Part shown: piece by piece, positions 1 to 64,000 of the stretch
Numbering within the stretch: position 1 is the first letter of the stretch
Layout of the letters: each line of letters opens with the position of its first letter
Origin: Sorangium aterium
GTDB taxonomy: Bacteria; Myxococcota_A; Polyangia; Polyangiales; Polyangiaceae
Length of the DNA stretch: 64,000 bases
Assembly (NCBI RefSeq): GCF_028368935.1
Contig: NZ_JAQNDK010000003.1
Location: 868,001 to 932,000 of the forward strand
Direction of reading: 5' to 3'
The notes under the pieces: generated by a model
What the model was told of the DNA's origin: nothing
The model's database searches: none
The model's input: the letters and a program-made list of their open reading frames with translations, nothing else
Translations under genes and position numbers: made by a program

Positions 1-1
1 G

Positions 2-1276
2 GTCACGGTGATCCGCTCGACGGCCGGCGCGGTCCGGGTCGGCGCGCGCCTCGCGTTCGGCCCGCCGTGCGCGCTCGCGCACCCGGTGACCGATCCGGCC
101 GCGCGCTCCGCGATCGAGGCCGCGGCGCGGGGGCCGGCCGGCGTCGTGGAGCTCGACGGGCTCGGGATCACCGTGCTCGTCGAGAAGATCGCGCCGTCGC
201 CGCAGCTCTTCGTGCTCGGGGGCGGTCACGACGCGGTGTCCATCGTCGCGCTCGCGACGTCGGTCGGGTTCCGGGTCACGGTCGCCGGTCCCACGATCCG
301 GCAGGCGTCCCGGTTCCGCGCCGCGGATCGCGTCGTCTCGACCGGCGGCGCGGCGGATCGTCTCCGCGCGCTCATCGACGCCGCGGCCGAGCCGTACGTC
401 GTGATCATGCACCATCAGCTCACGCCGGATCGCGACGCGCTCGCGGTCGCCCTCGCGTCGCGCGCCCGCTACATCGGCGTGCTCGGGCCCGCGCGCCGCA
501 CGCGCGATCTGCTCGCCGAGATCGGCCACCCCGGCGACGATCCGCGGATCCACGCGCCGATAGGGCTCGATCTCGGCGCCGAGACGCCCGAGCAGATCGC
601 GCTCTCGATCGTGGGCGAGCTCCAGGCCGTCGCGCGCCGGGCGCAGGGGGGAAAGCTCCGCGCCCGCGCCCGACCTCTGCATGCGCGCGTGGCGCTGGTC
701 GTGCTCGCCGCCGGCGGCTCACGTCGACTCGGTCGCCCCAAGCAGCTCGTCGAGCTCGACGGAGCGCCGCTGGTCCGGCGCGTGGCGACCACGTGCGTCG
801 AGGCCCGATCCGGACCGGTCGGCGTCGTGCTCGGCGCCAACGCCGGCGCGGTCGCGCGCGCGCTCGGCGATCTGGAGGTCGCGCACATCGCGAACGATGG
901 GTGGGAAGAGGGCATCGCCTCCTCGGTCCGCGCCGCGGTCCGGTGGGCGGAGGCCTCGAAGGCCGACGCGCTCTTGCTCGCGCTCGCGGACCAGCCCCTG
1001 CTCACGGTCGAGCACCTCACCGCGCTGCGGCAGGCCTGGCTCTCGGGCGCGCCGATCGCCGCGTCGCGGTTCAGCGGCGTCGTGGGCGCGCCGGCGGTGT
1101 TCGATCGATCTCGCTGGGACGCGCTCTCGCGCCTCCAGGGCGACCAGGGCGCCGGCCGCCTTCTGCGCGCCGAGGATGTCGCGGCGATCGACTGGGCGGG
1201 CGGGGCGATCGACGTCGATACGGCGGACGACGTGCGCGCGCTCGGGGGCCACGCGCCGGCGAATCCGCCGGGTTGA
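2..1276 (+). CDS. XdhC-like Rossmann / MobA-like nucleotidyltransferase fusion, 5' partial
   Basis: The first base of the window is already inside this gene, so its start is missing. The N-terminal part matches the XdhC/CoxI family, which serves molybdenum-cofactor insertion into xanthine or CO dehydrogenases. It ends the first XdhC subdomain and carries the Rossmann motif LFVLGGGHDA near residue 70. From about residue 230 a second domain begins with LVVLAAGGSRRLGRPKQL, the nucleotide-binding signature of MobA/MocA-like NTP transferases, with a DQP motif further on. MocA-type enzymes cytidylate molybdopterin, so a fused maturase plus cofactor-editing enzyme is the likely role (family knowledge). 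No molybdoenzyme gene is visible here. The stop codon directly abuts the stop of the convergent downstream gene. Confidence 0.88.
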   Translation, partial: VTVIRSTAGAVRVGARLAFGPPCALAHPVTDPAARSAIEAAARGPAGVVELDGLGITVLVEKIAPSPQLFVLGGGHDAVSIVALATSVGFRVTVAGPTIRQASRFRAADRVVSTGGAADRLRALIDAAAEPYVVIMHHQLTPDRDALAVALASRARYIGVLGPARRTRDLLAEIGHPGDDPRIHAPIGLDLGAETPEQIALSIVGELQAVARRAQGGKLRARARPLHARVALVVLAAGGSRRLGRPKQLVELDGAPLVRRVATTCVEARSGPVGVVLGANAGAVARALGDLEVAHIANDGWEEGIASSVRAAVRWAEASKADALLLALADQPLLTVEHLTALRQAWLSGAPIAASRFSGVVGAPAVFDRSRWDALSRLQGDQGAGRLLRAEDVAAIDWAGGAIDVDTADDVRALGGHAPANPPG

Positions 1277-2056
1277 TCACCAGCAGCTGTAGTCGTAAAC
1301 CGTGTGCAACGTCTCCCCGGTACGCTCGACCAGCAGATCGCCGTCGAAGACGTAGGTAAAGGCCGGGATCGATGGGCTAGGCGTGCCGTCGAGCGGGCTC
1401 ACCCCCTGCTCCCGGCGGACGAGACGACAACCATCGTAGACGATCTCCGTCGTGATGGTCGGCAGATCATCCGTGAAGCGGTCGAACGTCAGCTGAGCGG
1501 GGCGCCCCTGGTCATCGTGATCGTATCGGACGAAGTAATCGTCGTTGCCGAAGGTGATCGCCCGCGCGTCGTCGTCGTAGTCGATTTCCAGGACACGGGT
1601 GTCGGCCGCGCCGGTCCGGGTCATGCGGATCATTCGACCGCCCTCGTAGTCGAAGGTGTGTGTATGGGTATCGCTGCCCCGCGTCTCGATCGCTCCGATG
1701 ACATGCTGGCCGTCGTATTCGTAGACGATCGACGTCTCGAGTCCCGTGTCCAGCTCCGTGTCCGTCTGGGCGCACGGTCCGGGATGAGGCCCATACATCC
1801 ACGGACCGAGCTCCGGCATGGGGACGCGGCCAGCGAGCTCTGGACAGCCCGTCGCGCCGGCGCCGCCGCCTCCATCACCTGACCCGCCCGTGCCGCTCGA
1901 GCCTGTCGAGGCCGCCGAGCCTGAAGCGCCGGCGCCCCCGCTCCCCGATGTCGACGTGGACGTCCCGTCGGAGGCCTCGTCGTCACCGCAAGCCACGAGC
2001 GCGAGCAGGCACATCGTGGCCACGTATCCGCACGTTCTGAAGACAAATCGATGCAT
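1277..2056 (-). CDS. Lipoprotein with YD/RHS-like beta repeats
   Basis: A 259-aa predicted lipoprotein. The signal peptide ends in the lipobox LALVAC with the acylated Cys near residue 23, followed by a Ser/Gly/Thr-rich linker of about 45 residues. The rest alternates short beta-like units such as YEYDGQHVIGAI, FDYEGGRMIRMTR and VRYDHDDQGRP, resembling the YD/RHS-type repeats of surface proteins. The start at 2056 is preferred over the in-frame ATG at 2068 because GAGGAGAG lies just upstream of it and would overlap the earlier ATG. No enzymatic motif is visible. The function is unknown; outer-membrane attachment is inferred from the lipobox. Confidence 0.75.
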   Translation of the reverse strand: MHRFVFRTCGYVATMCLLALVACGDDEASDGTSTSTSGSGGAGASGSAASTGSSGTGGSGDGGGGAGATGCPELAGRVPMPELGPWMYGPHPGPCAQTDTELDTGLETSIVYEYDGQHVIGAIETRGSDTHTHTFDYEGGRMIRMTRTGAADTRVLEIDYDDDARAITFGNDDYFVRYDHDDQGRPAQLTFDRFTDDLPTITTEIVYDGCRLVRREQGVSPLDGTPSPSIPAFTYVFDGDLLVERTGETLHTVYDYSCW

Positions 2057-2520
2057 CTCTCTCCTCATCCGTCAACCTGGGTCGGGTCGCCGGGCCGTCG
2101 CGCCCCGGTCATGGGAATGTCAACCTGGGGCGCGTTCCTCAGACATCCTGGTACGCGACCGTGATACCGGATATTCGACCTTGGCCCTCAAGCATCATGA
2201 GGTCACGCTGAGTTGGCGGCGCGCAGTGAACGCGAGCTCCTTCAGGATGCTGTGAGCGCAAGCGCCGTTCATCGCCTCCAGCGCCGCCGAGCATTGTGCG
2301 CAGCGGACCCAGCGGACACCCGAGCGTACCTATCCGCGGTCGTCCTGGCAACATGCGATCCGGCCGAGCGCTGATCCTCGATGACGATGCGAGCGGGTCA
2401 ACGCCTGTTCCACGTGATCGAGGCAGCTCTACCGGCCGCGGAGACAGCGGGTCGACCCGAAGCCCGATCGAGCGCGGCGCCGGTTGACGTCCCGCGCCGG
2501 TTCGCAGTAAGTGGCGTCCC
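2057..2520. other. Intergenic region, no gene recognised
   Basis: This stretch separates two divergent lipoprotein genes. Open frames in it have no recognisable motifs or good ribosome sites. It should carry both promoters, but I see no convincing -35/-10 pair. Confidence 0.5.
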
Positions 2521-3090
2521 ATGCATAGAGCCCTCGCCATGGTCGCGCTGCCGCTCCTTGTCCTCGCGTGCGCGCCCGCGACGCCCCAGCCCGTCGCGCC
2601 GGCGGCGCCAGCGCCGGCCAGCGCGGCGGCGGCGCCTGACGCCCGCGAGCAGCAGGCGCTGGGAGAGCAGCTCGTCGCCGCCTTCAACGACGCCTGGAAC
2701 CGGCACGACATGGATGCGTTCGCCGCGCTTCAAGCGGAGGACGCCGATTTCGTGAACATCTTCGGGATGTGGTGGCATGGGCGGGAGGAGATCCGTGCGA
2801 ATCACGTCGGCATTCACAAGACCGTCTTTGCAAAGAGCCGCCTCGCCAGCGTGCGTGTCGAGACACGCTTCGTCACGCCGGAGCTCGCTGTCGTCCGCTG
2901 GGCATGGGAGCTGACGGGCGTCGTCACCCCGGATGGCCAGCCCGTGCCCGACATGCAGGGCATCCTTGTGCACGTGGCGCGGCGCACGGGGGACCGGCTC
3001 CAGATCGTGACGACGCAGAACACGCAGGCCACCGCCGACGCGTTCCGCGCGGTGCGCAGCATGGATGCCCCGGCCCGACCCGCGCAGTAG
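2521..3090 (+). CDS. SnoaL/DUF4440-like (SgcJ/EcaC family) lipoprotein
   Basis: A 189-aa protein with a signal peptide ending in the lipobox LVLACA, an Ala/Pro linker, and then one SnoaL-like cone domain from about residue 45 (LVAAFNDAWNRHDMDAFAAL, then DADFVNIFGMWWHGREEI). This is the standard arrangement of the DUF4440/SgcJ-EcaC family. Members are small ligand-binding or isomerase-like domains and mostly have no assigned substrate. The lipobox implies membrane anchoring. It is a single gene with no obvious operon partner; the gene downstream is convergent. The family call is strong, the biochemical role unknown. Confidence 0.8.
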   Translation: MHRALAMVALPLLVLACAPATPQPVAPAAPAPASAAAAPDAREQQALGEQLVAAFNDAWNRHDMDAFAALQAEDADFVNIFGMWWHGREEIRANHVGIHKTVFAKSRLASVRVETRFVTPELAVVRWAWELTGVVTPDGQPVPDMQGILVHVARRTGDRLQIVTTQNTQATADAFRAVRSMDAPARPAQ

Positions 3091-3123
3091 CCGCCCCCGG
3101 GCGCGTCCGGCCTGCGAACGCTC

Positions 3124-4368
3124 CTACCGCACCAGCGCCGGCGCGCTCAGCGCGGCCGCGTCCGTCATCCCGGCCTGGACGCGCGCGTAGATGCCGCACG
3201 CCTCGCCGGCGATTAGATAGATGCCGTAGTTGACCGACTCGCGCCGCGCGTTCTCCAGGGCGGCGAAGTACCGCTGCGCGATCCACCGCCCCTCCCGGGC
3301 CTTGGCCAGGGACGCGCGCCAGACGTCGTCGGGGGTGTGGCGCCCGAGGATCACCTCTTCTCCTTCGGCGCCGTAATCGCTCTTCAGGACCCACTCCTCG
3401 CGCTGCGCGAGGAGCAGCTCGGGGTGCACCGTCTCCAGCCGCGACGTCACCGGGACGTGACGCTGGATCACCGACTGCGCGTGCGGCGAGAAGCGATGGA
3501 GGTGCTCCCACATGAACGCCATCGAGCGCTTGTTCTGCGGCAGCACGGCGCCGAGCGGGTTCAGGATCGCCGCGCGCCCGTCGGCCGCGGCGGACAGCAC
3601 GGCGCCGAGCGGGCCGGCGAGCGGCTCGGCGTCGGGGATCCGCTCGTCGGTCCACACGCTCGAGCGCTCTCCCCACCAATCCGTCTTGTAATGGCGCAGC
3701 AGGACCGAGAAGGGGGCGTCGAAGAGCGACAGGCCGCGATCGTCGTGGCCGAGGTTGTACGGCGAGCCGAGGAGCACGGAATACCCGCGCTCCGTGAGCC
3801 AGCGCCGGTAGAGGCGGATGACCGAGAGGTCCTCGGTGAACTCCGTAGGATAAACGAGGCCGAGGCGCCGCGTCGCGGCCTCGCCGAGGAGCGCGCGGGC
3901 GACCTCGTCCACCATCGCGCAGAACCGGGCGCCGAGCTCGCCGTTGGGGTCGCGCGCGCCCGGGTGATCCGGGGCCGCGAGCGCGCTCAGCACGACCGCC
4001 TCCGCCTCGCCCGTCGGCGTGTCGCAGTTCAGCTCGGCGATCGCGGGGCCCTCGTCCGTCAGGAAGACGTCGGCGCGCGCGATGCCGTGCCACAGCGGCT
4101 GTGACGAGAGCCACATCGCCTTCTGGCAGGGCGTCAGACAGAAGAAGTCGTCGAGCAGCGACGGCTCGTCCGCGACGATCAGGCAAAGCTCGTTGTAGAC
4201 CGCCGCGACCTCCTCGGCGGCGCGGTACAGGGCGCGCTGCTCGGCGGCGGTGACGAACACCGGCTCCTCGCGGAAGCGCGGGGCCCCGTCGAACCAGGGG
4301 TCGGTGATGAGGCCCGTGTCGACGATCTTCGCGGCGAAGGCGTCGTAGGCGCGGTCAGCGGAGGTCAT
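3124..4368 (-). CDS. Glutathionylspermidine-synthase-like ATP-grasp ligase
   Basis: A 414-aa protein of the GSP_synth (circularly permuted ATP-grasp) family. Visible family segments are the N-terminal ALYRAAEEVAAVYNEL, FLTDEGPAIAELNCDTPTGE (start of the fold and probable metal/ATP region), NPLGAVLPQNKRSMAFMWE, and the late WVLKSDYGAEGEEVILGR, the usual ATP-grasp lysine/glycine-rich stretch. No N-terminal amidase domain is present, so this is the synthetase-only form, like E. coli YjfC, whose substrate is not established. It follows the DUF350 gene with a 4-bp overlap, so the two are translated together. The ligation target is unknown. Confidence 0.85.
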   Translation of the reverse strand: MTSADRAYDAFAAKIVDTGLITDPWFDGAPRFREEPVFVTAAEQRALYRAAEEVAAVYNELCLIVADEPSLLDDFFCLTPCQKAMWLSSQPLWHGIARADVFLTDEGPAIAELNCDTPTGEAEAVVLSALAAPDHPGARDPNGELGARFCAMVDEVARALLGEAATRRLGLVYPTEFTEDLSVIRLYRRWLTERGYSVLLGSPYNLGHDDRGLSLFDAPFSVLLRHYKTDWWGERSSVWTDERIPDAEPLAGPLGAVLSAAADGRAAILNPLGAVLPQNKRSMAFMWEHLHRFSPHAQSVIQRHVPVTSRLETVHPELLLAQREEWVLKSDYGAEGEEVILGRHTPDDVWRASLAKAREGRWIAQRYFAALENARRESVNYGIYLIAGEACGIYARVQAGMTDAAALSAPALVR

Positions 4369-5216
4369 AGGAGGCGCGCGATGGCGATCGAGGTCGCGAG
4401 GTAGGTCGCCGCCTCGAGCGCGCCGAGCCCCTCGTTGCGGTCGGCCGCGATGCCCGCGTCGAGGCGGCCGCCGCGCAGCGCGAGCGGCGCGCCGAGCAGC
4501 ACGCTCTGCACGAGGAGCTGCCGCACAGGGTAGAGGGCGAACAGATAGAGCAGCACGCCGCCATAGCCCTTCAGCGAGATGAAGAGACCCTCGAAGTCGC
4601 CCTCGAGCGCCCGCGCGATGATGATGGCCACGGCGATCGAGGCGCCGGCGTAGCTCAGCGCGGCGGCGAGGTTCTCTCCCTGGATCTGCTCGGCGTCATC
4701 GTACGTGGTGAGCGCCCGGAAGAGCGAGATGAACACGTGCAGCGTGATCTGCGCGAGGAGGAAGAAGCCGAGGGAGATCGCGAGATCGCCGAGATCCTTG
4801 CCCGCGATCGCGCGCGAGGTGATGAGCCCGGTCGCCACGTAGTGCGCGCCCGCCGCGAGCCCCGCGGCCGCGTTGCCGCGCTCGATCTCGGCCGGGAGCC
4901 GCGCCCTGAGCAGAAGGCGGATCCCGAGGTGGCCGGTCGCGAGCACGAGGAGCAAGCCTACCACGGCGAACGCGCTCACCCAGAGGAGGTCGCGCGCGAA
5001 GCCCTCGCCCTCGAGGCAGTTCTTCACGGCGTTGGCGGCGACGAGGAACACCGCGAGGACCTGGCCCACCGTGAGCAGCCGGCGGGCGGCGTTGCTCTCG
5101 GTGAGATCGCGGGCGACCGTGTGCGCCGGTGAGAAGACCCTCTGCCCGATGCGCAGCAGGGCGAGCAGAGCGAGCGTGGTGCCCAGCCCGAACCCCATGA
5201 CGTAGGACAGATCCAT
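4365..5216 (-). CDS. DUF350 integral membrane protein
   Basis: A 283-aa polytopic protein with repeated hydrophobic segments and the paired four-helix layout of DUF350. It has two similar halves, each with a 'glutamate-rich loop then helix' pattern, such as GKDLGDLAISLGFFLLAQI. DUF350 genes commonly sit beside the GSP-synthase-like ATP-grasp gene, as in the E. coli yjf operon (yjfL with yjfC), and the 4-bp overlap with the downstream gene here fits that. I chose the ATG at 5216; an in-frame GTG at 5225 is the alternative. The role may be envelope or membrane-stress related, but this is not demonstrated for the family. Confidence 0.82.
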   Translation of the reverse strand: MDLSYVMGFGLGTTLALLALLRIGQRVFSPAHTVARDLTESNAARRLLTVGQVLAVFLVAANAVKNCLEGEGFARDLLWVSAFAVVGLLLVLATGHLGIRLLLRARLPAEIERGNAAAGLAAGAHYVATGLITSRAIAGKDLGDLAISLGFFLLAQITLHVFISLFRALTTYDDAEQIQGENLAAALSYAGASIAVAIIIARALEGDFEGLFISLKGYGGVLLYLFALYPVRQLLVQSVLLGAPLALRGGRLDAGIAADRNEGLGALEAATYLATSIAIARLL

Positions 5217-5376
5217 GGGACGCACGCTACAGAACGCGCCGCGCCCTCACAAGCCCAAGGTCTCGCGTCACGCCGCCGCGATGCGCAGTCGGCTTTCGGG
5301 CTTTTGCGGGGCGCCGTGCGCTTTGTGATATGGGTAGGCCTGCGGGGCGGTGACGCCCGGCTCCGGCGGCGGACCC

Positions 5377-6282
5377 ATGGTCGAACCTCCTTGTGACTCC
5401 GGCATCCAGGGCATCTTCGCGCGACCCTATATCGATCTCGAGCCGTACCTCGACCTCGCCCCGCTCGACGAGATCCACGAGGAGATCTGCCTCGGGCTCA
5501 CGCAGGTGCCGATCGATTACACCGGCGGCAGCCACCGCACGATGGGCATCATGCCGCCGTCGCGCCTTGGCGAGGCGTTCGCCGACTACGGCGAGGTGAT
5601 CCGCGGCCTCGGCGACGAGGAGTTCGCCACGTTCCAGCGCCTCTCGGACGACCCAGCGTCGATCGATCGTTCCGCGCGCGCCGCGCTCGAGTTCGGTGAG
5701 GAGCGTGAGATCCCGCTCTCGCGGCGGCAGATGCTGTGGCTCAAGTTCCGCCATGGGGTGTACTTCCCCTGGAAGGTCTATGTCGAGCTCATCCCGAACC
5801 GAACCTGGAGCGACAAGAGCCGGAGTGAAGGCAAGGACTTCACCCGGCTGGCGCGATCGTTCTTCCCGAGGACGATCGCCTACGTGAAGCGCCTGCCGTT
5901 CTCGTCGATAGGGCGCTGCAACATCATGGGTCTCGAGGCCAACGACCACGGCACGGTGCACCACGACGGGGAGGGGAGAGCGCCGGACAGCGAGCCCGAC
6001 CACTTCATCACGCTCTGTCCCGCGGGCAACAAGCGGCTGTTCCTGTGGGACGAGCGGGCGCGGCGGAAGACGGCGGTCGCCGGCCGGGCCTACTGGTTCA
6101 ACGATCACGATTACCACGGCGTCGAGGCGGACCCGTACTTCAGGTACTCGGTGCGCGTCGACGGCACCTTCACGCCGGAGTTCATCGAGGCGCTCCGGCG
6201 CGACCACGCCAGGGCGGCAGGGGCCGCGCCAACGGCGCCGACCGGGCGTGCGCCGCAGGGCGCCGGGGAGGCCGCCGCGTGA
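5377..6282 (+). CDS. 2-oxoglutarate/Fe(II) oxygenase-like protein
   Basis: A 301-aa protein (316 residues shorter families exist; no N-terminal signal). A cupin-type double-stranded beta-helix is suggested by GTVHHDGEG near residue 195, an H-x-D-like metal pair. A distal histidine follows in NDHDYHGVEADPYF, and then RYSVRVDG, where the arginine would bind 2-oxoglutarate. This resembles aspartyl/asparaginyl hydroxylase-like or cupin-like dioxygenases; the substrate is unknown. The ATG at 5377 is used; an in-frame GTG at 5350 would add nine residues. The stop overlaps the GTG of the next gene (GTGA), so the genes form an operon. It is divergent from the DUF350/ATP-grasp pair. Confidence 0.68.
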   Translation: MVEPPCDSGIQGIFARPYIDLEPYLDLAPLDEIHEEICLGLTQVPIDYTGGSHRTMGIMPPSRLGEAFADYGEVIRGLGDEEFATFQRLSDDPASIDRSARAALEFGEEREIPLSRRQMLWLKFRHGVYFPWKVYVELIPNRTWSDKSRSEGKDFTRLARSFFPRTIAYVKRLPFSSIGRCNIMGLEANDHGTVHHDGEGRAPDSEPDHFITLCPAGNKRLFLWDERARRKTAVAGRAYWFNDHDYHGVEADPYFRYSVRVDGTFTPEFIEALRRDHARAAGAAPTAPTGRAPQGAGEAAA

Positions 6283-7637
6283 GCCGGCTGGACGAGCCGT
6301 TCGAGCGCGCCGAGGTGCTCGACAAGCCCGGGATCGTCGGGGCGCGCTGGTGGCACAAGGGCCTGGCCGACGCGCCGAAGGACGCGTCGCGGCGGAACGC
6401 GATCCTGGCCGCGCTCGGCGCGGTAGGGCTCGTCGGGGTGGCCGCCGCGATCGCCGTGGCCGCCGACGGGTGCTCGGACGACGAGACAGCGGTGCAGAGG
6501 AAGCGGGCGCTCGACATGCAGCGGACGTTCGGCTGGAGCTTCGGCGCCGCGCAGGAGAGCGTGACGTTCGACGGCGAGTCGAAGAAGCCGTTCGACCGCG
6601 CCGCGCTCGCGAGGATGTCCACCGACCTCAGGCCGGCGGACGAGGGCGCGCGCGCCTACTACGTGCCCGCGCTGTTCGAGTCGCCGTCGGCCGTGCCAAC
6701 GCTCGTCGCCGAGGGGGATCCGGCGCCCATCACGCCGCTCGGCGACGTGCTCCGGCCGATCTTCACGCCTGCGATGGACCGCGCCTACCGGAGCGGCAAG
6801 GCGCTCGCGTCGCTGCTCCTCGCCGCCCGGACGGACAGCGGCCTCCGCCGCGACATCGCGGTCATCGTGGATCTCGACGGCCCCGAGTCGGTCGCCTTTG
6901 CCGCCGGCGCGGCGGAGGCGTTCGATCCGGTGTTCACGTTCGACAACTGGCCGCACCCGCGGGGCGTCGTCAAGGCGCACCTGACGCTCGCCGCGGCGGC
7001 GTACTACCAGCCGCTCTTCGCCCGCTCGGTTCCCGGCCCCCGCGCGACGATGTTCGTCCTCGATCGGCAGCGGCTCTCGCCCTATTCGGACGACGCGGCG
7101 CAGTTCGACAACCGGCATGTCGCGAGGCTGCCGTCCGCCGATGCGCTCTGGGACAGGGGAGTTCGCCATGTGCTGGTTATCGTGCCCACGGAGAGGGACA
7201 CGACCGAGTCCGACGACCTCAACGACGACGTCGTTGCGTTCCGGTCGCGCCGCCTCGACGTCGCGTTGATGGCCGCGAGCGTCTTCGCCGCCGACGCGGC
7301 GGAGTCGAAGCCCGCGAACGAGTCCGAGGATTGGCCTCCCTACTACTACGGCGGCCGCGCCGCGTCCCACGGCTGGTTCTGGATGGATTATCCGTGGGGG
7401 CCGCCCCCTCGCCCGGCGCCGGTCGAGCCGAGCGCGCCGAGGCCGGGCAAATCGTACGTGCCGACGCAGCGCGCGACGCCGTTCTCGAGCGGCACCGCGT
7501 CGAGCGGGGTGTCGCCGATCCCGGACGGCTTCGGGACGGTGCCAGTCGTCGTGGCGCTCGGCACCGGCGTGATCCTCGGCGCGGCCCTCAGCCGCAGCGG
7601 CTCGTGGAACCGGGCTTCGGGCGGATACGGAGGCTGA
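6279..7637 (+). CDS. Unknown protein with one transmembrane segment
   Basis: A 452-aa protein starting at the GTG that overlaps the upstream stop by 4 bp. Residues of about 48-70 form one hydrophobic segment (ILAALGAVGLVGVAAAIAVA). A large soluble region follows, probably periplasmic, then a Pro/Ser/Gly-rich tail and a second hydrophobic stretch near the end (VPVVVALGTGVILGAALS) before an RASGGYGG terminus. The middle contains an alpha/beta-looking core (IAVIVDLDGPESVAFAAGA; VLVIVPTERD) without an assignable motif. The Gly/Tyr-ended tail loosely recalls DUF1190 proteins of yjf-type operons, but I cannot confirm homology. It is operon partner of the oxygenase-like gene. Confidence 0.7.
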   Translation: MSRLDEPFERAEVLDKPGIVGARWWHKGLADAPKDASRRNAILAALGAVGLVGVAAAIAVAADGCSDDETAVQRKRALDMQRTFGWSFGAAQESVTFDGESKKPFDRAALARMSTDLRPADEGARAYYVPALFESPSAVPTLVAEGDPAPITPLGDVLRPIFTPAMDRAYRSGKALASLLLAARTDSGLRRDIAVIVDLDGPESVAFAAGAAEAFDPVFTFDNWPHPRGVVKAHLTLAAAAYYQPLFARSVPGPRATMFVLDRQRLSPYSDDAAQFDNRHVARLPSADALWDRGVRHVLVIVPTERDTTESDDLNDDVVAFRSRRLDVALMAASVFAADAAESKPANESEDWPPYYYGGRAASHGWFWMDYPWGPPPRPAPVEPSAPRPGKSYVPTQRATPFSSGTASSGVSPIPDGFGTVPVVVALGTGVILGAALSRSGSWNRASGGYGG

Positions 7638-7639
7638 CC

Positions 7640-8212
7640 GTGGAGCACTCGATCTTCGCGATGGAGGTGTGCGCGCGCATGGACCCCGGGAGCACGCTGC
7701 AGCGCACGCTGCACGAGGCCGTCCAGGTCCAGTTCGAGAAGATGAGCCTGCAATACAAGTGGTACCAGTACCGCCGCGCGCAGATGGCGCTGCTGTCCAA
7801 TCTGCACGCCATCGAGAAGGGGTGCTGGGACTACTTCGACGACGACTCCCGGGCGCTCAACGATTACGGCATGTGGTCCCGCGGCATGATCACGGAGGAG
7901 GGCGCGCGCAAGGGGCCATCGGGGACGCCGGACCCGTACCGCGGCCAGCCCCGCTACCTGACCTTCACGATGGCGTTCCTGCTGATCCAGGGCTCACCCA
8001 CGGATCGGATGCTCCGCACGGTCTGCGACATCCCCAAGGATCGCCTGTGGCGCCGCGACGTGTTTGGCCACATCCTCCAGAACCTCGGTCACGTGAGCTT
8101 CGCCAGCGTCAAATCGGATGTCATCTACCTGATCCCGCGGGACGAGGGGTGGGCGCTGACGGCCGACGATCTGACGGATCCCAAGTTCCATTATCTGCGG
8201 AAGATCGTGTAA
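7640..8212 (+). CDS. Unknown soluble protein, third gene of the oxygenase operon
   Basis: A 190-aa protein beginning at the GTG two bases after the preceding stop. It has no signal peptide and no membrane segment. The composition is that of a folded globular protein rich in aromatic residues (YKWYQYRRAQMALLSNLHAI; CWDYFDDDSRALNDYGMW), ending in a helical and then beta-rich part. No motif I recognise. Its two-base spacing from the upstream gene makes cotranscription near certain. It may act with the oxygenase-like enzyme or the single-pass protein, which is inference from position only. Confidence 0.72.
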   Translation: MEHSIFAMEVCARMDPGSTLQRTLHEAVQVQFEKMSLQYKWYQYRRAQMALLSNLHAIEKGCWDYFDDDSRALNDYGMWSRGMITEEGARKGPSGTPDPYRGQPRYLTFTMAFLLIQGSPTDRMLRTVCDIPKDRLWRRDVFGHILQNLGHVSFASVKSDVIYLIPRDEGWALTADDLTDPKFHYLRKIV

Positions 8213-8321
8213 ACCGAGGGATACCGCGCCGAGGAGGTCCACGAGGCGTTGAAGGGCGAGACGCCCTCCCGCCGGCCGACCCGGCCTTTACACCCCGGTC
8301 CCGCGCGACGATACTCGCCCC

Positions 8322-10676
8322 GTGCAACCAGCGACGGTCTTCACGGAGCGCTACCGCCTGGAGCGCCGTGTCGGCGCGGGCGGAATGGGGGAGGTGTGGA
8401 AGGCGCTCGACCAGGAGACGGGCGAGCCGGTGGCGGTCAAGGTATTGCTTGGCGGCGCCCTCGAGGACGCGGCCCGGTTCGCGCGAGAGGCGCAGATCCT
8501 CGCGGGACTCTCGCATCCGTGCATCGTGCGGTACCTGGCGCACGGCGCCAGTGCCGAGGGGGCTCCTTACCTCGTCATGGAGTGGCTCGATGGCGAGGAT
8601 CTCTCGGCTCGGCTCGGGCGCGGCCCGCTCGGCATCGACGAGAGCGTCGCCCTCGCCCTGAGGGTCGCGGACGTGCTCGCGTATGCGCACGCGCAGGGGG
8701 TGATCCACCGCGATCTGAAGCCGAGCAACCTGTTCTTGCCGGGGAAGCGGCTGGAGGAGGCGAAGGTGCTCGACTTCGGTATCGCGCGGATCGAGCACGC
8801 GGCGACGATGACGTGCGCAGGGACGCTGCTCGGAACGCCCGGGTACATGGCGCCCGAGCAGGCGCGGGGCGAGGCGAGCATCGATACGCGCGCGGACGTC
8901 TTCTCGCTCGGATGTGTGCTCTTCGAATGTCTGACGGGCGAGCCTGCGTTCGGCGGCCAGCACCTGGCGGCAATCCTGACGAAGGTGCTCTTCGAGGAGA
9001 CCCCGAGCGTGCGGAGCGCGCGGCCGGAGGTGCCCGAGGCGCTCGACGCGTTGCTGCGAAGGATGCTGTCCAAGGGGAGAGAGGAGCGACCGCTCGACGG
9101 CAGGGCAACAGCGGAGGCGCTTCGGGCGCTCGGGGAGCCGCCTGTCAGGCTGCCTTCACGCTCCAGCGGAGCACCGTCGTTGACGAGCAGCGAGCAGCGC
9201 GCGGTGGCGGTGATCCTCGTGAGCGCGCCGCCAGGCGTCGAGGCTCGGCGATTCGATGGAAGCTCCACCCTGACGTTGACCCCAGACGACGTGATCATCC
9301 TGCGCGAGGCCGAGGTGCATGGCGGCGCGAGCGAGCATCTGATCGACGGGTCGGTGGTCGTGATGATCGCGGGCAGGAGCCTGGCGACGGATCTCGCCGC
9401 GCGGGCGGCGCGCTGCGCGCTCTCGCTGAGCGCGCAGGCCGGCGGGCGGAGCGTCGCCCTCGCCATCGGACGCAGCGACCGCTCGGCTCGGTCGCTGGGG
9501 CCCGCCATCGACCGGGTGGCGCGGCTCTCTGGCACCATGGCGCGCGACGCTGCGCCGGCGGCGGGCGCGGTGCTGCTCGACGAGGTGGTCGCGGGGCTGC
9601 TCGACGCGCGCTTCGATGTGCGCGAGGGCGATGGGGTCTTCGTGTTGCAGGGAGAGCGTGCGGTCGCCGAGGGCACACGCCTGCTCCTGGGCAAGGCCAC
9701 GCCGTGCGTGGGGCGCGAGCGCGAGCTCGGCATGCTGCGGGCGCTGCTCGCCGAGACCGTGGAAGAGGCGACCCCGCAGGCGGCGCTGGTCGTGGCGCCG
9801 CCGGGCATGGGCAAGTCGCGGCTGGCCAACGAGCTTCTGCAGGAGCTCAGGGCGCGGGACGAGCCGGTGTCGATCTGGATCGCGCGCGGCGATACGCTGC
9901 GCACAGGCGCTCCCCTCGAGATGCTCGGCCAGGCGCTGCGGAGCGCGTGTGGCATCCACGAGGGCGAGCCGCCGGAGATCCGGCGGGAGAAGCTGCTGGC
10001 GCAGGTGGCGGCGTGGATCGCCCCGTGCGAGCAGCGGCGTGTTGCGGAGTTCCTGGGCGAGATCGTGGGCGCGCCGTTCCCGGACGAAGACAGCCTCGCG
10101 CTGCGGTCCGCGCGGCGTGACGCGCCGCTCATGGCGGACCAGGTGCGTGAGGCGTTCCTCGACTTCCTCGGCGCGGCCTGCGCGAAGGCGCCGGTGCTCG
10201 TCCTGCTGGAGGATCTGCACTGGGGAGATCGGCCGACGGTGCAGCTCCTCGACGTGGCGTTGCGCACGCTGGAGGAGCGGCCGCTCTTCGTCCTGGCCGC
10301 GGCGCGCCCCGAGGTGCGCGACGTCTTTCCGAAGCTCTGGGAAGGCCGCCGGCTGCACGAGATACGGCTCGTGGAGCTGAGCCGACGGGCCGGCGAGCGC
10401 CTCGCGCGGCACGTCCTGGGCGAGCGGGCGGCCGCCGAGACCATTGCACGCATCGTGCGCTTGTCGGAGGGAAATGCCTTTTACCTGGAAGAGCTGATCC
10501 GCTGGACGGCCGAGGGCAAGGGCTCCGACATGCCGGAGACGGTGGTGGCCATGGTCGAGTCGCGGCTCGGAGAGCTCGACGAAGGGGCGCGGCGGCTCCT
10601 CCGCGCAGCGAGCATCTTCGGCGAGGTCTTCTGCAAGGGGGAAACAATTCGAATACGCAGAAACAATGCTTATTAA
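8322..10676 (+). CDS. Ser/Thr kinase-AAA ATPase, 5' part of a gene split by the 51-kb element
   Basis: Encodes the N-terminal ~770 residues of a kinase-ATPase regulator. The Hanks-type kinase domain runs from residue ~9 (GAGGMGEVWKAL loop, HRDLKPSN catalytic loop near 128, then DFG and APEQ). A cyclase-like/unknown linker follows, then an AAA_16-type ATPase with Walker A PPGMGKS near residue 494 and a Walker B-like LLEDLHW. Native sequence ends at FGEVF plus the TG at 10632-10633; the last 14 codons up to 10676 come from the inserted DNA. The missing C-terminus (helical repeats) lies at 61670-63280. The kinase domain itself is complete, so a truncated kinase could still be made. Confidence 0.92.
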   Translation: MQPATVFTERYRLERRVGAGGMGEVWKALDQETGEPVAVKVLLGGALEDAARFAREAQILAGLSHPCIVRYLAHGASAEGAPYLVMEWLDGEDLSARLGRGPLGIDESVALALRVADVLAYAHAQGVIHRDLKPSNLFLPGKRLEEAKVLDFGIARIEHAATMTCAGTLLGTPGYMAPEQARGEASIDTRADVFSLGCVLFECLTGEPAFGGQHLAAILTKVLFEETPSVRSARPEVPEALDALLRRMLSKGREERPLDGRATAEALRALGEPPVRLPSRSSGAPSLTSSEQRAVAVILVSAPPGVEARRFDGSSTLTLTPDDVIILREAEVHGGASEHLIDGSVVVMIAGRSLATDLAARAARCALSLSAQAGGRSVALAIGRSDRSARSLGPAIDRVARLSGTMARDAAPAAGAVLLDEVVAGLLDARFDVREGDGVFVLQGERAVAEGTRLLLGKATPCVGRERELGMLRALLAETVEEATPQAALVVAPPGMGKSRLANELLQELRARDEPVSIWIARGDTLRTGAPLEMLGQALRSACGIHEGEPPEIRREKLLAQVAAWIAPCEQRRVAEFLGEIVGAPFPDEDSLALRSARRDAPLMADQVREAFLDFLGAACAKAPVLVLLEDLHWGDRPTVQLLDVALRTLEERPLFVLAAARPEVRDVFPKLWEGRRLHEIRLVELSRRAGERLARHVLGERAAAETIARIVRLSEGNAFYLEELIRWTAEGKGSDMPETVVAMVESRLGELDEGARRLLRAASIFGEVFCKGETIRIRRNNAY
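10630..10661. other. attL: left junction of the integrative element
   Basis: Host codons end in GTC TTC TG at 10633. The shared core TCTG occupies 10630-10633. Element sequence follows, and 10641-10661 is one arm of the attP inverted repeat; its reverse complement matches 61641-61661 at 15 of 21 positions, seven bases away from the central TG on each side. Integrase-binding arms around a dinucleotide crossover are the normal design for large serine integrases. Confidence 0.8.
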
Positions 10677-11152
10677 TTACAATGGATTGGCAGCTGTGCC
10701 CGGCAGGGACGGCGGCTAGTGGACGGCGGCTGGGAAGATGCGCGCGCGCCATCGGGGCGCGCCCGTACGGTCCTGGCGGTCGCGGGTCGTCAAGGGCGTG
10801 GCTTGGGATCGCTGTGCCTGGGGTACGCGCTCGGGGCTGTGGTCGTTCACCATCCAGCAGCTCAACGAGGAGGAGCTCCGCGCCGCCGCCGTCGAGCACA
10901 TGGCACCGGAGCCGATCGGCGCGGTCCCTCGCCGCGCCGCGGGCGTTGGTCGGGGTGCCGCTCGATGCCTAGCCGGCGTCGAGATCCCTGCGCGCGAACT
11001 CGAGGCCGCGGTCGTCCACTTCGGCACGCTCGGGGCTGTCGCAGACGTGGAGGTGAACGTCGACCAGCTCGGTGCGGAGGCGCCCCTGAGCGCCTTGGAG
11101 GCCATGGGGCGCAGCCTGTCGGACTACGCGGCCGTCATCCGGAGGTGGTCTC
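10677..11152 (+). other. Degenerate region before istB, possibly the end of istA
   Basis: No intact gene. A frame at 10975-11130 reads ELEAAVVHFGTLGAVADVEV and ends in SLSDYAAVIRR, and a TGA at 11154 overlaps the istB GTG, the usual istA/istB coupling in IS21. This is weak evidence for an IstA tail. The ELxAV..H..LGAVA pattern also recurs in other degenerate stretches of this element. Confidence 0.3.
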
Positions 11153-11934
11153 GTGAGCCGCGAGATCGTGCATGCGCGCGTTGTCCAGAGCCTGAGTCGG
11201 CTTAGGATGCGCTCCATCGCCGAGCGGCTCGACGCCCTGCTCTCCGAGGCGGCCAGGACCGAGCCGACCTACCTGGATTTCCTGGACAAGATGCTCTGCG
11301 AGGAGCTCGGGTCCAAGCAGCGCAAGCGGGAGGCGATGGGGATCCAGATCGCGCATTTTCCGGTGATCAAGACCCTCGAGGACTTCGACTTCAAGTTCCA
11401 GCCCTCGATCGATCAGAAGCTCGTCCGCGAGCTCGCCACCGGGCGTTTCGTCGCCGAGGCCGAGAACGTGCTGGTCTTAGGCCCTCCCGGGGTGGGCAAG
11501 ACACATCTGGCCATCGCACTGGGGCGGGCCGCCGTCGAGGCGGGCACTCGGTGCTATTCACGAGCGCGACCGCGCTCCTGGCGACGCTATCGAAGGCGGA
11601 AACCGAGGGGTCAGCTCGCGGAGAAGCTCCTATTCTACACGAAGCCGAAGTTGCTGGGCGTCGATGAGCTGGGCTACCTGCCCTTCGACAGGCAGAGCGC
11701 CCATCTCTTTTCCAACTCGTGACCAGGAGGTACGAGAAGAGCAGCACCTTGATCACGACAAACCAGGTGGTGACGCGGTGGGGCGCGGTCTTCGGGGATG
11801 AAGTCCTCGCCGCCGCGATCCTCGACCCTCTGCTCCACCACAGCCACGCCCTGATGATCTCGGGAGACAGTTATAGGCTGAAACAGAAAAAGAAGGCGGG
11901 TCTGCTCGGCGGGAACGCCGCGTCGGCCAGGTGA
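11153..11934 (+). pseudogene. istB: IS21-family IstB ATPase, frameshifted
   Basis: IstB is the AAA+ helper of IS21 transposition. The frame from the GTG at 11153 gives a typical N-terminus (LRMRSIAERLDALLSEA) and Walker A LGPPGVGKTH. The reading frame is lost near 11551 (VLFTSATALLATLSK is in another frame), regained near 11611 (LLFYTKPKLLGVDELGYLPF, Walker B), and lost again near 11709 where one T of a T-run is missing. It ends in LITTNQ...WGAVFGDEVLAAA. Three frameshifts make it inactive. The following AT-richer bases 11956-11998 (GGGGTCAGTTTACTGTCATA) look like the right end of the same IS. Confidence 0.85.
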
Positions 11935-12161
11935 TCCAGGAGCGCAGGCGAGGGGTCAGTTTACTGTCATAATGGGTCAAAGGTTACCGTCACTTGACAC
12001 AGCGCAGCTACCTGACGCATTCATCGAGGCCGCGCAGTGGTTCGACACGACGGCATTCTGCGCCCCTCACCAACAACCTCCGCCCGCCGAACGTTGCGGT
12101 CTGCCGCGGAGGGGGGACGCTGGCCGCCCGTCGGCAGCAGTGCAAATTTGGATTGCATCTC

Positions 12162-13616
12162 CTACCGATCTCGCTCTCGCCTCTGTTGCTCTTCCAGGTC
12201 TTGCAGCTTGCTGCACCCTGAAGGAGAAAGACAGCGGTTCCCTCCGTCGAGTGGGCATACGATCTGGCCGTCTGGGCATGTGCCGAGGCAAGAGTACTGC
12301 TGCGCGAGAGAACGGTACGCCATATCAATCTCATAGTGATGCTCCGGCGACGGCGGCAACTCTGCGGCGGAGTAACCAAAGATATCGTTGCCAGAATTGC
12401 ACTCGTAACCCGAGTTGACCGCAATGATCTCGCTGCCATGAAAGACAGGCCCACCGCTGTCGCCAGGGCACAGCGCAACCGTTTTGCCCAACCTGCCGTT
12501 GATGAACGTCTTCGACCCGCCTCCTGATCCGCTGCCCCCGGGACAAGTCGCAGCTCTGCTGGTACAACCATAGCCATACACCGTGATGTCGGCACCCGGC
12601 TTCGGGCGGCTGTCAGCAATTTTCTCAGGGGCGATCCCATCTCTGCAGATAGCATCATCAATCATCAAGAACCCGACGTCGTCGTGGCCGGGCGTTCCAT
12701 CGTGTCTGAACCTCCTGGATCCGATTACGCGTCTGTTGGCGATAGAGGTGCCAGTTGTGGAGAAGAACTGGATTGTGCCGAACGAGTTGGGAATTACGCA
12801 ATGAGCCGCGGTGATGGCAAGCCGGGATGCCACGAGCGTCGCCGTGCAGCGGGAGTTCGTGGTAGGGCTGGTTGGAAACGTGTACACGCCGATTGCGGGA
12901 TGTTTCCAGGTCGCCGTGCCAGCCACGAGAGGAAATGTAGTGACCGGAGATTCTACCCCCCCTGTTGCCTGCTCACACGCACTTGATGAACCGACCGGCT
13001 CGACCCTCCAGCGGTTGTCGCGGCCGTTGTCAGCCCCACCCGGGTTGCAGGGATAAACTTCGACGCCCGCACCAGGCCCGTGTTGGTCCACGCCTCGAAC
13101 ACCGAGGCACAGGCCGGAGATTCGATTCTCGAGCCGGCTCGAGCCATCGAGATCGCTTTTGACGCGCCACTGATTGTCTCGACCCCCATCAGAGCCCCCC
13201 GGCGCGCAGTGATAGACTTCCACCTCCGCTCCTGGACCGTGCTGATCCACCCCGCGGACGCCGAGACACAGGTTGGAGACGCGATTTTTTATGTGAACGA
13301 AGCCATCGGTGGTGGACTCCATGCGCCACTGGTTGTCGCAGCCACGATCGGCGCCGCCGGGGTTGCAGGTGTACACCTCCACGCCTGCGCCCGGCCCATG
13401 GTTGTCGACTTCTCGGACGCCCAAGCAGAGGTTCGATACCGCGTTGACGAGCGAAACGTACCCAGGAGGTTGGGGTGGAATATCCCTATGCGTTCGGCGA
13501 CCTGCATACTGTCCTGGGGTCCGAACGCTGCGAACATCCGGTTGACCTTGGGGGTCGCAGCCGATAAATGTGGCGCCGACTGCTGTCAATAAAATTGCTG
13601 ACATTAACTTAGACAT
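12162..13616 (-). CDS. Secreted trypsin-like protease with triple ricin-type lectin repeats
   Basis: A 484-aa protein with a signal peptide and lipobox TFIGC (Cys 20), so probably a lipoprotein. Residues ~50-200 hold three beta-trefoil units, each with the pattern LCLGVRxVDxHGPGAxVEVY and a DNQWR (QxW) signature, typical of ricin-B carbohydrate-binding domains. The C-terminal half is a chymotrypsin-fold protease with ITAAHC (His ~270), HDDVGFLMIDD (Asp) and LCPGDSGGP (Ser ~385), so the catalytic triad is complete. A Cys-rich tail and a charged end follow. GGGAGTG precedes the ATG. Likely role is extracellular or surface proteolysis on glycan-bearing targets (inference). Confidence 0.9.
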   Translation of the reverse strand: MSKLMSAILLTAVGATFIGCDPQGQPDVRSVRTPGQYAGRRTHRDIPPQPPGYVSLVNAVSNLCLGVREVDNHGPGAGVEVYTCNPGGADRGCDNQWRMESTTDGFVHIKNRVSNLCLGVRGVDQHGPGAEVEVYHCAPGGSDGGRDNQWRVKSDLDGSSRLENRISGLCLGVRGVDQHGPGAGVEVYPCNPGGADNGRDNRWRVEPVGSSSACEQATGGVESPVTTFPLVAGTATWKHPAIGVYTFPTSPTTNSRCTATLVASRLAITAAHCVIPNSFGTIQFFSTTGTSIANRRVIGSRRFRHDGTPGHDDVGFLMIDDAICRDGIAPEKIADSRPKPGADITVYGYGCTSRAATCPGGSGSGGGSKTFINGRLGKTVALCPGDSGGPVFHGSEIIAVNSGYECNSGNDIFGYSAAELPPSPEHHYEIDMAYRSLAQQYSCLGTCPDGQIVCPLDGGNRCLSPSGCSKLQDLEEQQRRERDR

Positions 13617-14336
13617 GGTTCACTCCCGGATTGACGTCTGTTTGGGTCGACGGGCGGTCTACAGCAACACGATAAGCTCGACTCGAGGAGCGGCGCGAAG
13701 GCCAGTCTATGACATTCCAATTATCAGTCGATTGGTCAAGCGAAGCCTCCCGACCAGGCCTGTCTAGAGCGCATGTGTGCCTTCCCAGCAGAGGGCTACA
13801 TCCGCTATAGAATGGCCGTATGCGCCGCGACCACGCTCACGACCGTCGCAGGGCGGGCGTCGGAGAACGGACGATCTGGTCGGAGCGGGTTGAGCTCCCG
13901 CTTTCCTGTGACTGGTGCCGTACCCGTTTCAGCTCTGTTGTGTCCATCATCCATCCTCCAATCAATCCATACGACACGTTGCGGAACGTGTAGCCCTCGA
14001 TCGGCACAGGCCCGTCGCAAGAAGCGATCTCCACCGCGTTCCTCGCGCCGTCGCAACACCGGGGCGGCGGAGCGCCGAAGTCGAGCGCACCGCCCTCGAG
14101 GAGCGCGGCTCGCCTCGACGAGCGCGGCGCAGAGGGCGGCCGCCTTGGGGCTGCGGATCATAACGACGATCGCTAGAGACGGTTCTGAGGGCGAGGGATG
14201 GTATTTCATTCGGAGGGCGACAGCAGCACGGGCCGTGCCGGCCACGCTCGGCGCGTCCATCGCGTCACGCGAGGCGGGGACGTCGCGGTATCGCGACGCC
14301 ATGTCGCGGCCGCGCGACGCCTGGGAGTTCGCGGGG
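13617..14336. other. Intergenic region with half of an inverted repeat
   Basis: The first ~150 bases are the upstream region of the protease gene. From ~14130 to 14330 the minus strand reads MDAPSVAGTARAAVAL, nearly the same as the plus-strand frame at 19793-19850 (MDAPSVAGTTRAAVAL). It is therefore the inverted copy of the DNA downstream of the kinase gene at 17417-19717. I see no gene. Confidence 0.5.
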
Positions 14337-14531
14337 TCAGGCTGGCAGGAGCCGGAGCCTGAGCACGCACGCGGCGATGGAGAGCACGCCCACTCGAAGG
14401 TGCTGAAAGCGCTCCGGGAAGGATTTCACGAGGCTCCGCAACCAGAGGCGCCGTCCGTCACCCATGGTTCCAGCCCGCAGGCTGTGGAGTGAAGGCGGCC
14501 CCGTCGATGCAAGCTGTTGATATCGCGTCAT
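14337..14531 (-). pseudogene. Remnant of a second kinase gene 3' end
   Basis: The minus strand encodes [20 protein letters not shown] followed by a stop, matching the last residues of the kinase gene at 17417-19717 ([20 protein letters not shown]). Only about 40 residues are alignable; the upstream part is gone. With the neighbouring 14130-14330 segment it forms an inverted copy of 19590-19860, so the region once held two kinase genes in opposite orientation. Confidence 0.7.
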
Positions 14532-14899
14532 TTTTCCAGCAGGGAGGCGGATCGCGTAAGGAGCCCTCTGTCACCTGATGTGAGCGCATCGGTTCGCCCT
14601 TGACATTCTCGAATCGTTTTGCTTTTCCTTCTCTCGGCGCATCCGTCGCTGGCGCGTCGACCGTCCATACCGGGCAGTTGATCGGCGCGTGCTCGGCGTG
14701 CTCTCGGCTCGATGACGAGCCGATGTGACGCGACGTCGCGCAGCCGGCTCCTCCGCGAGCATCGGCGTGCCCGCTGGCTTCGCGCCCTGGTCTCCGATTT
14801 GCTTAAGCCTGGTCTCGCACTGGTTCGACCGACACCGTCTTGTTGCTCGCTGGGCCGGCACGGGGTTCCAGCGGGCCCCCAACATCCGAGGAGATTTCC

Positions 14900-15199
14900 A
14901 TGATCGCCAGGGGACTTTTCGACGAGCTTCATATTGGAGAGATCGACCCCGGCCGCTACCACATGGTAGACCGCACAAGCGGCCAAACGGTCGGGGTCAT
15001 CATGGTCCGGCATCCTGATCTCGTGGTTGTGCTCTTCTCGAGCCTCCCTACGGTTCAGGGGCAAGATCGCGTCCTAGATCTCGTGTACGAGAGTATCGGT
15101 GGACACGTGTTCACCGTCGCAGATGCCCTGAGTTTGGCGCCGAACGGAGATTACCGCGTCGTGCATTACTCCGGGCGCATGGTCGCCACGCATCCGTAG
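14900..15199 (+). CDS. Small unknown protein, copy 1
   Basis: A 99-aa soluble protein without signal peptide. The start follows CGAGGAGATTTCC, an excellent ribosome site. The sequence alternates short strands (GRYHMVDRTSGQTVGVIMVR; LVVVLFSSLPTVQ) and ends in YRVVHYSGRMVATHP, suggesting a small beta-rich fold. It is 85% or so identical by eye to copy 2 at 15737, differing mainly in residues 64-80, where copy 2 has a two-residue-longer loop. The function is unknown. Both copies stay open, and the differences do not disrupt the frame, which suggests both are used. Confidence 0.7.
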   Translation: MIARGLFDELHIGEIDPGRYHMVDRTSGQTVGVIMVRHPDLVVVLFSSLPTVQGQDRVLDLVYESIGGHVFTVADALSLAPNGDYRVVHYSGRMVATHP

Positions 15200-15202
15200 T
15201 GG

Positions 15203-15350
15203 TCAGGCTCCTGACCGGGCGCCTCGCGCGGCCTGGTCCCTGTCGGGCGCGCTCCTCTGAAGGAGGCGATAGAGTCACCTCCCGCTCCTGAAGCACGCGC
15301 AGGAGCTTGGCCTGCTGCGGTAGCGGCAGTTCGCCGATCTCGTCGAGGAG
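15203..15350 (-). pseudogene. Deleted copy of the sigma-54 activator gene
   Basis: This holds the last ~24 codons of the activator (as at 16046-16117) fused directly to a piece of its AAA domain (as at 16637-16710, around [20 protein letters not shown]). The 520 bases between and everything upstream are missing. It is the leftover of the tandem duplication and cannot be functional. Confidence 0.8.
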
Positions 15351-15736
15351 TTGCTCGATTCCGCGTCACTTTTCCAGTAGGGGGGCGGATCGCGTAAGGA
15401 GCCCTCTGTCACCTGATGTGAGCGCAGCGGTTCGCCTTGACATCCTCGAATCGTTTTGTTTTTCCTTTTCTCGGCGCATCCGTCACTGGCGCGCCGACCG
15501 TCCATACCGGGCGGTTGATCGGCGCGTGCTCAGCGTGCTCTCGGCTAGATGACGAGCGGGTGCGACGCGACGTCGCGCAGCCGGCTCCTCCGCGAGCATC
15601 GGAGTGCCCGCTGGCTTCGCGCCTTGGTCTCCAAATTGCTTAAGCCTGGTCTCGCACTCGTTCGACCGACACCGTCTTGTTGCTCGCTGGACCGGCACGG
15701 GGTTCCAGCGGGCCCCCAACATCCGAGGAGATTTCC

Positions 15737-16042
15737 ATGATCGCCAGAGGACTTTTCGACGAGCTTCATATCGGAGAGATCGACCCCGGCCGCTACCACA
15801 TGGTAGACCGCACAAGCGGCCAAACGGTCGGGTTCATCATGGTCCGGCATCCTGATCTCGTGGTTGTGCTCTTCTCGGGCGTCCCCACGGTTCAGGGGCA
15901 AAATCGCGTCCTGGATCTCGTGCACGAGGATCCTGCCGCTGGGAAGGGCGCGTTCACGGTCAAAGAAGCCGTGGCATTGGCGCCGAACGGAGAATATCGC
16001 GTCGTGTATTACTCCGGGCGCATGGTTGCCACGCATCCGTAG
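15737..16042 (+). CDS. Small unknown protein, copy 2
   Basis: A 101-aa paralogue of the product at 14900, with the same ribosome site and the same first ~50 residues apart from single changes (VGFIMVR against VGVIMVR). Its loop near residue 65 reads HEDPAAGKGAFTVKEA. The stop lies 4 bp before the stop of the convergent activator gene. Co-location with an FHA sigma-54 activator and a kinase may mean it belongs to that regulatory unit, but nothing in the sequence proves it. Confidence 0.72.
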   Translation: MIARGLFDELHIGEIDPGRYHMVDRTSGQTVGFIMVRHPDLVVVLFSGVPTVQGQNRVLDLVHEDPAAGKGAFTVKEAVALAPNGEYRVVYYSGRMVATHP

Positions 16043-16045
16043 TGG

Positions 16046-17383
<1,338 letters not shown>

Positions 17384-17416
17384 GCTCGCTCCTCCTCCAC
17401 CCAGGTCCGCGGCATC

Positions 17417-19717
17417 ATGCCCTCGCTCTTGCACGACCCGCGCACCGAAGACAAGGATGGCCCCTCAACGGGGGCTCGTCCTCCGGCGGTCGTTGCCCGG
17501 CGCTACGAGGTAGGGGGCGCCCTTGGTGCGGGCGGCGAGGGGACGGTGTTCGCGGCCATCGACCGCCTGACGGAACGCGAGGTGGCGCTGAAGTGGATCC
17601 CGTTCGATCGCTTGCTGCGACCGGCGCGGGTGCAGCTCCAGATCGCCATCCTCCGACGGCTTCAGCGCCCGGAGATCGTTCCCGGCGTCGTGCGTCTCCT
17701 CGACGACGGCGTTGGCGCCGAGGACGCGTGGCTCGTCATGGAGAGGATCCAAGGGTCGCTATTTCCAGGAGCTCATGGCGGCCAAGGCTGGGGTGCGCTC
17801 GAGCCCCCGCTCGTCTCGCTCCTCGAGACGCTCGCGCGCGTGCATGCCGTCGGCGTCGTTCACTGCGACCTCAAGCCCGAGAACGTGCTGGTCAATCCGT
17901 ATGGCCAGCCGGTCGTCGTCGACTTTGGCATCGCCTCCCTAGGCGGCGCCGGTGAGATCGGGCGGACGAGCGGTGCTCGCGTTCGGGGTACCCGCCCGTA
18001 CGTAGCGCCCGAGCGCTGGTCGGCGCCGGCCACCCCTCGCGCCGATCTATTCGCGGTGGGCGTCATGGCGTACCTGGCCCTCGTGGGGGAATATCCGTCC
18101 CCCTCGCTTGCAGCGTGCGCTCAGGCGCTCGTCGCGCGCGGAGCGCCGCGCGCTGTTGCGGAGGTGCTCGTGGCCCTGCTCGAGCCGGCCCCCCAGGATC
18201 GTCCCGCCTCCGCCGACGACGTCCTCGCGAGGATCGGAGCGGCGCGTCGCGGCACATCGCCTGCCGCGTTCCCGCGAGGCGTGCTTTGCCCGACGACCGA
18301 TGTTACTAGGCCGGCGTCGTTTCACGGTCCTGCGCGGCTCCTCCACCTGCCGCAGGATGCCGTCGCGCTCCTCGGGCGGCGCGCGCCCTCGGGCGGGGAC
18401 GCGGCGCGGAACGAGCTGATGCGCTGGATTCATGCGCGGCTCGCGACCGTCGAGAACGGGCGCATCCGGATCGACCGCGCCGCGCTCGATACCCTGGACG
18501 CGCCGGCACCTCGCAACACCGTCCGCCCGCGGCGGGACCTCCTCGCGGCCCGCGCTCTCGCTGCTCGCGGTCGCCTCCACAACGCGGAGGCGATCCTGCG
18601 CGACGTCATCCGGTATGCCGCTGCTCCTCCGGCCGATCGAGAGACCGTCCTCGGCGCGGCACACCTCTGGACGCAGGTCGTCGTAGCGGCGCGGGACCGG
18701 TCACTGACCGCTCGATTCCTGTACGACATCTCGCGTCTGACGGGGCAGAACGACGAGCTCGCTGCCATCGAGGCCCTCACGCGCGCGTACGACGCGACGG
18801 TGCACTGGACCGGCGACGGCCTCGAGCGAGCTTGCTCCGTCGCGCCGTTCGCCGACCGGGAGCTCGAGCAGCTCCGATGGCACGTCCGGGTGTTTGCGGC
18901 TCGGAAGGTGTCGGTCGAGGCGATGCGCCGGGAGGTCGCGTCCGCCCGCCGCGCGCGCGGACGGTCGCGCCACGCTTCGTGGCGAGGGCAGATCGCCGCG
19001 TGGGAAGGCCGCCTCCTCTACGTCGAGGAGCGGTACCGAGCCGCCGCGCAGCGCCACGAGATCGCAGCCCAGCACGCCACCTGGACATCCGCTCGCATCG
19101 AGGCGCGACTCAACGCCGCCTCTGCCTGGATGGAAGCGTTCTCGTTCCGCCGCGCGATGCGGCTTGCTGCGCGCGGGCGAGAGGAGGCCGCCGCGAGCCG
19201 CCTCCCATTCCTCGAGGGAAGGGCCGAGTGGATCTGGCGCACGGCGGCCGACCGATCCGGCGTGCCTCTTTCGCCTGACGTCGAGCTCGTCGACGCGGCT
19301 CGTCACCTCGACGCACCGGATCTGGTCCTCGTGCTCGCGGTCTCGGAAGCGACGCTCGCGTATCGACTCGGCGATGTCGACACCTTCGTGCGGCTTTCGG
19401 CGATCGCGCGCGAAGCCGGCGCTCCTCACAACGAGCTGCTCGGTACCGCAACGCTGCGGGCGCTCGAAGTGGCGATGGGGGTGCGAGCACCGGACCACGA
19501 TGACGCTCAGCTCGCAGATCGCCTCGCTGCGCGAGGCGTGCCCCGGCTCGCGCTCGAGGTCGCAGCCTTGATCGAGGACCCCACAGCCATCGGCGGCGAG
19601 CGGCGCCTCTGGTTGCAGAGGCTCGCGAGGTTCGTCCCGAAGCGCTTCCAGCACCTTCGAGTAGGCGTGCTCTCCATCACCGAGTGCCTGCACAGGCTTC
19701 GGATTCCGAGCGCCTGA
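17417..19717 (+). CDS. Ser/Thr protein kinase with long helical C-terminus
   Basis: A 766-aa protein. Kinase domain at residues ~30-290: glycine loop [12 protein letters not shown], catalytic Lys in EVALKWIPF, catalytic loop HCDLKPEN near 148 (HCD instead of HRD), DFG near 170, and APERW. The remaining ~450 residues are helical with TPR-like spacing and no transmembrane segment. The ATG at 17417 is used because upstream in-frame codons run into the divergent activator. It probably phosphorylates the FHA activator next door (inference from pairing). The replaced arginine in HRD occurs in kinases that do not need activation-loop phosphorylation. A partial inverted copy of its 3' end lies at 14337-14531. 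Confidence 0.9.
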
Positions 19718-20064
19718 TCTCACGAGCCCCAAGGCGTCGCGGGACCGCGACATGGCGTCGCGACACCGCGATGCTCCGGCCTCGGTGCGCCGCAATGGAT
19801 GCGCCGAGCGTGGCCGGCACGACCCGTGCTGCTGTTGCCCTCACGATGAAACACCTTCCCTCGCATTCAGCACTGCCTCCAGCGACCGTCGTTACGACGC
19901 GCAGCCTCGCGGCGGCCGCCCTCCACGCTGCACTCGTTTCGCTCGGGGGCGCGTGCACGTCCAGCGTGGCTGGACCGTGGAGAATCATGACGCTCGAGCC
20001 CGACAGGCAATCCCAGAAGAATCCGTCTCATTCCTCCAGCGAACAAACCTGAAAGGAGATCCGC
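19718..20064. other. Intergenic region, plus-strand half of the inverted repeat
   Basis: Follows the kinase gene. Bases ~19740-19960 match the reverse complement of ~14130-14330. The last 15 bases hold AAAGGAGATCCGC, the ribosome site of the next gene. No gene recognised. Confidence 0.5.
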
Positions 20065-21735
20065 ATGACCGTCAACCTGTTGCCTCCTGAACTCGGCATT
20101 CCTAGGGACCTCCTGATCGATGTCGGACGATATGACCGAGAACTGGGCCGCATCCCACCGGGGAATCGGCTGCCCCAACTCATCGCCCAACGCGCAGCAA
20201 AGCAGCAATGGGTGCGCGCATGCCTCGCTGCGGGAGAGTTTCTGACGAACAGCGCGCTCAATAGCGCCATGCCGCCTGCCCGTGCTCAGGATCCGGCGTG
20301 GCGTCCTGCAGAGAACTTCATTCAGAGGGTATGTTCACCGCTGCAACATATGGCGCAGCCTTATCAAGCACAAGTTCGGGCGGAACTCCAGAGGCTCGTG
20401 CGCGCGAACGGCACGGGTGGGCTGACCACTCGGTCTGCCAACGCTGCGCGTAGCATCGTCGGCGTCCCGCGCAGCATCTTCAATCGGACGCCCTCAATCT
20501 TTGGCGCCATCGCCGATGCGCTCTCGCCGTTTGGGCCGTACAGCCACCTGGATCCAATCCGGCTCAAGGCCGAGAACCCCTTCAAGACCAGCAAGTCCAC
20601 GCCTGCCCGGACGTTCGACAAAGCATCCGCCGACAAGTACACGACCTATTATGCCCCTCAGCGGGCGACGCTCCGGATGAACATGCTGCGGTGCAATACT
20701 CCAACGGAATCCGACGGCGACGAGGCGTACCTCTTGGTTGGGGGTGTTGCAGTAGATCCCATCAAGGTGGCCGCTTATGCAAAATCTGGAGATTCGAAGG
20801 ATCTTGGCAGATTGGCTCCGGTGATCAAGAGAATCCAAGATGCCAATTTAATGTTGTCGGGGAGCCAATTTGTGCCAAATGACGTCCTGGCAGATGCGCG
20901 GATCAACTCTGATGGTGTCGGACTGTGGACGTGCTCCTATGCTCTCTGGGAGGATGATATGGCAGATGCCACGAGGGCGGCGGAGAACGTCAAGATGGCC
21001 GGTGAGATGGTAGAAGAAATGTGTTCTGACATCGGCGAAATTCTCGCTTCCACCGGCAACGCATACGCCGAAGCGGCAGGGGCCGCGATCGAAATCGCGG
21101 GTGTGATTGCGAATGCCGTATGCCAAATCTACGCCGTTTTGGTCACCCTCACGGCTCGCGAACAGCCCCTCGGAATCGGAAGCATGAGCTCCGACGTGCT
21201 GTATGCCTATTACGAAGATCAGCCGTTTGAGGCTACGCGCTATCGCGCCGCGCATTTGAGTGGTACGGGATATGACTATGTCATTCGGTTCGCCGAAGAA
21301 CGCACGGGGCGGCAGACGTTGCAGCAGCGCGTTCCGCCGGCGGGCACCGTCATCGTACCGAAGGTCGTCAGCGTTCCACCCCCGTTCCACCTTCCGGAGG
21401 GGCATGACGTCTCCTACTTCGTTGGTGATAAGGGCGACCTCCCGGTTCATATCGAATGGAAGGGGTACGCTCCTGCTGACGCGAAATGGCAGCTCAATAT
21501 CCGGGGAGACACGGCGAAGGAGCAGGTGTCCGCAACCGAGCTCCGCAGACGCCACTACAGTCCCGGCGACGTTAGGGAGGCCATTGACGGAGGCGGCAAA
21601 GCACAGGTTAATGAGGTCTATGTGGATCTGTCCATTCACTGGTGGTACAACGCCTGGGGAATCTGGTCGCTCAACTCTGCGCTCCAACCCGTCGGTGGAA
21701 ACGGTCGGTGTGATTTCTCGATCACGGCGACCTGA
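20065..21735 (+). CDS. Large unknown protein (556 aa)
   Basis: Begins after a strong ribosome site. There is no signal peptide. The N-terminal ~200 residues are helix-forming. A central part has the phrase GDEAYLLVGGVAVDPIKV and an Ala/Gly-rich hydrophobic helix (EAAGAAIEIAGVIANAV, residues ~345-365) that could insert in a membrane. The C-terminal third is beta-rich and aromatic (VYVDLSIHWWYNAWGIWSL), like a carbohydrate- or membrane-interacting domain. Base composition is clearly less GC-rich than the chromosome at the left, suggesting transfer. A pore-forming or secreted effector is one possibility; I do not recognise the family. Confidence 0.75.
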   Translation: MTVNLLPPELGIPRDLLIDVGRYDRELGRIPPGNRLPQLIAQRAAKQQWVRACLAAGEFLTNSALNSAMPPARAQDPAWRPAENFIQRVCSPLQHMAQPYQAQVRAELQRLVRANGTGGLTTRSANAARSIVGVPRSIFNRTPSIFGAIADALSPFGPYSHLDPIRLKAENPFKTSKSTPARTFDKASADKYTTYYAPQRATLRMNMLRCNTPTESDGDEAYLLVGGVAVDPIKVAAYAKSGDSKDLGRLAPVIKRIQDANLMLSGSQFVPNDVLADARINSDGVGLWTCSYALWEDDMADATRAAENVKMAGEMVEEMCSDIGEILASTGNAYAEAAGAAIEIAGVIANAVCQIYAVLVTLTAREQPLGIGSMSSDVLYAYYEDQPFEATRYRAAHLSGTGYDYVIRFAEERTGRQTLQQRVPPAGTVIVPKVVSVPPPFHLPEGHDVSYFVGDKGDLPVHIEWKGYAPADAKWQLNIRGDTAKEQVSATELRRRHYSPGDVREAIDGGGKAQVNEVYVDLSIHWWYNAWGIWSLNSALQPVGGNGRCDFSITAT

Positions 21736-23051
21736 GCACCAGATGCCGCCCAACTCAGTGCTGGATCCGACGTGGTGGGCCGGCTCGCTCCGCTCGCCAG
21801 CCCACCACGCGGCTCATCGCCGATCGTCGTTCGGCGGACATGACGAAGCGGGGCAGTAAAACCCATCGCAGATGAGACACAACATCCGCCGACGATTGAC
21901 CTCGACGGAGCGCGCCTGCGATGGCCATCAAGCGGCCTGCTCGGCGGACCATCAGCCAGCCTGAGCGTCAACACTCCGGGGCGGTCGCAGGTGCGCGGGG
22001 CCGCCGACGGCGCGCTACACGGCGCTCGAGCAGACAGGCCGCAGGGTCGAGGTCCGCGACCGCTCCGCGCGCGGGGGTTGAGGTGGATGCCGACGAGTTC
22101 GGGGCCGTCGACGTCCGTGTGCTCAAGCGCGTCGGGCCCGGCCGTCGCTCGTTGCGAGCGTGGGCGTCTAAGCCATGCGTGGTCGCGGCACGGCAGAACC
22201 GTGAGGCACCGGCGCGGCCTGCCCTTGTCGCGCGGGCGCCATCGAGCGAAGACGTGCGGATGCGCAGCGGCATGATCGAGCTCTTGAACCGTTTGTTCCC
22301 CCGCTCCGCTCGCCGGAGTACCGCGCGCGGTGTGATCGAGGCGATGGCGCTCCTGGGCGATCTGCATCGCCTGCGCGAGGTGATCGGCGTAGGCCGGCTC
22401 GGCAGTTCGACGACGCCGAGAGGCTCGCCGGCCGGGGCAACAGCGGCGACGCCCTCGAGCAGCGGCGAGGGCTGCGGGACCGTCCGGGCTGCGGTGCCTG
22501 CCGAGCCCCATTGGGCCATCCGTAGCCGGTCTCGTGGCTCCCCGCCGATGGCGCCGCGGCGTGTGGCGCTCGCGGGCGGCTCAGACGCGCGAGCAACGTC
22601 GTGCGGCTCCAGGCGCGTGAGCGCTAGCGCGTCGTCGTCGCTGACCGCGCAGGCCACCGCCAAGCGCCGCGCTCGCGGGAAGCGTGGCCGCGCGGGCGAC
22701 GTGGCGCGGTGGCGACGTGGCGTGGTGCCACGCGCGTGGCCATCACGGCGCGCGGTCACCGCTGCCTGGGCACGGTGCCGCGCTGGGTCGGGCTTGCAGC
22801 CGACATCGTGCAGCGCGGGGCGCGTGGCCGGTCGCGCGCACCCGCGGCGGCGCGGCCAGGCAGCTGGCGCCAGCACGTCGACCCGCGCTGGCGCCGCACG
22901 GATAGCTGCTCGCTGGCGCACGCTCTGGACGGTACGACCCCTGGCCGGTGTAGTGTGCTCGCCTAGATTCCGTTTGACGCCGATCCTCTGATCAGAAGAA
23001 TGCCCCGCGTCGGCACGTTGCTCACGAGTTGCGGAAGACGGGAAGGGGACG
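21736..23051. other. 1.3-kb region without recognisable genes
   Basis: Very GC-rich with only shadow frames. At 21919-21947 the sequence GGCCATCAAGCGGCCTGCTC matches, but for one base, the reverse complement of the left end of the transposon at 53415. So a transposon-end scrap is present. Around 22081-22130 a frame reads VEVDADEFGAVDVRVLKR, a motif that returns near 35650. Otherwise I see nothing. Confidence 0.45.
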
Positions 23052-23591
23052 ATGGGCACAAGAATGCGGAGGATCCCATGGGCGATCCTGGTCATCCCGC
23101 TGCTCGTCGTCGTACCGACGCACGGAGAGGCCTCCGAGCTGAGCGCTGGTGTGAGCCTCGGGTGGCTCCAGGCCGGTACCGTTCCGCGCCTCGCGGTGGG
23201 GCCGCACGCGGGCATATCTTGGCCCATCCAGCGAGACATCCTGTTCACGGTGCACGACCTGTGCACGATCCTACCCCCGATCCAGGAGGACGGGCTCGGG
23301 ATCTACAACCAGACCTCGGTTGACATCGGGTACGCGTGGAAGGACGGCAACGTCAGCGCGGGGCCGTCTGTCGCGTTCTACCTCATGCCGGCGTGCGGCG
23401 TCACCTTGTGCGGCCAGGTCGGTGGCTTGGCCGTAGGCGGCCACGCGCAGACCAACGCGTACGTCGCCGGGCCGCTGGGGGTGTCGGTGAGCGTCAACGT
23501 GGATTGGGTCGGTCGGGGCAGTCTGGTGCTCCCGGGCTATGTGTCCGTCGTCGTTGTTGCTGGTCCTGTGCTTCGATGGAGTGAGAAATGA
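23052..23591 (+). CDS. Small exported beta-rich protein
   Basis: A 179-aa protein with a cleavable signal peptide (MRRIPWAILVIPLLVVVPTHGEAS). The mature part is rich in Gly, Val and aromatic residues in alternating strands (VSLGWLQAGTVPRLAVGPHA; VSVSVNVDWVGRGSLVLPGY), resembling a small outer-membrane beta-barrel, although the end lacks the usual terminal Phe. GGAAGGGGACG is the ribosome site. The last codons overlap the next gene by 4 bp. It is the first gene of a three-gene operon of unknown role. Confidence 0.75.
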   Translation: MGTRMRRIPWAILVIPLLVVVPTHGEASELSAGVSLGWLQAGTVPRLAVGPHAGISWPIQRDILFTVHDLCTILPPIQEDGLGIYNQTSVDIGYAWKDGNVSAGPSVAFYLMPACGVTLCGQVGGLAVGGHAQTNAYVAGPLGVSVSVNVDWVGRGSLVLPGYVSVVVVAGPVLRWSEK

Positions 23592-24355
23592 ACGCGAGAA
23601 AAGTTCTATTATTGATCTTGGTCATCGCGGTTTGGGCGCTGGCGGCGTGCAACATGACGTTCGGCGACTGCTATCCTGTGGGGGAAAGAACTTCGGGTGC
23701 AGGTGCCGGTCCGGGCTCCGAGCCACGCCCCGTCTTCACCTCCTCCGCATCCGGTGACTTCGCGGCCGACCCCCAAGGCGGCGGCGAGCGCAAGATCGCG
23801 TGCAACGAGTGGGAGCTCGAAGACGAAGAGGAGAGACCGAGCGACAGCTCGGAGACCCCAACGACATACCGCCCGGAGAGCCCGCCAGACGCGTGCCCCG
23901 GAGCCGGCGATGTAGCGGGAGCCGGAGCGACCTTCTTGAGCTGTAGCGGTGCATGCAGCTCGAAGTGTCCGAAGCCTGGGATGGCCCACTTCGTCTGGGT
24001 AGATTTCGACTCGTCGCTCTTTACGTTTGTTACCATTGTCCCGGATGACGGAACGGATAAAGCCGGAGGGTACCAACAGGCCAAGACAAACCTGAATTTT
24101 AAGCATGTAAGTTCAGCCGGCACCAGGGAGTGGTCCTGCGCTGTCACCATCAAAATGCCGCTCCGGACTGAGGCTATGGGAAAAATCGATCCGCTGCGCG
24201 CAGCCAACCTCAGCGAAGAGATTACAGAGGAGGTCGCAAGCGCCATGGACCCCAAGCTGCCGCCGGGGATCTTTTGCAAACAGTTTGCCGGCGCGGCGGA
24301 CGCTGCATTCAAGTTCAAGTATATGGGGCTCGGTGCCTCGGTGACGAATCCATGA
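23588..24355 (+). CDS. Lipoprotein of unknown function
   Basis: A 255-aa protein with lipobox ALAACN (Cys ~21), a Ser/Pro/Gly-rich linker, an acidic stretch (EWELEDEEERPSD) and then a folded region with several cysteines (FLSCSGACSSKCPKPG). The C-terminal half (FVWVDFDSSLFTFVTIVPDD; WSCAVTIKMPLRTEAMGKID) looks globular. It overlaps both neighbours by 4 bp (ATGA), so all three proteins are made together. An anchored envelope partner of the upstream beta-rich protein is a reasonable guess. Confidence 0.75.
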   Translation: MNARKVLLLILVIAVWALAACNMTFGDCYPVGERTSGAGAGPGSEPRPVFTSSASGDFAADPQGGGERKIACNEWELEDEEERPSDSSETPTTYRPESPPDACPGAGDVAGAGATFLSCSGACSSKCPKPGMAHFVWVDFDSSLFTFVTIVPDDGTDKAGGYQQAKTNLNFKHVSSAGTREWSCAVTIKMPLRTEAMGKIDPLRAANLSEEITEEVASAMDPKLPPGIFCKQFAGAADAAFKFKYMGLGASVTNP

Positions 24356-24891
24356 AGACAACTCGCTCCGAGCTGCTCGACATTATCTACCGATTCTACC
24401 CGCGGGGTGTGCAACAAATCCAGCGCAACTATGTGCCTCCGGGCGACCCCGTTTGGGAGGACACGGAGGAGTACGGCCGCCTGGTGGAGGCCGCAAACAG
24501 CGGGCGAGCGGAGTACCCGACGTGGAAAGCGATGATCCGCCGACTGGGGGATCGATACGGCCTTCAGAACGAGTCGCTCAACCTGTTTTCGGGGGGGATC
24601 GACCCGGCATACTCGGCCCGCATCTGGCTCACCAAAGAAGCGGCGCTCAGCTTCCACGTGTCCCTGCTCGGCCCATACTACGGGATCCACCTCCCCGGCA
24701 TCCCCGAGGAGGAGCCGGTGGCGCGCGAGGTCGCCCGGGAGATCGAGGCCACGTACCCCGATTACCAGACGATCCCGCCGGAGATCGGGAACGAGCTGGT
24801 GCCAGATGTCGACATGTATTGGTCGTTGATGGGCAAGGCGACGATCTACGTGTGCCTCTTCTCAGGTGTCTGGACTTGGGTGGATCCGTAG
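24352..24891 (+). CDS. Cytoplasmic unknown protein, third gene of the operon
   Basis: A 179-aa protein without signal peptide or membrane segment, starting at the ATG that overlaps the lipoprotein stop. It is well folded by composition: LLDIIYRFYPRGVQQIQR at the N-terminus, and WTWVDP at the end after PDVDMYWSLMGKATIYVCLF. A soluble protein translationally coupled to exported ones recalls immunity proteins of polymorphic toxin loci, but no toxin domain is visible upstream. I do not recognise the family. Confidence 0.72.
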   Translation: MKTTRSELLDIIYRFYPRGVQQIQRNYVPPGDPVWEDTEEYGRLVEAANSGRAEYPTWKAMIRRLGDRYGLQNESLNLFSGGIDPAYSARIWLTKEAALSFHVSLLGPYYGIHLPGIPEEEPVAREVAREIEATYPDYQTIPPEIGNELVPDVDMYWSLMGKATIYVCLFSGVWTWVDP

Positions 24892-25109
24892 CCAGTCCGT
24901 GGCGTCCGCCGTCCCATGGCCGGATTCGGCGCCACGGTTTGCGGAGCGGCGGCGCGCGTCGAGGTCGACGCCCGCGGGCGCGCGATGACGCCAGCGTCGC
25001 CCATGGCGCCGGATCAGATAGCGGGGCCGCGGCGTCAAGGAATATCGCGGCGTGGTCCGCACCTTCCGGCGGACCGGCGGCGGTGGTTGATGAAAGGGAT
25101 GGGTGCCTG

Positions 25110-25256
25110 ATGAAAAGAGCGTGTTCTCCCGGGTGCGGCGTGGTGGCTGTCTCCTTCAGCTCGGATCCCCGGGATTGGGTGTGGGTCGCCGTGGCCCTGC
25201 TCGTGCTCGTCGGCATGGGCGCCGCGCTCGTCCTCGGCTTCAGGCGCCGTCGCTGA
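25110..25256 (+). CDS. 48-aa tail-anchored mini-protein (MYXO-CTERM-like), copy 1
   Basis: The protein has an N-terminal ACSPGCG, then VAVSFSSDP, a 20-residue hydrophobic helix (VAVALLVLVGMGAALVLG) and a terminal FRRRR. The 'GC - spacer - helix - Arg cluster' order is that of the MYXO-CTERM sorting tail, here on its own without a carrier protein. A diverged homologue is at 35896-36045 and keeps the same features. Upstream 24892-25109 is degenerate, but also resembles the sequence upstream of copy 2 (shared RRGPHLPADRR). It may be a small membrane protein or the surviving tail of a decayed gene. Confidence 0.5.
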   Translation: MKRACSPGCGVVAVSFSSDPRDWVWVAVALLVLVGMGAALVLGFRRRR

Positions 25257-25345
25257 CGCGGTAGGCCGCCCGCACCCCGGAGGGGGCCCGCTCCCTTGGG
25301 GCGGCGCCAAGCGGGGGAGCAGCCGCGGGGTCGAGTTGGACGATC

Positions 25346-26902
25346 CTATTCAGGGAAACGCTGCGTCTCGACGGCGATGCCGTCCTCCCCCGTGAGCACG
25401 TCGCCAGACCAATCCCAGCTCGTGCCGCCCGGGCCCGGCAGCCCGATGTCCCAGGTGACCCCCTCGAGCGTGAGCTGGTCCTCGTCGAGGTAGGCAATGC
25501 CGATCGAGTCGCCGCCGCGCCCGGGGCCGCCGTAGCCGCCGTCGCCTCCGGGGCCGCCGCTGCCACCATGGCAGGACCACATGCCGTCCCCCAAGGCGCC
25601 ACCTGGAGCGCCTCGGCCGGCTTTGCCGCCTTCCTCCGGCTCTCCGCCGTCGCCGCCTTGGCCCCCGTCCTCGCTGATGATGAAGCTATCGCGCACCGTC
25701 ACCTTCGCGTGGAGCGCCACGATCGCGATGCTCGGCTGGGCGTTCCCGCCCCCTCGACCGCCCCGCCCCCCGCAACCGCCCGCGCCTCCGGAGCCGCCGC
25801 CGGCGCCGCCCTTGGTGGCCACGCCGCACACCGCGAGCCCACCGCGACGCCCGCCGCCGCCGCCGCCGCCTTGGCCCGGCATCCCCCGAGCGCCGTCGCC
25901 GGCCCCGTCGCCGTGCCATCCGGTCTCATCGATCCGCCCGCGGCCCTTTCCCGCTGCGCCGGCGGCGCCCCACATGCCGCTTTTTCCGGTGGCGCCGCTG
26001 TTGCAGCCACCGTCTGCCCGGTTGCCAGATCCTCCATTCCCCTGGTGTTGTGGGTTCGGCTCGGGTACGGGCTCGCCGTCGTCCCCATCTCCGGCGCCGT
26101 CGGCGAGCCCGTCGCCCCCCTTGCCACCGGCGCTCGGGATCCCTCCCTCGCAGGAGTTCACCGCCCGAGCCCCACCTGGGACCGTCGCTGCGGAGCACGC
26201 GTCTCCCCCATACTGCCCATCCGGTCCTTCCGCTGCCCGGCCCGGCCACTTGTCCCCGTCGTGGCCCCCCAATCCGTAGTCGGATTCGATCCAGCTTCCG
26301 ACGATCTCCACCGCGGTGCCCGACCGAACGATCATCCCGACATGCATTTGGCTGCGGACGAACATGTGATCGATGACCGAGACCCCGTCCGCTGCCCCCG
26401 TGTCGCCGGCGCGGGCCGGGTCGACGATGAGCGCGATCTGCCCGGCCGAGAGGGGAAGGAGCTTGCTCATGCCCTGCTCCGGGAGTGGAGTCTTCTCCAG
26501 GCGTTCCCAATCGACGACATTGAAGCCTCCATAGATATCCACCCCGGAGGGGAGCGTGATGGACTCCTCGAAGCCATCGTTCGCGGCGAACACGCGACCG
26601 CGCCCGGTGCGCGCGAGCTCGATGCCGCGCTGGAGGGAACGAACCGGCCTGTCCTTCGTGCCGGGGTTCGTGTCGTCGCCGCCGAAGAACGGATGGTTGA
26701 CGAACACGCCGCAGCCGTCGACCAGCTGACGCTTCGCAAGCTGCTCCAGGCAGACGGACTCGGGGACCGGATCGCCTCCACACGTCGAGGGTCCGTCGCA
26801 CGGCGGCGCACCGTTCGGGTCGTCCACCCCCGGTGCGGTCCCACAGCCGGCCGAGGCGAGCGGCAGAGCAACGACGAGGAGGAGCGCGGAATTCAAATTC
26901 AT
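25346..26902 (-). CDS. Gly-rich lipoprotein with beta-helix-like N-terminus, paralogue A
   Basis: A 518-aa protein starting MNLNSALLLVVALPLASAGC, so Cys 20 is the lipid site. CGVFVNHPFFGGDDTNPGTK followed by RPVRSLQRGIELA and LPSGVDIYGGF is the DUF1565-type opening of parallel beta-helix proteins. From ~residue 190 the sequence is dominated by Gly-Gly-Asp/Ala/Asn stretches, like PGRS or collagen-like surface proteins. GAGGG lies 6 bases upstream of the chosen ATG; an ATG two codons earlier (26908) is possible. It is the last gene of a minus-strand operon with paralogue B and the PEGA protein. Likely a surface structural or adhesive protein. Confidence 0.8.
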   Translation of the reverse strand: MNLNSALLLVVALPLASAGCGTAPGVDDPNGAPPCDGPSTCGGDPVPESVCLEQLAKRQLVDGCGVFVNHPFFGGDDTNPGTKDRPVRSLQRGIELARTGRGRVFAANDGFEESITLPSGVDIYGGFNVVDWERLEKTPLPEQGMSKLLPLSAGQIALIVDPARAGDTGAADGVSVIDHMFVRSQMHVGMIVRSGTAVEIVGSWIESDYGLGGHDGDKWPGRAAEGPDGQYGGDACSAATVPGGARAVNSCEGGIPSAGGKGGDGLADGAGDGDDGEPVPEPNPQHQGNGGSGNRADGGCNSGATGKSGMWGAAGAAGKGRGRIDETGWHGDGAGDGARGMPGQGGGGGGGRRGGLAVCGVATKGGAGGGSGGAGGCGGRGGRGGGNAQPSIAIVALHAKVTVRDSFIISEDGGQGGDGGEPEEGGKAGRGAPGGALGDGMWSCHGGSGGPGGDGGYGGPGRGGDSIGIAYLDEDQLTLEGVTWDIGLPGPGGTSWDWSGDVLTGEDGIAVETQRFPE

Positions 26903-26939
26903 GGGCATCCCTCGATGGCCGCGTGTCATGCGGCACCAT

Positions 26940-28568
26940 TCAATGGATCGGCTCGCTTGCCGCGGGAAAGGCAACCAGAGGACCTTGTGGGCCGTTTTCC
27001 CCTTTGCCCACCTCGTCCTCCGGACCCGCGTTCCCCGCGAGGCCACCGAGACCGGGGGCTCCGGGAACAATGGAGGTCCCGGGTCGAATGGCGAAGTTGG
27101 GCACCACGTAGGCGATGCCAACCGACGCGCCCCCGAGCCCGCCGCCGGCATCACCTCCGCGACCGCCGTTACCTCCCGAGCCGCCATTGCATGCACGCCA
27201 CATACCATTAGGACCATAACCCAAGCCCCCGTGGGCGCCGGACTGCCCGGCACCGCCCGGTTGGCCCGTTCCGCCGACGCCGCCGTGGCCGCCTTTGCCA
27301 GCGAACACGTCGGTGTTCCCGACAGTCAGGTCCGTGCCCTCCAGCGCGACGATACCGATGCTCGCGCCGCCATAGCCGCCGGCATAGCCTCCCTTGCCGC
27401 CGCAGCCCCCGCTTCCCCCCGAGCCGCCGGCCGCACCGTTTTGGGGGCGGCTTGTCGGACACGCAAACATGTCCCCGCGCGACTTGCTGCCGCCACCACC
27501 GCCGCCGCCATAGCCGACGCCGCCCTTCGTCCCGTCCTTACCACGGACACCGATCCATCCATCGTCGCTGAGGAAGCCTGGACCCAAGGCGCCATCCGCA
27601 CGACCACCGTCGGCGCCGTCTGCGCCATCGCCCCCGTCCTCGCAGCGCGTTTGATCCGCGCCTAGCCCCGCATGGCTGTCGCGATCGGGATCCTCCGCGA
27701 GCGCCGGCTGTCCCGGTGCGCCATCGCCGCCCACGTCGAGTCCGCCGTCACCGCCGTAGCCGCCCGTCGACTCGATGCCGTCGCCGCACACGGTCACCAC
27801 CGGAAGGGCGCCCACCGCAGCGTCTACAGTGCACGCGTTCGCGCCGTTGCTCCCTACGACGCCGTCCGTCGCCCGCTCGGTGTCCGCGTCCTCTCCCGGC
27901 TCCCCGTCCTTGCCGTCGCTCGCCACGATCACGCTGTCCTGCACGATCGCCGTGGCCCCCGTGCTCAAGATCACCGCGATCGACGACTTGCCATCCGGCG
28001 CCGAGGCGTCCGCCGCCACGACGCGCACGCCGGCGATCACCGACGTCGTGTCGTCCCCCGCGAGCGCCATACCCTCCGCCCCGAGGACCCGCAGCGGGAT
28101 CCCACCCGGCGGAGCGATGATCGTCGGGTGATCGGGCCCGCCAAACGAGCCCTCGTACGACCAATCCCCGCCGTCACACAGGCGCCCGCCCCAGAGGTCG
28201 ACCCCCGACGGCAGCGTGATCGTCTCCTCGAACTCCCCGCCGCACGCATACACGCGCCGGGTCGCTTCCTCGCCGTGGCCTCGCCCGTGCGCGGCGAGCC
28301 CGATCGCATGTTGCAGGGTCTTCACCGGCGCGTCCTTCGTGCCGGACCTGCTGTCGTCGCCCTGCTCGCTGATGAACACCCCGCATTCGTCGAGCGCCGG
28401 CGCCGTGGTGGGGTCGCCGTCACAGAGAGACGTCGGCGGTGTGAGGCAGAGGCGTCGGTCGTAGCAGCTTTCGTCGTAAGCGCACCCGGAGAGGCCGCCC
28501 GCGCCGACCGTGGAGACGGTGCCTACAGCCAACAGCAGCCGCATTCGTCGCGGTTCGAGAAGACGCAC
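26940..28568 (-). CDS. Gly-rich lipoprotein with beta-helix-like N-terminus, paralogue B
   Basis: A 542-aa paralogue of the next gene down. Signal peptide with lipobox LSGCAY, then ECGVFISEQGDDSRSGTKDA, PVKTLQHAIGLA and TLPSGVDLWGG, the same beta-helix opening. A predicted helix-turn region (SSIAVILSTGATAIVQDSVI) and a long Gly-rich tail follow. Start is the GTG at 28568; an ATG at 28544 would still leave a full signal peptide. It lies 15 bp after the PEGA gene and ~37 bp before paralogue A, so all three are probably one transcript. Tandem duplication followed by divergence explains the pair. Confidence 0.8.
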   Translation of the reverse strand: MRLLEPRRMRLLLAVGTVSTVGAGGLSGCAYDESCYDRRLCLTPPTSLCDGDPTTAPALDECGVFISEQGDDSRSGTKDAPVKTLQHAIGLAAHGRGHGEEATRRVYACGGEFEETITLPSGVDLWGGRLCDGGDWSYEGSFGGPDHPTIIAPPGGIPLRVLGAEGMALAGDDTTSVIAGVRVVAADASAPDGKSSIAVILSTGATAIVQDSVIVASDGKDGEPGEDADTERATDGVVGSNGANACTVDAAVGALPVVTVCGDGIESTGGYGGDGGLDVGGDGAPGQPALAEDPDRDSHAGLGADQTRCEDGGDGADGADGGRADGALGPGFLSDDGWIGVRGKDGTKGGVGYGGGGGGGSKSRGDMFACPTSRPQNGAAGGSGGSGGCGGKGGYAGGYGGASIGIVALEGTDLTVGNTDVFAGKGGHGGVGGTGQPGGAGQSGAHGGLGYGPNGMWRACNGGSGGNGGRGGDAGGGLGGASVGIAYVVPNFAIRPGTSIVPGAPGLGGLAGNAGPEDEVGKGENGPQGPLVAFPAASEPIH

Positions 28569-28583
28569 GTCCTGGCCCCCTGA

Positions 28584-29693
28584 TCACCACGCGCCGTACG
28601 CAACGAGGCCGGCCTGTGTCGGCGCGACCGTCGGCACCAGCGCGACCCGAGCTTTGGTCGGTTCAGCCTGCAGTAAAGAGAAGTCCGTGAAGAACGAAGC
28701 CAGAGTCGCAGCGCCCACCACACCGCTCGTCACCACCATCGCCGTGCCGAGCCCGGCGAAGAGATCCCGCTCTCGTTGGAGACTCGTCAGCTCGCCGCAC
28801 GCGGAGGGTTTCGGCGTTCCCCGACATGCCCCTTGAGAGACGCCCACGGCGTCGAGCTTCGCGTTCCGCTCGTCCAGGTCTCCGTCGGCGGTCCTCGCAC
28901 GAACCATGAAGACCGCACCGAGCGAGCCTGTCGCCAAGGTCAACCCGATACCGGTGATGCGCAGGGCGCCTGGCCAGGATGTCCAAGGGCTGGACGGCCG
29001 GCCCCGCGCTGCAGGCGACGAGCTCCTGGTCTTCGGCGTTTCCTTCGGTGAACCCGGCGCGCTCTCCGGAGCTTGGCTCACCGCCATACGCGCCAACGGC
29101 ATTCTGACGTTGTACGCCGTTGCGGCCACAGCCCCGAACTCATGGAAACCATCCTGGCGGCCCGGTGCGCGGGCACGCACCATGCGTTGGCCGGGCTCCA
29201 AGAACAGCTTGTACGTCCGCGCGACCCGGCCTACCCACTTGCCGTCGACGAGCACCTCGGCATCCGGCGGATCGACCGAGAGCACGAGTGTTGCGACGTG
29301 CGATGTTGCCTCGCGCTCTCCTTTCTCGAATCGTAGCTGAAGCGCGAGCGGCAGCGCCGTGCGCTGCTCGAGGCTAAAGGCCAGGTGCTCGGCGGCATCG
29401 CGGTACTTGCGCAGCGCGAGCTCGCAGAGCCCAAGCTCGCCGGCGAGCTCCGCGCGCTCTCGCTCCGTGCTGGACGCTGGGTCTGCTGCCTCGAAGGCGG
29501 CCTTGAAGGCGGCGTATGCCTCGGTCCACTGCCCGGTGTTGCGTGCCCTGCGACCGCGGCGAACATGGTCCTTCACCGTTGCGCCGTCACGTGGTCCTGG
29601 CTCCGGATAGGCGTCCTCCGCGCTGGCCGAGCTCGCAGCGCCGGTTGCGGCGAGGAGCGCAGAGAGGAGCAGAACGCATGCGGAACATCGCAT
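28584..29693 (-). CDS. PEGA-domain protein with signal peptide and C-terminal membrane helices
   Basis: A 369-aa protein with a signal peptide (CVLLLSALLAATGAASSASA), a helical TPR-like part (residues ~40-125), and a PEGA-type domain at ~140-200 (LVLSVDPPDAEVLVDGKWVG, then VRARAPGR). Next come a Pro/Ser linker and two hydrophobic segments (ITGIGLTLATGSLGAVFMV; GLGTAMVVTSGVVGAATLAS). This architecture is common in myxobacterial envelopes and usually associates with kinases or surface structures. It is the first gene of the operon with the two Gly-rich lipoproteins, and 215 bp upstream lies the divergent sigma-factor fusion. Confidence 0.83.
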   Translation of the reverse strand: MRCSACVLLLSALLAATGAASSASAEDAYPEPGPRDGATVKDHVRRGRRARNTGQWTEAYAAFKAAFEAADPASSTERERAELAGELGLCELALRKYRDAAEHLAFSLEQRTALPLALQLRFEKGEREATSHVATLVLSVDPPDAEVLVDGKWVGRVARTYKLFLEPGQRMVRARAPGRQDGFHEFGAVAATAYNVRMPLARMAVSQAPESAPGSPKETPKTRSSSPAARGRPSSPWTSWPGALRITGIGLTLATGSLGAVFMVRARTADGDLDERNAKLDAVGVSQGACRGTPKPSACGELTSLQRERDLFAGLGTAMVVTSGVVGAATLASFFTDFSLLQAEPTKARVALVPTVAPTQAGLVAYGAW

Positions 29694-29908
29694 GGTTGGA
29701 CGGTACTCGCGCCAGCCGCGCGGCGTCAACGGGAGCGAATCGATGCAAAGTGGCCCTGGCAGTGGCAAATTGCGTTCGGGGGCGGCAATGCGATCGCCTC
29801 CTCGCGGCAGCGAGGGCTCGATCGCCTGAACACATGTATCGGTGCCACCTGGTGCTACCAAAGTGGCCGCTCCTTGCACTTTCCTGCACCGTTTCGAGTG
29901 GGTCAGGG

Positions 29909-31000
29909 ATGCTACCTACCGTGGGCAAGCCAGCGACCCATCTCCTCAGCTTCAGCCGCTTCCGGCGCCTGGCCAGGCTTCACGGCGTGCCGGCGCGCGA
30001 CGCCGAGGACGTCGCGCAGAACGCGCTGCTGCGGGGATTGGAAGTGGCGAAGCGGGTCGAGCTGAGCGGCGATCCGGCGCGCTACTTCGTCACGATCGTC
30101 CTCAACGAGGCACGGAAGCACAGGCGGAACGAGCGCCGCCGCGGAGAGGTGCTGACGCCGTTCGAGGAGCGCGATCCCCGAGACGAATGCCCCACGCCGG
30201 AGGAACTGCTGCGCTTGCGGCAGCGGGAAGAGCTGACCCGGGACTTGCTCGACCGGGTCGGCCCCAAGTACCGGGATCTCTTGGTCAAGCACGAGCTCGA
30301 GGGGACACCGCTCTCCACGATCGCTGCCGAGCTGAACGTCCCGTTGGACACAGTGAGGGCGCAGCACCGCCGGGCTTGGGAGCGACTCGATGCGGCTTTC
30401 AAGCGGTGGAGGGCCCAGCAACCCGCGCACGATAGGGACGAGCGCGCCTGCGTCCCGCTGGTGCTCGGGCTAGACCGCCGTGCGTCGTGGACGGCCTGGC
30501 TGCGCCGGCTGGGCGTGAGGATCGTCGTCCAGGTTGCGTTTGTCGTGTTGACCGGCGCGCTCCTCTCGGCGGTGCCGCCGCTGCCCAGCGCGGAATCGTG
30601 GCTGCACCCGGCGGCATTCCCCGCACCGGGGCGCGCGCCCGCACCAGACGACGTCACGGCGCAAGGCTCACGTGACAGCGCGCATTCCGCTGCCGCGCCC
30701 GCCGCGCCCGAGAGCTCGTCGCTGGCGGCAACAGGCAGTGCGCGCGCTGAGCCTGTGGCGCGCAGCACGCCCGCGCCCGCTGTGACGACAGCACCTCGTA
30801 TCTCGTCCCCGGGGAGCCCCGTGCGGCCAACTGTCACCGCACGCGAGATGCGCCTGATCAGCCAGGCCCGAAGGGCCATTGAGGACAACGACGGAGAGGG
30901 CGATCACGAGGCGCGCCAGCTGCTCGAAGCCCATGCGCGGGAGTTTCCGCGCGGTCGGCTCGCAGCGGAGCGCGAAGCGCTGCTCAGGCTCATTCGCTGA
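29909..31000 (+). CDS. ECF-type sigma factor fused to a membrane segment and C-terminal domain
   Basis: A 363-aa protein. Residues ~15-175 are a sigma-70 ECF unit: region 2 (ARDAEDVAQNALLRGLEVA) and region 4 (LEGTPLSTIAAELNVPLDTV). A transmembrane helix (VQVAFVVLTGALLSAVP, ~residue 210), a Pro/Ala/Ser-rich linker and a helical end (ARRAIEDNDGEGDHEARQLL, then REFPRGRLAAEREALLRLIR) follow. In related loci the sigma factor and a membrane protein with such an end are separate neighbouring genes, so this is a fusion. The membrane part may hold the sigma factor until release. It is divergent from the Gly-rich operon, its likely target. Confidence 0.8.
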   Translation: MLPTVGKPATHLLSFSRFRRLARLHGVPARDAEDVAQNALLRGLEVAKRVELSGDPARYFVTIVLNEARKHRRNERRRGEVLTPFEERDPRDECPTPEELLRLRQREELTRDLLDRVGPKYRDLLVKHELEGTPLSTIAAELNVPLDTVRAQHRRAWERLDAAFKRWRAQQPAHDRDERACVPLVLGLDRRASWTAWLRRLGVRIVVQVAFVVLTGALLSAVPPLPSAESWLHPAAFPAPGRAPAPDDVTAQGSRDSAHSAAAPAAPESSSLAATGSARAEPVARSTPAPAVTTAPRISSPGSPVRPTVTAREMRLISQARRAIEDNDGEGDHEARQLLEAHAREFPRGRLAAEREALLRLIR

Positions 31001-31125
31001 ATCATCGGCCGTCGATCGACGGCGAGCTGGCGGTGACGCTGGTGGTGTCTTCAGACCAGACAGCACAGGGCCGAGATCCGCCTTGCGTTCCGACAAGAAC
31101 GTTCACGTCTAGGAGACGAAACGCG

Positions 31126-32031
31126 ATGACTACGATGGAGGATGTGCTTGGTGCGATGTGGCTTATTTCGCCGCTCGGGCTCGCGATGATCGCCTGCGTC
31201 GCGATCGGCTTCGCGGTCACCGCGCGCGAAGCGCTGGGACGAGAGCGCGGGCTTCGCGAGGCGCGCGAGCACGCGCATGACGACGAGGAGGCAGCCCTCA
31301 CCGATGCGAAGGAGCAAGCCGCGGGGGAGCGGGACCGGTACCGGCGCCTTCTGGACTGTCATGTCGACGCGGCGCTCGCAGAGCTGACAGTCGCCCGCGC
31401 GCGCCCCGTCCCCTGGCCAGGAAGGGTCCTCGAGTCGTTCTGTGCGACGATGCCTTCGTGGAGGAGAAAGCTGGCCGAGAGCACGGGGTTGGAACCGAGG
31501 GAGGTGGAGCGCTTGCTGAGGAGCGAGCTCCCCATGACGCCCGGCCTCGCGCGGCAGCTGGAAGCCTTCACCGGCACGCCCGCGCGGTACTGGGAGCGCC
31601 TGTGGCGGCTACACGACGACTACCGAACGGACGCAGAGGAGACCGTCGTGATCCCAGTCGGCGAGCCCGTCACCAAGCGCGAGAGCTCGGCGCGTCCGGC
31701 GGAGTCGCCGGCCCCGAGCTCGGCGCCGCCGACTCCGCCGGCGGTGCCTCCCCGCGCGCTCGACGTTCCTCCGCCCGTGGTGCCGTCTCCCGAGCTTGCG
31801 GCCAGGAGCCCGCGGGCGAAGCTCCCGCCGCCTCCGCTGCCGCGGCTTCGGTCGCCGCTCCCTGTCCGTGCCGCGACGGGGGCGGAGCTCGCCCAGCGCG
31901 CCGCCACGCTGACGAGCTTCCCGCTACAGCGTGACGAAGGGGGTACGAGCTCCGCCAGCACGCCCGATTGGGAGGACGCAGAGCGCTCTCCGCTGAACAC
32001 GACGCTTCCGGGAGTAGGGAGCCATGGGTGA
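31126..32031 (+). CDS. Membrane-anchored HigA-like HTH protein
   Basis: A 301-aa protein. One N-terminal transmembrane helix (LISPLGLAMIACVAIGFAV), a charged coiled stretch (residues ~35-75), and a HigA/VapI-type helix-turn-helix (LAESTGLEPREVERLL, then LARQLEAFTGTPARYWERL) at ~115-165 followed by a long Pro/Ala/Ser-rich tail. No HigB-like toxin is adjacent, so it is not a normal toxin-antitoxin pair. AGGAG lies 10 bases before the ATG. Tethering a DNA-binding domain to the membrane suggests a signal-dependent regulator; its target is unknown. Confidence 0.75.
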   Translation: MTTMEDVLGAMWLISPLGLAMIACVAIGFAVTAREALGRERGLREAREHAHDDEEAALTDAKEQAAGERDRYRRLLDCHVDAALAELTVARARPVPWPGRVLESFCATMPSWRRKLAESTGLEPREVERLLRSELPMTPGLARQLEAFTGTPARYWERLWRLHDDYRTDAEETVVIPVGEPVTKRESSARPAESPAPSSAPPTPPAVPPRALDVPPPVVPSPELAARSPRAKLPPPPLPRLRSPLPVRAATGAELAQRAATLTSFPLQRDEGGTSSASTPDWEDAERSPLNTTLPGVGSHG

Positions 32032-32086
32032 GCGCAGCCGTGCCTCGCATTCATCATAGGGTGCGATTTCGCAAGGGGGTAGAATC

Positions 32087-32647
32087 ATGGATTGTCCGGA
32101 TAAAGGAAAGCGCGCTGCGGCGTACGCGCGCTTGTTTTGCCCGATGCTGGTTCGTGCGGTGTTGCTCTGGTTGGAGAGGATGGGGGTCCCACAGCGCCAT
32201 CGTGGCGACGTCGCGGGCCAGGTCTGGCTTAACGCCTGCGAGAGCTGGCCCAGGTTCGATCCGAAACGCGGCAGGCCGGAGCGCTGGTTGAACGCGATCA
32301 CCGTACACGTTGCCTCCCACTACCACGAGCGTGCGCGAAAGCGCAGGGAGGAATTGGTCAGTTCGATCGAGGTGCTTGATCCAGCGCCGGATGCTGCTTC
32401 TGTGATGGAGTCCGACAACGTCCGGGCCAGCACCATGGATGCAGTGAATGAGCTCGATCCGGGGCTGCGACTCGTTCTCGTGGCACACGATCTGGGCGGA
32501 GTTTCGATGGCCCAGATCGCCCAAGATGCAGGGCTGCCCGTCTCGACGCTTTGCAGGCGACGCGCACGGGCCATCGGTGAGCTGCGTAATATCCTTATGC
32601 TTCGGGAAGCCGGCGAGATCTCTTCGCGGGGAGTGGGACTGCAATGA
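32087..32647 (+). CDS. Sigma-70 family (ECF-like) RNA polymerase sigma factor
   Basis: A 186-aa protein with region 2 (RHRGDVAGQVWLNACESWPRF, then PERWLNAITVHVASHY) and region 4 (GVSMAQIAQDAGLPVSTLCR). The size is standard for ECF factors. No anti-sigma is recognisable; the next gene is a 70-aa protein that overlaps its stop by 4 bp. The less GC-rich codon use compared with the left chromosome suggests it arrived with the element. Confidence 0.85.
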   Translation: MDCPDKGKRAAAYARLFCPMLVRAVLLWLERMGVPQRHRGDVAGQVWLNACESWPRFDPKRGRPERWLNAITVHVASHYHERARKRREELVSSIEVLDPAPDAASVMESDNVRASTMDAVNELDPGLRLVLVAHDLGGVSMAQIAQDAGLPVSTLCRRRARAIGELRNILMLREAGEISSRGVGLQ

Positions 32648-32856
32648 GCGTCAAGGGCCTGGTTGTTCACTTCCGGCGCGACCTGGATGACGACGAGGCG
32701 GAGCGAATGATCGACGCTCTGATGATGCTGAAGGGCGTCGCCAAGGTATCATCTGTCAAGGCCGGTTACGAAGACGAACTGAACCGGCAGCGGGTCAAGC
32801 GAGAACTGCTAAGCAAGATTGATGGGCTTCTGAGGGATGACGAGACCCCGATCTAG
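32644..32856 (+). CDS. 70-aa unknown protein coupled to the sigma factor
   Basis: Starts at the ATG overlapping the sigma stop (ATGA). The sequence begins MSVKGLVVHFRRDLDDDEAE and continues as one or two amphipathic helices (RMIDALMMLKGVAKVSSV; RVKRELLSKIDGLL). It resembles small conserved proteins of phage and plasmid regions with the same 'VKGLVVHF' opening (recollection, not checked). Coupling to a sigma gene allows a role as its regulator, but there is no direct sign of this. Confidence 0.65.
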   Translation: MSVKGLVVHFRRDLDDDEAERMIDALMMLKGVAKVSSVKAGYEDELNRQRVKRELLSKIDGLLRDDETPI

Positions 32857-34490
32857 CTGCCGACGAACCCGCGTCGTCGTGGTGTCGACGCAAAAGGCCC
32901 GCGGTGCCAGCATCGGGCCGCGCTCGCGGGCGACGCTGGCGCCCGGACGACGTCGTGCCGCTCCAGGCGTGCGCCTCTGATCACGATGCGCGAGCCGAGC
33001 GCGGCGAGTCGGCATCGTGTGGGCTCTACGCGCACATGCAAGGGGTCGCGCTGGATTCCATTCCCACAAGAGATGGTGTTCACCGTGCGCAGTTGAAGCC
33101 GAGCGGACGCGAGGGAGCTCGGCGAGCCTGCGACGTCGGCCGGCAGCCCCATGTTCTCGTACACGATCGACGGGTGCAGGGCCCCAACGTTGGCGCCCGC
33201 GTTCAGCGTCGCCATGCGCGGCCCGGATCGGCGCGCGTGGACGTCCGCGCGCGAGGCGCCCTGGGAGACATTTTCTCGGGAAACAGTCGGAGGCGCCAAG
33301 CTGGCCGATCGCGCGCCATCGTCCGGTATGCCCGGTCTGACGTGAAGCGCCGCCGCTGGCGCTTGGCCTCGCGCCCGTGACGGGCGCGGGGAGCGTGGGC
33401 GGCGTCACGGACGCGCGCGCCGACCGCCGCGACGCCGGCCCGCTGGCGTGGCGATGACGCCGTCCGTGCGCCAGCGTTGTCCGCCTGCCCGGCCCGGCGT
33501 GGCGCCGTGGGCAGGACGGCGCTCGATGGCGTCGGCGGAGTGTTGGCGACCACGCGGCTGGAACTGCACGACGTCGCCCATGCGTGGCCGTGCCGCGCGC
33601 GGGCGGCTCGTCGGAGCGCGCCGTGGGGCAGGTCGCGGTCACCGCACGCTGACGGCCGAACGCCTGGGGCTGCGCACGATGCCGCCCGTGCAGCAGCGTC
33701 GCTCGCCAGCGCGGCCCGACGACCGCGCGTCTGGAGTCGCCGAGAGCGCGAGGGTAGCTGCTCCTGCCATATACAAACCTCCGTTGTTGTGGTGTTTCGG
33801 GTTCGGGACGGAGCCTGAACGAGAGCCCGTGAGGAGGCCCGAAATGGTAATTCTGACGATCCGGTATCTCGTCGCGAGTTACCGGGATCTGGTCAGGTGT
33901 GGAAACCGCTCTGGTGACGCGCAGTTAGACCGCTTCGAGGGAGCTCCCGAGGGGCCAATTTGGGGGGGGCGCGAAGGGGTCGATTTGGTAATTTTGCGCG
34001 GGGTCGGCTGAGGGGCTCCGGCGAGCCGCCCACCTCCGTTTTGTTGCGTACGTCTTCCACAGGGCGGCGCGCGACGGGCACGACCGCGGGGCGGCCTGAC
34101 GCGGGGCGAGAACTCGGCGCACGGGGCCGCGGAGCTCGTCCAGGCGGGAGGCTGGCGCACGCGCAAGGCGGAGCTCGCGCAGGTGGATGCCAGCGCGGCT
34201 CGCGACCGCGGCGCCGGGCGAGCTGGCCCCCGCTCGACGGCCGGGCCGTGGGATCGCCGGGAGAGTCACCCAGCACACCGAGGTCACGTGATCGGGCCCC
34301 AGCGAATGCCAGTCAGGTCACGGTGCCACGTGAGAACCGGCGTCCTCTTGGTCGCACGCTACATCAGTCTTTAATGCCGTCGCCCTCGCCAGGAGCCGAC
34401 TCTTGTACTGTGCTTTAACGCTCTTTAAAGTTGAACGGAAAATGAAGGCTTCGCTCTGGCAGGTTTGTGGTTCGGTGCTTTTGTAGACGC
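32857..34490. other. 1.6-kb gene-poor, degenerate region
   Basis: Only shadow frames. Versions of the phrase GACGACGTCGTGCCGCTCCA recur near 32950, 33565, and also 22597 and 35078, so it is decayed repetitive DNA. The segment near 33860-34010 has AT-richer patches (GTCGATTTGGTAATTTTG) that could be an IS end. No gene can be supported. Confidence 0.4.
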
Positions 34491-34976
34491 ATGAGCTCGC
34501 GGCGCTGGTACGAGCTCGCGTGCGGAGTTGTCCGCGCGCCGAGCCACGTCCTGGAAGAGTGTTTCCAGATGAACAAGCAGACCCGGTGCCACCTGCGCGC
34601 GATCGCACGGCTGCACCCCGAGATCGGCAACCTGTGTGATCAGCTTGAAGCGCCCTGGAACGCCGTGCGAAGGATCGCGCACGCGCCGGGGGCGGCGGAG
34701 CAGTGGGAGCGCGCGGCGCAGGTGCTCGGTGAGCTCGTGGAGAAGCGCCGGGCGACGGCGCCGCGCCGGTCGAGGCTGGAGGCTGTGCGCCTGGAGGCGC
34801 TGAAGCGAATGGGACCGCCGATGGAGGGGGGAGGAAAACTTGAAAGCAGCCTGCGAGCTGCGTGGGAGGCGGCGGAGCGCGGGACGCCCGCGGTCCCAAG
34901 CCCACGTCCGGGCGATCGGCATGCTCGTCTGCGGTGCAGCACTGCCCGGCGGGAAGCGCGCCAGTCGAGCACATGA
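34491..34976 (+). CDS. Possible hypothetical protein, weak
   Basis: A 161-aa frame starting MSSRRWYELACGVVRAPSHV. Residues ~30-85 look like a folded helical unit (RAIARLHPEIGNLCDQLEAP, then WNAVRRIAHAPGAAEQWERA); the last ~30 residues become Arg/Pro-rich and resemble random translation, so the true 3' end may be lost. No ribosome site is seen. The family is not recognised. It could be a degenerate gene within the repetitive region. Confidence 0.35.
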   Translation: MSSRRWYELACGVVRAPSHVLEECFQMNKQTRCHLRAIARLHPEIGNLCDQLEAPWNAVRRIAHAPGAAEQWERAAQVLGELVEKRRATAPRRSRLEAVRLEALKRMGPPMEGGGKLESSLRAAWEAAERGTPAVPSPRPGDRHARLRCSTARREARQSST

Positions 34977-35895
34977 AGCGGCGTCGCGTTGGACTTTCGC
35001 CACATACATCTCCCGTGCGTGCCTATCGCGCCTGCTGGCCGATCTTGTTCAGGGAGCGGGCGACGCTGGCGCACGGATGACGTCGTGCAGCTCCAGGTGC
35101 GTCAACGAGTGCTGTCACGGCGCTGGTATAGCGCCGCGCTCCTGAGGCAGACCTACGCCCGTCCCGCAACCGGCGAGGGACGAGCCGTGCTGATAATTTT
35201 CAAGAGGAGAAGGTAATGCTTCTCGGCCCAGGGTGGAGGACGGCGCTGCCTGGGGGGTTTTGTGCTCAGGCCGAAATTGAGTGATAAATCTGAAAGGCCA
35301 TCCGGAATGCATGCCCTTGGGGCCTCCGGGTAGCTCAGCGCTCCCCGGCGACGCCTCTGCGCGACAGAGCCACGTCGCTGAGGGTGAGATGCGGCCGGCT
35401 GCGCTCCTCGCCATCAAAGAGCCGGATCGACGAACGCGCCGGCACCATCAACGAGAGCGCTCGATAACAGCCGTCCTGGCTCCGGACTTGCAGCGACGGG
35501 CGAGGAGCGCCTCCGCCGGGGCTCCTGGCTCGGTGTGGCACACTCGGAGCCCTTGTCCGGGTCCGGCATGGCTGTGCGACTCCGTCCGGAATACGCACCG
35601 CGAGCGCGGAGCAGCCGCGGCGTGGACGCCGGCGAGCTCGTAGCCGTCGATGTCTACCTGGGCCGAACTCGGGCCCGTCGCCGGCGACGAGGAGCACGGG
35701 TGCGAGCTTGACCAGGCCGACGGCGGCGCTCGGCCTCGACCCGGTGGACATCGACGCGGCCCCTCCGCCATCGACCAGTTGGACATCGACGGCCCCGAGC
35801 TCGCTGGCATCAACCTCGACCCCGCGGCCGCTCCTCCGCATGACGCCTCCTTAAGCGAGCGGCAGCCCCTTGCGGGCTACAGCCGGCCTCCCATG
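34977..35895. other. Degenerate region with the right end of a transposon
   Basis: 35167-35469 matches 56820-57123, the right end of the Mu/Tn7-like transposon; examples are GTGCTGATAATTTTCAAGAG against GTGCTGGTAATTTTCGGGAG, and the end GATAACA against AGTAACA. So a solo transposon end remains here. Minus-strand frames around 35640-35840 carry the recurrent VEVDASELGAVDV phrase. No gene. Confidence 0.5.
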
Positions 35896-36045
35896 TCAGC
35901 GACGGCGCCGAATGCCGAGGACGACCGCGGCGCCCATGCCGACGAGCACGAGCAGGGCCACGCCGACCCATGCCCAATCCCAGGGATCCGAGCTAAAGGA
36001 GACGGCCACCGCGCCGCACCCGGGAGACCACGCTCTTCCTTTCAT
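35896..36045 (-). CDS. 49-aa tail-anchored mini-protein (MYXO-CTERM-like), copy 2
   Basis: A homologue of the product at 25110: SPGCGAVAVSFSSDPWDWAW, helix VGVALLVLVGMGAAVVLG and terminal IRRRR. Between the copies the Cys, the SFSSDP phrase, the helix and the Arg cluster are kept while neighbouring DNA has diverged. Start taken at the MKGRAW methionine; a longer frame runs to 36129. Upstream (36046-36130) again shows the RRGPHLPADRR phrase of copy 1, so the whole block is duplicated. Function unknown. Confidence 0.45.
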   Translation of the reverse strand: MKGRAWSPGCGAVAVSFSSDPWDWAWVGVALLVLVGMGAAVVLGIRRRR

Positions 36046-36805
36046 CAGGCGGCGCATCCCCTCATAAACAGCCCCCTCCGGTCCGCTGGCAGGTGCGGAC
36101 CCCGCCGCGGTGCTCCTCGACACCACCACCCCGCCATCTGCTCGGGCGCCGTGTAAGCTAGCGTGAACGCGAGCTCGTCGGCGTCCAGCGCCGCGACGTG
36201 GCCGAGCTCGACCAGGTGGACGGCCACGGCCCCGAGCTCGCCGGCGCTAAGCGCCGGTGTCCAGCCACCAGCGCCCGACGTCGCCCTCGACCCGTACGGC
36301 CGCCCCGAGCCCGCCGCCGCGCCCCTTGCGGACGTGCTCCCGATCGATGCGGAGCGCCGGCAGGGACCAGAACGCCGATCCCGAGCTCGATCAGGTGGAC
36401 GTCGACGCCAGCGACGGCCCGAGCTCGGCCAGGTGGACGTCGACGCCAGCGACGGCCCGAGCTCGGCCAGGTGGACGGCGCCCGCGCCGAGCCCGCCGCC
36501 GTCCACGTCGACGCCGCGGTCGCTCCGCCCTCGACCCGCGCGTGGGGGAACCGGGGTTTGCGCACAGAGGCGAGGTCGCGCCGCTCGAAGGTGCGCGGCC
36601 GTCAGGGCGTCGTCACCGCGGCATACACTCGGCGCCGCGACGTGCCGCGCTCGCACTGAACGATTCCGCACCGCCGGTGTCGCGTAGCTCCAAGCGTAGC
36701 GGCGGGACGCGTTCGCGCGGTGGGCCGCCTGGTCCTCCGAGCGACACCCGGACCTGCGGACCACGCGGCGCACTGCAGAACCACTTGACACCTGCACAGA
36801 GAAAT
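36046..36805. other. Degenerate repetitive region upstream of the caspase/TIR operon
   Basis: Minus-strand frames read GELGAVAVHLVELGHVAALD and similar, the same recurrent phrase as at 10975, 22081 and 35640. It includes the 38-bp tandem repeat at 36393. I see no gene; the last part should hold the operon promoter. Confidence 0.4.
36393..36468. repeat. 38-bp tandem repeat, two perfect copies
   Basis: The unit AGGTGGACGTCGACGCCAGC continues with GACGGCCCGAGCTCGGCC. It occurs at 36393-36430 and 36431-36468 without mismatch, and a third copy breaks off after AGGTGGACG. Confidence 0.9.
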
Positions 36806-36831
36806 GACACTGGGACATTTGTCCCAGTGTC
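36785..36831 (+). promoter_or_regulatory. Candidate promoter/operator of the caspase-TIR operon
   Basis: TTGACA at 36785-36790 is a perfect -35 hexamer. A perfect 12-bp inverted repeat, GACACTGGGACA (36806-36817) and TGTCCCAGTGTC (36820-36831) with a 2-bp spacer, lies where the -10 and transcript start would be, and a further GGGACA half-site is at 36835. It ends 22 bp before the first ATG. A dimeric repressor site is likely; no good -10 is visible. Confidence 0.55.
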
Positions 36832-36853
36832 TCCGGGACAAAGCGGAGGAATC

Positions 36854-37069
36854 ATGGCTTCTCGCGGACGACCGCATCACGAAATCACCGCCCCTAGCCC
36901 CGCCAAACCGCGTATTGACGGAGGGGGCGGCGGACTTTCGCCTGAGAGCCCGTTCTCCAGAAACGCGATTCCGGTCAACCCATCTCCGCCACCGGCTTCG
37001 CCGAATACGGGCGGCTCGGGTGGCAGCACGCCGCAAACGACTCCCGGCGGCGGATCGTCGAAAAAGTAG
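36854..37069 (+). CDS. Gly/Pro-rich mini-protein A, first gene of the caspase-TIR operon
   Basis: A 71-aa disordered-looking protein: charged start (MASRGRPHHEITAPSPAKPR), a Gly-rich turn, SPESPFSRNAIPVNPSPPPA, and the end GGGSSKK. GGAGGA lies 6 bases upstream of the ATG. It is a paralogue of the next gene (shared order 'Gly run - L-x-x-(S)NPF/SPF - P-V-x-PSP - TPQxTP - GGG - SKK'). No signal peptide or membrane segment. Placed directly before a membrane protein, a caspase and a TIR gene, it could be a substrate or adaptor; this is inference. Confidence 0.6.
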   Translation: MASRGRPHHEITAPSPAKPRIDGGGGGLSPESPFSRNAIPVNPSPPPASPNTGGSGGSTPQTTPGGGSSKK

Positions 37070-37085
37070 TGATGGAGGACGAACC

Positions 37086-37283
37086 ATGGAATCGAAGGAT
37101 CAGTCGAACTCGGGCTCACGGGTCAAGACCGATAAGGGTGCAGGGGGAGGACTCACGACGAGTAATCCCTTTTCGCATGGCGCCACTCCCGTGAGTCCCT
37201 CGCCTTCGCCGCCGAACAGCGGCGCCACTCCGCAATCGACGCCTTCGGGAGGTGGCGCTGGCTCCTCCGGCTCCAAGAAGTAG
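37086..37283 (+). CDS. Gly/Pro-rich mini-protein B
   Basis: A 65-aa paralogue of mini-protein A: GAGGGLTTSNPFSHGATPVS followed by PSPSPPNSGATPQSTPSGGG and the same SKK end. GGAGG precedes the ATG at a normal distance. The spacing of 16 bp from A, and of 1 bp to the following membrane-protein gene, places it firmly in the operon. Retention of two copies with the same motif order suggests that sequence, not just composition, is under selection. Confidence 0.6.
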   Translation: MESKDQSNSGSRVKTDKGAGGGLTTSNPFSHGATPVSPSPSPPNSGATPQSTPSGGGAGSSGSKK

Positions 37284-37284
37284 T

Positions 37285-38607
37285 ATGCCAACAGGCGGAG
37301 CGCGGCTCCATACGACATTCGAGCGTCGAGCCATCATACGCAGGAATGGCGACATCGACGAACTATTCTCCTTGACCATAAGCAACGCTGGTTGCGCCCC
37401 GTACAGCTTCATCAAGCATACTCCGTGGGTGGCTTTTCGCGTTACGGATTCTCCGGCAGAATACGTCACTGCTTACGACTCGATGGAAAACAAGCAGTGG
37501 ATGTGCGAGCGAACTTGGCACGGATTCGTTGTTGGAACGCAGCCACTTACCGAGCTGGCTCCGGGGGGCGTCCGTTCATTCGGCGCTCATATTCATCGAC
37601 GAGGCCGATTGATCCCGGGGGAGCACGAAATCCACTTTGCGGATCCTTTCCTATTTTCTCCGATGAATCGCGCGCATGTCGAGCGAGACGTGTACCGTGT
37701 CATAGCGATTTTTCCGGAATGTACCGCGGGCTGGACTCTATCTACCCCACTACCGGACGGCGATTTTACGAGTCGAACCGTTACATGGGAGTTTTCCTAC
37801 GACGCGCAGGGCGTTAAGCAACTCTCGGCGACCGCGAGAGCATCAGTATCGGATGCCTCGATGCTTCTGTACGATGACATACTGGCTGAATTGCACGTTC
37901 TTGTCGGGCGCGGTGTCTGTGGGCACCCATTTGATGACGCTGATTTGCTGAGAAAAATCCGATACGCAGGTCAGGGTTTCATTCAGGACATCACAGCGCC
38001 AGTGTTGGGCATCTCCGAGTTGAGCTGGCGGGAGCGCTTGCTTCGGCTTCGCGCTGCACAGGAGGCAATGGCGGCCGAGCGCGTCTCTTTTTCTCGCAAC
38101 ATCAGGGGCAACGGGCCCAGTCCAGTGATGCTGCTGCAAGGGCATGGATCTCCTAATTGGAGTCGTGCAGACGCTCTTCTTAAGGTCACTGATTTCGATG
38201 CCGTCGGACCGTCGCAACATGGGAACGGCCAGCAAGTAGCACAGAGCTCGATCGGAAGAGACCTGATTCAAATTACCCACATTCATGCGGCGCCGGCCTT
38301 GGAGGAAACTTCATCCATGCCGGAGCGACCCGCCCGCGGAGAAGGAACTCCGATGCCCAAGAAGAAACCGGAAATGCTCGGTCAGGTGGTTGAGGACGCT
38401 TCGTCTGGAGGGAGGATTACTCAACAGACCGATGCGGGCAGTGATGCACAGGCAATAAGGCGGGTTCAAGCGGGGAAGGATATCGCACAGAAGAAGAGCG
38501 CGGCGGCGCAGATGTCGTTCAGCTTTGGGCGCGCTACGGGCGCTGGGGTGATCGCTCTGACTGTCGCCTTTCTGGCATGGTTGGCATACCAGTACCTGAC
38601 GCATTAA
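37285..38607 (+). CDS. Unknown protein with C-terminal membrane anchor
   Basis: A 440-aa protein. The first ~200 residues are beta-rich, Ig-like in look (LFSLTISNAGCAPYSFIKHT; GRLIPGEHEIHFADPFLF). A helical middle, a Pro/Lys/Gln-rich segment with PMPKKKPEMLGQ, and one C-terminal transmembrane helix (GVIALTVAFLAWLAYQYL) ending three residues later follow, so most of the protein faces the cytoplasm as a tail-anchored protein. It lies between the mini-proteins and the caspase gene. The AT content is visibly higher than in the chromosomal part. A membrane effector or caspase substrate is conceivable; family not recognised. Confidence 0.78.
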   Translation: MPTGGARLHTTFERRAIIRRNGDIDELFSLTISNAGCAPYSFIKHTPWVAFRVTDSPAEYVTAYDSMENKQWMCERTWHGFVVGTQPLTELAPGGVRSFGAHIHRRGRLIPGEHEIHFADPFLFSPMNRAHVERDVYRVIAIFPECTAGWTLSTPLPDGDFTSRTVTWEFSYDAQGVKQLSATARASVSDASMLLYDDILAELHVLVGRGVCGHPFDDADLLRKIRYAGQGFIQDITAPVLGISELSWRERLLRLRAAQEAMAAERVSFSRNIRGNGPSPVMLLQGHGSPNWSRADALLKVTDFDAVGPSQHGNGQQVAQSSIGRDLIQITHIHAAPALEETSSMPERPARGEGTPMPKKKPEMLGQVVEDASSGGRITQQTDAGSDAQAIRRVQAGKDIAQKKSAAAQMSFSFGRATGAGVIALTVAFLAWLAYQYLTH

Positions 38608-38695
38608 TGACGGTGAGTGCGGGTCTCCACAACAAGCCAATGGAACCGACCGCGCTTCGCGTCGCGGCACATTCGCAAATCATGGGGCGGGCCGG

Positions 38696-38803
38696 ATGGT
38701 AGACGGAACGGCAGACAAAGCGAACGCGCATCCTGGACGCTTGAAGGTTCCGCAGAAATTGCGGAGCGTTGCGAAGCTGAATGATGAAGGGGCGAATCGA
38801 TGA
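38696..38803 (+). CDS. Possible 35-aa leader/mini-ORF before the caspase
   Basis: ATG at 38696 opens a Lys/Arg/Asn-rich peptide (MVDGTADKANAHPGRLKVPQ, then KLRSVAKLNDEGANR) whose stop overlaps the caspase start as ATGA. There is no strong ribosome site. Overlap suggests translational coupling of the caspase to this ORF, but it may be chance. Confidence 0.35.
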   Translation: MVDGTADKANAHPGRLKVPQKLRSVAKLNDEGANR

Positions 38804-39747
38804 GGCGAGCACTTGTCGTGGGGATCAACGATTACATGGGAGCACCCCTTGCGGGCTGCGTTAATGACGCGAGTGCAGTTGCGACGATACTAGAAACGCA
38901 CGGAGACGGGTCCCCCAACTTCGGGGTCAGACTCATCACTGCCCCAAGCTCTTCAATCTCCAGGGGCGAGCTGCGAGAGGCCATCGATAAACTTTTTGCG
39001 GATGTCTGTGATATTGCCCTCTTCTATTTTTCAGGTCACGGGCTGATTAAGAGCACTGGCGGGTATATTATCACTCCGGATTACAAGAAGTACGATGAAG
39101 GTATCTCTATGGACGAGATTCTCGTGCTCGCTAACAATTCGCGCGCAAGAGATCGAGTCATCCTTCTTGACTGCTGCCATTCTGGTGCGTTCGGTTCGCC
39201 CGCCTTATCGGGGTCCAATACTGCTCAACTTGCCGAAGGGCTCTCGGTGATGACGGCAAGCCGATCTTCGGAGTCGGCATTCGAGGTGAACGGCTCAGGT
39301 GTCTTCACGAGCCTTGTCACTGAGGCGCTGAAAGGTGGAGCAGCGGATCTGCGGGGCCACGTGACGCCAGGTGGTGTCTACTCGTACGTTGATCGGGCAC
39401 TCGGACCATGGGATCAGCGACCAATCTTCAAGACAAACGTCACTCGTTTCACATCGCTGCGACAGGTCAGCCCGCCCATCCCACTGGCTACACTTCGAAA
39501 GCTCTGCGTGTACTTCCCACACGCATCGGACGAGTACCGGCTCGATCCATCGCACGAGTCCACGTCGCCGAGCGCGGATCCAGCAAACGTCCAAACAATG
39601 AAGGATCTGCAAAAATTCGTGAGTGTCGGGCTCGTTGTGCCCGTCGCTGAAGAACACATGTACTTCGCAGCCATGAACTCCAGATCGTGTCGTCTTACCG
39701 CCCTCGGGTACCACTATTGGCGGCTCGCTCACGAGAAGAAAATCTAA
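38800..39747 (+). CDS. Caspase-like (peptidase C14) protease
   Basis: A 315-aa protein. N-terminal caspase fold (ALVVGINDYMGAPLAGCVND), catalytic His in FYFSGHG (His 80) and catalytic Cys in LLDCCHSG (Cys 126), so the dyad is complete. After ~residue 240 a second domain (LRKLCVYFPHASDEY ... SCRLTALGYHYWRLA) looks like a winged-helix or effector-associated region. GAAGGGG precedes the ATG. It is followed after 21 bp by a TIR-like gene. Caspase-like proteases paired with TIR enzymes act as abortive-infection effectors in Thoeris variants (family knowledge), so activation by a TIR-made signal nucleotide is the leading hypothesis. Confidence 0.9.
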   Translation: MRRALVVGINDYMGAPLAGCVNDASAVATILETHGDGSPNFGVRLITAPSSSISRGELREAIDKLFADVCDIALFYFSGHGLIKSTGGYIITPDYKKYDEGISMDEILVLANNSRARDRVILLDCCHSGAFGSPALSGSNTAQLAEGLSVMTASRSSESAFEVNGSGVFTSLVTEALKGGAADLRGHVTPGGVYSYVDRALGPWDQRPIFKTNVTRFTSLRQVSPPIPLATLRKLCVYFPHASDEYRLDPSHESTSPSADPANVQTMKDLQKFVSVGLVVPVAEEHMYFAAMNSRSCRLTALGYHYWRLAHEKKI

Positions 39748-39768
39748 GTAATAAGCAAAGGGATCGCG

Positions 39769-40173
39769 ATGCCCTACCTCAAGACATACGATCTCTTCAT
39801 AAGTCATGCATGGGATTACAATGATGAGTACTACCGACTCGTGGCGATGCTCGATGGTGCGCCCAATTTCAAATGGCGGAATTACTCTGTTCCCGAGCAT
39901 GATCCGCTTGCAGGCGGCCGGCGGCTTGCCCAACAACTAGATGGCCAGATTCGTCCCGTAAATGCGGTCCTCATTTTAGCCGGCATGTACGTCAACCACA
40001 GAGGCTGGATTCAGAAGGAGATCGAACTGGCGCAGAGCTACAATAAGCCACTCATCGGTATCAGGCCGTGGGGGAACTACAATGTTCCACAGGTTGTTGC
40101 CATGACAGCGGAGACTATTGTCGGTTGGAAGACTGACAGTATCGTAGGCGCTGTGCGAGCCCATGCAATCTGA
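39769..40173 (+). CDS. TIR-like (ThsB / MTH538 type) protein
   Basis: A 134-aa single-domain protein. It opens with YDLFISHAWDYNDEYYRLV, the beta-A strand and loop of ThsB-like TIR proteins. NAVLILAGMYVNHRGWIQKE contains the strand and the glutamate (WIQKEIELA) equivalent to the catalytic Glu of NADase TIRs, and IGIRPWGNYNVPQVV is the PWG motif of this subfamily. AAGGGA is the ribosome site. It is the last gene of the operon with the caspase. In Thoeris, such proteins sense phage and make a cyclic-ADP-ribose-like signal; here the partner is a caspase rather than ThsA. Confidence 0.85.
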   Translation: MPYLKTYDLFISHAWDYNDEYYRLVAMLDGAPNFKWRNYSVPEHDPLAGGRRLAQQLDGQIRPVNAVLILAGMYVNHRGWIQKEIELAQSYNKPLIGIRPWGNYNVPQVVAMTAETIVGWKTDSIVGAVRAHAI

Positions 40174-40250
40174 TTAGTGGTGCGCATGGCGCGCTGGATC
40201 GAGAGGCCCACCGTCGTCCCGCCGCTTGCCAAGATGATGCACAAGCCGAG

Positions 40251-41121
40251 CTAGTGCTCTGACACGATTCTGTTGCACCAGTCGGGCCCAAAGATTCGCT
40301 TGGCGTCGTGGACAGTGAACTTCCAGCTGATCTTGCGGCGAGCCCGGTCCGCCGAAGCATTCCACTGCCGGACGCGGACCCGGAGCTGCGCGAGCGTCGG
40401 GATGCGGTTGCGACCGAGGCACTCCCTAGACACGAGGCTGACTTCGATCTCCGCGGCGTTGAGCCAGCTCGCGTGCTTGGGCGTGTGGTGAAACCTGAAG
40501 CGCGAGGCAAGCGCGTGGCCCCGCTCCGCCCCGAATGCCGTGATAAGTGCGTATTCCAGTCGACTCGGCGTAAGCGCCCGACCATCGCCATGGGCATAGC
40601 CCCTTGCGGCTCTCGCCGGGGTCGACGATGCTGGGCGCGGGGCGGCGTCGGCCCACGACTCGGCGTGGGCACCGGTGGTCCTGAAAGAGGGCACGGCGAG
40701 GCGGCCTCCGCGAGCGAGCGGACGATCTTTCGTCGCTGGGCTTCGTCGGCGACCAGGGGGATGGTCCATCGCGCCCGCCCCTCGGGCGACGGACCGCAGA
40801 CCATCGCGATGAGCGCAGCGGTCTTGGCACTGTCGAGCAGCTTGGAGCGGCGCCGACGGGGCTCCTCGCTCAGGGCGTGCTCGACCCCGCCCTCCAGGAA
40901 GCGGTTGGATACGCGCCGCACTTTGCGGCGGTACGTTCCCGTCGCGTCCGCCGCTTGGGTGATCGTCCAGCCCTATCCAGCAGACGGAGCGCCTGGATCC
41001 GCCGCGCTACCAGCGTGCCCAGCGGACCCTGCCGCTCGCGTCGACGCAGAGCCTGCTGGTCCCCCTGGCCGAGCTGGAGCCCTCTGAACCTGGGCCTCGG
41101 CTCCTTTCGTTCTTTGCTCAC
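40251..41121 (-). pseudogene. IS630-family transposase, frameshifted with foreign insert
   Basis: The N-terminal part (LVARRIQALRLLDRAG) is in one frame, RWTIPLVADEAQRRKIVRSL in the next, and the C-terminal part (HTPKHASWLNAAEIEVSLVS; VHDAKRIFGPDWCNRIVSEH) in a third. The middle of the catalytic domain is missing, replaced by ~100 bp of IS66 end sequence at 40571-40668. It is dead. A similar C-terminal scrap occurs at 63290-63408. Confidence 0.82.
40571..40668 (+). repeat. Solo left end of an IS66 element inside the IS630 wreck
   Basis: Starts GTAAGCGCCCGACCATCGCC, the IS66-type terminal sequence, and runs parallel to 53050-53147 (GTAACCGCCCGCCCATCGCC, then CCTTGCGG and CGCCGGGGTCGA). Homology stops after about 95 bp. 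No right end is seen. Confidence 0.65.
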
Positions 41122-41400
41122 GCTCGCCCAGACGCACGAGCCGGGCGAAACGGATCGTCAAATCTGCGGGGCGGCACTAGCGCTGCCACGATCCCCGCGC
41201 CGCCCCGCAAGGACCGCGGTGAGGAGCCAAGCTCCGCCCCGACGCCTCGCCCCCTCAGCTCGCCGAAGCTTTCTCATCGGAGGCTTCCGAGCCCTGTGGT
41301 AGGCTCAGCGCCGGAACGTCCTACGGGCGCGTTGATGTCGTCCGGCCGCGAAAGAAGACTTCTGTGAGGCGGCGGAGAATACATCTAATGGAGACTACAT

Positions 41401-41793
41401 ATGGCCACAAAAAAAAGGGTTTTCATCAGTTTTGACTTCGATCATGACGAAGGCGCAAAGATCATGCTCGCCGGACAAGCAAAACTACCTGATAGCCCGT
41501 TCGACTTTATAGATGCTTCAATTAAGGAGCATCTGACCGGCGACTGGAAGGAAAAGGTCCGGCGTCGAATGGGGAACGTTGATGTGGTTGTTGTGCTTTG
41601 TGGCGAACATACCCATACAGCGAGTGGTGTAGCTGCGGAACTGACGATTGCTCAGGAGAAGAATAAAGAATATTTCCACCTCGCTGCTTACTCTGACAAG
41701 ACTTGCACAAAGCCTACATCAGCGACAGCATCAGATAAGGTCTATAGGTGGACGTGGGACAATCTGAAGACACTTATTGGCGGAGGGAGATGA
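41401..41793 (+). CDS. Second TIR-like (MTH538 type) protein
   Basis: A 130-aa protein: KKRVFISFDFDHDEGAKIML at the start, DSPFDFIDASIKEHLTGDWK in the middle, VDVVVVLCGEHTHTASGVAA with a Glu in AAELTIAQEKNK, then YRWTWDNLKTLIGG. This is the DUF1863/MTH538 TIR-like fold, of a different subtype from the product at 39769 (FDFID motif, no PWG). GGAG lies 7 bases before the ATG. Its composition is markedly AT-richer than its surroundings. No effector is adjacent on the same strand; it could share the caspase system or be a solo sensor. Confidence 0.82.
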   Translation: MATKKRVFISFDFDHDEGAKIMLAGQAKLPDSPFDFIDASIKEHLTGDWKEKVRRRMGNVDVVVVLCGEHTHTASGVAAELTIAQEKNKEYFHLAAYSDKTCTKPTSATASDKVYRWTWDNLKTLIGGGR

Positions 41794-41842
41794 CGATTCA
41801 TGTGAAAGGCCATTGCAGTCGGAACTAGAGCTAGTAAGAACG

Positions 41843-43762
41843 TCAGGGCGGAGTTGTCTCTGTAACGGGCGGCCTCTTCCGCATGCACTCGTCGAGGCCG
41901 GTCTGGAGGCTCGCTACGAAGGAGCCCGGGAGCGTCGGGTCGCCCATCACGTTCACGAAGAGGCGATCCTGCGCGATGCCGCCGCCCGGCCCGAAGCTCA
42001 TCCACACGAACATCGCGCGTCCCTTGATGTTCTCGAAGGGCACGCCCCCGCCGAGCCCGCCGCGCCAGCTGCGCGAGTCATGGCTGTTGTTGCGGTTGTC
42101 GCCCATCACCCACGCTTCGTCCGCGGCCGCTTTGAAGGGGCCCTGGAGATCGCCGCAGACGCCGCCCCGGCAGGTGGAGCCCAGCGTGCAGTCATTGCTC
42201 TCCACGCACATCATCCCGTCGGGGTTCTTTTCGTAGAGCGTGAAGTACGACTTGTCCCCGAGGTACTCGACGAACAGCTCCGCTTGCCGGCCCTCGTAGT
42301 GGTAGGGGCCGACGTGACAGTGGGGGACGAGCCAGCCGTTGATGATGGGGCGGCCGTTGATCGCCTCCAGCGTGTCGCCAGGGATGGCGATCGTCCGCTT
42401 GATGAAGTCCTGCTCCTTGTTCTCGGGGAACTTGAACACCATCACGTCGCCGCGCGACGGCGGCAGGCGAGGGAAGAGGCGCTGGCCGGTCCAGGGGATG
42501 AGCGGGCCGTAGGTGAACTTGTTGACGAAGATGTGGTCGCCGACCATGAGGGTCGGGATCATCGAGGCGCTCGGGATCTTGAATGCTTCGACGACGAAGG
42601 CGCGCAGGATGAGCGGCACGGCGATGGCCAACAACAGATTGCCGCGCAGCAGGCGTCGGAGCGGCTCATGGGTGCGCACAGGGTCGACTTGGACCCCGAT
42701 CCGCGCAGCGCGTGCCAGGGGCAAATCGTTGCCCAGAATGCTTATGACGAGAAACAGGATGGAGTACACGTTGATCACTACAGGGAGAGTCTGCTCAGCA
42801 ACAAAAACCTCAATCGGCGTAGCGGCATGAATTTGACCATGCGCCGGGGTGAGCGACCAGACGGTGAGCAGAGCGAAGCCGAAGGGAACGGAGACGTACC
42901 AGAAGAGGTAAAAGAGCATCCGACGCAGCCCCCAGGTCATCCGGGCGCGGAACCTTCCCGTATCACGCACGGCCGCGTGCTGTCGGAGAGCTCGCTCGAT
43001 CGCGCGCAGTCGATGGTGAGGACTCGGCGTTCTGGCCACAATCGCGCGTGCCGCGCCGGCCTGTCCGAATTGAACGGCGGCGACGCGTTCATCGATGTCG
43101 GGGAGGAATTCGAACGTGTCTTGCAGCGACCGCCACTGGGCGTTCCAATCACGCCAATCCTCATCGACGCGTAGAGGCGGCGCTACAACAAGCACGCGTC
43201 CAAGCCCTGGCTCGCTCGCGACGCGCTTCATCTCCCAGCGCAATGCTGGCCTGTCATCCGGCAATATCACGACGAGCGCTGAACGTCGTGCCGCATCCTT
43301 GACGCGCTTTTTCCAATCCGATCCGGCAAAAAGGCGCGATGCTCCCTCCGGCTGGGTTTTCTCCACCGGATTTCCCAGCGCGACAACTGGACCGAAGCGC
43401 CGAAGCATGTTGGCCAGCGCCTCTTCGAACGTGAGCGCGGGCCAGAGCCGGACCTGCTCCCACGGAAAGGAGCAGAGCAGTTGAAGCCAGAAGAACGGCC
43501 GTTTGATCGAAAGCTCGTCACGTCCGAAGGAGCGCAGGAAGAGGATCGGGGGCCGGGGATCCCGCGTGAGCTCCTCCTCGGCAGACAGTCTTCTGAGCCG
43601 CCGCGTGTAAACGAAGCCGGCGCTCGCGTACCAGATGAAGGGGAGCGCCAGAAGGTGAGCCGCGGGTAACTCAGTGAACGCTGTGAGCAGTACCGCAAAC
43701 TGCACCCCTATTACCAAGACAATCTGAAGCGCCGCACCAGCGAGCTTGTGTTGGACGCCCAT
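41843..43762 (-). CDS. Type I signal peptidase fused to a membrane 'FLRSF' domain
   Basis: A 639-aa protein. Two N-terminal transmembrane helices, then a cytoplasmic domain from ~residue 70 with ILFLRSFGRDELSIKR, PVVALGNPVEK and ALVVILPDDRPALRWEM. This is a TIR-like/Rossmannoid pattern known from membrane proteins of unknown role. Two more helices lead into a complete signal peptidase I: Ser in PSASMIPTL near 400, Lys in FIKRTIAIPGD near 455, and MGDNRNNSHDSR. A small Cys-rich insert (CVESNDCTLGSTCRGGVCG) lies between. Start at 43762; the frame extends to 44206, but that part has no coding character. The fusion may process exported substrates in response to a cytoplasmic signal. Confidence 0.85.
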   Translation of the reverse strand: MGVQHKLAGAALQIVLVIGVQFAVLLTAFTELPAAHLLALPFIWYASAGFVYTRRLRRLSAEEELTRDPRPPILFLRSFGRDELSIKRPFFWLQLLCSFPWEQVRLWPALTFEEALANMLRRFGPVVALGNPVEKTQPEGASRLFAGSDWKKRVKDAARRSALVVILPDDRPALRWEMKRVASEPGLGRVLVVAPPLRVDEDWRDWNAQWRSLQDTFEFLPDIDERVAAVQFGQAGAARAIVARTPSPHHRLRAIERALRQHAAVRDTGRFRARMTWGLRRMLFYLFWYVSVPFGFALLTVWSLTPAHGQIHAATPIEVFVAEQTLPVVINVYSILFLVISILGNDLPLARAARIGVQVDPVRTHEPLRRLLRGNLLLAIAVPLILRAFVVEAFKIPSASMIPTLMVGDHIFVNKFTYGPLIPWTGQRLFPRLPPSRGDVMVFKFPENKEQDFIKRTIAIPGDTLEAINGRPIINGWLVPHCHVGPYHYEGRQAELFVEYLGDKSYFTLYEKNPDGMMCVESNDCTLGSTCRGGVCGDLQGPFKAAADEAWVMGDNRNNSHDSRSWRGGLGGGVPFENIKGRAMFVWMSFGPGGGIAQDRLFVNVMGDPTLPGSFVASLQTGLDECMRKRPPVTETTPP

Positions 43763-44068
43763 GCACCACCTTCGGATTGGCGCCGCGGGAGCGCTCGCGC
43801 ATCGCCCTATCGGATCGGGCCTGCGTCGATACGCTACGCTGGCCACGCAGTGTACCCCCTCAAGATCGGAAATACCATAGATTTGAGATAGGTCGTGCAA
43901 AATTCCTATGATCGAATCGCTCTGAGGGACGCGTTCCGACTCTGGGATCCACACGGTCGAGGTCGCAGCGGCGGCGCTACGGCGGTGGGTGCAGCGATGG
44001 GTTCGGGCGTAGCGATGGTCGTGCCCGTGTGCGGCGGCGTCGCGCCGCGTCGCCGGCAGCGTCGTCGA
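43763..44068. other. Short region without gene
   Basis: The upstream region of the signal-peptidase fusion gene, with a slightly AT-rich stretch around 43860-43920. The remainder leads into an IS21 remnant. I see no promoter I would defend. Confidence 0.4.
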
Positions 44069-44455
44069 TGTATAGGGTAGAGACAGTCGACGTCGTGCTC
44101 CGCAGCCGCCGGATCGCGTCGCACCCTCGCTTTCGAGCGCGCGGCAAACACTCGATCGTGCGTGAGCAGATGCCGAGCGCCCAGCGGGCGCATGTGGAGT
44201 GGACACCCTCGTGCCATGAGGCGCGAGCTAAGAAGACCGGTCCGCCAGCCGGGCAACTCTGCGAGGTGATCCTGGTCGAGCGCGGCCTCACCCTGAGCAG
44301 GGCTTCCGGTCCTGCCTGGGCCTGCTGCCTCTCGGCAAGCGCTACGGCCAGGAGCGGCTGGAGGCTGCCTGCGTGCGCGCCGGGCCTGTCCACGATCGCT
44401 CATATAGGCACGTCGAGTCGAACCTGAAGAACGGGCCCGATCACGTGCACTTATC
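44069..44455 (+). pseudogene. istA: IS21 IstA transposase, C-terminal remnant
   Basis: A frame from 44069 reads YRVETVDVVLRSRRIASHPR, REQMPSAQRAHVEWTPS and KKTGPPAGQLCEVILVERG, and after a frameshift near 44285 continues HPEQGFRSCLGLLPLGKRYG and SYRHVESNLKNGPDHV. These are typical IstA C-terminal phrases. The catalytic core upstream is missing. Confidence 0.72.
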
Positions 44456-44501
44456 CGCGCAGCACGCATCAAAAGCGCTCCCTTACTGCACAGCCCGTAG
44501 G

Positions 44502-46415
44502 CTACGTCGCGTAATATGGTGACCAGTCGTCATCCGCAATACGACACGGCAGCTCTGACCCGTCGGGAAGCCTCGCAAGCTGGACAGGTTGAGTCAGTGT
44601 AAAATCGACATAACCAGTTAGCGGATGAACCAACAGAAGACTCTGCAACCCCTCTGTAAAATCGTCAATGCTGGAGATGCGCTGCTTTTGGTCAAAAAGC
44701 AAGCACCTCTCCGTAAAATCCAGCCACGGGATACGCGAGCGCCGCGCAACCACGTCATTCTCAGGTGCCATATAGATCCTTGGGTTCTTGAGCAGTCCGA
44801 TCTTGTTGGGGCCGCGACCGTCGCGCTTTTCAGGAATGACGTACTCGGCAACCTCGCCGGTGAGCGATGCGTTGAGCAGACGAGTCAGCATCAATCCGAG
44901 TGGGTAGATGTCGGTTGCCGCGGACACCGGTTGGACCGCCACCTGTTCAGGAGCTGCCCAACCAGGACTGAGTGCAGGAGACAACTCACCGATTGAAAGT
45001 GACAGCATATCGATAAGAACCGGACCACACTCAGTTAACAATATATTATGGGGTTTGATGTCGCCATGTATCCGCCCGGAACTATGGATTCCCCGGAGTT
45101 GGTCGGCGATTCGCAAGACGATCTCGGCAAGCGCCCGGCGCGACGCAGAAAAGACGATACTATAGCGCACGCGCTCGTCGTAGCGGGTCGCGGATAGGGC
45201 CCGCGAAAGAGCGTGCGGGTATTCGGCGAGCACACCTCGGAAGATATCTTCCGACAAGTCGGGCGAACGGTGGCGTGTGATTACGAAACGACACTCGGAA
45301 AATCCATGCATTGACTCCTCAATAAATGTTCGCCAGCTTTGGGGTGCCCCGCGGTGCTTTGCTCCGCCGGGGCGCCAGCCCGCAACATAGGTCTCATCGT
45401 TGTCGAGGGACAAGGCAATGAATCGGTTTTCGCCCCCGATGGATTGCACCCGCTCGTCGGGGCCGAAGCGTGAGACCAAGATTGAGGCCTGTGTGGTCTG
45501 CTCAGTGCTTCTATTGCGGAAATCTCGAACTTCGTTTTGTTGATAGCCGGAGGGGAGCGGAATTGTGAGGGCCAGAAGCGAAGGCGCGAAGAGCGTCGAA
45601 AGACTCTTATAGGACACGTAGCATGAGGGCATTGCCCCCGAATCGACAGGAATTTTCCAGATTCCTTTGTTCCGCCAGATTCGCTCTCCTTCTTCTACGA
45701 GCACTCTGCTGATCCCGTCTAGCGGAGCAGCCGTCTTTTCCCGCTCAAGAAGCTTCGCGATCCTCGAGAGCATACTGTCCAGCGATTGACTTCGTTTGAC
45801 TCCAAGGAGGAGCGGCAGCCCGTCCGGCCCCTTACCGATCACGACGCGAGCATTGGCGCGCCTTACAAGGTCATATCGAGGCTGGACAAGCACCAGCGCA
45901 TCATGCCCCAGGGCAGCGGGCTCGGGAATTTCGATTCTTTGCCGATCGAAGTTGGCGAGAGCTTCCGTTACCAGGACGGCGAGCGATTCGGTAGTTCTAA
46001 AGAACTGGCGCACGCACTCCTGTCCTATCCGCGTTTTGAATGCGGCGAGTTTTTCCGCAAGGGGGGCTGGATCGATATAGGGAGGCGGCCAGGGATGCAT
46101 CGGCTCGATAAAGAAGGCGAGCACGGGGATATTCCGCTTGCGGGCTTCGTCATACTCGGCCTCGACGAAGCTTCGTTCCTCACCGGGGGGTACGGTGCCG
46201 TAGCGGTGGGCCAGCACGAGGATGAGCAGATCTGAGGAGGAAACTCTCTCGATGGAGACCGCGAGCGCGGTGCGCTCGTCAGCCGACCAGTAGATCATAT
46301 CCTCGCCGTGGTTCTGCAGCCGCCGGATGGCAGTGTGGACCGTCTCCCGATAATCGATCAGATCGTCGAAAGTCGAAGAAATGAATATATTCAATGGATT
46401 ATTTACTCGTCCCAT
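44502..46415 (-). CDS. DUF4062 - protein kinase-like fusion
   Basis: A 637-aa protein. Residues ~8-160 are DUF4062 (NIFISSTFDDLIDYRETVHT, SSDLLILVLAHRYGTVP, FVEAEYDEARKRNIPVLAFF), a TIR-superfamily domain usually placed in front of STAND NTPases. A middle linker (residues ~170-380) is unassigned. The C-terminal ~250 residues are kinase-like: HGDIKPHNILL near 450, then LIDMLSLS where DFG should be, and GWAAPEQV. The metal-binding DFG is replaced by DML and no clear glycine loop is visible, so it may be a pseudokinase or an atypical kinase. It is single, on the minus strand, and AT-richer than the chromosome. Likely part of the conflict region. Confidence 0.83.
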   Translation of the reverse strand: MGRVNNPLNIFISSTFDDLIDYRETVHTAIRRLQNHGEDMIYWSADERTALAVSIERVSSSDLLILVLAHRYGTVPPGEERSFVEAEYDEARKRNIPVLAFFIEPMHPWPPPYIDPAPLAEKLAAFKTRIGQECVRQFFRTTESLAVLVTEALANFDRQRIEIPEPAALGHDALVLVQPRYDLVRRANARVVIGKGPDGLPLLLGVKRSQSLDSMLSRIAKLLEREKTAAPLDGISRVLVEEGERIWRNKGIWKIPVDSGAMPSCYVSYKSLSTLFAPSLLALTIPLPSGYQQNEVRDFRNRSTEQTTQASILVSRFGPDERVQSIGGENRFIALSLDNDETYVAGWRPGGAKHRGAPQSWRTFIEESMHGFSECRFVITRHRSPDLSEDIFRGVLAEYPHALSRALSATRYDERVRYSIVFSASRRALAEIVLRIADQLRGIHSSGRIHGDIKPHNILLTECGPVLIDMLSLSIGELSPALSPGWAAPEQVAVQPVSAATDIYPLGLMLTRLLNASLTGEVAEYVIPEKRDGRGPNKIGLLKNPRIYMAPENDVVARRSRIPWLDFTERCLLFDQKQRISSIDDFTEGLQSLLLVHPLTGYVDFTLTQPVQLARLPDGSELPCRIADDDWSPYYAT

Positions 46416-46557
46416 ACATCTCTAGCATAACGCAGATGATCCTCACGGAACGCAGTAGCAAAAGCTAACGTTTCCGCCGCCCCCAGGCGAATAGGAAACC
46501 GTAAAATCTCCGCCCGAGTCAAGCCCCTTGTAAATGATCTCGGAAACACGCAGGAAT

Positions 46558-46655
46558 TCGGTGAACTTCACCCGTGAGATCGGCCGCGGATGCCGGTGAA
46601 GTTTACCGGTGAGGTCCGCACCCTATGCCGGTAAGTTCACCGGTGAAGAGGCCGC
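46558..46655. repeat. Three palindromic ~35-bp repeats, IS21 end
   Basis: Units start near 46559, 46593 and 46628, each containing a version of CCGGTGAAGTTCACCGG, itself palindromic, then a G/C-rich spacer. They directly follow the istB remnant, as the multiple transposase-binding repeats at IS21 ends do. Between 46416 and 46557 nothing is recognised. Confidence 0.65.
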
Positions 46656-46805
46656 TCAGGGCTTCTTGGCGCGGCACCGCCTGGTGCGGGTGGCGTTAAG
46701 CTCCTTGCCTTCCTTGCGCCGGTAGTTCTCGGCCTCGATCTCGCTCACCTCGGCGCAGTGCACGAGCCCGTTGACGAGCGCGACGACGCACGCGGCGTGC
46801 GGGAA
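46656..46805 (-). pseudogene. istB: IS21 IstB, 3' fragment
   Basis: The minus strand encodes the end of IstB: HAACVVALVNGLVHCAEVSE, then YRRKEGKEL, stop. The upstream part is cut off by the IS66 end that begins at 46806. Confidence 0.72.
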
Positions 46806-46884
46806 GTAACCGCCCGACCAATGCCATCGTGACCACCCCGTCGGGGGCCGGTTACCAGTCCCCATCGCGACGAAGGAGGAAGCG

Positions 46885-47223
46885 GTGGCGACGAAGGCGG
46901 AGTGGGCCGAGCGGGTGGCGCGATGGCAGCGCAGCGGGCTGAGCGCCGAGAAGTTCGCGCAGCGCGACGGGTACATGCCAAAGCAGCTGTACTGGTGGCG
47001 CTGGAAGCTGCGCGCTGACCGGCCTTCCCAGCCCTCGCCGTCGTCGTTGACCGAAGCACCGCGCTTTCTGCCGGTCCACGTGGTGACGGACGTATCGGCC
47101 GCCGTGCCGGAGCCGATCGAGATCGCGCTGCCCAGCGGGCGGGTGGTGCGGGTCCGGCCGGGCTCCGACCCGGCCACGATCAAGCGGGTACTGGCGCTCG
47201 CCGCCGAGGAGACGCCGCGCTGA
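46885..47223 (+). CDS. tnpA: IS66 accessory protein TnpA
   Basis: A complete 112-aa TnpA. The N-terminal HTH reads ERVARWQRSGLSAEKFAQRD and then QLYWWRWKL. The C-terminal PIEIALPSGRVVRVRPGSD is the family's beta part. GGAGGAAGC precedes the start. It is useless for transposition alone because tnpB and tnpC are missing. It is complete in length compared with the TnpA split at 53232/57287. Confidence 0.85.
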   Translation: MATKAEWAERVARWQRSGLSAEKFAQRDGYMPKQLYWWRWKLRADRPSQPSPSSLTEAPRFLPVHVVTDVSAAVPEPIEIALPSGRVVRVRPGSDPATIKRVLALAAEETPR

Positions 47224-47225
47224 CG

Positions 47226-47398
47226 TTGCCTCCGTCGGTGCGGGTGTACGTCGCAGCCGAGCCCACGGATCTGCGCAAGAGCTTCGATGGGCTGTTGGCC
47301 TTGGTCTCTCAGCGCTTCGGAGCCGACCCGCTCTGTGGGCATCTGTTCGTGTTCAGAAATCGGCGAGGTGACCAGGTGCGCGTCTTGTTCTGGGACCG
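47226..47398 (+). pseudogene. tnpB: IS66 TnpB, truncated
   Basis: RVYVAAEPTDLRKSFDGLLA and LFVFRNRRGDQVRVLFWDR are the first ~55 residues of TnpB (compare 57285-57656). After WDR the sequence is unrelated, so the gene is broken by an insertion. A TTG at 47226 would be the start. Confidence 0.78.
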
Positions 47399-47455
47399 CA
47401 GCCCGGCCGCTGCAGGCTCTCGTCCCTGTGCGATGCTTGTCGTGAGGAGGGGACG

Positions 47456-49413
47456 ATGGCGACGGACACGGCGACGACCCACGCGAATGAGGCGCCGCAG
47501 CAGGCGTGGGTACGCTGGCAGCGCGAGCATGCGGACGTGATGGAGGGGGCGACACGATCACAGCAAGTCCTGCTGGAGGCGGCGATGCGGTTCGTGGCCG
47601 TCATCGCGGCCCAGCCGATCCTGCTGCGCGTAGCAGCCTATTTTTCCCTGCATGCGGAGATGGGCCTGACCGCAGCGCAAGTGGGCGCGGCGGTGCGCCG
47701 CATTGACCGAGCCATGTGCACCGTGCGCACGCTCACGACGCAGCAGTTGCTCGAGTCGATCTGGGCGGAGATCGGGCGACACCGTCAACCGCGGCTGCGC
47801 CCGAAGCATGCTGGTCTGATCGCCAAGTACCTCGTCGACCATCCACGATGTACTCAGCCCGAGGTGGTCGCGTTCATCGAGCGGGAGCTCGGGATCGACA
47901 TGGAGCAGCAGAGGCTCCGCCGGTTTCTCGACGCCTATGGCCTTCTTGTCTTTCGCCCTGATCACGATCGCGCGGAGGCGCATGTCGCGCGCCCCACCTC
48001 GTCGGGCGCGCCCATTTCGGGGGCGCCTTCCTCCTGCTGCCGGCCGCGCTCGCCCTAAGCCGCGTCGCGGAGCGCGCGCTGGTCAGGGCGCTGGGAAGCG
48101 GGACAAGGCGTGGCGCCTTGTGCTGTCGCTGTTCTTCCGCGCGGCCCTGGGCATCGCGCGCATCTTTCATTTTGAGACCCTCCACGATCCGGGCTTCGCG
48201 ATCCTGTCTCGCGGCAAGAAGGTCATCTCTCGATCTCGCCTCGGTGGGCTGGTGCGCGCGGTGACGACGGAAGGGGTCAAGAAGCTGACGCACGCGAGCG
48301 AGTCGTGGGGTGCGTTGCGCCACCGCTAGGTGCCACTGAGCCTTGTTGAGCACGTCGTTGCCCGCTCCACGCGCAAATTCAAGATCCCGAAGGGCTTTCA
48401 CACCCTCCGCAACAAGAAGATGCGCGCCGAGAAGCTCTTCTTCCTGCACTGGCCCGAGGCGCGCCGCTTCCTCGGGCTCGTCGTCACCTGCGGCAACGGC
48501 AAGCTCATCGAGCGGATCCTCGAATTTGTCCGCGCTGTTCGTCGGGGCGTCCAGGTCCGTCAGCTTCGCCTGATCATCGAAGCGGGCGCCTCCGCTACCA
48601 ACGAAGGCCTCCGGCGCCTCGATCACTTCGGCAAGATCGTGTTCTTGATCCGCGCGCCTCGTCGGCCGGGCTACGTGGACGCCTGGAAGCGATTGCCACG
48701 AGCACGGTTCACCCCCTACGAGGAGCCCGGCCGGTACAAGGGCTAGGCCCGAGAAGATCGAGCTCGCCGAGACAACCACCACGATCCGCGGCATCGCTCG
48801 GCCTCTCCGTACCGTTGTCGTGTGTGAACACGCGATGAAGGGCAAGGACCGCTGGCACGCGCTCTTCGTATTGCACGACAACACGACGCCGGCCCTGGAG
48901 CTGCTGCACGAGTACCGCACTCGCCAGCACTACGAGCAAAGCCATCGAATCAGCCGCTACGACCTGTGGAACGATACCTCGGCGAGCGGATATCCCAAGC
49001 GCAGCCGGCCCGACCGCCCGGGGTTTCGTCGAGGACCGCTCGCGCTCTGCGCCTGGATCGCCGCGCTCGCCTGGGACGCGCTCCGCGCCCTGGGCGACGG
49101 CCTGCCCCCTCGTTTCCACTTCGCCCACCCGCGCACGCTGCGGCGCTGGGTCCTGATGCGCGACGCCGACTTAATCCTCACGCCGTCGCACCTGCTCGTC
49201 GTACTGGCCTTCCTGCGGCGTCGGGCCTGGCTCCGCCCCCTCGTCCAACGCTTCAACGCGGCCGAGATCGCCTTGCCAGGGCTCAGCGGGCGCCACGTCG
49301 TGATGGGGTTCGCCGCCAGGGGCCGGCCGCCGTCAGACGCACGGCCTGTGCTGCCAAGTACTGCGGAAGTGCGTTCTGGCAGCGGGGAGGGCTATGGGGG
49401 CGTTTGGTGCTAG
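47456..49413 (+). pseudogene. Large DDE-type transposase, frameshifted and with stop codons
   Basis: N-terminus MATDTATTHANEAPQQAWVR and the helical LVDHPRCTQPEVVAFIEREL are in one frame; after ~48030 the protein continues in another (FETLHDPGFAILSRGKKVIS), crosses an in-frame TAG at 48327, goes on as NEGLRRLDHFGKIVFLIRAP, and shifts again near 48744 to KDRWHALFVLHDNTTPALEL and YRTRQHYEQSHRISRYDLWN. The C-terminal part resembles the transposases with an 'RxRQHxEQxYR' motif found in planctomycetes and myxobacteria. Family name not certain. At least two frameshifts and one stop; inactive. Confidence 0.68.
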
Positions 49414-49587
49414 GGACCACTTGCCAAACCAGCCACCCAACGAAATGGCGTTTTCGTCGGGTGGGCCAGCGGCGAGCGCGGACCGAAGCACCCGCAACGG
49501 GGAGCCGTGTTGATGCACGATGCACACGAAGATCGCGTTGCGCCCCCAGAGTCCCCGGGCTACCGTGCGCCTGCGACTGGAGGATCC

Positions 49588-50370
49588 ATGCACGGGCGCG
49601 CCAATGTTTTTGCAATTCATTCCTGGGATGACGCCGACGCCTTGCGACGTATGGAGGGGCTGCTACGCGTCGCCGACCCTAGCCTCGCCCACTACTCCGT
49701 GCTTCCCGAGCGGGCCCTCCAGGGGACGTCCGAGGAGGTAGAGCGGAACATCACCCACCGGATCGCCGTCGCGACGGCAGTCGTGGTGATGAACACGCCC
49801 GGGCTCCACCAACGCGAGACGGCGACATTCGAGATGGAGACGGCGGTGCGAATGGGTAAGCGCATCATCGTTGTGTAACCCTACGGGGACTTCGACTCGC
49901 CTATTCCGCAAGTACTGGACGGGCACGTCTACCGTTACGCTACCTGGCGGAGCGACGTCGTGGGCAGGGCCATCCGTGGGGAGTATCCCCAGGATGGACG
50001 GGTATTCGACCTCGCTGAGATCGCCGACCGTCGGGTGCTCATCAGTATTCTGGCGGCTGGAGTTGCTACGGTAAGCTTCGTCGTCATCGCCCGTGCGGCC
50101 AGCGCGTTTCAGGCGCTCCAGCAGGACCTCGCCGCCCGAGGCATCGATCTGCGCTGGGATGGTGAGGCCACGCGCACGGTGGTCGAGCACGCGGTCGTGG
50201 GTGCGGGCATTGGTCTGCTTCTCGGGGCGCTCAGCGGAGATGGAAGGACCGCTTTCTACGCAGCAGCGGGAGGCGCGGCGATCGGCGCCGCTACGGGCGT
50301 GCACCGCGTGTACAACGCGCGCCTGATCGGCACGACCCATCTGCGCGTCCTCACGATCGAGCCCATATAG
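49588..50370 (+). pseudogene. TIR-like / membrane protein broken by one stop codon
   Basis: ATG at 49588 follows GGAGGATCC. The first 96 codons are a ThsB-like TIR domain: HGRANVFAIHSWDDADALRR, TAVVVMNTPGLHQRETATFE, GKRIIVV. A TAA at 49876-49878 then interrupts, but the same frame continues immediately with PYGDFDSPIPQVLDGHVYRY and a membrane segment (VLISILAAGVATVSFVVIA), then a Gly/Ala-rich hydrophobic stretch (GIGLLLGALSGDGRTAFYAA), to 50370. The relative at 39769 reads IRPWG here, so Q or R is expected; CAA to TAA explains it in one change. Without it the product would be 260 aa. Confidence 0.78.
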
Positions 50371-50400
50371 TGCCCGGTAACTTCAAGCGAGCACGCCCAT

Positions 50401-50632
50401 ATGTCGTTAGGAGGGTTCAATAGCCACGAAGACCGCACCTTCATCAGCTTCGCGATCGAGGACAGGAGCTATCGGGAGCTGCTCGTGCGATCAGCGAAAA
50501 ACGCCAAGAGCCCTTTCGAGTTCATCGATATGTCCGAAGGAGCCTTGGGACGAGAAGTGGAAGACGAACTGCCGCACGTGGATCAATGGATGCGACGGCA
50601 TGATTGAGCAGCGCCCCATCATCCGGCTCTTC
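50401..50632 (+). pseudogene. TIR-like fragment, frameshifted
   Basis: Starts like the protein at 41401: RTFISFAIEDRSYRELLVRS, then SPFEFIDMS. After codon ~45 the match continues in the +1 frame (KEPWDEKWKTNCRTWINGCD, GMIEQ) and then ends. One frameshift near 50535 and loss of the 3' half make it a remnant. It is 30 bp after the broken TIR-membrane gene. Confidence 0.68.
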
Positions 50633-51302
50633 GTCGGTGGTACGCCGGTCTCTGAGGTCCAGTCCGTCAGCTGTGACACGGCCGGAAGGCCGTGCTGTAC
50701 GTCGCGCCGGAGGACGTCTCGACCCCGGCGTGGACGCGGGCGAACGACCCGGCGGATGCCGCGCCCGGCCTGAACCGCCACCCGCACCGGGCTGCAGCAG
50801 CCGGCGCCAGGAAGAGGCGCGCAGTGGCCGCTGAGGTTCTGAGCCTTGCCGAAGCCCGCCAGCGCCGCGGTGCTGAGGAGCGCGTGCTCGGCGCTCGGTT
50901 GGTCGCCACGGCGCTCGACTTCGGCATGGTCGCCGCCGACGGCACCGTGTGCACTCTCATCGACGGCAGCACGAGCTGCGACGTGATCCGACATGTGGGG
51001 ACGGGTTCACACGCCGACGCCCCGGGTCGGGTGATCCTGGGCACTAGACGGGCGTGTCTCGATCGCGCTTGGCAGACACTACAAGTGCCCCGCGCAGGCG
51101 GAGAGCGTGTACCATGGGCTTCATGCAGGGCGTCGAGCGCGCGTGGTGGTCGCGGAAGGGCGGAAAGTTCAGGCGAGCCGCGGCGGCGGTGCTTTGCGGG
51201 GTTCGGACGAACGGATCTGGTGAGGCTCGCTTTCGGGCATTAGGCGGTTCTCAGTCGAACGGCTTCGGCGGATCTTCGTAAGGATTTTGAAAGGGATGTC
51301 TA
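50633..51302. other. Region without recognised genes
   Basis: GC-rich with shadow frames only. The last 20 bases hold AAAGGGATG, the ribosome site of the next gene. Nothing else recognised. Confidence 0.4.
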
Positions 51303-52955
51303 ATGATAGTGGGGCTGGCGAGCCGCGTGCGAACTCCATCGAAACTGGAAGACCAGCGAAAGACGGTAGGAGTTGCAGCGATTGTTTTGGTAGTTGGCGG
51401 CATGGTCATCACGGCGTGCGGCACCGACAGGGACGGTAGCGAGACGGCTGACTCGGGTATGGGAGGTAAGGCGGGAGCATGCACTCCTGGTGCGCAGGTC
51501 GCGTGCGCATGCATTGGCGGGGGGCAGGGCGTGCAGCTCTGTAACAGCGGCGGTACAGCACTCGGCCCATGCATGGGCTGTGACGGAATCGGTGGCGCCT
51601 CTAGCACCTCGACGTCCGGCGCCGCGTCGTCCAGCAGTTCGTCGCCTACGACCTCGAATTCGGGTTCCAGCAGCAGCGGTACTGGGTTGCCGTGCGCCGC
51701 GCCATCCGACTGCCCTTCGCCCGGTAATGTCTGCATCACGGCCACGTGTATGGACGGCAACTGCGGCTTCGCTCATCTCCCGGCTGGAACACCGCTGGCG
51801 ACGCAGACACCGGGCACGTGCCAGAAGGCTGTCTGCACCGGGATGGGCGGCACGACGATGATCGTCGACAATGAGAACGTACCAACTGCTCTCAGCCCGT
51901 GCCAAGTTGGTATCTGCGCCGGTGGTGTGCCCGGGGCCTCGAATGTGCCCGACAGTGCGACGTGCAACGCTGGCGGGACTCAGTGCTGCGGCGGCGTCTG
52001 CATCGACACCACCGCCGATGCCAGGAACTGCGGAGCCTGCGGCCACAGCTGTGAGGAGGCGACATGCGCGGGCTCGATCTGCGCCTTCGTTTCCGGACAA
52101 AAGGAGCCCTGGGGCATCGCGCTTGACGCGACGTACGTCTACTGGACTAACGTTGGCACCATCAACCAGGACGGCACGGTAATGAAGGTGCCGAAAAGCG
52201 GTGGCACGCCGGTAGTCCTCGCCTCAGCGCAGGCTCTTCCCGTCGGCATCGCGGTCGACGCAACCAACGTCTATTGGATTAACAGTGGCACGCCCGACCG
52301 GAGTGACGGCGCAGTTATGAAGCTGCCCCTCGCCGGGGGCCAGCCGACGGTACTGGCGTCGGGCCAACATGGACCGCTCAACGTCGCTGTGGACGCGACC
52401 CACGTCTACTGGACCAGCAAAGACGGAGGCGCCGTGATGAAGATGCCTATCGCCGGAGGCGTCCCAGTGACGCTTGCCTCAGGGCTACGTAACCCGTGGG
52501 ATATCGCGCTGGACGCCACCAGTGTCTATTGGACGAACTACAACGGTGGCTCCGTGATGAGTGTTTCCAAGAGTGGAGGTGTCCCGGCGATTCTCGCATC
52601 CGGGCAGAATGTTCCATGGGGAATCGCGGTTGATGCAGCCAACGTCTACTTCACGCGCAGCGATAACGGCGGCATCAACGGCGCGGTGCTCCAGATGCCG
52701 AAGGGCGGTGGGCACCTCGTCACGCTCGCCGCGAAGCAGAACGGTACTCCTCACGGCATCACGGTGGATGCCACTCACGTCTACTGGGGCTACTACGATG
52801 GATCGCTTTTCAAGGTGCCTATTGGAGGCGGAGCGCCCACTGTCATCGCCTCCAATCAGCCTGCCCTGGCGGACTTGGCTGTCGATGAAACAAGTATATA
52901 TTGGATCAATCAGGTCACCATGTCCAAAGGGACCGTGATGAAGGCGCCGAAGTAG
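51303..52955 (+). CDS. Lipoprotein with beta-propeller repeats
   Basis: A 550-aa protein. Signal segment TVGVAAIVLVVGGMVITACG with lipobox ITAC (Cys ~39), a Cys-rich region (CACIGGGQGVQLCNSGG; a CCGGVCIDT motif), Ser/Thr-rich linkers, and then from ~residue 275 six or seven repeats of about 45 residues with the pattern WGIALDATYVYWTNxGTVMKVPKSGG (parts of up to 20 residues each). They form a YWTD/NHL-like beta-propeller. Such myxobacterial lipoproteins are surface-bound and of unknown ligand. GGGATG at normal spacing precedes the ATG. Intact. Confidence 0.85.
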   Translation: MIVGLASRVRTPSKLEDQRKTVGVAAIVLVVGGMVITACGTDRDGSETADSGMGGKAGACTPGAQVACACIGGGQGVQLCNSGGTALGPCMGCDGIGGASSTSTSGAASSSSSSPTTSNSGSSSSGTGLPCAAPSDCPSPGNVCITATCMDGNCGFAHLPAGTPLATQTPGTCQKAVCTGMGGTTMIVDNENVPTALSPCQVGICAGGVPGASNVPDSATCNAGGTQCCGGVCIDTTADARNCGACGHSCEEATCAGSICAFVSGQKEPWGIALDATYVYWTNVGTINQDGTVMKVPKSGGTPVVLASAQALPVGIAVDATNVYWINSGTPDRSDGAVMKLPLAGGQPTVLASGQHGPLNVAVDATHVYWTSKDGGAVMKMPIAGGVPVTLASGLRNPWDIALDATSVYWTNYNGGSVMSVSKSGGVPAILASGQNVPWGIAVDAANVYFTRSDNGGINGAVLQMPKGGGHLVTLAAKQNGTPHGITVDATHVYWGYYDGSLFKVPIGGGAPTVIASNQPALADLAVDETSIYWINQVTMSKGTVMKAPK

Positions 52956-53231
52956 GACGTAGGACTAGGACTGAGCGGCTCGTTGATTTCAGGCGGCGCG
53001 TGTAAGTCGTGAAGGATGGCGGGGAGCTGCTCAACAAGCGCGGCGGCAGGTAACCGCCCGCCCATCGCCATGGGCGTGCTCCCTTGCGGTTGCCGCCGGG
53101 GTCGAGGATGCTGGACGCAGGGCGGCGCCGGCCCGCGGCCCGCATTGGCACGGGAGGACGGTATGCGTCCGGTGACCCGCATGCTGTTTTGGAGCCTCTG
53201 CGCTGCGTAGAAACCCGCGCCGGAGGTGTGG

Positions 53232-53414
53232 ATGGACGAGAGCAGACGCATCTGGCGTGAGCGGGTGGCGCGCTGGCACAAGAGCGGGCAGTCCGCCCGC
53301 GTGTTCGCGGAGCAGGAAGGGGTCAGCGCAGGCACGCTCTACTCCTGGAGCCGCCGGCTGGGGATGAAGCGGAGCGAGTACCGGCGGCGCTCGGAGAAGG
53401 CGACGCTGCCCGCG
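53232..53414 (+). pseudogene. tnpA: IS66 TnpA, 5' part (interrupted)
   Basis: MDESRRIWRERVARWHKSGQ and GVSAGTLYSWSRRLGMKRSE give the HTH half of TnpA. GGAGG precedes the ATG. The frame stops being native at the transposon end 53415; the other half is 57130-57287 (GTALEIVFPDGAVVRVPPTF, stop). Confidence 0.85.
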
Positions 53415-53550
53415 TGTTACCGAGCAGGCTGCTTGATGGCCGGAAGATCCGGCTCCGTGATGGCCATCGTCGACCCGGATCTCCGCTCACCGCGATTGCA
53501 GCGAGGCGAGGCACCGGGGTGACTGCGGTGGTCGCAGAGCGCCGGTGCGT

Positions 53551-53808
53551 TCAGTCGGTGTGGAGGGGGAGGCGGTCATCGCCGTCGAGGACGGCGTGGT
53601 AGCGAGCGAGAGCGTGGTCGAGCCGATCGAGGTAGTGGAGCACGACGTCGACGGCGTAGAGGCGAGGGCAAAGCGGATCCGGGTCGCTCGGGTAGGGCGC
53701 GGTGAGCGCGTCGCGGGCGAGCGCGAGGGAAACGACGAGGGCGGCGACTGCGCTGCCCTCGACGTCACCGCGCCGCGTGTCCCCCTCGGCCAGGGGGGCG
53801 GGGTTCAT
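53551..53808 (-). CDS. 85-aa protein of the transposon
   Basis: Starts at the ATG overlapping the ATPase stop (4 bp). Helical, acidic protein (AVDVVLHYLDRLDHALARYH; LDGDDRLPLH), no known motif. As the last gene of the transposon operon it is likely an accessory factor. The function is unknown. Confidence 0.6.
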   Translation of the reverse strand: MNPAPLAEGDTRRGDVEGSAVAALVVSLALARDALTAPYPSDPDPLCPRLYAVDVVLHYLDRLDHALARYHAVLDGDDRLPLHTD

Positions 53809-54620
53809 CCGGGCTCCTCTGCGTCCAGTTGCAGGATGCGGCTGAAGACATCGCGCTCGACGAGCTTGCGCTTCTTGCGCGCAGCGGCTCGAAGAGCGGC
53901 CGTGGCGAGTCGGTCGGTGTCGCGCAGGCTGCCGGCGGCCGCCTCGTGCAGCATCGCGATCGCGTCGGTGGTGAAGAGCTCTTTCGCGCAGCCGACTCGG
54001 TTGAGACGTACACGCAGATAGTCGGCCGTATCGTCCGGCGTGAGCGGATCGATGGTCAATCGGTAATGGAGGCGCGAATACAGGGAGCGATTGCGGCGCA
54101 CGCGGAGCCGCTCGCCGAGCTCGGGCAAGCCAAGCAACACGAGCGAAAGCAATGCGCGGCTATCCCAGGCGTAATTAAGGAGTATGTGAAGATGATCGAG
54201 TGTATCCTGATGAAGTAGATGGGCCTCATCGAGGACGAAGACCGGAAATACTCGTTCCTTCGCGAGTTCCTCGACGTGCGTGCTGACCGCGTAGAAGACG
54301 TCTCCAGCGGTGCTGCAGCGCGCGAGACCGAGCGCCAGACAGAGCTGGCGATAGAAGTCCCGGCGTCCAAGCGTCACGTTGGCGCAGTAGGTCAAGCGAA
54401 ACGTCTGCGGCGAAAGGGCATGACGGAGCGCGCGGAGGAGACACGTCTTGCCAACGCCTGGGTCACCAGCGAGGAGCACGCTCTTTCTGGCGTGCACCGC
54501 TTCGATGAGCATCTCGAGTATCGCCTGCTTGGACGGAGGGAGCCAGAGCTCGCCGTCTTCGACCTCCTTTGAAAATGGCTCTGCGGTGAAGCTGAAGTAG
54601 CTACAAAAGTCCATGGTCAT
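53805..54620 (-). CDS. ExeA/TniB-like AAA ATPase of the transposon
   Basis: A 271-aa AAA+ protein: Walker A LLAGDPGVGKTCLLRAL near residue 50, Walker B FPVFVLDEAHLL near 135, and sensor region LVLLGLPELGERLRVRRN. FTAEPFSKEVEDGELWLPPS at the N-terminus is typical of ExeA-type ATPases. In Tn5053/Tn7-like systems such ATPases choose targets for the rve transposase (family knowledge). It overlaps the transposase gene by 4 bp at its start and the small gene by 4 bp at its end. Confidence 0.88.
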   Translation of the reverse strand: MTMDFCSYFSFTAEPFSKEVEDGELWLPPSKQAILEMLIEAVHARKSVLLAGDPGVGKTCLLRALRHALSPQTFRLTYCANVTLGRRDFYRQLCLALGLARCSTAGDVFYAVSTHVEELAKERVFPVFVLDEAHLLHQDTLDHLHILLNYAWDSRALLSLVLLGLPELGERLRVRRNRSLYSRLHYRLTIDPLTPDDTADYLRVRLNRVGCAKELFTTDAIAMLHEAAAGSLRDTDRLATAALRAAARKKRKLVERDVFSRILQLDAEEPG

Positions 54621-55966
54621 TCCTCCTCGCCATCGCGGGGCGTTCGTCCGAGAGCCTTGTCCAGAAGCGTTTTCGGCGGGTCGAAGGGCACCCGCGCCTC
54701 GTGCGCGACATCAAGGTTGCAGGCCGGCCGCGGGCGACGGGCGTTCTTCACCGGATCGACCCGGTGCAGGGCGAAGCGTTTGCCCTCGTGTTCGATCCAG
54801 GGCGGCTCGTTCGGCGTGACGAGGCACCGCGACACCGTGACGAGGTGGCCGGCGAGGAAGCCGAGATCGGTCTCCCAATCCTCTCCATCCATCGAGAGCG
54901 TGCTGTCGCGTCGGACGCGCCGACGGGCCTGGGTCGTGAGCGCGTCGCGGAGCTTCCGCTCGTCGAGGTTGTCGGTGACGTGGGGATACCCCTCGTACAC
55001 CTGCGCGGGGGATTTGCCGAAGAGCGCCGCGTGCGGTGTGCGGTGGTAGTGCTCGTCGACCCAGGCGTAGAGCCGGACGTTGAGGTCGTGCAGCGAGCCG
55101 AGCGCTCCGGTGAAGTCCACGCACCTCTCTCGCAACGTCCTCCAGAAGCGCTCCATCTTGCCGCGCGCGGGGGCGTCGTACGGACGGGCGTGGATCAGGG
55201 TAGTGCCGAGTCGCTCACACGCCAGGTGCAAGGTGTGCCCGCGGTAGGTCGAGCCGTTATCCAGGTAGAGGGCGTCGGGAGCGCCATGTTTGCGCAGTGC
55301 TCGGATGAAGAGCGCCAGCATGTCGACCTCCCGCTCGGCGCTCATCGCCTCGATCGCGAGGATGTACCGGGAGGCGTCGTCGAGCAGCGCGTGGATCCGC
55401 ACCGGCGCCACGCTGCCGCCAACGAGGATCGGTGACACATGACACACGTCGCCGTGCCACAGAGCGCCGGGGTGCTCGGCCTGCCAGCGCAACCGCACCT
55501 TGCCGCCCGTGCGATCGCGCAGCGCGACGCGATCAAGGCGGTGTTCGGCGTACAGGCGTCGCACCGTGGTGGCGGAGATGGCCTCCTTGTCGATCCGGCC
55601 CGCCGCGATCAGCGTGTCGAGGATGAGCGAGACCGAGGCGCTCGGGTGCTCTTCTCGAATGTCGAGCAGCATCTGCCGTTGCTCGGGGGTGAGCTCGCGC
55701 GCCCGTCCCTTGTCCTTGCGGGGCTTGGGACGCAAGCCTTCGAGACCTTCGGTCTTGTACGCGTAGTACCAACGCTCGAGCGTGGGGACCGAGTAAGTGC
55801 GCGGAGAATGGGCGCGCGGTGGGCGAAACCGCTGTTTGCTCAGGTCGGCGAGCGCTTCGGCGAGCTCTCCCCGGTCGAGCTCGCGGTGCATGAGCGAGCC
55901 GATGATCTCACTGCGATAGAGCGCTACCGCTTCCGCGTGGTCCTTCGGCTTGAGGGGGTCTTGCAC
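54617..55966 (-). CDS. DDE (rve) transposase of the Mu/Tn7-like transposon
   Basis: A 449-aa protein. N-terminal HTH region (TYSVPTLERWYYAYKTEGLE, then LTPEQRQMLLDIREEHPSAS). The rve catalytic triad is visible: Asp in LWHGDVCHVSP, Asp in LYLDNGSTYRG and Glu in GKMERFWRTLRER. A beta-barrel-like C-terminus follows. The GTG at 55966 is preferred, after AAAGGA; the frame runs to 56023 without support. The stop overlaps the ATPase start. All catalytic residues are present. Confidence 0.88.
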   Translation of the reverse strand: MQDPLKPKDHAEAVALYRSEIIGSLMHRELDRGELAEALADLSKQRFRPPRAHSPRTYSVPTLERWYYAYKTEGLEGLRPKPRKDKGRARELTPEQRQMLLDIREEHPSASVSLILDTLIAAGRIDKEAISATTVRRLYAEHRLDRVALRDRTGGKVRLRWQAEHPGALWHGDVCHVSPILVGGSVAPVRIHALLDDASRYILAIEAMSAEREVDMLALFIRALRKHGAPDALYLDNGSTYRGHTLHLACERLGTTLIHARPYDAPARGKMERFWRTLRERCVDFTGALGSLHDLNVRLYAWVDEHYHRTPHAALFGKSPAQVYEGYPHVTDNLDERKLRDALTTQARRRVRRDSTLSMDGEDWETDLGFLAGHLVTVSRCLVTPNEPPWIEHEGKRFALHRVDPVKNARRPRPACNLDVAHEARVPFDPPKTLLDKALGRTPRDGEEE

Positions 55967-56092
55967 GTCGTGTCCTTTCCGGACCGGTGACACCGCACCG
56001 GCCGCACAGCCATCCAAGCGCAAGGCGCTCCGCCGACCGAGGATCCAGCCGGGTGGAGCCCGACATGAGCCCGAGAAGCGGGCCGCTCGCCA

Positions 56093-56701
56093 TCACGCAG
56101 CTCGCGCGGCGCCGGCCATGACGGCGGCCTCGAGGACCTCGGCCGCAAAAGGCGCCATCGCGACGAGCGTCATCGCGGCCCGCTCGGCCCGCTGCCGCAG
56201 CGAAGCAGCAAGGGGACTGGGGCGGACTGACGGAAAGAGGCGCCCCTGGTCGATGGCGCGTAACCAGCGCCGCACGGTCGCCCAGCTGTCGGCATCGAAG
56301 CTGGCAGACCAGGGGCTGACACGCCGCCGCACCTCGATGAGCGCTGCACTGGCGATGCCGACGAGCAGCAGGGCCAGACCGATCGCCGTCGCGGCGAAGT
56401 GCCGTCGCGGTGCGACGCCCCGCGGTACGACCGTGATCGTCGCGCCGCAGCGGCGGCATCGATAACGGCGCACCTCGATCGTGACGAGCCCGCCGCGCTC
56501 GCCGGCAGCCAGCGGCCCGCGTACCTGCCGGGACCGCGAGCCGTGACCCCACAGCCCCAACCCGCCCCCCAGCGGGCAAGCCGCGGCACCGCAACGCGGG
56601 CAGCGGGCTGGCCGCGCGCGATCTACGGTGGGCGGTGAAGCGAGCCAGCCTTTGACATCGAGGTCCAGATGGACGATCTGTTGAGGGCTCCGCTCTTTCA
56701 A
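56093..56701 (-). CDS. Zinc-ribbon protein of the transposon (DUF6431-like)
   Basis: A 202-aa protein starting at a TTG. Two CxxC pairs form zinc ribbons: RCPRCGAAACPL near residue 35 and YRCRRCGATITVVPRGVA near 80. A helical C-terminal part with an Ala/Val-rich hydrophobic stretch follows. Similar genes precede rve transposases in IS/transposon operons; DUF6431 is my best family guess. Probably a DNA-binding accessory protein. Confidence 0.65.
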   Translation of the reverse strand: MKERSPQQIVHLDLDVKGWLASPPTVDRARPARCPRCGAAACPLGGGLGLWGHGSRSRQVRGPLAAGERGGLVTIEVRRYRCRRCGATITVVPRGVAPRRHFAATAIGLALLLVGIASAALIEVRRRVSPWSASFDADSWATVRRWLRAIDQGRLFPSVRPSPLAASLRQRAERAAMTLVAMAPFAAEVLEAAVMAGAARAA

Positions 56702-57123
56702 GCGATTCGGAGCACGACGGGAGGGGGCACGCGGCCAAACGAGCTCCTCCCGTCGCCTATTTTGTGGCCCGCGCCGCGCCGATGCTCCGCTCCTGTCGCT
56801 GACCTACCCCGTTCGTGACGCGGACGGGCGAGGAGTCGTGCTGGTAATTTTCGGGAGACGAAGGGAATGCGCGCTCCCTCTTTTCCTGTGCACCCGCATT
56901 CGACCGACGCGATCGTGCTCAGGAGGAGCTACGCTGAGAATTTGATCGAACGCGGCGCAATGCATCGCCGGAGAAGGTCCTGGCAGCTTGCTGCCCCCGG
57001 ACAACGTCGCCATCGACCATGATCCGCCTCGGCGATGGTGCGCTGCGGTGAGCCGGCCGCCCCGCCATCAAAGAGCTGGCTCGACAAGCGCATCATCGGC
57101 ATCAACGACGGTGCTCAGTAACA
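56702..57123. other. Right end of the transposon, no gene
   Basis: Contains the promoter side of the transposon operon and the right terminal sequence. Its outer ~300 bp are the parent type of the solo end at 35167-35469. Confidence 0.6.
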
Positions 57124-57129
57124 CCCGCG

Positions 57130-57287
57130 TTGCTGCCTGTGGTGGTCGCCCCGTCGAGCGCTACGGCGTGCTCGCCGGGCACCGCGCTCGAGATCGTGTT
57201 TCCGGACGGAGCGGTCGTGCGCGTGCCGCCGACGTTCGACGAGGATACGCTGGCGCGCGTCGTTCGCGCACTCGGAGGCGTGCGATG
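57130..57287 (+). pseudogene. tnpA: IS66 TnpA, 3' part (interrupted)
   Basis: LLPVVVAPSSATACSPGTAL, then EIVFPDGAVVRVPPTFDEDT and RVVRALGGVR before the stop. It joins 53414 in frame when the transposon and one CCCGCG are removed. The stop overlaps the tnpB start (ATGA). Confidence 0.82.
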
Positions 57288-57656
57288 ATCCCGGGCCGCG
57301 TCTCGATCTACGTCGCCACCGAGCCGCTCGACTTGCGCCGATCGTTCGATGGCCTCGCCGCCGTCGTGCGCGAGGTGCTGCGGCAGGATCCGCTCTCTGG
57401 AGCGCTGTTCCTCTTTTTCAACCGAGCAGCCGACCGCTGCAAGGCCCTGTGGTGGGACCGCAGCGGGTATTGCCTGCTCTACAAGCGTCTCGAGCGCGGG
57501 ACGTTTCGAGCCCCGCGTGCGGTCACGCCGGGAGCTACGAGCGTCGTCATCGACGCGGCCGAGCTGGCGAAGATCCTCGAGGGCATCGCGCTTACGCCGT
57601 CGAAGCTGCGGCGAGACGTGCGCCTCGGCGAGGTGGCTCCGCCTCCAGGCTCATGA
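57285..57656 (+). CDS. tnpB: IS66 TnpB
   Basis: A complete 123-aa TnpB: RVSIYVATEPLDLRRSFDGL, LFLFFNRAADRCKALWWDRS, GYCLLYKRLERGTFRAPRAV. This is the normal length and motif set of the family (small basic helper of IS66 transposition). It starts at the ATG overlapping the tnpA stop, so its translation depended on the now interrupted tnpA. Confidence 0.9.
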   Translation: MIPGRVSIYVATEPLDLRRSFDGLAAVVREVLRQDPLSGALFLFFNRAADRCKALWWDRSGYCLLYKRLERGTFRAPRAVTPGATSVVIDAAELAKILEGIALTPSKLRRDVRLGEVAPPPGS

Positions 57657-57776
57657 TCTCATCCGACCTGTCCGCGCTCTGCCGGACATCGCGCGCGCCG
57701 CATTGCCTCGAGAGCCCTTCTTTTTCCTGTAACAACCCTCTTCAAAAAGCAAAAAGTCACGAGTACTTACCGCCTC

Positions 57777-59375
57777 GTGAGCAAGTCGCTCGATGAGCAG
57801 ATTCATGAGCTGAAGGACAAGCTGGCGCGCGCCGCGCACGAGCGCGACGAGTACCGCAAGCTCTACGAGCTCGCCAGCATCGAGCTGGAGCGGCTTCGCC
57901 GCCACATCTTCGGCCAGAAGGCCGAGCACGTCGACCCTGGGCAGATGCAGCTCGCCTTCGACGCCATCGTCCAGATGCTCGCGGGGGCAGCGGCGTCACC
58001 CGATACCGGCACCGCGAGCACGCCTGAGGACGACGGCGCTGCGCCAGGAGGCGGCTCTGGGGGCAACGGCAAGGGGCGCAGGAGCACCCCGCACGGACGG
58101 CAGAAGCTGCCCGAGCACCTGCCGGTCGAGCGGATCGAGCTGCTGCCGCCCCAGATCCGCGATGAGCGCGCCGCCGAGATGGTCCGCATCGGCGAAGAGG
58201 TCTCCGAGACGCTGGAGTGGAGACCCGCGAGCTTCGTGCGGCTGCAAATCGTGCGACCCAAGTTTGCCACCAGGGGCGAGCCCGAAGCCGGCGTCGTCAT
58301 CGCGGACGTAGCCGACAGCCCCGTGCCCCGGTCGCTGGCCGGGCCAGGGCTGCTCGCGCACGTGCTGGTGAGCAAGTACGGCGATCATCTGCCGCTGCAT
58401 CGGCAGGAGAAGATCTATGAGCGCCAAGGGGTGCACCTGGCGCGCTCGACGCTCTGCGGCTGGGTGGGCTCGTGCGCCGAGGTGCTGGGCTATCTGGTCG
58501 CCGCCATGGCCAAGGACGCGCTCTCGGCCCATTGCATCGCCATCGATGCCACCGGGGTGCTCGTGCAGGCCAAGGACAAGTGCCGGCGTGGACACTTCTG
58601 GGTGCTCGTGGCCGACCGCGACCACGTGCTCTTCCGCTTCACGCCGCGTCACAACCAGGATGGCCCCAAGGAGTTTCTCCGCGGGTACAAGGGCTACGTC
58701 CAGGCCGACGCATCGAGCGTCTACGAGGAGCTGTTCCGGACCGAGCAGGTCACCGAGGTCGGCTGCTGGGCCCATTGCCGCCGGCGCTTCTTCGAAGCGA
58801 TGTCGTCGGACCGGGAGCGTGCGATGACGGCGCTCGGCTTCATTCACCAGCTCTTCGCCATCGACAAGGCGACCAAGGACCTGGCCCCCGGTCGCCGCAC
58901 CGAGCAGCGCCGAAGCCATGCCCAGCCCGTGCTCGATGCCTTCCGCGCGTGGCTCGACAGCGAGGAGCTGCTCGTGCTGCCCAGGAGCCCCATCGCTGGC
59001 GCCATTGGGTATGCGCGCAACCAGTGGCTCGCACTCATCCGCTTCCTTGAGGATGGGCGGCTCCGCCTGGACAACAACCGCAGCGAGCTGGAGCTCCGCA
59101 GAGAGGCACTCGGGCGTAAAAACTGGATTTTCGTGGGCAGCGACGATGGGGCGGAGTGGAACGCCATCATCGTGTCGCTGATCGCCTCCTGCGCCTTGCA
59201 CCAGATTGACCCCTGGGCCTACCTGCGCGACGTGCTGATCCTGCTGCCGAGCTGGCCGCGCGAGCGGATCCTCGAGCTCGCTCCCAAGTCCTGGAAGCAG
59301 ACCCTCGAGAACACCGACGCTCGGCAGCGGCTCGCTGACAGCCCGTGGACGGCGCCGGTCACGCTGGCCGCGTGA
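57777..59375 (+). CDS. tnpC: IS66 transposase TnpC
   Basis: A complete 532-aa transposase. N-terminal leucine-zipper-like helix (KDKLARAAHERDEYRKLYEL), zinc-finger/linker region, and the DDE domain with CIAIDATGVLVQAKDKCRRG, VQADASSVYEEL and the Glu in RLDNNRSELELRREALGRKN. WVFxGSDDGAEWNAI-type end and the DDE_IS66_C tail (HQIDPWAYLRDVLILLPSWP) are present. The start is the GTG at 57777. Intact in frame, so the element could be mobile if tnpA were supplied by the copy at 46885. Confidence 0.92.
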   Translation: MSKSLDEQIHELKDKLARAAHERDEYRKLYELASIELERLRRHIFGQKAEHVDPGQMQLAFDAIVQMLAGAAASPDTGTASTPEDDGAAPGGGSGGNGKGRRSTPHGRQKLPEHLPVERIELLPPQIRDERAAEMVRIGEEVSETLEWRPASFVRLQIVRPKFATRGEPEAGVVIADVADSPVPRSLAGPGLLAHVLVSKYGDHLPLHRQEKIYERQGVHLARSTLCGWVGSCAEVLGYLVAAMAKDALSAHCIAIDATGVLVQAKDKCRRGHFWVLVADRDHVLFRFTPRHNQDGPKEFLRGYKGYVQADASSVYEELFRTEQVTEVGCWAHCRRRFFEAMSSDRERAMTALGFIHQLFAIDKATKDLAPGRRTEQRRSHAQPVLDAFRAWLDSEELLVLPRSPIAGAIGYARNQWLALIRFLEDGRLRLDNNRSELELRREALGRKNWIFVGSDDGAEWNAIIVSLIASCALHQIDPWAYLRDVLILLPSWPRERILELAPKSWKQTLENTDARQRLADSPWTAPVTLAA

Positions 59376-59739
59376 GCGCATCGAAGCCTGCTCTGCGCCA
59401 CGGGTAACGTCCGGCGACGTCGCGCTGGGCGTGGGCGCCGCTCGCCGGCGTTGCCGCGGCGGCGCCGCCTCGGCGCCATCGATCGCGGCGAACGCGCTCG
59501 CCTTGCCGGGGCGCCGCCTTCGCACGCCCGCGTCACCGGTGCCGCGCTCCTCTGGCGTCGCTTCGGGGTCCCTCAGTCGGGTCTCGCCACCGTTGCCGGT
59601 GCCCTGCCGTCGCTCTCGCATCGCACGGCAAGCCTATGTCCCTGGCCTGCTCGACGTCAGGATGGGCTCTGCCGAACGGATACGGAGGAGGCCCGGCGAG
59701 GGCGTCTTCGCCCGCGTCGGAGACCGAGGCGCGCTTCGT
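59376..59739. other. Region between IS66 and the recombinase, no gene
   Basis: GC-rich shadow frames only. An inverted IS66 end was sought here and not found. Confidence 0.4.
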
Positions 59740-59862
59740 TCAGGGCGCGTCGGCAGCGGTCGGAGCAGCGCTCGACGATCTCGCCCAGGCGTCGGGCAGC
59801 AACTCGTCCAGCCGGTCGCGCGGCCAGCCCGCCTTCCACTTGCCACCCACCGAGCGGCGCAT
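59740..59862 (-). pseudogene. IS66 C-terminal domain scrap
   Basis: The minus strand reads KAGWPRDRLDELLPDAW, the last motif of another IS66-type transposase (DDE_Tnp_IS66_C), and then stops. It abuts the recombinase stop codon. Confidence 0.55.
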
Positions 59863-61556
59863 CAGCTCTGCCGACGCTCGACCGGAGCGACGGCACGTTC
59901 TGGCGAGCCGAGGTAATCACGCGCAGACATGGTTGGCGCAGGTAGCGCAGCGACGCTCGGGGACAGCGAGGCGGTGGGCAAGGGGGCCGACAGCGCAGCG
60001 ACGTTCGGCGCAGGGCGGAGCGCTGGCAATTCCTGCGCGCCATGCGCCGCTGATATCTGCGACGGATCGCGCCATGTGGTCCTGATCTGCTTGTCCTTCG
60101 TTGCCTCGACTTTCGAGGAGAACGAACGGATAATTGATCGTTGGATGTCTAGCGGCAAAACATTCCACTCGTCAACTATCTGTTGAACATAAGCGCGTGC
60201 ATGCTTTCGAGTCTCGACGGTGTCGTTGCCTGCCGTTTCCTTGAACTCGGCTTCCTTCGCCTCGATCGCTGCAAGCGCGTCGTCGAGGCGATTCAGTTCT
60301 GTCTTCACGTCGTCAACGGTGAAGAGACCCGTTGCGACAAATTCCACGACTCGCTGTCGCGACATCTTGATCTCGCGGCGCTGGGCGGCAAAGTCTGGCT
60401 TCTCGATTTGACGCGGCGGTCTAGTCAGCGAAGTGAGGAGCGAGCGAGCAAACGTCAAGAATTGCTCGCTTGCGGCAGCGTCCGCGTCCGGCTGGCGAAC
60501 CCACGCGCTGAGCTTGCAGCGGACGCCTTTCTCCTTCTGCTCCACATGGCCACGGCAGACGTAGTAGCCCACCTTGTGTCGGCCGCTGCGGTCCACCGGA
60601 CGGGCAGCGACGCTGCCGCCGCATTCCGCGCAACGGCAGAAGCCGCGCAGCAAGTAGTTCGCCGTCGCGGACGTGTCCTGGGGCTTCCTCCCGCGACGAC
60701 GGCCTCTCAATGCAAGCTGGGCGTTGTTGAATGTCTCATCGTCGATGATCGCCTCGTGTGCAGGGATCCACTCGGCCGGAAGTTGCACGACGCCGCGCGT
60801 GGCGCTCGGCCGCACGCTGGTCTTTGCGACACGGCCCGTGTAGGTACGGTTGCGCAGCGCGGTAAGAACCCAGGCGCGCCCGAACGCCTTGATGCTGCCG
60901 TACTCTTGACGAAGCCGCTTGGCGGTCGCGAATACGCTATAGCCTTCAAGGCAGAGCGCGAACATGCGACGCACCACCGCGGCGTGCTCCGGAACCACGC
61001 GGAGGGGGAGCGGTGTCTTCGTCCCTTTGGGCTTGGGCTGACGTTCGTAGCCGAACGGCGGATGCCCTTCGACGAAGTGCCCTTGTGCGCGCAGGTGCTT
61101 CCGCCCCCCTTCGGTTCGCTCCTTGATCCGACGGCGCTCCTGCTCTGCCCCGACCGCCCAGTTGGCGAGCGTGTCCTCTGCCATCGGCGAGCGCGAATCG
61201 AACCCCTTGTCAATGGCGACGAACACGGCGCCCTTGCGCATGATCTGCCGAACGTTCTTGACAATGAAGACCACGTCGCGCCCGAAGCGGTCGATGTCCG
61301 TCACGATGACCATGTCCCCCCGGCGGACGTCCGCCAGGAGCGCGGCGACCTTCTTCCTGTTCGCCTCGTTCTCCTCGCCGCCGCTCTCTACCTCCGGGAA
61401 CAGGATCGGCGCCGGCAGCGAATGGAGCCGGCAGTAGTTGCCGATCTTCTCGGCCTGGGCGTCCAGGGAGACGCCCGCGATCTCCTGCTCCCTCGTCGAG
61501 ACGCGCGGGTAGCCGAGCGTCCGCCGGATCGCGGCGTTGGGGGTTGCGTCTTTCAT
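59862..61556 (-). CDS. Large serine recombinase (integrase) of the element
   Basis: A 564-aa protein. Resolvase domain with catalytic Ser in GYPRVSTREQEIAGVSLDAQ (Ser 20) and the conserved VTDIDRFGRDVVFIVKNVRQ; recombinase domain from ~residue 150 (GHPPFGYERQPKPKGTKTPL; RMFALCLEGYSVFATAKRLR); zinc ribbon CRCAECGGSV ... YYVCRGH at ~305-345; a coiled-coil segment; and a Pro/Ala-rich tail. This is the layout of phage-type large serine integrases. The ATG at 61556 follows AGGTG; a GTG at 61565 is also possible. It lies 110 bp inside attR, as expected for the integrase of the element. Confidence 0.93.
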   Translation of the reverse strand: MKDATPNAAIRRTLGYPRVSTREQEIAGVSLDAQAEKIGNYCRLHSLPAPILFPEVESGGEENEANRKKVAALLADVRRGDMVIVTDIDRFGRDVVFIVKNVRQIMRKGAVFVAIDKGFDSRSPMAEDTLANWAVGAEQERRRIKERTEGGRKHLRAQGHFVEGHPPFGYERQPKPKGTKTPLPLRVVPEHAAVVRRMFALCLEGYSVFATAKRLRQEYGSIKAFGRAWVLTALRNRTYTGRVAKTSVRPSATRGVVQLPAEWIPAHEAIIDDETFNNAQLALRGRRRGRKPQDTSATANYLLRGFCRCAECGGSVAARPVDRSGRHKVGYYVCRGHVEQKEKGVRCKLSAWVRQPDADAAASEQFLTFARSLLTSLTRPPRQIEKPDFAAQRREIKMSRQRVVEFVATGLFTVDDVKTELNRLDDALAAIEAKEAEFKETAGNDTVETRKHARAYVQQIVDEWNVLPLDIQRSIIRSFSSKVEATKDKQIRTTWRDPSQISAAHGAQELPALRPAPNVAALSAPLPTASLSPSVAALPAPTMSARDYLGSPERAVAPVERRQS

Positions 61557-61640
61557 TTGTTTCACCTGTCCGAAAGGTTGATCATGCTCCAGCTCGCACG
61601 GCTGAGCAAATCGCCGGTTTTGGCCGGGATTTCGGCCTCC

Positions 61641-61670
61641 TCTGCGTGTACTAAAAGTTCCGCTACTCTG
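61641..61670. other. attR: right junction of the integrative element
   Basis: The arm 61641-61661 is inverted to 10641-10661 (15 of 21 bases; the first seven, TCTGCGT, are identical). The core TCTG is at 61667-61670. Host sequence resumes as GGTGGGGAGCGTCGCC, which encodes the expected VGSVAAL of the kinase protein. Confidence 0.8.
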
Positions 61671-63280
61671 GGTGGGGAGCGTCGCCGCGCTCCTGGGCGG
61701 AGAGGCGCGCCGGGGCGAGATCGCGCACGAGCTCGCGCCCCTCGTCGAACGCGAGATCCTGGTGCGGCGCCGCGAGAGCCGCTTCTCGGGCGAGGAGGAG
61801 CTCGCGTTCCGGCATGCGCTCCTCCGCGAGGGGGCCTATGCGACGCTGACCGAAGGCGACAGGACGCTCGGGCACAAGCTCGCCGGCGCGTGGCTCGAGC
61901 AGGCGTCGGAGCCCGCTGCTGCAGTCATCGCCGAGCACTTCGATCGGGGCGGCGACCCCGCCCGCGCCGCCGACGGTTACCGGCGCGCAGCGGCGCAGGC
62001 GCTCGCTGGAAACGACCTGGAGGCCGTGTTTTCCCACACAGCTCGCGCCCTCACGCTCGGCGCGAGCGGCGAGGCGCGCGGGGAGCTGGCGCTCGTTCGG
62101 ACCGAGGCGCATCACTGGCGCGGGGACATCGCCGAGGCGCTGCGCTGGGCGCAGGTGGCGATGGAGTCGCTGCCCAGGGGCAGCGCTCGCTGGTACGTGG
62201 CCGTGGGCGACGTGGGCCAGACCGCGGGCAGGCTAGGACATCACGAGCGGCTGGTGGCGCTCGCCGATGCGCTCGCGGGCGCCTGGTCCGACGACGCGAC
62301 GACCGGCCCGGCGGTGATGGCCGCCACGCGGGTGGTGGTGCGGCTGTTCTTCGCGGGCATCTACGATCGGGCCGAGCTGCTCCACGCCCGGATCGAGGCC
62401 GTCGCCGGGCGGTTCTCGGGCGACCCGGCCGTGAGCGGGCCGATCTTCCGGGCGCTCAGCGTGCGCGCGCAGTTCGCCGGCCACCTCGATCGCTGCCGGG
62501 CGCTGACGGAGGCCTCGCTGCTGCTTCGAGCAGACGGGCGACGTCCGCAACGCCTGTGTCGCCCGCGGCAACCTCGCGGAGGCCGAGATCAGGCTCGGCG
62601 CTTACGCCGAAGCGGTGGCGCTCCTCCGCGGCGCGGTGGCCGACGCCGAGCGCATGGGGCTCGAGCGCGCGGTCATCACGGGCCGACACAACCTCGGCTT
62701 CGCCCTCGGCCGCCTCGGCGCTATCGAGGAGGGGCTCGCTGTCGAGTCGGAGGCTGTCACTGCCGCCATGAAAGGCGACTGGCGGAGCATCGAGGGGGTC
62801 TCGCGCGCCTACCTCGCATGGCTCTTGCGGAGCGCGGGTGAGCTCGAACGCGCCGAGGAGGAGGCCCGGCGTGCGGTGGCGCTGCTCGAGGCGGCGAAGC
62901 CGTTCCAGGTCGTGGCCCGAGCGACGTGGGCCGAGGTGATGCTCGCGCGCGGGAGGCCGTCCGAGGCGCTCGCCGAGGCGCGTGAGGCGATGGCGCTGCT
63001 CGCCTCCCTCGGCAAGGTCGAGGAGGGCGAGGAGCTCGCCCGCCTTGTCTACGCGCGGGCGCTCGAGGCGATTGGCGACCATTCGGCAGCGCGCGCTGCC
63101 ATTGCGGACGCGCGCGACCACCTCCTCGCGACCGCGGCGCGGATCGACGATCTCCGCCGTCGCGACGGTTTCCTCCAGAACGTCTCCGAGAATGCGCAGA
63201 CATTGGAGCTCGCGCGGGAGTGGCTCGGGGCCGCTGCCATCCTCCCGGCGTTTGCTGGGGACGGCCGGCCACCGGCGTAG
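61670..63280 (+). pseudogene. 3' part of the split kinase-ATPase gene, with one frameshift
   Basis: Continues the protein of 8322-10633: VGSVAALLGGEARRGEIAHE, LAFRHALLREGAYATLTEGD, then helical repeats (DPARAADGYRRAAAQALAGN). Near 62515-62524 the frame breaks: LTEASL is in frame 1, while CFEQTGDVRNACVARGNLAE continues in frame 2, consistent with one missing base. The remainder (GRHNLGFALGRLGAIEEGLA; AREWLGAAAILPAF) ends at 63280. Rejoined, the gene would encode about 1307 aa if the base were restored. The frameshift may be real decay or a sequence error. It has no start codon of its own with a ribosome site. Confidence 0.85.
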
Positions 63281-63289
63281 GCGTGAGAG

Positions 63290-63408
63290 CTGATTCAAAC
63301 AGCGCTCTGGGCGATCAGCCGAGCGAGCAATCAATCCTTCTCACCGTTCGTGACGCCGCGCGATTCTTCGGGTCCGACTGGTTCAACAGAATCGTGTCAA
63401 AGCACTAG
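63290..63408 (+). pseudogene. IS630 transposase C-terminal scrap
   Basis: LTVRDAARFFGSDWFNRIVS followed by KH and a stop matches the end of the IS630 transposase at 40251 (VHDAKRIFGPDWCNRIVSEH). Only ~25 residues are left. Confidence 0.65.
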
Positions 63409-63482
63409 TACATCGCGCCGTGGCGCCCGCAGACACGCTTGCGCCCCTTCCCGAACCCGTTCACCATCTCGCCCGGCGAGGC

Positions 63483-64000
63483 ATGCCGACGGACCATGGC
63501 GAAGAAGAGGCAGCCGTCCTGGCCGCGGCGCGCGCCGGAGACCACGCGGCGTTCGCCGCGTTGAGCGAGCGCTACCGCCGCCAGCTTCGCGCGCACTGCT
63601 ATCGCATGCTCGGCTCGTTCGACGAGGCCGAGGACATGGTGCAAGAGGTCCTGCTCCGCGCCTGGCGTGGCCGCGAGGGGTTTCAGGGGCGATCGCTGTT
63701 TCGCACCTGGCTCTACTGCATCGCCACCAACGCCTGCCTGAACGCGCTGGAGCGCGCCCCGCCGCGGGTGCTGCCGCAGGACCTGGCGCCGCCGGTCACC
63801 GCCTCCACGCCGGCGTCGCAGGCGCGCTCCACGCCGCCCTGGGCGCCGGAGGTCCCGTGGCTCCAGCCGTTCCCGGACGACCTGCTCGACGCCGAGCCGC
63901 CCGCCGACGCCGTGGTAGAGGCGCGCGAGACCATCGCGCTGGCGTTCCTGGCCGCCCTGCAGCACCTACCGCCGCGCCAGCGCGCCGTGCTCATCCTGTC
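63483..64000 (+). CDS. ECF sigma factor (SigJ/TIGR02960-like), 3' end outside window
   Basis: The gene runs off the window. Region 2 is visible (HAAFAALSERYRRQLRAHCY, RMLGSFDEAEDMVQEVLLRA, GREGFQGRSLFRTWLYCIAT), and the start of region 4 (LPPRQRAVLIL). The 'PWLQPFPDDLLD' segment between them is typical of the TIGR02960-type ECF factors, which carry an extra SnoaL-like C-terminal domain (not visible here). I use the ATG at 63483; a GTG at 63420 is an alternative. No regulator can be seen on the left. Confidence 0.85.
   Translation, partial: MPTDHGEEEAAVLAAARAGDHAAFAALSERYRRQLRAHCYRMLGSFDEAEDMVQEVLLRAWRGREGFQGRSLFRTWLYCIATNACLNALERAPPRVLPQDLAPPVTASTPASQARSTPPWAPEVPWLQPFPDDLLDAEPPADAVVEARETIALAFLAALQHLPPRQRAVLIL

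What the first reader, a model, noticed from the sequence alone, without database searches (positions are those of the whole stretch)
41843..43762. Signal peptidase I fused to a membrane TIR-like 'FLRSF' domain
One continuous frame joins the FLRSFGRDEL cytoplasmic domain to a complete LepB with Ser and Lys catalytic residues and a Cys-rich insert. A signal peptidase placed under a sensor-like domain, and located in the conflict region, is not an arrangement I know. It could be a conditional protease, or simply an accessory peptidase for element-encoded lipoproteins.
Basis: partly seen in the sequence, partly recalled or inferred. Interest (0 to 1): 0.75.

Follow-up and report, generated by a model that had tools for sequence, protein, structure and literature searches.

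The report
Signal peptidase fused to TIR-like domain
In a defence-rich island of a myxobacterial genome, one intact gene joins a membrane-anchored, probably TIR-like cytoplasmic domain to a complete signal peptidase I; the pairing was found in no other genome searched, and its protease half has been refreshed by recombination with the cell's own housekeeping enzyme.

Summary
A 639-codon ATG-started ORF (43762..41843, minus strand) encodes two N-terminal transmembrane segments, a cytoplasmic 'FLRSF' alpha/beta domain, a second transmembrane hairpin and a complete signal peptidase I (LepB) with Ser400, Lys455 and the GDNRxNSxDSR box. The Cys-rich insert is normal for LepB in this family. The 'FLRSF' domain belongs to an unnamed membrane-associated family also found without LepB in Streptomyces and other Myxococcota; a TIR relationship is supported but weak (hhalign probability 33%). 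No other fusion was seen in 184 order, 290 class or 379 phylum genomes, or in 16 other carrier loci. The gene is a mosaic: residues 1-372 have island-type codon usage (GC3 0.70) and the LepB hairpin is very diverged (dS 1.2); the catalytic core (about 378-600) is host-like (GC3 0.94), only dS 0.12 from the cell's housekeeping lepB; the last 39 codons are again old (dS 0.77). So an older FLRSF-LepB fusion had its protease core overwritten by resident lepB, probably by gene conversion. The peptidase is probably active with housekeeping-like specificity. Whether the TIR-like domain gates it, and any defence role, are inferred only.

The parts
41843..43762 (-). Complete fusion gene, 639 aa, ATG start, stop included
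43589..43762 (-). Residues 1-58: short N-terminus and two predicted transmembrane segments (about 11-29 and 33-51), followed by positive residues RRLRR (inside)
   Evidence: hydropathy (first segment strong, second weaker); predicts two helices, at low confidence
42968..43588 (-). Residues 59-265: cytoplasmic FLRSF alpha/beta domain, TIR-like by profile; six family-invariant residues kept (R77, D82, G124, W150, W176, E177)
42695..42925 (-). Residues 280-356: LepB-type N-terminal transmembrane hairpin, 40% identical to that of the housekeeping LepB, GC3 0.69
41963..42631 (-). Residues 378-600: S26 signal peptidase I catalytic core (Ser400, Lys455, GDNRNNSHDSR), 88-96% aa identical to own housekeeping LepB by stretch, dS 0.12; apparent recombination tract
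42152..42211 (-). Cys-rich insert of the catalytic domain (MCVESNDCTLGSTCRGGVCG, residues 518-537); present in all LepB proteins of this family that were aligned, so not special to the fusion
41846..41962 (-). Residues 601-639: LepB C-terminal tail, old divergence (dS 0.77), outside the recombined tract

Best explanation
It is a membrane protein carried by a defence-rich genomic island. An N-terminal cytoplasmic domain of a membrane-associated, probably TIR-like family is fused to a complete type I signal peptidase. Predicted topology is five transmembrane segments, with the FLRSF domain in the cytoplasm and the Ser/Lys protease on the periplasmic face. The fusion is old relative to the genus (hairpin and tail strongly diverged, island codon usage), and its catalytic core was later overwritten by the cell's own lepB through recombination or gene conversion and then probably kept under constraint. 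It therefore most likely works as an enzymatically active signal peptidase of ordinary specificity whose amount, clustering or activation is tied to the cytoplasmic domain, for example by domain assembly or a bound nucleotide during phage infection. Shown computationally: the fusion, the residues, the mosaic. Inferred: activity, topology. Speculative: regulation by the TIR-like domain and a defence role.
For: Intact frame and catalytic residues. Domain-family residues kept. FUS-C5 core dN/dS 0.26 equals that between housekeeping orthologues C5-G100; 16 or fewer nonsynonymous of 34 core changes would have P 1.3e-4 under neutrality, though the changes on the fusion branch alone (7 of 13) give only P 0.055. 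Mosaic: dS 1.19 hairpin, 0.12 core, 0.77 tail, against 0.08, 0.14, 0.32 for C5-G100; Fisher p 7e-12 and 4e-5; GC3 step with best change points at codons 370 and 632; core tree groups fusion and C5 at 100%, while in the flank tree the fusion has a branch of 1.16. Island context. Topology from hydropathy and flanking charges.
Against: Only one genome carries the fusion, so conservation of the pairing across species cannot be shown. No substrate, expression or phage data. The TIR relation is weak (33% probability) and the AlphaFold model of the N-terminus is unusable (pLDDT 39.5). Wholesale core replacement argues against a specialised protease. The gene is not in a tight operon: a 740-base gap without an obvious gene separates it from the DUF4062-kinase gene, and the TIR gene on its other side is convergent.
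Confidence: 0.5

Rival explanations
1. Accidental chimera: the FLRSF domain became attached to a spare LepB copy, and the product merely adds signal peptidase activity (gene dosage), without any regulatory link.
For: Single genome; catalytic core interchangeable with the housekeeping copy; normal LepB already has the same transmembrane hairpin, so the addition needs no new topology.
Against: The unconverted flanks imply the fusion is older than the genus-level divergence of the core yet has stayed open over 639 codons; all six invariant residues of the N-terminal domain are kept.
Confidence: 0.3
2. The TIR-like domain is the effector (for example an NADase or nucleotide-binding oligomer), and the LepB part serves mainly as membrane anchor or as a periplasmic sensor of envelope state.
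For: Other family members are membrane proteins with no LepB, so the domain works with varied membrane parts. E177 registers near the TIR catalytic Glu in the profile alignment. The neighbour DUF4062 family is a TIR-like NADase (PMC13174449).
Against: Catalytic Ser/Lys are kept and the core diverges as slowly at protein level as the housekeeping enzyme; an anchor would not need an active protease. Enzymatic activity of this domain family is unknown.
Confidence: 0.15
3. Decaying or non-expressed gene: a recent recombination left a readable but functionless mosaic.
For: Decayed transposase fragments nearby; the fusion branch alone has only marginal evidence of constraint (7 of 13 nonsynonymous, P 0.055).
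Against: No stop over 639 codons, all catalytic boxes and family-invariant residues intact, ribosome-binding site present.
Confidence: 0.05

Closest known systems
Type I signal peptidase (LepB, MEROPS S26A) of the same genome and family
   Same: Catalytic core about 90% identical, Ser/Lys dyad, conserved boxes, Cys-rich insert, N-terminal transmembrane hairpin
   Different: Fusion lacks the coil linker (about 90 aa), has a diverged hairpin, and carries an extra 265-residue membrane and FLRSF domain at the N-terminus
Unnamed membrane-associated FLRSF/YLRSF family (Streptomyces WP_331737268, annotated 'transferase'; Myxococcota loci L082, L083, L088)
   Same: Transmembrane segments followed by P-x-LYLRSF-xx-D ... 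GPVxAxGxP ... DDW ... WE motifs, six invariant residues
   Different: All other members seen lack a signal peptidase
TIR and TIR-like NADases (ThsB, DUF4062/Swarozyc)
   Same: Profile match over the helix-strand-helix stretch carrying the conserved Glu; genomic company
   Different: Sequence homology weak; first half (LRSF...GxP) does not align; NADase activity unknown
Caspase-TIR (type IV Thoeris-like) and other immune protease effectors
   Same: Works-like idea: a TIR-type domain coupled to a protease in a defence island
   Different: Protease here is a predicted periplasmic S26 peptidase in the same polypeptide; no PADLOC match for this protein

Membership tests
Type I signal peptidase (S26A, LepB) | S26 catalytic domain over the curated cut-off | tested here: met
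   PF10502 123 bits against 22.9; TIGR02227 115 against 47
Type I signal peptidase (S26A, LepB) | Ser/Lys catalytic dyad and GDNRxNSxDSR box | tested here: met
   Ser400, Lys455 and GDNRNNSHDSR aligned to solved signal peptidase I chains
Type I signal peptidase (S26A, LepB) | Membrane anchored, catalytic domain outside the cytoplasm | tested here: inconclusive
   Hydropathy and charge pattern fit; no topology experiment
Type I signal peptidase (S26A, LepB) | Cleaves signal peptides | not testable with these tools
   Needs expression
TIR domain superfamily | Significant profile similarity to TIR | tested here: inconclusive
   hhalign probability 33%, P 4.5e-4, 0 of 397 shuffled profiles reach the score; response-regulator control 0.2%, DUF4062 83%; no Pfam TIR match
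TIR domain superfamily | TIR fold | tested here: inconclusive
   Predicted alternating strands and helices but pLDDT 39.5
TIR domain superfamily | Catalytic Glu and NADase activity | not testable with these tools
   Invariant E177 lies near the right register; activity unknown
Known anti-phage defence system component | Match to a described defence protein model | tested here: not met
   No PADLOC model up to E 0.01 for this protein

The most novel reading that the evidence does not exclude
A signal peptidase turned into an immune effector: a cytoplasmic TIR-like domain senses infection (or an NAD-derived signal from neighbouring TIR proteins) and switches on or concentrates a periplasmic S26 protease that processes phage or host envelope proteins. 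It would be the first infection-gated signal peptidase known to me.
Probability: 0.15. Interest if true: 0.85.

Novelty: new variant of a known kind. Interest (0 to 1): 0.5.

Why it matters
Signal peptidase I is essential, constitutive and a drug target; a natural version tied to a cytoplasmic immune-type domain would be a new way to control protein export or to act on an infected cell from the envelope side. The mosaic also suggests how an island gene can keep a borrowed enzyme domain current by recombining with the host's own copy, which is directly testable by sequencing more strains. The FLRSF family itself, shared between Streptomyces and myxobacteria and lacking any Pfam, NCBIfam or PADLOC model that matched here, deserves a structure and a nucleotide-binding or NADase test.

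Tried and rejected
Assembly artefact: rejected, because the core differs by about 34 substitutions from the only other copy. Recent simple duplication of the whole lepB: rejected, because synonymous divergence differs 6-10-fold along the gene and GC3 steps at codon 370. Fast evolution of the hairpin by relaxed selection alone: rejected, because synonymous sites and GC3 are affected too. The topology tests were not decisive on their own (AU p 0.057 for the core with the fusion forced outside the genus, 0.26 for the flanks forced next to C5). Cys-rich insert as a special feature: rejected (in all aligned LepB). AlphaFold of the N-terminus with two sequences failed, so no fold search was run. Viral contigs and phages: no relative. 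Matches to designed TIM barrels are read as low-complexity chance. Paper searches for a signal peptidase-TIR fusion found nothing relevant.

Full report
What is there. The minus-strand ORF 43762..41843 is complete: ATG with a Shine-Dalgarno-like GAAGGTGG upstream, 639 codons, one stop. The open frame runs further upstream to a GTG at 44206, but the protein there does not look coding and the ATG at 43762 is the likely start. Pfam and NCBIfam recognise a signal peptidase I at 376-588 and nothing in the first 370 residues. Hydropathy gives predicted membrane segments near 11-29, 25-43 (weak; placed at about 33-51 by eye), 283-301, 326-344 and 376-394; charges fit a cytoplasmic FLRSF domain and a periplasmic protease (inference).

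The protease half. Ser400 (PSASM) and Lys455 (FIKR) align with solved LepB structures, and the GDNRNNSHDSR box is intact. One change next to the catalytic serine, Gly399 to Ala, separates it from the housekeeping LepBs aligned. The window's genome (13.5 Mb, 7 contigs) has one close housekeeping LepB copy at C5:1416484 with 89% identity to residues 375-639, and a more distant S26 match on C4. That LepB, like those of the 5 congeners and wider family, has its own N-terminal transmembrane hairpin, a coil linker and the Cys-rich insert. So residues 280-356 of the fusion are LepB's hairpin, the linker is missing, and the insert is ordinary.

A mosaic. Against the housekeeping copy, synonymous divergence is 1.19 in the hairpin, 0.12 in the core (378-600) and 0.77 in the last 39 codons; the orthologue pair C5-G100 gives 0.08, 0.14 and 0.32. 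The contrasts are significant (Fisher 7e-12 and 4e-5). GC at third codon positions is 0.70 for residues 1-372, like the island genes (0.49-0.76), and 0.93 for the core, like the host; the best change points are codons 370 and 632. In the core tree the fusion and the own LepB are sisters (100% support, branch 0.03); in the flank tree the fusion sits on a branch of 1.16, although topology tests alone are not decisive. The simplest history is an older FLRSF-LepB fusion whose catalytic core was overwritten by resident lepB, by gene conversion or equivalent recombination. Pairwise dN/dS in the core is 0.26, the same as between housekeeping orthologues; restricted to the fusion branch the evidence of constraint is marginal (P 0.055).

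The N-terminal domain. It has no Pfam, NCBIfam or PADLOC model. Relatives were found in Myxococcota and on Streptomyces and Embleya plasmids. Ten sequences share P-x-LYLRSF-xx-D, GPVxAxGxP, DDW and WE motifs, with R77, D82, G124, W150, W176 and E177 (fusion numbering) invariant. A profile of these against 33 TIR domains scores 33% probability (P 4.5e-4), with the conserved Glu near the TIR catalytic position. None of 397 shuffled profiles reaches the score, a response-regulator control gives 0.2% and the neighbouring DUF4062 domain 83%. I read it as probably TIR-like, unproven. The AlphaFold model is too poor to use.

How rare. All 108 family genomes were searched with the full protein, and the order (184), class (290) and phylum (379, twice) with the N-terminal domain or its profile: no second fusion. 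Of 17 loci carrying the domain that were examined only this one also holds LepB. The big species collection was scanned only with two short peptide patterns, so a fusion elsewhere is not excluded.

Surroundings. GC falls to 0.56-0.65 over about 36-48 kb. The island holds a caspase-like gene followed 21 bases later by a ThsB-type TIR gene, two more TIR genes, a DUF4062-kinase gene and transposase remnants. DUF4062 was recently shown to be a TIR-like NADase family acting in anti-phage defence (PMC13174449, a preprint). DUF4062 was not found in the five congeners searched. The fusion is not in a tight operon: 740 bases separate it from the kinase gene and the TIR gene on the other side is convergent.

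Mechanism. Most likely an active signal peptidase of housekeeping-like specificity, with the cytoplasmic domain controlling amount, clustering or activation. The interchangeable core argues against detailed allostery; the unconverted hairpin could still couple the halves. A chimera without regulatory meaning is the main rival. No experiment bears on either yet.

Noticed in passing
38800-40173 (+): Caspase-like gene (SGHG and DCCHSG motifs intact) followed 21 bases later by a ThsB-type TIR gene: the arrangement resembles type IV Thoeris (caspase-like effector with TIR).
   Followed up: partly
44502-46415 (-): DUF4062 (TIR-like NADase family, Swarozyc) fused to a Ser/Thr protein kinase domain; DUF4062 was not found in the five congeners searched.
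   Followed up: partly
41401-41793 (+) and 49507-49878 (+): Two further small ThsB-like TIR genes in the same island, the first convergent with the fusion gene (49 bases between stops).
   Followed up: partly
14840-15199 and 15677-16042 (+): Two nearly identical small ORFs in tandem (LLLAGPARGSSGPPTSEEISMIARG...), apparently a recent duplication.
   Followed up: no
36045-36660: Repetitive stretch whose ORFs carry repeats such as 'LGPSLASTSTWPSSG' on one strand and 'VDVDASDGPSSARW' on the other.
   Followed up: no
G036:C303, G033:C177, G032:C70 (other family genomes): Some relatives carry two adjacent lepB genes in tandem.
   Followed up: no

What the first reader, a model, noticed from the sequence alone, without database searches (positions are those of the whole stretch)
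44502..46415. DUF4062 fused to a kinase-like domain lacking DFG
DUF4062 normally precedes STAND ATPases. Here it is joined to HGDIKPHN followed by LIDML in place of DFG. This gives a sensor with either a pseudokinase or an atypical kinase output, near other TIR-like genes.
Basis: partly seen in the sequence, partly recalled or inferred. Interest (0 to 1): 0.7.

Follow-up and report, generated by a model that had tools for sequence, protein, structure and literature searches.

The report
NAD-cutting TIR-like domain with kinase-like partner
In a horizontally acquired stretch of a large, probably myxobacterial genome, one gene joins a domain of a family recently shown to destroy NAD+ during phage infection to an unusual kinase-like module; the likeliest reading is a self-contained anti-phage switch in which the kinase-like half senses or controls and the first half kills.

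Summary
The gene is real but on the minus strand (44502-46415, 637 aa). DUF4062 (residues 10-91) and a protein-kinase C-lobe (424-581) both pass Pfam's cut-offs. D452, N457, D469 and APE are invariant in the ten members found of an undescribed kinase-like family to which residues 166-637 belong, all in one class. What is missing is a recognisable N-lobe: no canonical glycine loop and no conserved beta3 lysine. The likeliest reading is an NADase effector held by a kinase-like regulator. The fusion is the only one among about 70 DUF4062 genes examined in its class. The genome's two threshold-passing ThsB-type TIR genes lie within 7 kb, in a low-GC, transposon-rich island. This is a new architecture of a known kind; its activity and trigger are untested.

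The parts
44502..46415 (-). Whole gene, 637 aa: DUF4062 / TIR-like domain fused to a kinase-like module
   Evidence: GC 56.7%, GC3 0.63, against 0.80-0.88 GC3 for two kinase genes elsewhere in the window
45966..46397 (-). TIR-like NADase-type domain (DUF4062), residues 7-150; Pfam core residues 10-91
   Evidence: Pfam 4.8e-16; KpSwz, PDB 10wc, E 5.7e-6 over residues 7-150
46155..46157 (-). E87, equivalent of the catalytic Glu (E97 of KpSwz)
   Evidence: Glu in 30 of 32 aligned rows; the KpSwz row has Ala because the deposited construct is E97A (PMC13174449)
45201..45920 (-). N-terminal part of the kinase-like module, residues 166-405: family motif GxxPDGLP (194-201), invariant R208, R331 and E367; modelled alphaC-beta4-beta5 at 361-405
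44616..45146 (-). Kinase C-lobe, residues 424-600
   Evidence: Pfam, HHalign 99.8-99.9%, AlphaFold2, PDB fold matches
45045..45068 (-). Catalytic loop HGDIKPHN, residues 450-457
   Evidence: H, D, P and N invariant in the family
45003..45017 (-). LIDML, residues 467-471: the DFG position, Asp kept (D469)
   Evidence: alignment to PknG DLG; Asp invariant in the family
44943..44960 (-). WAAPEQ, residues 486-491: the APE motif
   Evidence: invariant in 10 of 10 family members
39769..40173 (+). Neighbouring ThsB-type TIR gene, directly after a caspase gene (38800-39747); context only
41401..41793 (+). Second ThsB-type TIR gene; context only

Best explanation
A single-gene, abortive-infection-type immune protein. 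The N-terminal TIR-like domain (DUF4062) is the executioner and would hydrolyse NAD+ with E87 once released or oligomerised. Residues 166-637, a kinase-like module taken from a stand-alone family of the same bacterial class, are the regulatory half: they keep a kinase C-lobe with D452, N457 and D469 and probably bind a nucleotide-metal ligand or a protein partner. A change in that module (a phage product, nucleotide state or phosphorylation) switches the NADase on. Shown by sequence: both domains, the catalytic Glu position, the conserved kinase residues, the island context. Inferred: NADase activity of this protein, the direction of control, the trigger, and defence as the function.
For: DUF4062 by Pfam and by KpSwz; E87 conserved; published NADase, abortive infection and auxiliary-domain sensing for KpSwz (PMC13174449). 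Residues 166-637 are homologous end to end to stand-alone proteins of about 450 aa without DUF4062, so this is a two-module fusion with the junction near 160. The genome's only DUF4062 gene and only two threshold-passing ThsB_TIR genes in 13.47 Mb lie within 7 kb. Low GC, transposases and a recombinase nearby, no DUF4062 in five congeners, and a very long branch of the module (2.74) suggest transfer and fast change.
Against: No activity data for this protein. The other members of the kinase-like family do not lie beside recognised defence genes (judged from ORF lists only), so the module may bring an unrelated role. DUF4062 is not always active: NWD1, NWD2 and NPHP3 did not hydrolyse NAD+ (PMC13174449). 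A single copy means selection on the fusion cannot be tested.
Confidence: 0.6

Rival explanations
1. The kinase-like half is an active atypical kinase and the true output; DUF4062 is a sensor or NAD-dependent regulator.
For: HxD Asp, Asn, DFG Asp, APE and the alphaF Asp are invariant in the family. Kinases act as effectors in defence: PADLOC's PD-T4-6 and MkoA models match this protein, and Stk2 matches two family members, all weakly and over the C-lobe.
Against: No recognisable glycine loop and no conserved beta3 Lys; stand-alone members vary at the catalytic-loop Lys (Ser or Ala in six). The DUF4062 catalytic Glu is kept, and DUF4062 is an executioner in KpSwz.
Confidence: 0.2
2. A sub-case of the best explanation: the kinase-like half is a catalytically dead scaffold (pseudokinase) that only oligomerises or holds the TIR-like domain.
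For: N-lobe ATP-binding features not recognisable; DFG reduced to D-x-L/I. Most kinases in related vWA-MoxR conflict systems have disrupted catalytic residues (PMC7159879).
Against: Strict conservation of D452, N457 and D469 at 23-29% overall identity is not expected of a pure scaffold.
Confidence: 0.3
3. A transferred fusion that is decaying or has no immune role.
For: Single copy, long branch, transposon-rich neighbourhood.
Against: Open for 637 codons; motifs in both halves intact; codon-position bias like a coding gene.
Confidence: 0.1

Closest known systems
Swarozyc (KpSwz, PDB 10wc; PMC13174449)
   Same: N-terminal DUF4062 TIR-like domain with the catalytic Glu position; single protein with a C-terminal second module; defence-island type context
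   Different: KpSwz carries a winged-helix auxiliary domain that binds the phage portal; here the sequence match stops at residue 150 and the second module is kinase-like
TEP1, NWD1, NWD2, NPHP3 (eukaryotic DUF4062 proteins)
   Same: DUF4062 domain
   Different: They share a STAND-type architecture; here there is no Walker A (GxxxxGK[ST]) and no NACHT or NB-ARC match
PknG and other Hanks-type bacterial kinases
   Same: C-lobe with HxDxKPxN-type loop, DxG-type Asp, APE; PknG is the top PDB sequence hit
   Different: No recognisable N-lobe motifs; a roughly 250-residue N-terminal part found only in the new family
Bacterial pseudokinase families with altered ATP- and metal-binding motifs (DYD, DLHK; PMC12599244)
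   Same: Altered motifs with the catalytic Asp kept
   Different: Not compared by sequence here; the DFG Asp is kept in this family
PD-T4-6, MAD6, Stk2, MkoA (defence kinases)
   Same: Kinase catalytic-loop similarity
   Different: Matches cover only the C-lobe; no DUF4062-containing PADLOC model among the 25 matches shown

Membership tests
DUF4062 / TIR-like NADase domain | Pfam PF13271 over cut-off | tested here: met
   59.2 bits, cut-off 24.7
DUF4062 / TIR-like NADase domain | Conserved catalytic Glu | tested here: met
   E87; Glu in 30 of 32 rows
DUF4062 / TIR-like NADase domain | NAD+ hydrolysis | not testable with these tools
   needs an assay
Swarozyc as defined by KpSwz | C-terminal portal-binding winged-helix auxiliary domain | tested here: not met
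   Sequence match to KpSwz ends at residue 150; residues 166-637 are homologous to kinase-like proteins
Swarozyc as defined by KpSwz | Antiphage activity triggered by a phage protein | not testable with these tools
   needs phage challenge
DUF4062-STAND proteins | NACHT or NB-ARC ATPase after DUF4062 | tested here: not met
   No such Pfam match, no Walker A motif
Protein kinase superfamily (C-lobe) | HxD Asp, catalytic-loop Asn, DFG Asp, APE, alphaF Asp, Arg before alphaI | tested here: met
   D452, N457, D469, PEQ 489-491, D502, R579 invariant in 10 of 10
Active Hanks-type protein kinase | beta3 Lys | tested here: inconclusive
   No Lys conserved in any candidate strand; R355 in 8 of 10 in one alignment. 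The alignment of this part is uncertain
Active Hanks-type protein kinase | Glycine-rich loop | tested here: inconclusive
   None at the aligned place; a GKGPDG stretch at 194-199 lies far upstream
Active Hanks-type protein kinase | alphaC Glu | tested here: inconclusive
   E367 invariant, in a modelled helix of moderate confidence
Active Hanks-type protein kinase | Bilobal fold | tested here: inconclusive
   C-lobe confident; alphaC-beta4-beta5 moderate; beta1-beta3 pLDDT under 50
PD-T4-6 defence kinase | Match over the whole kinase model | tested here: not met
   Best match covers model positions 112-209 of 327

The most novel reading that the evidence does not exclude
An NADase executioner controlled in cis by an atypical kinase of a new family: the kinase-like half binds ATP with a non-standard N-lobe (possibly the GxxPDG motif and R208 in place of glycine loop and Lys) and licenses or restrains NAD+ destruction by phosphorylating or nucleotide-gating its own TIR-like domain, a bacterial immune receptor in which a kinase replaces the STAND ATPase as the switch.
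Probability: 0.25. Interest if true: 0.8.

Novelty: new variant of a known kind. Interest (0 to 1): 0.5.

Why it matters
DUF4062 was shown to be an immune NADase only in 2026, and its authors say that partner domains and operon neighbours may bring mechanisms beyond those tested. A kinase-like module in the sensor place would be a further way to gate a TIR-type executioner, and one that can be tested with point mutants (E87, D452, D469). Independently, the module defines an undescribed kinase-like family with an unrecognisable N-lobe but strictly kept catalytic-loop and DFG aspartates.

Tried and rejected
E85 was first taken as the catalytic Glu because it pairs with the Glu in the 10wc chain; rejected, because that chain is the E97A mutant and the conserved Glu is E87. 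Degenerate-pattern scans for close full-length relatives found kinases only; viral contigs gave none of the fusion (L158 is a weak kinase match); plasmids had no record covering 80% of the query. Literature searches for kinase-TIR defence fusions found nothing specific. A frameshift or assembly artefact was considered and rejected: the homology runs in one frame from residue 166 almost to the end, and GC3 is similar in both halves. HHalign never aligned the N-lobe unless forced. No promoter or terminator signal above chance was found around the gene.

Full report
What is there. The feature is one ORF of 637 codons at 44502-46415 on the minus strand (the plus strand of the same stretch is interrupted by stops). 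Pfam finds DUF4062 at residues 10-91 (E 4.8e-16) and Pkinase at 424-581 (E 5.3e-11), both above the curated cut-offs.

The DUF4062 half. A 2026 preprint (PMC13174449) shows that DUF4062 is a TIR-like NADase: Klebsiella KpSwz depletes NAD+ on phage infection, is triggered by the phage portal that its auxiliary domain binds, and needs E97. Our residues 7-150 match KpSwz (PDB 10wc, E 5.7e-6). In that alignment the Glu of the chain pairs with our E85, but the deposited chain is, by the paper's description of its structures, the E97A construct; the Ala two residues further pairs with our E87. An alignment of 32 DUF4062 rows has Glu at the E87 column in 30 (the other two are a gap and KpSwz's Ala), and at the E85 column in 15. 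E87 is therefore taken as the catalytic Glu; this step is inference from the alignment and the paper. The SSTF-x-D stretch and the D62, R71 and Y72 positions are also those of the family.

The kinase-like half. The best solved relative by sequence is PknG, whose DLG pairs with our DML. So the 'missing DFG' is a changed F and G; the metal-binding Asp is there. A search with residues 1-425 in related genomes gave a weak match (165-215, L074) in an ORF of 456 aa with HGDVKPAN; BLASTP of residues 166-637 against it gives E 1e-43 over 442 columns, 28% identity. The two-row profile then found ten full-length members in the 317 genomes of the class, this one included, and none outside the class in a sample of 377 genomes of the phylum at E 1e-25. 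In these ten, H450, D452, P455, N457, D469, WAAPEQ 486-491, D502, G507 and R579 are invariant; the DFG place reads DML, DPI, DPL, DGL or DSL; the catalytic-loop Lys is Ala or Ser in six. Invariant further upstream are P197-D198-G199-L200, R208, R331 and E367. No Lys is conserved where beta3 could be. HHalign of the family with ordinary kinases gives 99.8-99.9% over the C-lobe and leaves the N-lobe out unless forced.

Structure. AlphaFold2 on the full protein with 40 kinase rows: most of the C-lobe at pLDDT about 85-97, most of residues 130-414 under 50; Foldseek matches are kinases, PknG first. A second model, residues 305-612 with 28 kinase rows including their N-lobes: mean pLDDT 69.7, pTM 0.72, a helix at 361-381 holding E367 and two strands at 390-405 with pLDDT about 64-84, and the part where beta1-beta3 should lie under 50. 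PknB is matched with Z 20.6, rmsd 3.8, 243 residues. Both alignments were of kinases, so the models are not independent of the sequence evidence; they do not refute a kinase fold, and they leave the ATP-binding half open.

The fusion. The other nine family members were read as stand-alone ORFs of 434-510 aa (one cut by its contig's start) without DUF4062, and their neighbours, judged only from ORF lists and N-terminal letters, did not look like defence genes. Of 83 DUF4062 places in the class, about 70 were examined, some cut by the edge of the stretch; only this gene joins DUF4062 to a kinase. The tree puts the window's module between two subgroups, nearer the one of G298, G545 and G537, on a branch of 2.74 changes per column, so its place is unsure.

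Context. This 13.47-Mb genome has one DUF4062 match and two ThsB_TIR matches over the cut-off; all three are within 7 kb. A caspase gene (one of ten caspase matches in the genome) sits directly before the first TIR gene. The genes of the caspase-TIR group, the second TIR gene and this gene have 48-57% GC against 71% for two kinase genes elsewhere in the window. An integrase/AAA pair, IS66 and a serine recombinase follow. Five congeners have no DUF4062 match. This supports a horizontally acquired defence-type island, without proving that this gene defends.

Mechanism. In KpSwz, and by analogy with other TIR proteins, the TIR-like domain executes and the second domain senses. Applied here, the kinase-like half is the controller. 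The strict conservation of D452, N457 and D469 makes nucleotide-metal binding likely; whether it transfers phosphate is open.

Known or new. DUF4062 as NADase, kinases in defence and kinase-like domains with lost motifs are all known. What is new, as far as these searches reach, is the pairing, and the family behind residues 166-637. Literature searched was open-access only; the figure of PMC13174449 that lists DUF4062 domain partners was not held, so a kinase partner may already be recorded there.

Noticed in passing
window 37252-40173 (+): Three adjacent same-strand genes: a 451-aa protein with a C-terminal hydrophobic segment and no Pfam or PADLOC match, a caspase (C14; nearest NCBIfam model caspase_w_EACC1, below its cut-off), and a ThsB-type TIR protein: looks like a separate conflict system.
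   Followed up: partly
window 41401-41793 (+): Second ThsB-type TIR gene, GC 48%, the lowest of the genes measured.
   Followed up: no
window 49507-49878 (+): Weak ThsB-like TIR match (below Pfam cut-off; PADLOC ThsB 7e-7), followed by a small ORF with weak glycine-zipper-like matches at 49960-50370.
   Followed up: no
window 41843-44206 (-): Signal peptidase I domain at the C-terminus of a 787-aa ORF, preceded by a membrane-like N-terminal part of unknown kind.
   Followed up: no
window 53805-56023 (-), 57777-59375 (+), 59862-61565 (-): Integrase plus AAA ATPase pair (TniA/TniB-like by content), IS66 transposase and a large serine recombinase: mobile-element cluster beside the island.
   Followed up: partly
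L121-L129 (one gene each): Stand-alone kinase-like family of about 450 aa with GxAPDGLP motif and D-x-L/I in place of DFG, in a few genomes of the class; function unknown.
   Followed up: partly
L080 and L202: DUF4062 gene with a separate ordinary kinase ORF next to it; possible split version of the same pairing, or chance.
   Followed up: no
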